In this document: in pieces, positions 1-20,309 of the stretch
Position numbering within the stretch: the stretch's first letter is position 1
Layout of the letters: every line of letters begins with the position of its first letter
DNA from: a virus
Reading direction: 5' to 3' (one strand)
IMG/VR virus record: IMGVR_UViG_3300027659_000276
Location: 1 to 20,309 of that record
Length of the DNA stretch: 20,309 nucleotides
Made by a program: the position numbers and the translations under genes
Notes under the pieces: generated by a model
Databases searched by the model: none
Seen by the model: the letters and a program-made list of their open reading frames with translations, nothing else
What the model was told of the DNA's origin: nothing

Positions 1-213
1 AATCACAATCAACGCAAATATACAGATAAACGCACTCGTTGGGGTGATGATATATTTGATAACAAGATAGCTAGTATTCCTATGACTGTCTTTGACGAAT
101 TAAACAAAAAAGGTATTATGCGTGGCTTCCATGTCATAGACCAAAAAGGCTTTAGAAAATTTCTTAATGACCCAGATAACAGAGTGTTTCGTACACGAGA
201 AGGCACAGTATAA
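1..213 (+). CDS. 3' end of an unrecognised small phage protein (partial)
   Basis: The frame is open from base 1 and ends in TAA at 211-213, giving 70 residues without a start. The stop overlaps the next ATG (TAATG at 211-215), so the two genes are translationally coupled. The visible part is basic and soluble, with a motif around residues 48-66 (KGFRKFLNDPDNRVFRTR) that resembles the C-termini of small phage proteins encoded next to neck genes. This resemblance is from memory only. Its place just upstream of the head-tail adaptor suggests a head or neck accessory gene, but no function can be assigned. An overlapping minus-strand frame (9-206) is considered a shadow. Confidence 0.75.
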   Translation, partial: NHNQRKYTDKRTRWGDDIFDNKIASIPMTVFDELNKKGIMRGFHVIDQKGFRKFLNDPDNRVFRTREGTV

Positions 214-827
214 TGGCATTTACAACATACACAGAACTAAAAGCATCTGTAGCTGATTACTTGGCTCGTACAGACTTAACAGCACAAATCCCAGACTTTA
301 TTACTCTAGCAGAAAAAAGACTGAAAAGAGATTTGCGTATTAGACAAATGCTTAAAGTTGTAACAGCAACTATGACAGCAGCAGACGCTACTGTAGCCTT
401 GCCTAGTGACTTTCTAGCAATGAGAGATTTGCATGTAGCTACTAACCCTGCAACACCTATAGAGTATTTAAGTCCTAGTAATTTCTACGCTAACGCTAGA
501 ACAACAGAATCAGGTAAACCTTCTAAATACTCAATACTAGCAGCAGAGTTTGTTTTTGCACCTGTACCTGATAGTGCTTATACACTTTCTATGCTTTATT
601 ACGCAGCACCTACAGAACTCAGTACATCTGTATCATCTAATGTATTTTTGGCTACTTGCCCAGACCTACTTCTTTATGGTGCATTAGGTGAAGCAGAACC
701 TTACTTACTAAATGACGCAAGATTACAAACTTGGGCTTCTCTTTATGATAGAGGCGTAATAGCTTTATCAACTTCAGACGATTCTAGTGAGTATGGAAGC
801 AGTCCTTTAACAATAACAATCGCATAG
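213..827 (+). CDS. Head-tail adaptor / connector protein (SU10-adaptor-like)
   Basis: A 204-residue protein. Such adaptors form a ring under the portal and connect it to the short tail. The N-terminal part (about 1-50) is helical with a pattern typical of the family: an opening MAFTTYTEL, a helix running to ARTDLTAQIPDFITLAEKRL, then RDLRIRQML. A beta-rich middle follows, with DFLAMRDLHV and later Y(I/T)LSMLYY segments. The C-terminal part returns to helix (LLLYGALGEAEPYL, then LYDRGV), ending in a flexible Ser-rich tail. The length matches the adaptor family of SU10-like podoviruses. Start at 213 is set by the TAATG overlap with the upstream stop. Family assignment rests on recognised sequence style and gene position, and a profile search would confirm it. 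Confidence 0.75.
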   Translation: MAFTTYTELKASVADYLARTDLTAQIPDFITLAEKRLKRDLRIRQMLKVVTATMTAADATVALPSDFLAMRDLHVATNPATPIEYLSPSNFYANARTTESGKPSKYSILAAEFVFAPVPDSAYTLSMLYYAAPTELSTSVSSNVFLATCPDLLLYGALGEAEPYLLNDARLQTWASLYDRGVIALSTSDDSSEYGSSPLTITIA

Positions 828-836
828 GAAAACATC

Positions 837-1229
837 ATGGCAGAAATGAGTAATTATTTAGAGAACGCTTTAATTAACGTAACTCTACGAGCAACATCTT
901 ACACAGCACCTACAACAGTTTATGTAGCATTATATACAACAGACCCAACAGACGCAGATGTAGGCACAGAAGTTAGTACATCTGGTACTGGTTATGCTAG
1001 AACAGCAGTTACCTTTGGAGCACCGTCTAATGGTGTTTCTACTAACTCTGCTACAGTTACATTTCCAACTGCTACAGCAGCTTTTGGAACAGTAACGCAT
1101 ATCGGTTTAAGAGATGCTTCTACAGCAGGTAATTTACTTTACCATACACCTTTAGATACATCTAAAACAATTGATGCTGGTGATATATTTAGTATTACCA
1201 CAGGCAATTTATCTGTGACTTTAGCTTAA
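837..1229 (+). CDS. Small tail-fibre / appendage-like structural protein
   Basis: A 130-residue protein, rich in Thr, Ala, Ser and Gly with almost no Lys or Cys. It opens with a short helix (MSNYLENALINVTLR) followed by what looks like an all-beta domain. It contains TTVYVALYTTDPT at about residues 26-38 and TVTHIGLRDASTAGNLLYHTPLD at about 84-106, a pattern common in a widespread phage structural family found beside tail genes. An AGGA site lies at 828-831, just before the start at 837; an internal ATG at 846 is a less likely alternative. It is the first gene after the adaptor and lies in a run of fibre-like genes, so a peripheral tail or fibre role is inferred. No attachment or enzymatic motif is seen. 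Confidence 0.6.
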   Translation: MAEMSNYLENALINVTLRATSYTAPTTVYVALYTTDPTDADVGTEVSTSGTGYARTAVTFGAPSNGVSTNSATVTFPTATAAFGTVTHIGLRDASTAGNLLYHTPLDTSKTIDAGDIFSITTGNLSVTLA

Positions 1230-1238
1230 GGATAATTC

Positions 1239-1730
1239 ATGGCTCTAGTAGTCAAGGATCGTGTTCAAGAAACAAGTACAACTACAGGCACAGGCACTAT
1301 TACGCTTCTTGGTGCAGTATCTGGCTTCCAATCATTCTCTGTTATTGGTAATGGTAATACTACTTACTACGCTATCGTATTAGGTACAGAGTTTGAGGTA
1401 GGTCTAGGTACATATACATCTTCAGGCACTACTTTATCTCGCACTACTGTATTAGAGTCTAGCAATAGCGGATCTCTAGTCAACTTTAGTGCAGGCACAA
1501 AGAATGTATTTGTAACTTATCCTGCTGAAAAAGCTGTTTATCAAGATGCTAATGGTGATGCTTATGCTCCACAGTTTGCAGCATCTAACGGACTTAATGT
1601 TAATAACGGAACTATAGGTACATCTTACACATTCCCTACAGGATATAACTCTGTAGAAGCTGGGGATATTACAATTTCAGGAAGTGTTACAGTTACAGTT
1701 CCTTCTACATCAAGATGGGTGATAGTATGA
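1239..1730 (+). CDS. Tail-fibre-like protein, short beta-rich
   Basis: A 163-residue Thr/Gly/Ser-rich protein. The first half (MALVVKDRVQETSTTTGTG, then FQSFSVIGNGNTTYYAIV) is a module seen very often at the N-terminus of fibre proteins in environmental phage genomes. It continues with GTYTSSGTTLSRTTVLESS and VTYPAEKAVYQD. The C-terminus (GSVTVTVPSTSRWVIV) is the closing beta segment also typical of fibre pieces, so the protein reads as a complete small fibre unit, not a truncated one. AAGGA at 1229-1233 lies just before the start. Its TGA stop overlaps the next start as ATGA at 1727-1730. Probable virion-surface appendage; the receptor is unknown. Confidence 0.6.
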   Translation: MALVVKDRVQETSTTTGTGTITLLGAVSGFQSFSVIGNGNTTYYAIVLGTEFEVGLGTYTSSGTTLSRTTVLESSNSGSLVNFSAGTKNVFVTYPAEKAVYQDANGDAYAPQFAASNGLNVNNGTIGTSYTFPTGYNSVEAGDITISGSVTVTVPSTSRWVIV

Positions 1731-2836
1731 GTACAATTATAAATGCAACTACCACTAATGGTGTAGTGATACAACCTGATAATAGTGGCTCATTAGTATT
1801 ACAAACTAATAGCGGTACTACAGCTCTTACTATAGATACATCACAAAGAGCAGCCTTTGTAGCTGGAACAGCAGCATTACCAGCTATCACCACAACAGGT
1901 GATACAAACACAGGTATATGGTTTCCTGCAGCAGATACTATAGCTTTTGCTGAAGGTGGTGCAGAGTCTATGCGTATAGACTCTAGTGGTAATGTAATAG
2001 TCAATGATACAGCTCAATCAGGTTCTGCAAAACTTACAGTTAAACAAACAGCTGATACTACAATAGGTGGAATTGCTATTGTTGCTACTGACGGCAATGG
2101 TGCTAATCTTTCTCGATTAACTGATGGCGGTTTAACATTTCGTAATGGTGGTTCAGAACGTATGCGTATAGACTCTAGTGGTAATGTGTTGGTAGGTAAA
2201 TCTTCTGCTAGTGGAGCAGTTGCTGGGGTTCAATTAGAACCATCAGGGTTGACAACTCTTGTTAGAAGTGGCGGTGTTGTTCTACAAATTAACAGATTAA
2301 CAAACGATGGGAATCTTATTGATTTTTATCAAGATACTGCTTTAGAAGGTAGTATTTCTGTATCTGGCTCAACAGTTTCTTACAATGGTGGTCACTTATC
2401 TCGTTGGTCACAATGGCAAAATGAAACAGGTAAGCCTAATGTATATCGTGGTTCAGTATTAGAGTCAGTTGATGCTATGTGTGAATGGGAAAAAAATGGT
2501 CAACCATTACCTAACGAACAAGCTACAAAGACTATTGTATCTACAACACTTGCATCTAAAGCAGTAGCTGGTGTATTTGATAGATATGATGAAGATGATG
2601 AAAATAATCCATACGACTTCTATGTAGCACAGTCTGGTGACTTTGTTATTCGTATAGCACAAGGTGTTACAGTTCAAAATGGTGACTTACTAGAGTCAGC
2701 AGGTGATGGCACAGCCAAACCACAAACAGATGACATTTGTCGTTCATCAACTATCGCAAAAGTAACATCTAACCATGTAAGTGCTACATACGAAGATGGT
2801 TCATACTGCGTTCCTTGTATTTTAATGATAGGATAA
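1727..2836 (+). CDS. Tail-fibre-like protein with repeated MRIDSSGNV motif
   Basis: A 369-residue protein if started at 1727. I prefer this ATG over the in-frame ATG at 1715 because it makes a classic ATGA overlap with the upstream stop. The N-terminal half is a repetitive beta fibre: a segment about GDTNTGIWFPAADTIAFAEGG leads into ESMRIDSSGNVIV, and the second half of that segment recurs as GGSERMRIDSSGNVLVG 64 residues later. This style of repeat is well known in marine phage fibres. From about residue 220 the composition changes to a globular, acidic domain containing ENNPYDFYVAQSGDFVIRI, GDLLESAGDGTAKPQ and RSSTIAKV. This is likely a C-terminal folding or receptor-facing domain. I see no clear catalytic signature in it. 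Product role is inferred from composition and context. Confidence 0.65.
   Translation: MSTIINATTTNGVVIQPDNSGSLVLQTNSGTTALTIDTSQRAAFVAGTAALPAITTTGDTNTGIWFPAADTIAFAEGGAESMRIDSSGNVIVNDTAQSGSAKLTVKQTADTTIGGIAIVATDGNGANLSRLTDGGLTFRNGGSERMRIDSSGNVLVGKSSASGAVAGVQLEPSGLTTLVRSGGVVLQINRLTNDGNLIDFYQDTALEGSISVSGSTVSYNGGHLSRWSQWQNETGKPNVYRGSVLESVDAMCEWEKNGQPLPNEQATKTIVSTTLASKAVAGVFDRYDEDDENNPYDFYVAQSGDFVIRIAQGVTVQNGDLLESAGDGTAKPQTDDICRSSTIAKVTSNHVSATYEDGSYCVPCILMIG
1955..1995 (+). repeat. Direct repeat copy 1 in fibre gene
   Basis: A 41-base segment that matches bases 2147-2187 with four mismatches, and is identical over its last 27 bases (1969-1995). It encodes the GGAESMRIDSSGNV unit. The copies lie 192 bases (64 codons) apart, so they are in frame. 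Confidence 0.85.
2147..2187 (+). repeat. Direct repeat copy 2 in fibre gene
   Basis: Second copy of the 41-base in-frame repeat, encoding GGSERMRIDSSGNV. The mismatches to copy 1 cluster in the ESM/ERM part, while the 27 bases over MRIDSSGNV are identical. Exact identity over 27 bases with freely substitutable codons suggests recent duplication or gene conversion. Confidence 0.85.
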
Positions 2837-2839
2837 CTA

Positions 2840-3382
2840 ATGGCTAACCTTATACTTAACGGTTCTACATCTGGTAGCGTTACATTATCCTCTCCAGCAG
2901 TATCAGGCACAACTACGCTAACATTGCCTACTACAAGTGGGACTGTGTTGACAACAACATCACCTAAAACAGGAAATGTAATACAAGTTGTAAATGCAGT
3001 TATTTCATCACAATCAAGCACAACAGGTACTAGCTATGTTGAATCAACTGTAACAGCATCTATCACCCCAACATCATCATCAAGTAAAATTTTAATATTA
3101 ATATCTGGATACCAAAGAATAAATGCGGCTGGTGCTTCAATATCATCAACAATATATAGAAATGCTTCTTCTTTAGAATCTACTACATTAGGAATGTCCT
3201 ATATGTATGGAAATAATACTACATTAGAATTTCAAGGCGTGCTTACATGGTTAGATTCTCCAGCAACAACTTCTTCTACTGCATATAAATTATATTTTAA
3301 ACGCGGGGATGCTGCAGGAACTGCATTTGTTGGACAGAGCCTCTCTTCTACTTCAATTACTTTAATGGAGATTGCGGGATAA
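2840..3382 (+). CDS. Tail-fibre-like protein with C-terminal beta domain
   Basis: A 180-residue protein. The N-terminal 36 residues (MANLILNGSTSGSVTLSSPA, then TTTLTLPTTSGTVLTT) are a fibre leader seen repeatedly in environmental phages. The remainder looks like a compact jelly-roll-type beta domain with VVNAVISSQSSTTGTSYVES, then SSSKILILISGYQRINAAGAS and YKLYFKRGDAAGTAFVG. The second half resembles phage fibre tip domains in which short beta strands alternate with hydrophilic loops. AGGATAACTA before the start at 2840 supplies the ribosome site, and the stop overlaps the next start (TAATG, 3380-3384). Likely a surface appendage piece; the receptor is unknown. Confidence 0.6.
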   Translation: MANLILNGSTSGSVTLSSPAVSGTTTLTLPTTSGTVLTTTSPKTGNVIQVVNAVISSQSSTTGTSYVESTVTASITPTSSSSKILILISGYQRINAAGASISSTIYRNASSLESTTLGMSYMYGNNTTLEFQGVLTWLDSPATTSSTAYKLYFKRGDAAGTAFVGQSLSSTSITLMEIAG

Positions 3383-3651
3383 TGGATAAACATTCAGCCA
3401 TATATAAACTTTATCCTAATGTAATCACTATTCGTGGTGATGTTGCTTACGATAAAGACGAACATGAAGTTGCATACGATAACGTTGCAGTAGAAGTTTT
3501 AATGGCTTCTGAAGAATACAAAACTAAACGTGCATCAGAATACCCAGCTATCACAGACCAACTAGACTACATCTACCACAACGGTATAGACGCATGGAAA
3601 ACAGACATGATTGACCCTGTAAAAGCAAAGTATCCTAAAGGAGCAGTATAA
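3382..3651 (+). CDS. Small non-repetitive protein within fibre array (possible fibre accessory)
   Basis: An 89-residue, mixed alpha/beta protein with normal composition, unlike the Thr/Ser-rich neighbours. It contains PNVITIRGDVAYDKDEHEV near the start and, at about residues 54-73, a motif of the type EYPAITDQLDYIYHNGIDAW followed by KAKYPKG. The second motif is a recognisable signature of small phage proteins encoded next to tail fibres, some labelled XkdW-like in annotations. Both ends are coupled by TAATG (3380-3384 and 3649-3653), so it should be made in step with the fibre genes on each side. A role in fibre assembly or as a minor tail component is inferred from this position only. Confidence 0.6.
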   Translation: MDKHSAIYKLYPNVITIRGDVAYDKDEHEVAYDNVAVEVLMASEEYKTKRASEYPAITDQLDYIYHNGIDAWKTDMIDPVKAKYPKGAV

Positions 3652-4586
3652 TGCCTGTTAGCATCTCTGGAACAAATGGCATAACTAATGCTACATGGAC
3701 TACTGGTACAAGACCGTCTGCTCCTAGTGCAGGACAGCAAGGATATAATTCTACTATTAATGCTTTTGAATATTATAATGGCACATCTTGGCAAATTGTT
3801 GTTTCAAATTATATCTATTCTGCATCTTATCTAATTGTAGCTGGTGGCGGTGGTAATGGTATAGGATTTGGTGCAGGAGCAGGAGCTGGTGGATTATTGT
3901 CTGGAACCTCAACATTAACAGCAGGAACAACTTATACATTTGTTGTAGGTGCTGGTGGTGGCACTAATGGACCAAATACAAACGGAACAAATGGAAATAA
4001 CTCTACAGGATTAGGCTTAACAGCTATTGGTGGAGGTCGTGGTGCTTGCTCTACTGCTGGGTCTCCTGGAGTAGGTGGGTCAGGAGGAGCAGGTTCTTTA
4101 CCTAGTGTGGCTGGTGCAGCTGGAACTGCAGGTCAAGGTAATGCTGGAGGAGCAGGTAATGCTTCAACTGCAGCAGGTGGCGGTGGTGGTGCTGGGTCAG
4201 CTGGAGCAGCTCCTGTAGGAAATGTTGGAGGTGTAGGTGGAGCTGGAGCTATTTCTACATTAATTACAACAGCTCAAGCAACATCAAATAGCGTAGGACA
4301 AGTAGTAAGCACATCTGTATATTTTGCTGGTGGCGGTAATGGAAATGGTACTGGTGGTGGTGGAACACCATCTAATGGAGGAACAGCACAAGGTTCTCAA
4401 GGAGCTGTTAATTCAGGTTCTGGTAGTGGTGGCGATACTAATCCCGGAGGAGGAGGGTCAGGAGTGGTTCTGTTATCCGTACCAACAGTAAGTTACTCTG
4501 GCACAACTACAGGAAGCCCAGCAGTAGTTACTAATGGCTCAGACACAGTTATAATATTTAAATCTTCAGGAAGCTACACAGCATAA
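3651..4586 (+). CDS. Glycine-rich tail-fibre-like protein
   Basis: A 311-residue protein. Residues 1-60 resemble a fibre leader: TNGITNATWTTGTRPSAPS, then GQQGYNSTINAFEYYNGTSWQ, a pattern often found just before fibre tips. From YLIVAGGGG (about residue 62) to about residue 270 the sequence is dominated by Gly, Ala, Ser, Asn and Thr with GGAG, GGNG and GGGG runs. This matches the phage glycine-rich domain class that forms polyglycine-II-type tips in some adhesins. The C-terminus returns to beta (GVVLLSVPT, then SDTVIIFKSSGSYTA), which is how such glycine-rich domains usually close. Likely a receptor-binding or adhesin tip; fold and receptor are inferred from composition and family style. Confidence 0.7.
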   Translation: MPVSISGTNGITNATWTTGTRPSAPSAGQQGYNSTINAFEYYNGTSWQIVVSNYIYSASYLIVAGGGGNGIGFGAGAGAGGLLSGTSTLTAGTTYTFVVGAGGGTNGPNTNGTNGNNSTGLGLTAIGGGRGACSTAGSPGVGGSGGAGSLPSVAGAAGTAGQGNAGGAGNASTAAGGGGGAGSAGAAPVGNVGGVGGAGAISTLITTAQATSNSVGQVVSTSVYFAGGGNGNGTGGGGTPSNGGTAQGSQGAVNSGSGSGGDTNPGGGGSGVVLLSVPTVSYSGTTTGSPAVVTNGSDTVIIFKSSGSYTA

Positions 4587-4595
4587 GGAAAAAAT

Positions 4596-4943
4596 ATGTC
4601 ACATTTTGCAAAAGTTTTAGAAGGTAAAGTAGTACAAGTTATAGTAGCAGAAAAAGAATTCTTTGATACATTTGTAGACTCAAGTGCAGGCACTTGGTTA
4701 CAAACTTCATACAACACACATGGTAATCAACATCCAGAAGGTAGACCTTTAAGAGGTAACTATGCTGGTATTGGTTACAATTATGATGCTACTAATGACG
4801 TATTCTACGCACCACAACCATTTCCATCATGGATACTAAACAATACAACATGGTTATGGGAAGCACCTGTAGCTATGCCTACAGACGGTAAACAATATAA
4901 ATGGAATGAGTCCATTACTAACTGGGAAGAAGTAACACTTTAA
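4596..4943 (+). CDS. Small conserved phage protein next to fibre genes
   Basis: A 115-residue protein of ordinary composition. It begins MSHFAKVLEGKVVQVIVAEK and carries GTWLQTSYNTHGNQHPEG, then LRGNYAGIGYNYDATNDVFY, PQPFPSWILNNTTWLWEAP and GKQYKWNESITNWEEV. This whole pattern, rich in Trp and Tyr, is a recognised small protein of cyanophage-like and other aquatic phage genomes. Its usual location beside tail fibres suggests a virion or fibre accessory role, but the function is not established. AAGGA at 4586-4590 precedes the ATG. The terminal repeated W/E pattern hints at a small beta domain ending on the N-W-E segment. Confidence 0.65.
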   Translation: MSHFAKVLEGKVVQVIVAEKEFFDTFVDSSAGTWLQTSYNTHGNQHPEGRPLRGNYAGIGYNYDATNDVFYAPQPFPSWILNNTTWLWEAPVAMPTDGKQYKWNESITNWEEVTL

Positions 4944-4953
4944 GGAGCAATAA

Positions 4954-5730
4954 ATGTTTGGAATAGCTAGTTTTTCCCAAGCTCCCTTTAGTTCGTTAGC
5001 AGGAAGATTTGTAGAAGCATCTGCAGCAATAACAGCAGACGCAACGGTAAGTGTTTCAGGTACACGCTTTAGAACATCTAATGCTAGTATAAACGCTACT
5101 GCAACAGTTACAGTTACTCTAAGTGGTTCATTAGTATTTGGCACAGCAGTTATAAATGGATTTGCAGACGTATCTGCATTAGGCACTAGAACACAATTTG
5201 GTAGTGGTGCAATATTTGCAGAAGCTATCGTATCTGCTACTGGTGGTTCTCTCGCACTAGCTTCAGCAAGCATTACAGCAACAGGTACAGTTGTAGCAAA
5301 TGGCAATACACTTTCTAGTGGTAATGCTTCTATCACAGCCAATGCTGTTGTTCAAGCCAATGCCTTTAGAACACAATTTAGTAGTGGTGCTATTACAGGA
5401 ACGGCTACAGTATCAGCACTTGGTGGTATGGTATTTGATGGTATTGCAGATGTTACAGGATTTGCTACAGTTACAGCTAGTCCTAACGCTATATTTGCAG
5501 GATTTGCTTATGTAGAAGGTATAGGAAGTGTAACAGCTAAAGGCAGTAGGTTAGGTGAAGAATGGATACCTGTACCAGTAGGCACAGAAGCATGGGCACC
5601 AGTTACAGCAGGCACAGAAACATGGACAGCAGTAGCACCTTCTACAGATACATGGACACCAGTTACAGCAGGAACAGAAACTTGGACTGATACAATTCCA
5701 AGTACAGACATTTGGTTAAGACAAGGGTAA
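4954..5730 (+). CDS. Repetitive Ala/Thr/Val fibre-like protein with Trp decapeptide tail
   Basis: A 258-residue protein. Residues 15-200 are a degenerate beta repeat of the type A.I.A.A.V.A.G, with units such as SASITATGTVVANG and SGAITGTATVSALGG. An N-terminal segment FGIASFSQAPFSSLAG precedes it. Residues 201-258 switch to a regular ten-residue repeat with Trp at 204, 214, 224, 234, 244 and 254 (for example STDTWTPVTA). There is no Cys, and it looks like an extended shaft with a distinct tip or linker. An AAGGAG site at 4942-4947 precedes the ATG. Probably a virion fibre or appendage component. I do not recognise a specific family beyond its low-complexity nature. Confidence 0.6.
   Translation: MFGIASFSQAPFSSLAGRFVEASAAITADATVSVSGTRFRTSNASINATATVTVTLSGSLVFGTAVINGFADVSALGTRTQFGSGAIFAEAIVSATGGSLALASASITATGTVVANGNTLSSGNASITANAVVQANAFRTQFSSGAITGTATVSALGGMVFDGIADVTGFATVTASPNAIFAGFAYVEGIGSVTAKGSRLGEEWIPVPVGTEAWAPVTAGTETWTAVAPSTDTWTPVTAGTETWTDTIPSTDIWLRQG
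5188..5390 (+). repeat. Direct repeat pair in the Ala/Thr/Val repeat gene
   Basis: Bases 5188-5210 and 5368-5390 match at 22 of 23 positions and lie 180 bases (60 codons) apart. They encode RTQFGSGA and RTQFSSGA. The 60-codon spacing suggests that an approximately 60-residue block of the fibre repeat was duplicated, with the rest since diverged. Confidence 0.75.
5554..5727 (+). repeat. Tandem 30-base repeat encoding a Trp decapeptide
   Basis: Six units of 9-10 codons with Trp at a strict ten-residue spacing. Internal units read GTEAWAPVTA, GTETWTAVAP, STDTWTPVTA and GTETWTDTIP. Units two and four are closest at the DNA level (the run from the ACCAGTTACAGCAGG block to ACAGAAAC.TGGAC). Odd and even units alternate (GTE... 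against STD...) in the second half, suggesting amplification of a 20-residue pair. Confidence 0.85.
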
Positions 5731-5733
5731 AAA

Positions 5734-6294
5734 ATGGCAAAGACAAAAATTAGTGAATATTCATCAACCCCAGCAAGTAATACCGACATTAGTAATATTA
5801 ACATTGCTGAAGGATGCTCACCTGCAAACGTAAATAATGCTATTCGTTCTTTAATGGCTCAACTAAAAGATCAACAAGATGGCACAGGCGGTGATAACTT
5901 TACAGTAGGTGGAAACTTATCTGTTACAGGAACATCTACGCTTACTGGTAATGTTACTGCCCCAACACAATCATCTTCTGATAATTCTACTAAAGTAGCT
6001 ACAACAGCTTTTGTAACGACTAAAGTAGGTACACTAGGTACAATTTCAACTCAAAATGCTAATGCTGTTGCAATAACAGGCGGAACTATTAATGGCACTA
6101 CATTAGGTGCAACAACACCAGCAGCAGGTACATTTAGCACATTAACTTCAGCAAGTGCAGCGATTACTGGTGGTACTATTACTGGTACAACAATAAACTC
6201 TGTTACTGTGGGCTCTAACGCATCTGGAGCTAAAACTCTTTCAACAGCAGCTCCAACAGGTGGTTCTAATGGAGATGTTTGGTATAGGTATTAA
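5734..6294 (+). CDS. Tail-fibre-like protein
   Basis: A 186-residue protein. The N-terminus MAKTKISEYSSTPASNTDIS, followed by a helix-prone NVNNAIRSLMAQLKDQQDG, is a very common start of fibre proteins in aquatic phages. The shaft then has GNLSVTGTSTLTGNVTAPT, KVATTAFVTTKV and repeated ITGGTI(N/T)GTT units. It ends with GGSNGDVWYRY, a motif that in other phages often leads into a further carbohydrate-facing tip. AAGGG at 5723-5727 gives a weak ribosome site. The next gene starts only 2 bases after its stop. Likely a fibre component; it and the following gene could be two parts of one functional appendage. Confidence 0.65.
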   Translation: MAKTKISEYSSTPASNTDISNINIAEGCSPANVNNAIRSLMAQLKDQQDGTGGDNFTVGGNLSVTGTSTLTGNVTAPTQSSSDNSTKVATTAFVTTKVGTLGTISTQNANAVAITGGTINGTTLGATTPAAGTFSTLTSASAAITGGTITGTTINSVTVGSNASGAKTLSTAAPTGGSNGDVWYRY

Positions 6295-6296
6295 TT

Positions 6297-6854
6297 ATGG
6301 GATTCTATTTAGGCACTTCTGTAAATGTTAGTGGCACTTGGCAAACTCCTTTTGCTATAAATGTAAATGATAGCGGCACATGGAGAAAACTAAAACAAAT
6401 TTATGTAAATGACGCAGGCACTTGGCGTTCTGTTTATGAATTTTGGGATATTGACCCTGATACTACTTATTCAGCAAATGTTACATTTACTTCACGAAGT
6501 AATGCAGGAGCAAATTCTACTGGGTTTTTTAGATGGGTAAATACAACAGACGCTACTTTTACATCAAAAGGCTGGTGGACTAGAACTCAAGTAACTCAAA
6601 ATGATGGCGGCTTTTTTTCAGATACTGGATGGCAAGCTGGAGCTACTTCTACAAATGCTAACCAAGCTGTAGGAAGAATGTTGCTTCCAACTAAAACAAG
6701 TTTAGGTGGTAATTCATCACTTATTTCAGTTCCTACTCTACAAGCTAATGGCTCTCATTTTAGTAATAATTGGTATGCAAGATGGAACTATTCAGGCGAA
6801 GTAACAACATTTAATAACTCACTAAATTCTGTTCCAGCAAATTGGATTTCATAA
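6297..6854 (+). CDS. Fibre-tip-like protein with N-terminal GTW repeats
   Basis: A 185-residue protein. Residues 9-47 contain three units of about 14 residues with Trp at 15, 29 and 43 (VNVSGTW, VNDSGTW, YVNDAGTW). These are a repeat known from phage fibre proteins. The remainder is a beta-rich domain with many aromatics (FWDIDPDTTYSANVTF, then GFFRWVNTTDATFTSKGWW and NNWYARWNYSGEV), a composition that fits carbohydrate or surface binding. It begins 2 bases after the previous stop without a strong ribosome site, so re-initiation from the upstream gene is likely. Its stop overlaps the next ATG (TAATG, 6852-6856). Function as a receptor-facing tip is inferred. Confidence 0.6.
   Translation: MGFYLGTSVNVSGTWQTPFAINVNDSGTWRKLKQIYVNDAGTWRSVYEFWDIDPDTTYSANVTFTSRSNAGANSTGFFRWVNTTDATFTSKGWWTRTQVTQNDGGFFSDTGWQAGATSTNANQAVGRMLLPTKTSLGGNSSLISVPTLQANGSHFSNNWYARWNYSGEVTTFNNSLNSVPANWIS
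6321..6446 (+). repeat. GTW 14-residue repeat (three units)
   Basis: Three consecutive units with Trp spaced 14 residues apart (15, 29, 43), core V-N-(V/D)-x-G-T-W. The DNA has diverged (GGCACTTGG, GGCACATGG, GGCACTTGG at the cores), so this is an older or selected repeat. Confidence 0.75.
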
Positions 6855-8689
6855 TGCCTACACAACGTATACAATTCAAAGATTGGTTACCTGACCAACC
6901 TAGTATCTTAGATACAGTATCAGAGGCTAATAACGTCATTCCTCTAGCTGTAGGTTATGGTGCGTTCAAGTCAGCAGTAAATTACTCTGCGGATGCAAGT
7001 GAAAATTTAACTAACGTCTTTGCTGCTAAGGTAGATAATGATGTTACTTTATTTGCAGGAGGTCTTACTAAACTATTTAAACTAGATTCATCTACTTTAG
7101 CATTAGATAATGTAAGTAAAAGTGCAGCAAGAACGATAAGCAACGTAGCTTTAACATCTAACGTAGCTACTATTACAACTGCTTCTGCTCATAAATATAG
7201 CACAGGTGATAGTGTAACAGTAGACGCAAGTAACAATGTATTTGATGGTACTTATGTCATTACAGCAACACCTACAGCTACAACATTTACCTACGCTAAA
7301 GTCAATGCTAATATTACAAGTGCAGCAGCCACAGGAACAGTTATAGCTCCTAATTATACAGGCATTTTTAGATGGCAATTTATACAGTTTGGTAATTTTG
7401 CTATTGCTACAAATGGATCTGAAAAAGTACAATATTATGATGTAAACGCATCTAGTTACTTTGGTGATTTAGCTGCAACAGCTCCTATTGCTAAGTTTGT
7501 AACAGTTGTTCGTGATTTTGTAGTGTGTGCAAATATTGGTGGTGGCACAAATCCATCAAAAGTGCAATGGTCAGATATTAACGACCCAACTGATTGGACA
7601 GCAGGCGGTGCATCACAAAGTGACTTCCAAGAAATTCCAGATGGCGGAGATATAAATGCAATAACAGGTGGCGAGTATGGTCTAGTATTTTTAGAAAAAG
7701 CTATTGTTAGAATGTCATATATTGGCTCACCTTTATTCTTTCAGTTTGACACAATTAGTCGTAACATAGGATGTTTAGAGGGTGGCTCTGTAGCTCAGTA
7801 TAGTGGTGTTACTTACTTCTTAGCAGATGACGGATTCTATTCATGTAACGGACAACAAGTTACCCCTATTGGTGCAGAAAAAGTAGACAGATTCTTCTTT
7901 AATAACGCTAATATTGCAGACATAGATACTATCTCATCAAGTATAGACCCTGAACGTAACTTAGTTATTTGGAATTATACTAACGTATCTGGTAATAGAG
8001 AATTACTTATATATAACTTCCAAACACAAAAATGGTGTAGTGCTGATACAGACGTAGACTATCTAGGTACTCTTGCTACGACTGGCACATCTTTAGAAGG
8101 TATAGATACAGCATACAACGTAACAGCAGGCTCATTTGTAGCCACAAAACAATACACAATTAGAAGTGTAGGAACAACAGACTTTACCCTTATAGGTGCA
8201 GTCGCTAATACAGTAGGTGTATTATTTACAGCTACAGGTGTAGGCTCAGGCACAGGTGTAGCTATAGATATGGCAGCCTCAGCCGCAGCAGCTAAGACAA
8301 TAGATACACTTGTAACTACAATGGATGACAGACTCTACAAAGGTGGTAAGTTTATCTTTGGTGGTGTGCGTGATGCTAAGATTATTACCTTTACAGGCAC
8401 TAATGCTACAGCCAGTATCACTACAAACGATTTAGAATACGGATATAACTCTGTGCTTACCCTTATTAGACCTTCTGTAGATAATGGCTCTGCAGACGTT
8501 TCTGTGGCTTCTAGACGTATGTTAGATGATACTATTACATTTGGTTCTAGTGTATCTGCAAGCTCAGAAGGTAGATGTCCTGTAAGAAGTGCTAGTCGTT
8601 ATCATAGAGTAAACTTTGTGCCTACAGGTGCTAACTGGTTCTCTGCTATTGGAATGGATATAGATTACTCTGAACAAGGAACTAGATAA
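6854..8689 (+). CDS. P22 gp10-like / nozzle-type tail protein with two inserted modules
   Basis: A 611-residue protein starting at 6854, chosen because of the TAATG overlap; an in-frame ATG 12 bases upstream would extend into the previous gene. Proteins of this type form the tail tube or nozzle below the adaptor and close the DNA channel. Recognisable pieces are the N-terminal FKDWLPDQPS and NNVIPLAVGYGAFKS, then KVQYYDV, VVRDFVVCANIG, PSKVQWSDINDPTDW, LVFLEKAIVRMSYIG and TYFLADDGFYSCNGQQVTPIG. This is a beta-propeller-like succession seen in phage stabilisation proteins. Two segments (about 7142-7354 and 8116-8263) look inserted. Following it are a small gene and the ejection genes, the expected order. 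The assignment is from pattern recognition. Confidence 0.75.
   Translation: MPTQRIQFKDWLPDQPSILDTVSEANNVIPLAVGYGAFKSAVNYSADASENLTNVFAAKVDNDVTLFAGGLTKLFKLDSSTLALDNVSKSAARTISNVALTSNVATITTASAHKYSTGDSVTVDASNNVFDGTYVITATPTATTFTYAKVNANITSAAATGTVIAPNYTGIFRWQFIQFGNFAIATNGSEKVQYYDVNASSYFGDLAATAPIAKFVTVVRDFVVCANIGGGTNPSKVQWSDINDPTDWTAGGASQSDFQEIPDGGDINAITGGEYGLVFLEKAIVRMSYIGSPLFFQFDTISRNIGCLEGGSVAQYSGVTYFLADDGFYSCNGQQVTPIGAEKVDRFFFNNANIADIDTISSSIDPERNLVIWNYTNVSGNRELLIYNFQTQKWCSADTDVDYLGTLATTGTSLEGIDTAYNVTAGSFVATKQYTIRSVGTTDFTLIGAVANTVGVLFTATGVGSGTGVAIDMAASAAAAKTIDTLVTTMDDRLYKGGKFIFGGVRDAKIITFTGTNATASITTNDLEYGYNSVLTLIRPSVDNGSADVSVASRRMLDDTITFGSSVSASSEGRCPVRSASRYHRVNFVPTGANWFSAIGMDIDYSEQGTR
7142..7354 (+). 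other. Inserted beta module 1 in nozzle-like protein
   Basis: Encodes roughly 70 residues running from NVALTSNVATITTASAHKYS through DSVTVDASNNVFDGTYVIT to FTYAKVNANITSAAATGTV. The pattern (V-T-x-x-A-H-x-(Y/F)-x-x-G-D-x-V-x-V, then F-(N/D)-G-T-Y-x-I) is a stand-alone Ig-like domain commonly found in phage virion proteins. It interrupts the propeller-like sequence. Boundaries are approximate. Confidence 0.65.
8116..8263 (+). other. Inserted beta module 2 in nozzle-like protein
   Basis: Encodes about 49 residues: VTAGSFVATKQYTIRSVGTT, then DFTLIGAVANTVGVLFTATG and VGSGTGVA. This unit (YTI-x-x-x-G-T-T-D-F-T-x-I-G-A) occurs as a mobile small domain in many environmental phage virion proteins. Flanking sequence on both sides (LEGIDTAYN before; KTIDTLVTTMDD after) looks like the parent protein. 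Boundaries are approximate. Confidence 0.65.
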
Positions 8690-9006
8690 TGGCTCGTAGT
8701 GATATGTACCGCAAGCTACCTTTTCAAGGTGGTGATGCCAGAAGCGTAGCTGAAATAGTAAACAACCTTGTAGAAGGTAAGTCTAACAACACAGGCTCAT
8801 TTTCTACTACTGTAAGCACTACAAATGCTACGCTAAGTGATGAACGTATAGGATTTAACTCAGTTATCTTATTTATGCCACTAGACCATAACTCATCTAT
8901 GGAATTAAAAGACGTTTATTTTGACAACTTTGCACAAGGTTCTTGCACAGTTCATTATGGAAACCATGCAGTTGCAAGGAACTATCGTTATATAATAGTA
9001 GGATGA
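8689..9006 (+). CDS. Small probable virion protein downstream of the nozzle gene
   Basis: A 105-residue protein starting with a TAATG overlap (8687-8691). The N-terminus MARSDMYRKLPFQGGDARS, then VAEIVNNLVEGKSNNTGSF, is helical. The C-terminal half has short beta strands: NSVILFMPLDHNSSMELKDV, VYFDNF, CTVHYGNHA and a closing YRYIIVG. Small proteins with this beginning and a similar end are often found between the tail nozzle gene and the internal virion genes of environmental podoviruses. Coupling on both sides (ATGA with the next gene at 9003-9006) supports co-production with virion proteins. Precise function is unknown. Confidence 0.65.
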   Translation: MARSDMYRKLPFQGGDARSVAEIVNNLVEGKSNNTGSFSTTVSTTNATLSDERIGFNSVILFMPLDHNSSMELKDVYFDNFAQGSCTVHYGNHAVARNYRYIIVG

Positions 9007-9401
9007 TTTTACACTATATACCTAAAGATAAGTTAAGAGAACATTGGGGCTATGTTAAACATGGTCTTGAGTTAGTTCGTGTTAAAGGTCACATGGAATG
9101 GATTATAGAAGATATTTACTGTGACTGTTATGAACAACGTTCTATGTTATTTCTAGGTTTAGTAGATAATAAAGCAGTAGGCTTTGTAGTACTTCAACCT
9201 ATAGGAAATACACTTCATGTATGGGCTACATGGTCTACACTTAATGATGAAACATTATTCTATCAAGCATTTCAAGAAATACAAGCAATAGCAAAACAAG
9301 GCGGTAAGTCTAGGGTTACCTTTTCATCTCAGCGTAAAGGTTGGGAACGTAAGGCTAGAGCATTAGGTTTTAAACCTCAAACATGGGAATTTATACTTTA
9401 A
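9003..9401 (+). CDS. GNAT-fold-like small phage protein
   Basis: A 132-residue protein if begun at the ATGA overlap (9003). A longer reading from 8943 would overlap the previous gene by over 60 bases and lacks a ribosome site, so it is rejected. The order helix (KDKLREHWGYVKHGLELVRV), acidic loop (WIIEDIYCDCYEQ), strand (SMLFLGLVDNKAVGFVVLQP), strand (TLHVWATWS), helix (ETLFYQAFQEIQAIAKQGG) and strand/loop (RVTFSSQRKGWERKARALGF) follows an acetyltransferase fold. R-K-G-W-E-R-K-A-R-A-L-G-F resembles the terminal GNAT element. A canonical acetyl-CoA Q/RxxGxG/A loop is not obvious, so catalysis is uncertain. In podoviruses such proteins lie beside internal virion genes (compare T7 gp13). A structural role is possible. 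Confidence 0.6.
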   Translation: MILHYIPKDKLREHWGYVKHGLELVRVKGHMEWIIEDIYCDCYEQRSMLFLGLVDNKAVGFVVLQPIGNTLHVWATWSTLNDETLFYQAFQEIQAIAKQGGKSRVTFSSQRKGWERKARALGFKPQTWEFIL

Positions 9402-9411
9402 GGAAAGCAAT

Positions 9412-10521
9412 ATGATTAATTTACACAATTGGCTAAATAATTTAGTTGAATCATTTACATTTTATGGTGGCGGTGGTTCTGGCGGTGGTCAAACCTCTGA
9501 AAGTAAAACTCAACTAGACCCTACAATTGCACCATTTGTTAAATATGGTTTAGAAGAAGCTAAAAACTTATACCAAACTACTACGCCTGAATACTTTGCT
9601 GGTAAAACATATGTTGACCCATCTGCTCAAACAGAATCTGCATTAGCACAAGCTGAAGCACAGGCTAGAGCTGGTAGTCCACTTAGAGATGCAGCACTCA
9701 ATCAACAATTAGGTGCTGTGCGAGGTGAATATTTAGGTGTTAATCCATATTTTGAAGCAGCAATGAGACCTGCTGTTTCTACAGCTACACAAGCTTATAA
9801 TGACGCTATTAAACAAGCACAAGGCTCAGCCTCTATGGCGGGTCGTTATGGTTCAGGTGTTTCTGCTGACTTACAAAACAGAGCAGCTAATACTTTAGCT
9901 ACAACTTTGACTGGCAAGGCAGGTGAACTTGCTTATCAAAACTATGCTACAGAACGTGGCAGACAAGAAGCTGCTGCAATGCAAGCACCTCAATTAGCAC
10001 AATCTAGATACCAAGACGTTAATCAACTTATGAATGTTGGTAAAGTTAGAGAAGATTATTCACAACAAGCTCTAGAAGACCAAATTGCTAGATTTGAATT
10101 TGAACAAAACAAACCATACAATAAGTTACAAGCTTATTTGGGTGCTGCATATGGTGCTCCAACTGGTCAAGTGACTACTACACAAACATCTGGTGGTGGT
10201 AAGATAGTATGTACCGCCATGAATGAAGCTTATGGCTTTGGTTCATTCCGTCAAGCTATATGGTTACAACATTCAGCTTCTATGCCTAATGCTAAACAAA
10301 TTGAGAAGGGTTATCACAGACTATTCTTACCAGTTGTTGCATTTGCGTTTAGTGCAAAACAAACATGGACTCGCAACATTGTACGCAAAATTGCAGAGCA
10401 TATTGCTAGACATAGAACAGCGGATTTATGGAAAGAAATGCGTGGTAAACGTAGAGATACTTTAGGTCGTATCTATAGAGCTATTATAGAACCATTATGT
10501 TATTTAGCGGGAAAGGTATAA
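9412..10521 (+). CDS. Probable internal virion / ejection protein with conserved C-terminal domain
   Basis: A 369-residue protein. AAGGA lies before the ATG. It contains a Gly-rich patch (YGGGGSGGGQ, about 18-27), then a long helical region (about 40-240) rich in Ala, Gln and Glu, with ALAQAEAQARAGSP and YNDAIKQAQGSASMAGRYGSG. Residues 264-369 form a distinct, basic domain: KIVCTAMNEAYGFGSFRQAIWL, then KGYHRLFLPVVAFAF, EHIARHRTADLWKEMRGKRRD and GRIYRAIIEPLCYLAGK. This C-terminal domain is one I recognise from other phages, where it also ends long helical virion proteins. Its GYH and ARHRT elements are consistent across what I recall. Position between tail and lysis genes suggests a DNA-ejection or internal core role. 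Confidence 0.6.
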   Translation: MINLHNWLNNLVESFTFYGGGGSGGGQTSESKTQLDPTIAPFVKYGLEEAKNLYQTTTPEYFAGKTYVDPSAQTESALAQAEAQARAGSPLRDAALNQQLGAVRGEYLGVNPYFEAAMRPAVSTATQAYNDAIKQAQGSASMAGRYGSGVSADLQNRAANTLATTLTGKAGELAYQNYATERGRQEAAAMQAPQLAQSRYQDVNQLMNVGKVREDYSQQALEDQIARFEFEQNKPYNKLQAYLGAAYGAPTGQVTTTQTSGGGKIVCTAMNEAYGFGSFRQAIWLQHSASMPNAKQIEKGYHRLFLPVVAFAFSAKQTWTRNIVRKIAEHIARHRTADLWKEMRGKRRDTLGRIYRAIIEPLCYLAGKV

Positions 10522-10522
10522 T

Positions 10523-11296
10523 ATGAGTGACCCAATTACAGCTATGACAATAGGTGCAGCTATTAGTGGCGGCACATCTTTAGCTAAAGGTAAAAGTTTA
10601 GGCTCTTCTTTACAAAATGCCGCTATAGGTGCTGCACTAGGTGGCGGTGGTAGCTACTTAGGTGGTCTTTTTGGTGGTGCTGGTGCAGCAGGTGGTACAA
10701 CAAGTGGTGCAACAGGTGGCACAGGGTTATTATCAGGATTTAAAGGTGTAGCTGCTACTCCAGCAAGTATGGGCACAGGTGGGTTTGCCTCTAATTTTGG
10801 TAGTCAAGTTATTCCAAATGTAGCAACTAATTTAGGAACAAATGTAGCAACAACTGCTTCTTCTGTTGCAGACGATATTGTGGCACAAGGTGCACCAAAT
10901 ATAGGTAATGTTAATATAAGTAATCTAGATGATATTAACCCAGCATTAATAACAGACCCATCAAAATTATCATCAGTAACACCACCACCTTCACAAACAT
11001 TTACAGACGGAGTTCTTGACCCAATTAGACCTATGTTTGAAAATCCAATTCAAGTAACTGAAAAAGCTGCAAAAGCAGGTGGATATGAAAAACCATTATA
11101 TGAAAGAGCATATGACAGTGTTTTTAATTATGCTCAAAAAAATCCATTAGAAGTTGCTGGAGCAGGTTTATTTGCTACTGGTAAATTTGGAAGAAAAATG
11201 CCTGCACCAGAACCACGAACTGGTACTGTCAATAAAGGTACACCTCCACAAATAGGACAAATGTTACAAGTTAAAAGACCAACAAGATTTTCTTAA
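10523..11296 (+). CDS. Gly/Ala-rich probable ejection protein (membrane-active type)
   Basis: A 257-residue protein beginning 1 base after the upstream stop, with GAAAGG as ribosome site. The N-terminal third (about 6-75) is extremely Gly/Ala/Ser-rich and hydrophobic (TIGAAISGGTSLAKG, IGAALGGGGSYLGGLFGGAGA), as seen in ejection proteins that insert into or cross the host envelope such as P22 gp7 and T7 gp14. The middle is Asn/Thr/Val-rich (VATNLGTNVATTASSVADDI), and a helical, charged part follows (about 190-225, ENPIQVTEKAAKAGGYEKPL). The C-terminus is basic (IGQMLQVKRPTRFS). No enzyme motif. Function is inferred from composition and neighbours. Confidence 0.55.
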   Translation: MSDPITAMTIGAAISGGTSLAKGKSLGSSLQNAAIGAALGGGGSYLGGLFGGAGAAGGTTSGATGGTGLLSGFKGVAATPASMGTGGFASNFGSQVIPNVATNLGTNVATTASSVADDIVAQGAPNIGNVNISNLDDINPALITDPSKLSSVTPPPSQTFTDGVLDPIRPMFENPIQVTEKAAKAGGYEKPLYERAYDSVFNYAQKNPLEVAGAGLFATGKFGRKMPAPEPRTGTVNKGTPPQIGQMLQVKRPTRFS

Positions 11297-11305
11297 GGAT
11301 AAAAA

Positions 11306-12967
11306 ATGGCAAACGGATTATTAGATTATATTGAAAACTTTGATATTAACAAAGGATTAGGCGTTCAATATGGATTACCTAAAGGGATGCTATCTCCTGA
11401 AATTGAAAGTCAAATGAATGTTGGCGGTACGCTTGGTGGTATAGGCAATGTTATAGAAGGAATACAATCAGGTGCTGGCGTTCCTGAAAACATATTTAGA
11501 TTTCTTTCTGGTCAAAAAACAGGTCGACAAGGTGTTGCTAATACAGCTACCCAAAATTATCTTAATCAATTGAATATTGCTAAATTGCAAGGTGATATTG
11601 CACAAGACCCATACAAGCTTGCTAAAATTAAATTTGAAGTAGATAAAGCACCTTTTGAACTTGGTGAAATACAAAATAAATTTTATCAAAGTTCCTTTAA
11701 AACACAAGGTATTAAAAAAGAATTTAAAAAATTAGAAGACGAAGGAAAGTTTGAAGAATTAAATACATTGGCTGCTAATCCAGACGAATATTTTAAAGTA
11801 AAACAATCTAAAGACATTAACAAGTTAGATTATACTCAACCAGAATTAAGTGCTGCAAAAATATTAAATCTTAATGTTAGAGATAGAAAAAGTTGGAATG
11901 AAACAGATGAATTAAATTATAATGCAATTATTTCTGCTCCAAGCGTTGCAGAAGCAGCAAGACTTAATGCAGAATCTGCTGCACGAAATAGAGAAGATAG
12001 AAATATTCCTTATGTTTATACTCCGTCTAGAAATGATGTTATTGCACAAATAAGAAAAACACCTAAATCAACAAATGTTCCACAAGCAAATCAACAAACA
12101 AATGTTGCTGAACCTAGTTATGCTCCAACAAACTTATCTAATGCACCAATTGGGCAATTTGCTCCTACAGAAAAATTTAAAGAAGGTGGTGTAAAAGGCT
12201 CAGACGGCAAAGTATATTCTACAGAAGCATTTAATAAATTAGGTATAGAAAAACAAAATTTATTATTAAGAGATGTAAACCGTAAAGAATATGCTGCAGA
12301 AGATAAAGTGTTATTTGACAATATCAGAACAGATAAAGGAAGTGCACAATATGCTAATTATAATGCTGGAAGAACAGCACAATACATAGAAAAAATATTA
12401 GATAATCCTGAAAAATTTACAAAATTATTTAATACCTTTAGTGGCAGATTACCTATTACATTAAACAAAGCAACAGGTAACTTTATTGCAACAGAATCAG
12501 CCGCACAGGATATTGCTAATTTATTAAACACAATTAAAGGTCAACAGTTTACAAATGAAATTCAGCTCATGAGAGCAAATAACAAAACTGGTGGTGCTGT
12601 AGGTAACGTGTCTGATAGAGAAGTAAGTATGTTCCAAAACATGGCTGCTAATTTAGATTATAGCGGTACTCCTGAACAACTATGGAGTGAATTAAATTCA
12701 CTTTATAATCAAGGTCAGAGAATGAATAATATGTATGTAGATAACTTTCGTGATTACTATGGAGAAGAAGAGTTTAATAGATACAAAATGGATAAATTAA
12801 AATTAACTCCAAAAGTATATAATCCATTATTACAAGAATCTTTAACTGCACAAAAAGAAGGCAAATTTAAAAGTAAAGTAGATAGTGTAAAGCCTAATAC
12901 AGGTTACCAACCATCACCAGATGCTCAAAGAGTTTTAGAAAAATATAAGGTTCAAATTCCACAATGA
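11306..12967 (+). CDS. Large probable internal virion / ejection protein
   Basis: A 553-residue protein preceded by AAGGA. The N-terminus carries a Gly-rich, weakly hydrophobic stretch (GGTLGGIGNVIEGIQSGAG). Residues 70-200 are strongly helical and charged (NYLNQLNIAKLQGDIAQDPY and FKKLEDEGKFEELNTLAAN). A hydrophilic Pro/Asn/Gln-rich linker lies near 240-290. A second helical part holds GKVYSTEAFNKLGIEKQN, FSGRLPITLNKATGNFI and IANLLNTIKGQQFTNEIQLM. There are no transmembrane helices or cysteines. Length, helical content and location between two other probable ejection genes fit P22 gp16/gp20- or T7 gp15-like proteins. No specific family could be recognised. Confidence 0.55.
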   Translation: MANGLLDYIENFDINKGLGVQYGLPKGMLSPEIESQMNVGGTLGGIGNVIEGIQSGAGVPENIFRFLSGQKTGRQGVANTATQNYLNQLNIAKLQGDIAQDPYKLAKIKFEVDKAPFELGEIQNKFYQSSFKTQGIKKEFKKLEDEGKFEELNTLAANPDEYFKVKQSKDINKLDYTQPELSAAKILNLNVRDRKSWNETDELNYNAIISAPSVAEAARLNAESAARNREDRNIPYVYTPSRNDVIAQIRKTPKSTNVPQANQQTNVAEPSYAPTNLSNAPIGQFAPTEKFKEGGVKGSDGKVYSTEAFNKLGIEKQNLLLRDVNRKEYAAEDKVLFDNIRTDKGSAQYANYNAGRTAQYIEKILDNPEKFTKLFNTFSGRLPITLNKATGNFIATESAAQDIANLLNTIKGQQFTNEIQLMRANNKTGGAVGNVSDREVSMFQNMAANLDYSGTPEQLWSELNSLYNQGQRMNNMYVDNFRDYYGEEEFNRYKMDKLKLTPKVYNPLLQESLTAQKEGKFKSKVDSVKPNTGYQPSPDAQRVLEKYKVQIPQ

Positions 12968-14619
12968 TTAATATACAACAATTAGAGTCAGCATTAATTG
13001 CTGCAGATAACGCAGGGGATACAGAATCTGCTCAAGTTATTGCTAATGAAATAAAAAACTTTATTTCTATGCAACAACCACAAAAATCTAAGTATGCTGA
13101 TATGTCTGCTATGGATGTTGCTGGAGAGGCATTAGGAAATATTGGACCAGATGTAAAACAACTTGCTAAACAAACTGTTCAAGCTGTTACTAGCCCACTA
13201 CAAACAACAACAGGAATGATAGATTTAGCTTCTGCTGGAATGTCTAAAGTATTAGATGTAACTGGACTAGGAAAATATGCTGACCCACAACAAATGGAAA
13301 AGTATAGACAAGCTCGTGGCATAATTGGACAAGAGCTTCAAGACGTGTTTACAAAAGAAGGATTAAAACAACGTATAGCTGAAAAACCAATTACTTCATT
13401 ACTTGATGTAAGTATGGTAGGTCAAGGTGTAACTGCACCATTAAAGGCAACTCAACTTGGTAGTTTATTAAATAAAAGCTTTAAAGCTATTGACCCAACA
13501 CAAATTGTTACTAAACCTGCTGGTATTGCATATGAAAAAATATCAGATGTTGCTCAAACAAAAGCATCACAATACGCACCAGAATTAGAAAAAATTCAAT
13601 CATATGTTAAATCTGGGTTTGTTATTCCTCCTAGTGAAGTTAAAGGGACTGGAGTAATTAAAAAAGGATTAGAATACTTGTTAGGTGAAAAAACACCTGC
13701 TAAAGCATCAGTAAAAAATCAACAAGTTGTTAATTCTAAAATTAGAACATTCTTAGATGTGCCAGAAAACACCCCTCTTAATAACGCTATGCAAGTTATT
13801 AAAGATAGAACTCAGCCAATATATGATGAAGTAGCAAAGATTAAACCTATTCTTGTATCTAAATCACAAACAATTCCACAAACTAGAACTGGCTCAATGG
13901 GTGAAGTTATTAACATACCATCTAAGAAGGTTGCAGCACAAAAAACTAGAAGCGGACAACAAATATTAACTGATATAGAAAAGCAAAGAGCATCAACTTC
14001 TGAGTTATATAGAAAAGCTAATAACAAAGCAAACCTTGAAAACAAATCTCCTGATTATGAACAGGCTGAAAAGTCTTTAGTTAAACAACAAAAATTAGAA
14101 TCTGAATTAGAAAGATTAACTGATTTGTCTGGCAATAAAGATTTAGCTGCTAAACTAAAAGAAGCAAGAACAGATAGAGCTAAAGGTCATTCAATAGAAA
14201 ATGCTATTGATAAGGGTGACTTAAATGCTAATCTATTTGCTAAACAAAACAAAAAAAGATATGTTACAGGAGAAGGTAAAGAAATTATAGATTTTGCTAC
14301 TGACTATCCTAATCTTGTTAAAAAACAACCAAAGCCATCTATTTTGTCACAAGTGCAAAGTTTAGTTCAACCTTTAGTAATTGGTGGTGGTGCAGGTCTT
14401 TTAGGAGGTCCAGCAGCAGCAGCAGCATTTCTTGGAGCAAGACAAATAACACCGCCTTTATTATTAAGCAAACCATTACAAGCAGGTTTAGGCACATCTA
14501 ATTTTATGCCTACAGGTTCTAGATTCTTAAAAGCATTAACAAATCAACCAGCTGTTACAGGAGCTACATATATTCCTAGCTTGTTACAGTCTTCTGATAT
14601 TGGACTTGCTAATTATTAA
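12964..14619 (+). CDS. Large probable internal virion / ejection protein
   Basis: A 551-residue protein coupled to the previous gene by ATGA (12964-12967). The first 35 residues, INIQQLESALIAADNAGDTE then SAQVIANEI, form the short helical-hairpin motif (L..AL..A..AGD...A..LA..I) often found at the start of phage internal virion proteins. A long helical body follows, with a hydrophobic part near 95-115 (TTTGMIDLASAGMSKVLDVTG). Around 310-420 there is a Lys/Glu/Gln-rich coiled-coil-like section (KSLVKQQKLESELERLTDL). Near residues 460-500 a hydrophobic Gly/Ala patch (LVIGGGAGLLGGPAAAAAFLGARQI) could insert into a membrane. No lysozyme or transglycosylase motif is visible. It is the last gene of the virion cluster. 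Confidence 0.55.
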   Translation: MINIQQLESALIAADNAGDTESAQVIANEIKNFISMQQPQKSKYADMSAMDVAGEALGNIGPDVKQLAKQTVQAVTSPLQTTTGMIDLASAGMSKVLDVTGLGKYADPQQMEKYRQARGIIGQELQDVFTKEGLKQRIAEKPITSLLDVSMVGQGVTAPLKATQLGSLLNKSFKAIDPTQIVTKPAGIAYEKISDVAQTKASQYAPELEKIQSYVKSGFVIPPSEVKGTGVIKKGLEYLLGEKTPAKASVKNQQVVNSKIRTFLDVPENTPLNNAMQVIKDRTQPIYDEVAKIKPILVSKSQTIPQTRTGSMGEVINIPSKKVAAQKTRSGQQILTDIEKQRASTSELYRKANNKANLENKSPDYEQAEKSLVKQQKLESELERLTDLSGNKDLAAKLKEARTDRAKGHSIENAIDKGDLNANLFAKQNKKRYVTGEGKEIIDFATDYPNLVKKQPKPSILSQVQSLVQPLVIGGGAGLLGGPAAAAAFLGARQITPPLLLSKPLQAGLGTSNFMPTGSRFLKALTNQPAVTGATYIPSLLQSSDIGLANY

Positions 14620-14658
14620 TATAGCAAATAACTTATACAACATACAGAAAGTTTATCA

Positions 14659-14868
14659 ATGAGTAATGAAATAGACCCATTTGAGTACGGAAAACTGACC
14701 GCACAAGTTCAATCTCTACAAGACAAAGTAGATAGCATGGAAACAGATATAAAGTCTCTCCTAGAGCTTGCAAACAAGTCTAAAGGTGGCTTCTGGGCAG
14801 GCATGGCAATTGCCTCTGCTATTGGTGGCTTTATTACTTTTGTAACTAATCATTGGCTAGGAAAGTAA
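14659..14868 (+). CDS. Small holin-type membrane protein (XhlA-like arrangement)
   Basis: A 69-residue protein. Residues 10-40 are a heptad-like amphipathic helix (GKLTAQVQSLQDKVDSMETD, then IKSLLELANK). Residues 44-67 are one transmembrane helix (GFWAGMAIASAIGGFITFVT), ending in a short HWLGK. This coiled-coil-then-TM arrangement matches XhlA-type haemolysin/holin accessory proteins and small holins in phage lysis cassettes. The upstream gap (14620-14658) has no clear ribosome site (AGAAAG at 14646-14651 is the nearest), so expression may depend on its own weak signal. It opens the lysis region, before four other membrane or lysis genes. Confidence 0.65.
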   Translation: MSNEIDPFEYGKLTAQVQSLQDKVDSMETDIKSLLELANKSKGGFWAGMAIASAIGGFITFVTNHWLGK

Positions 14869-14869
14869 C

Positions 14870-15199
14870 ATGAAACAATTACTCATGGCAATAACTTTAT
14901 TATTGCTGTGGGTGTTTCTTTATGATTACGCAGAAAGTAAAGAACTTGTAAAAGAAATGAGCATGGCTACAGAAGCAGGTGAAATAGTATTAACTTCTGA
15001 GGAATGTGCATTTAAAAAACAAGGCTTACAGGGTTATGACTACGCTGCTTATGCAACTGACAAAGGTCATGCAAACCATGAAGGTTGTTGGAAGTCTGAT
15101 AACTATGAAGGTAAACAAGCAGTCTATATTTACTTTCCAGAGATAAACCAAACAGCAGTATTTGACGCTAAACTATTTAAGCCTAAAGCCACGATATGA
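14870..15199 (+). CDS. Membrane-anchored or exported small phage protein
   Basis: A 109-residue protein. An N-terminal hydrophobic segment (about 4-18, LLMAITLLLLWVFLYDYA) follows MKQ and would act as a signal anchor. The remainder is polar and probably periplasmic. Motifs GEIVLTSEECAFKKQG and, further on, YAAYATDKGHANHEGCWKSD resemble a recurring phage protein type with two cysteines (about residues 47 and 68) that could form a disulfide. The closing part is QAVYIYFPEINQTAVFDAKL. No lipobox is seen. AGGAAAG precedes the ATG; its stop makes ATGA with the next start (15196-15199). The position in the lysis cassette suggests an envelope function, but the specific activity is unknown. Confidence 0.6.
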   Translation: MKQLLMAITLLLLWVFLYDYAESKELVKEMSMATEAGEIVLTSEECAFKKQGLQGYDYAAYATDKGHANHEGCWKSDNYEGKQAVYIYFPEINQTAVFDAKLFKPKATI

Positions 15200-15555
15200 C
15201 ATTCATTACAGAGAACAACATAGCCAATCTTTATTCGGCTTTAATAGAGTTCCCTGTATTTGACGAGTATAAACTACCACCTGCATCTAAAGTAGATTTT
15301 GTAATAGTGCATGACGATACTATATGTGGACAATACGAACCACCAGAGCAAGGTGAGCCTCATGTTATAACTATATCTACTGCACGTCATTCTCATCTAT
15401 ACCCTGTCTTAATGACTTTATGCCATGAGATTATACATATGTGCGTATATTTAGACTCACCTAAAACAGACAAATATACAAGCCATAAAGGTTTATTCTT
15501 AAAATTACAAAAGCGTGTAGCCAAGATGTATGGCTTTGACCCTAAGGAGTTATAA
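15196..15555 (+). CDS. SprT-like zinc metallopeptidase
   Basis: A 119-residue protein with the zinc-peptidase signature HEIIH (H77, E78, H81) in LMTLCHEIIHMCVY, and a following H97 in TSHKGLFLKLQKRVAKMYGF that would be the third ligand. The N-terminal part has beta strands (KVDFVIVHDD, then PHVITISTAR) as in SprT-like domains. It lacks a signal peptide, so it acts in the cytoplasm unless exported during lysis. SprT-like proteins in phages are small and of unknown substrate; the fold is shared with DNA-protein crosslink proteases. It is coupled at both ends (ATGA and TAATG). Metallopeptidase fold is confidently seen; the role is not. Confidence 0.8.
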   Translation: MTFITENNIANLYSALIEFPVFDEYKLPPASKVDFVIVHDDTICGQYEPPEQGEPHVITISTARHSHLYPVLMTLCHEIIHMCVYLDSPKTDKYTSHKGLFLKLQKRVAKMYGFDPKEL

Positions 15556-15944
15556 TGTTCGGTTCAATCGTATCTTTAATACTACCAGCTTTAGTCCCAG
15601 CGTTTGCTGACGGTGCTAGAGGTCTTATTGCAAAGTTTACAGGTGGTGCAGGTGGACAGCCACAAAACATTACTGAACGTATAGAGCTTATGAAAGCAGA
15701 AGCTGAAAAGCTACAGGCTTTAGCTCAATTAGACAGCGTTAATGGTGAGCCTTCTAGATGGATAGTAGACCTTCGTGCATCTTTTAGATACATCATTATT
15801 AGTGCTATCATGGTGTTTACTGCTATTGTAGTATTCAACCCTGACATTGTAGGTGCATCTGTAGTTGCAGTATTCCTTGACATGACTGGAGCTTGTATGT
15901 CTTTTGTGATTGGCGAAAGAATGTACTTGACACTTAAAAAATGA
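15555..15944 (+). CDS. Three-TM holin, gene-transfer-agent type
   Basis: A 129-residue protein. It opens with a hydrophobic helix (about 4-17, SIVSLILPALVPAF), then a Gly-rich linker, a charged helix (TERIELMKAEAEKLQALAQL), and two further hydrophobic segments at about 77-94 (FRYIIISAIMVFTAIVVF) and 98-118 (IVGASVVAVFLDMTGACMSF). The segment GEPSRWIVDLRASFRYI between them is a recognisable feature of the holin family described for gene-transfer-agent release. The role is to form holes in the inner membrane so lysis enzymes reach the wall. AAGGAGT plus a TAATG overlap set the start. ATGA at the end couples it to the 52-aa gene. Confidence 0.75.
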   Translation: MFGSIVSLILPALVPAFADGARGLIAKFTGGAGGQPQNITERIELMKAEAEKLQALAQLDSVNGEPSRWIVDLRASFRYIIISAIMVFTAIVVFNPDIVGASVVAVFLDMTGACMSFVIGERMYLTLKK

Positions 15945-16099
15945 TTGTATTAAATTTAATGAATTTTATTGGGTTGTCCTTTCTTAAATTAATTGTTGTT
16001 GCTTTATTGTTTATAGCTATGGGATTTTCTTTAGCGTTTATGATAGCAATGGAAAAACTTACAAACGTATTGGAATATATCAATTCATATGTTGATTGA
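15941..16099 (+). CDS. 52-aa single-TM miniprotein in the lysis cassette
   Basis: A 52-residue frame starting at ATGA (15941-15944), where the start overlaps the holin stop, and ending in TGA at 16097-16099. It fills a gap that would otherwise be about 145 bases in a genome with almost no gaps. It has one long hydrophobic stretch, about residues 9-36 (FIGLSFLKLIVVALLFIAMG, then FSLAFMIA), followed by EKLTNVLEYINSYVD. The size and arrangement fit a small second holin, antiholin or other lysis-timing protein. It overlaps the start of the DUF5675 gene by 11 bases. No homolog can be named. Confidence 0.6.
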   Translation: MIVLNLMNFIGLSFLKLIVVALLFIAMGFSLAFMIAMEKLTNVLEYINSYVD

Positions 16100-16478
16100 A
16101 GTAAAAAGGTTTGAATTTAAAGACACGCATACAGTAGGTAAAATGTATGTAAACGGTGTATATGAGTGTTACACACTAGAAGACGTGGTTAGAAATGGCA
16201 CTAAAGTGTTAGGCAAGACTGCTATTCCTATCGGTGAATATAAACTTATTGTAGACGCTTCTGCACGCTTTAAACAAGACATGCCACACATACTAGACGT
16301 TCCTAACTTTACAGGTGTTCGTATTCACTCTGGCAACACTTCAGCAGATACAGATGGATGTATACTACTTGGCTCAACATGGGCAGGTAAAGACTTCATA
16401 GGTAATTCTAAAATAGCATACAACAAGTTCTTTGAGAAATTAAAGAAAGCTAAAACAGCTACAATTAAAATATGTTAG
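16089..16478 (+). CDS. DUF5675 protein, probable lysis-linked enzyme
   Basis: A 129-residue protein. It matches the DUF5675 pattern: KRFEFKDTHTVGKMYVNGVY, then ECYTLEDVVRNG, GKTAIPIGEYKLIVDASARF, HILDVPNFTGVRIHSGNTSA and DTDGCILLG. The R78-x-H80-S-G-N and D-G-C91 elements resemble the catalytic His/Cys of L,D-transpeptidase-like folds, so a peptidoglycan-related activity is plausible though not proven for this family. No signal peptide is present, so access to the wall would need the holin. No clear ribosome site precedes the ATG at 16089; coupling from the 52-aa frame it overlaps is likely. It sits directly after the holins, where an endolysin would normally lie. Confidence 0.75.
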   Translation: MLIEVKRFEFKDTHTVGKMYVNGVYECYTLEDVVRNGTKVLGKTAIPIGEYKLIVDASARFKQDMPHILDVPNFTGVRIHSGNTSADTDGCILLGSTWAGKDFIGNSKIAYNKFFEKLKKAKTATIKIC

Positions 16479-16579
16479 AGTATTTACTGTGCAGTTTTCT
16501 TTGTGCTATTGACCATCTAAAATATGTATTACTCTTGCTTTGTGTATTTGTAGTATATAATAGTTTATCTAAACACTAG
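16472..16579 (+). CDS. Possible 35-aa membrane miniprotein
   Basis: A 35-residue frame overlapping the end of the DUF5675 gene by 7 bases and ending with TAG at 16577-16579. The product starts MLEYLLCSFLCAIDHLKYVL and is hydrophobic at about residues 17-30 (KYVLLLLCVFVVYN) with three cysteines. It fills the only sizeable gap before the exonuclease gene. No ribosome site is visible (upstream TACAATTAAAAT), and an AT-rich sequence produces such short hydrophobic frames by chance. Reported as possible: size and position fit a lysis-cassette membrane peptide, but evidence is limited. Confidence 0.35.
   Translation: MLEYLLCSFLCAIDHLKYVLLLLCVFVVYNSLSKH
16535..16561 (+). promoter_or_regulatory. Possible sigma70-type promoter before the exonuclease gene
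   Basis: TTGCTT (16535-16540) and a perfect TATAAT (16556-16561) are separated by 15 bases, shorter than the usual 17. Transcription starting near 16568 would give an untranslated leader of about 20 bases before the ATG at 16588, which itself has no clear ribosome site. In such AT-rich sequence this match can be chance. Confidence 0.25.
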
Positions 16580-16587
16580 AGACTACT

Positions 16588-17325
16588 ATGAAAATATTAC
16601 TTATTGATATAGAAGTAGCACCAAATACTGCTCATGTCTGGGGTATCTTTGACCAGAACATCTCTATCAACCAATTACTAGAGTCATCTTACACTCTCTG
16701 CTATGCAGCCAAGTGGTACGGTGAATCTAAAATTATGTTTGACTCTATTCAAAAATCTGGCAAACAAAAGATGCTAGACTCTGTGCATAAACTTCTTGAC
16801 GAAGCTGATGCCATAGTCCACTACAACGGTTCTAGGTTTGACATACCCATACTACACAAAGAGTTTTTGCTCTCTGGTATGCCACCTCCAGCACCCTCCA
16901 AACAAATAGATTTATTACAGGTAGCAAGAAGGCAGTTTAGGTTTGTTTCTAACAAACTAGATTATGTTGCACAGGCTTTAGGATTAGGTGGTAAGACAGA
17001 ACATGAAGGACATACTTTATGGGTCAAGTGTATGAATGATGACCGTAAGGCATGGAAAATTATGGAAGAGTACAATAAAAACGATGTTGTATTGTTAGAA
17101 AAGGTTTATGATAAGTTTAAAGGTTGGATTAAACACCATCCTAATCATAATGCGTATTCCGCACATTCCTGTTGTCCAAATTGCGGTTCTAACAAATTAC
17201 AAAAACGTGGTACTGCTATTACTACAACTAGACATTATCAGAGGTTTCAATGCCAGCAATGTGGGACATGGAGTCGAGCAGCAAAAGCGGAACAGTTGTC
17301 CAAAGAATCAGTTATCAGCATATAA
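16588..17325 (+). CDS. DnaQ/RNase H-fold 3'-5' exonuclease with C-terminal zinc ribbon
   Basis: A 245-residue protein. The nuclease core shows the acidic motifs of the DEDD exonuclease fold: D7 and E9 in LLIDIEVAPN, N80 and D85 in HYNGSRFDIPIL, and Y162 with D166 in EYNKNDVVLLEKVY. These fit the YprB/RNase_H_2 branch. It would cut DNA or RNA 3' ends in the cytoplasm, for nucleotide recycling or processing during replication. Residues 196-225 form a zinc ribbon with CPNC (196-199) and CQQC (222-225), as in nucleic-acid-binding ribbons. It follows the lysis genes, an unusual place for a DNA-metabolism gene, but is followed closely by the 55-aa gene. Substrate is unknown. Confidence 0.8.
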   Translation: MKILLIDIEVAPNTAHVWGIFDQNISINQLLESSYTLCYAAKWYGESKIMFDSIQKSGKQKMLDSVHKLLDEADAIVHYNGSRFDIPILHKEFLLSGMPPPAPSKQIDLLQVARRQFRFVSNKLDYVAQALGLGGKTEHEGHTLWVKCMNDDRKAWKIMEEYNKNDVVLLEKVYDKFKGWIKHHPNHNAYSAHSCCPNCGSNKLQKRGTAITTTRHYQRFQCQQCGTWSRAAKAEQLSKESVISI

Positions 17326-17333
17326 GGAAAATA

Positions 17334-17501
17334 ATGAATATTCAGCAATTATGTGAGCACATGGTAGGCAAAATGGTAGTAGAAGCAGAAGCCTATTACG
17401 GGGAAGACGTGCTTATTATAGTTTTAGATGACGGTAGCCATATAGAAATTAGTGGTGATGGCTTATCTATCTATTCTGAAGTACCAGAACTAGACGATTA
17501 A
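17334..17501 (+). CDS. Small acidic phage protein
   Basis: A 55-residue protein. The start at 17334 is set by AAGGAA at 17324-17329; a longer frame from 17250 lies within the previous gene in another frame and is rejected. Composition is acidic (net negative) with MNIQQLCEHMVGKMVVEAEA at the N-terminus and a small beta meander VLIIVLDDGSHIEISGDGLS, then a terminal EVPELDD. Small proteins of this form occur in phages as regulatory or mimic-type factors, and I do not recognise the family. It is the last plus-strand gene before the convergent junction. Confidence 0.6.
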   Translation: MNIQQLCEHMVGKMVVEAEAYYGEDVLIIVLDDGSHIEISGDGLSIYSEVPELDD

Positions 17502-17566
17502 ATGCCTGTATAACGCTTGCTAAGGGGTCTAGGACGCATTATTTCTATAAGTTGATACCTACCCAT
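17502..17566. other. Convergent gene junction without a clear terminator
   Basis: The two transcription units meet tail to tail here. I looked for a stem-loop followed by T-runs on both strands. There are only weak complementary stretches (GGGTCTAGG against CCTACCC with a 2-base bulge and a long loop). No tRNA features (no GTTCGAATC-type T-arm) are seen. Confidence 0.5.
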
Positions 17567-17839
17567 CTACTCATCATCAAATCTCTCTAAAATAGCCTCA
17601 ACTTCAGGTGGGTTTATAGCGTCTTCATCTTTAACTATTTCTAATAGTTTGTTTTTATACCATTCAGACTTTTGCAAATCTTCCTCAAAATTACCTTTAA
17701 AAGGGTATCGTAAGTCGTATTTCATCTTACAACCTTTTAGGTATCCAATAAACTCTTCCTTTGTCAAGCGACTAGCAATAACATCTATCGCTTCAATTCC
17801 GCCTTGTAAATAATGCTTTGGGTGGTTCACGTTATCCAT
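17567..17839 (-). CDS. DUF3310 protein (T7 gp1.7-like class)
   Basis: A 90-residue protein if started at the third of three tandem ATGs (17839), which lies 6 bases after GGAGG (17850-17846). The first ATG at 17845 directly abuts that site. It has the DUF3310 pattern NVNHPKHYLQGGIEAIDVI, then EEFIGYLKGCKMKYDLRY, and EDLQKSEWYKNKLLEIV. The usual KGNVIKYxWR core is altered here (KGCKMKYDLRY), a point worth noting. DUF3310 occurs in T7 gp1.7 (nucleotide kinase) and many phage early proteins. Whether this short version has any kinase activity is unknown, since I see no P-loop. It is the last gene of the minus-strand operon and overlaps the end of the 34-aa gene. Confidence 0.8.
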   Translation of the reverse strand: MDNVNHPKHYLQGGIEAIDVIASRLTKEEFIGYLKGCKMKYDLRYPFKGNFEEDLQKSEWYKNKLLEIVKDEDAINPPEVEAILERFDDE

Positions 17840-17936
17840 CATCATCCTCCATATATTGTTTAATTTCTACTTGAATAATTGCTACAATTACCATTGCTAT
17901 TAATATTACTGCTGGTGCTATCAAAAAATAAATCAT
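17832..17936 (-). CDS. 34-aa single-TM miniprotein
   Basis: A 34-residue frame between the 79-aa gene and DUF3310. An excellent ribosome site, AAGGAG (17948-17943), lies exactly 6 bases before its ATG (17936), inside the end of the upstream gene. It is almost entirely hydrophobic: MIYFLIAPAVILIAMVIVAI (residues 1-20), then a polar tail IQVEIKQYMEDDDG. It overlaps the DUF3310 start by 8 bases (17832-17839), so it carries that gene's GGAGG site within its coding sequence. Probably a small inner-membrane peptide; no known family can be assigned. Confidence 0.65.
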   Translation of the reverse strand: MIYFLIAPAVILIAMVIVAIIQVEIKQYMEDDDG

Positions 17937-17939
17937 CAC

Positions 17940-18179
17940 CTACTCCTTATGTATCTTAAAGTCCTCTTCCGTTAGTATGGGTCTATCTTTCTTAGCATCA
18001 GCTAACATCATTTCTAATACTTCTATAATTTCTTGAGGACTGTTACCTACAATTACGTCTGCATCACTAAACGCCATAGGTTTATTAGTTTTGCTTTCAT
18101 AAAAAACCTCATTCAATGCGTAATAACATTCAGGTTCATCTTTAGATATTCGCTTAATGATTCTATAGTTCCACGTCAT
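17940..18179 (-). CDS. Small conserved phage protein, unknown function
   Basis: A 79-residue soluble protein beginning MTWNYRIIKRISKDEPEC, then YYALNEVFYESKTNKPMAFS and a helical C-terminus containing EIIEVLEMMLADAKKDRPIL. The opening MTWNYR(V/I)(I/R) with YYA(L/I)xEV(F/Y)Y is familiar from small phage and bacterial proteins of unknown function. Start fixed by ATGA overlap with the glycosyltransferase stop (18179-18176). It ends in TAG 3 bases before the 34-aa gene. No catalytic or binding motif recognised. Confidence 0.65.
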   Translation of the reverse strand: MTWNYRIIKRISKDEPECYYALNEVFYESKTNKPMAFSDADVIVGNSPQEIIEVLEMMLADAKKDRPILTEEDFKIHKE

Positions 18180-18907
18180 ACCAACCTGCCACTAAATTGA
18201 TAAGTGCCTGTGTGACCTAGTTGTGCCCATGCTGCACCCCAAACCTTAATACCATTATCCCTAGCTAGTTTACAGAAATGATAATCCTCACTTAATAAAT
18301 GATTTCGGTCATCAATGCTAGTGGTAAAGTATTCTGTAACCTTGTCACCTAAATCAGAGTTATCATTTACATCATTCATGTTATGTGTATAAGATGGACA
18401 CTTGTCTTTAAGCTTTTCAAATACTTCACGTTTAATCAACATAAATCCAGTGCCACCATGTTTAATCTCAAATGGCTTATCTAATGGCACAAGTTGTTTC
18501 TCAACATCGCCAACCATATTTACTACATACTCGCCAGTAAAGTATTTAAGTTGATCCTGTGGCACTTTCTTTTCAATAGCAAAAGATACTGCACCCCAGT
18601 TAATTTCTTTTTTAGGATACAAGCCACATATAATCTCCACATCAGAGTCAATCATCTTTAATAAGTGTTGTGCCTCAAACTGTATGTCAGCATCAATAAA
18701 CATTAAGTGTGTAGCGTCACCCTTTAAAAAGTCATTAACTAATGTATTACGACCACGAGTAATAAGGCTTTCATTATACAAAAATGAAAAGTATGCCTCT
18801 ATGTCTTTAGCATTAAGCCATGCTTGCAGCTTTAGCATAGACTCTAGATAAGTTCCATAACACAGCCCGCCATACATAGGTGTTGCTATAAATAAATTAG
18901 GTTTCAT
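18176..18907 (-). CDS. GT-A-fold glycosyltransferase
   Basis: A 243-residue protein started at 18907, 4 bases after AGGAG. A longer frame from 18952 would overlap the upstream gene. It opens IATPMYGGLCYGTYLESMLK, then SLITRGRNTLVNDFLKGDAT, and HLMFIDADIQFEA with the metal-binding D-A-D (72-74). Later GGTGFMLIKREVFEKL, HLLSEDYHFCKLARDNG (E207-D208) and GHTG (H232) follow the order of GT-A transferases. It would transfer a sugar from a nucleotide donor in the cytoplasm. It is paired with another transferase immediately upstream. The target (host surface sugar, phage protein or DNA) is unknown. Confidence 0.8.
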   Translation of the reverse strand: MKPNLFIATPMYGGLCYGTYLESMLKLQAWLNAKDIEAYFSFLYNESLITRGRNTLVNDFLKGDATHLMFIDADIQFEAQHLLKMIDSDVEIICGLYPKKEINWGAVSFAIEKKVPQDQLKYFTGEYVVNMVGDVEKQLVPLDKPFEIKHGGTGFMLIKREVFEKLKDKCPSYTHNMNDVNDNSDLGDKVTEYFTTSIDDRNHLLSEDYHFCKLARDNGIKVWGAAWAQLGHTGTYQFSGRLV

Positions 18908-18914
18908 AATACTC

Positions 18915-19643
18915 CTATTCTGGTATAAATGTTGATGACTTTCTCCATGCAAAATTTCCCTTAAATCTATTTTTATTAAAATTATTATTTTCTATAAACG
19001 CTTCTTTTGACATAGACAACGAACCGTCTTTAGAAAGTCTGTAATTTACTGTTGCTTCACCAGTACAACCACACTTTGCTTTTGACTGTAATAAACCTTT
19101 TAAAAAATTTCTATCTGAACATATAGGATAATACCATTTATAACTTGTTTGTCTAGCTAAATTTGTTTTTACAACATAACAAGAGTTATCTACTAGGTAT
19201 TGTTTTGCTGTATTTGGAAAATAGCCTAAACTTTCACAATCATCATCGCATATGTATTCACCATCATTATTAACAATACGTCTTAATGAGTATGCCCAAT
19301 CCAAATTATTTTCTTCTATAAATCCAACAGTTTTTTGTATATGATTTTTTTCGTAGAAATTATCATCATCTAAATAACATATAATATCTTCAGAAACTAC
19401 AAACGGAGCTAAAGCATATACAGGAGCCATTCCATATCCATCATTACCATTATTATTTGGAAGATATATTGGCACAACATTATTATATTGATTTAAAATT
19501 ACTTTAGATTTTTTTTCAAATTCTTTTCCATGAATAAAAACATAATGAATTGCTTTTCTTGTTTGGCTTTGAACACTTTTAATTGTATCGTGTAATGTTT
19601 CTCTTCCTATTGTTGAGGTAATAACTGCAATACTATTAGTCAT
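18915..19643 (-). CDS. GT2-like glycosyltransferase
   Basis: A 242-residue protein. GGAG lies 6 bases before the ATG. The N-terminus SIAVITSTIGRETLHDTIKS and VQSQTRKAIHYVFIHG form the nucleotide-binding half of a GT-A fold, and YLDDDNFYEKNHIQ carries the DxD-type metal site (LDDDN, 91-95). The C-terminal half has GEYICDDDCESLGYF, YYPICSDRNFLKGLLQ and NYRLSKDGSLS. It differs clearly from the downstream transferase, so the two are not a recent duplicate. Seven bases separate its TAG from the next start. Sugar and acceptor are unknown; surface-sugar or virion modification is a reasonable guess. Confidence 0.75.
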   Translation of the reverse strand: MTNSIAVITSTIGRETLHDTIKSVQSQTRKAIHYVFIHGKEFEKKSKVILNQYNNVVPIYLPNNNGNDGYGMAPVYALAPFVVSEDIICYLDDDNFYEKNHIQKTVGFIEENNLDWAYSLRRIVNNDGEYICDDDCESLGYFPNTAKQYLVDNSCYVVKTNLARQTSYKWYYPICSDRNFLKGLLQSKAKCGCTGEATVNYRLSKDGSLSMSKEAFIENNNFNKNRFKGNFAWRKSSTFIPE

Positions 19644-19672
19644 AATTTACTCCATGTAATTTATGTATAATT

Positions 19673-19903
19673 TTACAGTCCATTGTTTGCTTCAATTAAT
19701 TTTTTGCTATCATATTTTTTAACGTTAGTTATTTTAATAATATTCTTTGTATCTGGAATAAGTGGCGTAATAGTTACATTATGAAGTTTCAATTTAAGGT
19801 CTTTTAGCCACGATAGTTCTGTAGGCTCAGACGACATAAGACCAGACCATACAAGTTTCCCTGTGCTGTCAAACTCTTCTACAAGCCATGCTATAGGTTT
19901 CAT
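19673..19903 (-). CDS. Small phage protein, unknown
   Basis: A 76-residue protein overlapping the hydrolase stop by one base (TAATG, start 19903). The N-terminus MKPIAWLVEEFDSTGKLVWS resembles a class of short phage proteins beginning M(S/K)KPIAW, with a later TITPLIPD. The C-terminus is Lys/Asn-rich (NIIKITNVKKYDSKKLIE). No membrane segment or motif is seen. It shares the minus-strand operon with the hydrolase and glycosyltransferases, and its job there is unknown. Confidence 0.55.
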   Translation of the reverse strand: MKPIAWLVEEFDSTGKLVWSGLMSSEPTELSWLKDLKLKLHNVTITPLIPDTKNIIKITNVKKYDSKKLIEANNGL

Positions 19904-20292
19904 TAATAAAATACCATCTTTCCTATGTGGACTACTTTCTTTTTATTCCAAATAAATCTCATATCTATACTATCATCATGAAAATATAAACTATTTGCAA
20001 CGGGATTAGAATACTTCTTAAAAACCAATGTGTCAAGTACAAGTAGCTGAGTTTTTAAAAACATTTTTTTGTTAGGCTTAACTTGTTTGCCATTTAACAT
20101 GTTCGTTACCCCTATAAACTGCCCACGAGCATACACAACTTCGCAAGCGTCTTTGCCAAACCGTTTAGACCTAACTCTATTAGCAATGACATGAATGACC
20201 CCTAGCTTCTCCTCTAATGACTGCGTATTGACCTCTGTATAGACTGCTGTAGCTATGCAATGAACGTCATGCTCTGTAAGGTGCATATCCAT
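19903..20292 (-). CDS. SleB-type cell-wall hydrolase (Hydrolase_2)
   Basis: A 129-residue protein. It has the order of the SleB/CwlJ catalytic domain: ATAVYTEVNTQSLEEKLGVI with candidate catalytic E20, HVIANRVRSKRFGKD, EVVYARGQFIGV, VANSLYFHDDS and a closing HIGKMVFY. The family cleaves the glycan backbone of peptidoglycan. In phages it can serve as an endolysin or a virion-associated enzyme. There is no signal peptide, and the protein is just the minimal domain. No ribosome site is visible before ATG 20292 or the ATG at 20286, and the frame stays open to the window edge, so the true start may lie outside. It is the first visible gene of the minus-strand operon. Confidence 0.7.
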   Translation of the reverse strand: MDMHLTEHDVHCIATAVYTEVNTQSLEEKLGVIHVIANRVRSKRFGKDACEVVYARGQFIGVTNMLNGKQVKPNKKMFLKTQLLVLDTLVFKKYSNPVANSLYFHDDSIDMRFIWNKKKVVHIGKMVFY

Positions 20293-20309
20293 TATGGTTT
20301 GTAAATATT

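Follow-up and report, generated by a model that had tools for sequence, protein, structure and literature searches.

A probable ordered array of interchangeable-tip fibre genes with putative dedicated assembly factors in a podovirus with an SU10/GP4-type tail

Between the tail adaptor and the tail nozzle of the virus recorded as IMGVR_UViG_3300027659_000276, the window analysed here (the whole stretch of 20,309 nucleotides) carries ten short genes, raising the question of whether these are the remains of one broken fibre gene or the parts of a working system. As originally predicted, all ten are intact open reading frames on the plus strand (Table 1) and are closely coupled: an ATGA joins f2 to f3 (1727-1730), TAATG overlaps occur at 3382, 3651 and 6854, and elsewhere neighbouring genes stand 2-10 bases apart. 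A Shine-Dalgarno-like match of at least 4 nt lies upstream of nine of the ten genes, as against 23% of random positions, and the start of f3 was placed at 1727, the ORF finder having put it at 1715. The predicted modules (two MRIDSSGNV repeats, a Gly-rich tip, an Ala/Thr/Val shaft, Trp repeats and GTW repeats) are all present in the translations; the number of fibre-like genes, put at eight or more, came to seven by our own reading, f1, a5 and a7 being compact proteins.

Table 1. Genes and modules between the adaptor and nozzle, with the matches or patterns on which each assignment rests.
Feature	Position	Strand	Basis
Upstream border, SU10-type tail adaptor	213..827	+	PF24175 (SU10_adaptor) 1e-34; phrog_2941 8e-49
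f1, core GP4 fibre-I (gp80)-type tail protein	837..1229	+	PF23140 1.2e-48 over 4-128, 165 bits, cut-off 27; 8jou_a (PDB 8JOU chain a, solved GP4 protein) 8e-16; adjoins adaptor directly in relatives too
f2, short anchor: ancF2 (aa 1-105) and tipF2 (aa 106-163)	1239..1730	+	module positions
tipF2 module of f2, candidate docking hub	1554..1727	+	co-occurrence with nF3/nF4 genes
f3, slot-2 fibre: leader nF3, MRIDSSGNV repeats, cF3 tip; no companion gene	1727..2836	+	
f4, slot-3 fibre: leader nF4 (aa 1-42) and tipS	2840..3382	+	
a5, 89-aa companion of tipS, putative assembly chaperone	3382..3651	+	phrog_9114 3.5e-14; tipS pairing
f6, slot-4 fibre: leader nF6 (aa 1-50) and Gly-rich adhesin tip (tipG)	3651..4586	+	PF21722 (Gly_rich_2) 1.6e-7, 32 bits, over curated cut-off of 24.3
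a7, 115-aa companion of tipG, putative assembly chaperone	4596..4943	+	phrog_7759 4.6e-30; tipG pairing
f8, core Ala/Thr/Val shaft protein with Trp repeats	4954..5730	+	in 108/113 adaptor-nozzle loci, minimal f1-f8 loci included
f9, second anchor: ancF9 (aa 1-70) and tipF9 (aa 147-186)	5734..6294	+	ancF9 at N-terminus
f10, fibre: GTW-repeat leader and orphan C-terminus	6297..6854	+	GTW-leader gene next after ancF9~tipF9 in 8/8 cases
Downstream border, tail nozzle	6854..8689	+	phrog_3287 3.5e-57; PDB podophage nozzles (8zkm) 2e-8

The adaptor (a profile match of 121 bits, against a cut-off of 27), the gp80-type fibre-I protein and the nozzle of an SU10/GP4-type podovirus tail module are each present. 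Rather than a low-complexity fibre, f1 is a full-length homologue of gp80, the fibre-I protein in the tail of Ralstonia podophage GP4 (PDB 8JOU; PF23140; Zheng et al., 2023, as cited in PMC11784390). This homology contradicts the earlier statement that none of the ten genes has a known tail-attachment N-terminus, as do f2 and f9, whose N-termini act as conserved anchors: ancF2 begins the protein in 198 of 198 ORFs and ancF9 in 232 of 232, and an ancF9-type N-terminus is also found on annotated tail fibres from cultured phages. PDB searches with f2, f6, f8, f9 and the C-terminus of f3 gave no meaningful match. In the arrangement that we propose, f1 and f8 would be constant tail proteins, and f2 and f9 would carry the anchors. 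Whereas GP4 reportedly has three fibre types, going by the title of the structural study, the present system has as many as seven fibre genes, with companion genes and with tips that can be exchanged.

Across the adaptor-nozzle loci of 113 non-redundant IMG/VR relatives, two states were usual: one long fibre anchored by f2, with 5-6 genes in the region, or an ordered array of 9-12 genes running f1, short f2, nF3-fibre, nF4-fibre, nF6-fibre, f8, f9. The order ancF2-nF3-nF4(-nF6)-f8-ancF9 occurred in 38 of the 113 loci and ancF2-f8-ancF9 alone in 54. More than 40 non-redundant relatives share the split layout, with the order of the genes fixed, so it is not a product of chance; f2 measures 160-166 aa in this state. 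The ten genes might be read as frameshifted or decayed pieces of a single long fibre gene, or as an assembly artefact, and a check for fused modules did find close relatives (16 in all) that join the f2 N-terminus and the Gly-rich tip in one protein of 400-705 aa. However, every gene of the array begins at a start of its own, in most cases behind a ribosome-binding site, and the split state is the widespread one just described. The fused protein comprises one anchor and one tip; fibres led by nF3 and nF4 come in addition to it and are not its pieces. On these grounds a decayed single gene was ruled out as far as sequence allows, the reading as a whole, artefact included, being of vanishing probability, and the description of the locus as "fragmented" gives way to that of an ordered and conserved architecture.

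Fibres of one slot begin alike and end differently. The leaders sit at the N-terminus (nF4 in 157/162 cases, nF3 in 140/145) and the tips at the C-terminus (tipS in 93/93, tipG in 192/196), and within a slot identity is 63-78% over the first 40 aa, as against 17-32% over the last 40; nF4 genes come directly after nF3~cF3 genes. Under the proposed mechanism, f3, f4 and f6 would be interchangeable fibres, each placed in the row by its slot-specific N-terminal leader and directed to its binding target by its C-terminal tip, such that a change of host range would come about by swapping a tip and its companion behind a constant leader.

The same slot order, leaders and companions occur in the cultured Methylophilales phages Venkman, MEP401 and MEP402 and in the uncultured MW202481, in all of which the array genes are annotated merely as tail fibre or hypothetical; a tipF2 search of the phage collection returned MW202481 and Venkman only, and MEP401 and MEP402 were recognised by eye. 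These last two are sister phages of the same host strain, with 93% identity in f1, 89% in the shaft and 96% in the tipF2 protein; their nF3-slot proteins can be aligned over aa 1-43 only, and both tip and companion differ. As read from these alignments, tip and companion are exchanged jointly behind conserved leaders. The same tip-companion pairs recur in P-SSP7, HTVC025P, MEP301 and MEP402, with P-SSP7 having one a5 for three tipS genes, and cyanophage S-SSM5 encodes a remote a7 relative with no fibre gene immediately before it. A search of PMC9004378 and PMC10580990 met no description of the array, and the open-access papers searched yielded neither virion proteomics nor a structure for any array phage, nor virion proteomics for P-SSP7 or HTVC010P.

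Each companion keeps to its own tip. The gene next after tipS was a5 in 77 of 77 cases and that next after tipG was a7 in 70 of 130, and neither companion came after the other's tip (Fisher 1e-43). Counts at 70% redundancy were 68 and 28 (Fisher 8e-25); loci picked independently of the companion gave 14/14 and 35/48, and an out-of-sample test set beforehand gave 8/9 and 6/7. Another 24 tipG genes stand before a second tipG gene that carries a7, and roughly a quarter of tipG genes have no a7 nearby. Other tips have small genes of their own, and companions follow the tip (adjusted mutual information 0.69) more closely than the leader (0.29). The divergence of a7 likewise tracks the tip (partial Mantel 0.70, versus 0.33 for the leader), whereas that of a5 tracks the leader no less closely than the tip (0.46 versus 0.32). 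The suggestion that several genes together make up a fibre set is supported, and so is assembly factor as the likely role of the 89- and 115-aa proteins, both being tied to specific tips; a5 would be dedicated to tipS and a7 to the Gly-rich tip, each travelling with its tip.

By analogy, we infer that a5 and a7 work as tip-specific assembly factors in the manner of Tfa or of gp25 from myocyanophage Pam3, a dedicated chaperone with a beta-rich N-terminus and a helical C-terminus that serves the Gly-rich-tip fibre gp24 (PMC9608196). As with Tfa and gp25, both genes lie directly downstream of the putative client fibre and are specific to its tip; the pairing of a Gly-rich tip with a dedicated companion, here a putative chaperone, is shared with Pam3, as may be the beta-rich N-terminus and helical C-terminus. 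Companions of other tips (L465 and L466) combine a C-terminal half shared with a5 and an N-terminus that differs, which also recalls gp25 and Tfa (cf. PMC9608196). No significant match in sequence or fold links a5 or a7 to gp25, and Pam3 has one fibre where several are present here. Neither protein had a Pfam hit or a PDB profile hit that would indicate Tfa-family similarity; the AlphaFold2 model of a5 (pLDDT 95.5), a beta-hairpin followed by helices, matched nothing in the PDB, and the a7 model (pLDDT 86.6) came closest in the PDB to one chain of 7ypx, the entry for the Pam3 fibre and its chaperone, though not significantly (E 1.1, prob 0.38). Strict tip-specific pairing would be expected equally if a5 and a7 remained on the virion as structural tip caps or adhesins in contact with the receptor, in the way of gp38 on T-even long fibres, which is encoded beside its fibre, and the Tfa of Mu does stay on the virion (PMC9608196). 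Such a role seems rather unlikely: a7 is 80-97% identical between contigs, far above the tip's neighbourhood and unlike hypervariable adhesins, the modelled a5 is small and helical and lacks Gly-rich loops, and the Pam3 chaperone, the closest solved analogue, was not detected in virions (PMC9608196). Joint travel has a precedent in Alteromonas phages A5, V22 and P24, in which a fibre and the chaperone matched to it have passed jointly from one phage family to another, distant one (PMC10579305); there too host-recognition fibre and companion travel as a pair, but the protein families are different and there is no multi-slot array.

The tipF2 module, which ends the protein in 163 of 163 cases, is usually found immediately upstream of arrays: an nF3 or nF4 gene came next after tipF2-ending genes in 99 of 131 cases, and after ancF2 genes without tipF2 in 0 of 68. 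Since it stands there behind two different anchors, tipF2 may be the docking hub of a branched fibre. A third architecture qualifies this pattern: out of sample, a 166-aa f2 with tipF2 stood alone and was followed directly by f8 in 27 of 54 cases. The proposal that tipF2 suffices for an array to lie next to it was therefore dropped; in the same test the contrast between genes with and without tipF2 was not significant (p = 0.55), there being just three ancF2 genes without it. These solitary f2 genes count in favour of the nF3, nF4 and nF6 leaders each docking separately on the adaptor, the nozzle or the f1 ring, with no hub and an order owed to descent, a reading that we hold to be a serious though less than even possibility. 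Yet five genomes of this kind carry the array at a new place further downstream, where it restarts directly behind a gene that ends in tipF2 and is now anchored by ancF9, and the absence of nF3 and nF4 after ancF2 genes without tipF2 likewise speaks against separate docking.

In known anchor-branched receptor-binding systems, one directly anchored fibre alternates with a docking-domain anchor plus fibres with short conserved N-termini, as the nF3 and nF4 leaders are. The present locus resembles these but has more fibres and dedicated companions, and its docking domain is a candidate drawn from co-occurrence; f2 had no Pfam match and f9 no tail-domain match, so neither has a T4gp10-like domain detectable in the Pfam search. 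Tentatively, then, tipF2 could be a new docking domain with no sequence kinship to T4gp10, serving fibres led by nF3, nF4 and nF6 as the base for ordered assembly of a branched structure, with the leader giving position, the tip the receptor and the companion folding. The f9 (tipF9) and f10 pair would repeat the principle: GTW-leader genes came next after ancF9~tipF9 in 8 of 8 cases and after other ancF9 genes in 0 of 173. A search with f10's own sequence found no relatives, and its C-terminal part is without any relative.

The array could instead hold alternative fibres in store, each virion using one or a few of them, with no multi-part appendage on every particle. Fibre number does vary between loci, from none to five or more, and tips of the same class can be duplicated (L087, L090 and L092), but tight translational coupling in one direction and a fixed slot order favour joint expression and ordered assembly, and we regard a store as improbable. 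The module grammar, gene order, tip-companion pairing and joint swaps can be seen in the sequences themselves. Cumulatively, the locus is probably a working array in which receptor-binding fibre genes with interchangeable tips stand in a set order together with dedicated assembly factors, in a podovirus with an SU10/GP4-type tail, its products presumably incorporated into the virion and its tips predicted to bind receptors.

The host range of these abundant aquatic podoviruses thus seems to follow a simple grammar of leader, tip and companion that is readable from sequence alone: the start of each protein would mark its place in the row, and the end would be a swappable, putative host-recognition tip. 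This suggests a route to new host range without rebuilding the tail, and would explain how tips move between phage families yet still fold. Two uncharacterised families, phrog_9114 and phrog_7759, gain a concrete, testable role, and cultured phage pairs can now be named in which the swaps can be inspected directly.

The window spans the complete virus record (20,309 bases) and holds, as originally observed, ten coupled genes between adaptor and nozzle (f1, f2, f3, f4, a5, f6, a7, f8, f9 and f10), all intact and tightly coupled. The first, f1, is homologous over its full length to fibre-I protein gp80 of podophage GP4 (PF23140, 1e-48; PDB 8JOU, 8e-16); at least one product of the locus thus has a known place in the podovirus tail, contrary to the original statement that none carries a known tail-attachment N-terminus. 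The C-terminal part of f10 is an orphan tip, having no relative in any collection searched.

About 460 IMG/VR loci (metagenomic contigs, redundant and partial; the data behind the profiles and most counts overlap) were fetched with the adaptor, f8, f9, a5, a7, f4 and f2, annotated phages were added, and one profile was built from the window genes for each N-terminal and C-terminal module. With hardly an exception, profile matches in relatives placed N-terminal modules at protein starts and tips at protein ends. Mean identity within one slot of the fibre array was 63-78% over the first 40 residues and 17-32% over the last 40, the pattern expected if N-termini dock and C-termini recognise.

The 113 non-redundant loci reaching from f1 to the nozzle showed two main states: a single long fibre, in which the f2 anchor (ancF2) is joined to one tip in one protein (order ancF2-f8-ancF9, the last being the f9 anchor; 54 loci), and an array, in which a short f2 (about 163 aa) is followed by fibres led by nF3, nF4 and often nF6 (the leaders of f3, f4 and f6), then f8 and f9. 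The smallest loci contain only f1 and f8. Short f2 genes ending in tipF2, the C-terminal module of f2, coincide with nF3 (41 with, 2 without; long f2, 3 with, 54 without; Fisher 5e-22). The proposed search for fused modules was fruitful: the window's f2 anchor and the Gly-rich tip of f6 (tipG) form a single protein in 16 cases among close relatives, indicating that recombination can shrink or enlarge the locus. A single frameshifted gene was rejected. Judging by sequence, the locus, previously called fragmented, should be described as an ordered modular fibre array with tip-specific companions.

The strongest candidates for anchors are f2 and f9. Of 131 genes with a tipF2 end, whatever their N-terminus, 99 stand before a fibre led by nF3 or nF4, against 0 of 68 f2-anchored genes lacking tipF2. 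That tipF2 suffices for an adjacent array was rejected: among the out-of-sample loci, f8 comes immediately after a tipF2-bearing f2 of 166 aa in 27 of 54 cases. Full records were searched for genomes with this arrangement. Five of the six inspected have their array further downstream, after an ancF9 protein that carries a tipF2 end of its own (E 1e-19 to 1e-24) and precedes a fibre led by nF3 or nF4; in the sixth, ancF9 is without tipF2 and there is no array. A tipF2 end, on either anchor, is thus usually found directly upstream of the array, though not sufficient for it. Similarly, ancF9 ending in tipF9 precedes a fibre with the GTW-repeat leader of f10 (8/8; other ancF9, 0/173). Given this co-occurrence, the most economical reading would make tipF2 a docking hub, as in T4gp10-type anchor-branched systems (PMC6872550); no T4gp10-like domain was found in f2 or f9.

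The companion a5 (89 aa) comes after proteins ending in tipS, the f4 tip (end motif ..SPATTSS..ITLMEIKG), regardless of N-terminus, and a7 (115 aa) after Gly-rich-ending proteins: tipS precedes a5 in 77/77 cases and tipG precedes a7 in 70, with no crossovers. Removing tips >70% identical left 68 tipS-a5 and 28 tipG-a7 pairs (Fisher 8e-25), loci obtained without companions as query gave 14/14 and 35/48, and a prediction set down before more loci were fetched held (8/9 and 6/7, no crossovers). Among Gly-rich genes without their own a7, 24 stand before a second Gly-rich gene bearing one; a few are parted from a7 by inserts. Remaining tip classes have different small companion genes. Cultured phages from further groups show the pairing too: P-SSP7, MEP301, HTVC025P and MEP402, the last with two tipS-a5 pairs. 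In Melnitz and CRP-207 a Gly-rich protein precedes an a7 relative. The T4-like cyanophage S-SSM5 has a remote a7 relative amid oxygenase genes, with a Gly-rich protein gene four genes upstream.

The place of a5 and a7 next to a tip gene, their specificity for that tip and their transfer together with it would suit a role as intermolecular fibre chaperones like Mu Tfa or Pam3 gp25. The client fibre of gp25 has TNF-like and Gly-rich parts, and no gp25 was detected in Pam3 virions (PMC9608196); in Alteromonas phages, a fibre and its chaperone were transferred between distant phages (PMC10579305). Neither companion has a sequence match in Pfam or PDB. The best of 350,542 PDB chains for the a7 model (pLDDT 86.6) was one from 7ypx, the entry for the Pam3 fibre, at a non-significant E = 1.1; the a5 model (pLDDT 95.5) had no match in PDB and resembles only uncharacterised phage proteins. 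Two loci (L465, L466) carry an a5-like C-terminal half joined to a different N-terminus, beside another tip, as has been reported of gp25 and Tfa. By analogy, the array would work in the manner of known anchor-branched fibres with cognate chaperones, membership in either family being at most putative.

In the uncultured relative MW202481, an annotated HNH-type endonuclease separates f1 from the tail gene that follows, and in L018 and L162 an unlabelled 214-aa ORF of the same size takes that place; this is likely a homing insert in the array. The annotated endonuclease gp20 of MEP301 begins with MASIKLQGD, as does the nF4 fibre that comes after it, which would fit an insertion into the nF4 leader.

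Coordinates and placement of features in the window and in relative loci
Feature	Position	Remark
SU10-type adaptor	213-827	upstream border of the ten genes
f10 orphan tip	6477-6851	
Podovirus nozzle	6854-8689	downstream border of the ten genes
GNAT-like protein	9003-9401	judged by eye; phrog_610
SprT-like match	15196-15555	weak, below cut-off
DUF5675 protein	16089-16478	
Two glycosyltransferase-like genes, side by side	18176-19643, - strand	called from translations alone
Sulfotransferase-like ORF (MIKKIIGLSGLPRSGSTLLSAILCQNP)	between Gly-rich tip gene and a7	L232, L234, L323, L347
Further ORF, about 142-147 aa	before a7	L232, L234, L323; kinase-like in L232 and L323
HNH-type endonuclease (MW202481)	L082:14053-14697	
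MEP301 gp20	L378:3920-4501	
a7 relative, S-SSM5	L373:5001-5381	

MEP401 and MEP402, cultured Methylophilales phages isolated on one host strain, are 93% identical in f1, 89% in the shaft and 96% in the tipF2 protein, whereas their nF3-slot proteins align only over the first 43 residues and both tip and companion differ. The pair represents a natural experiment, in which tip and companion have changed together behind a conserved leader.
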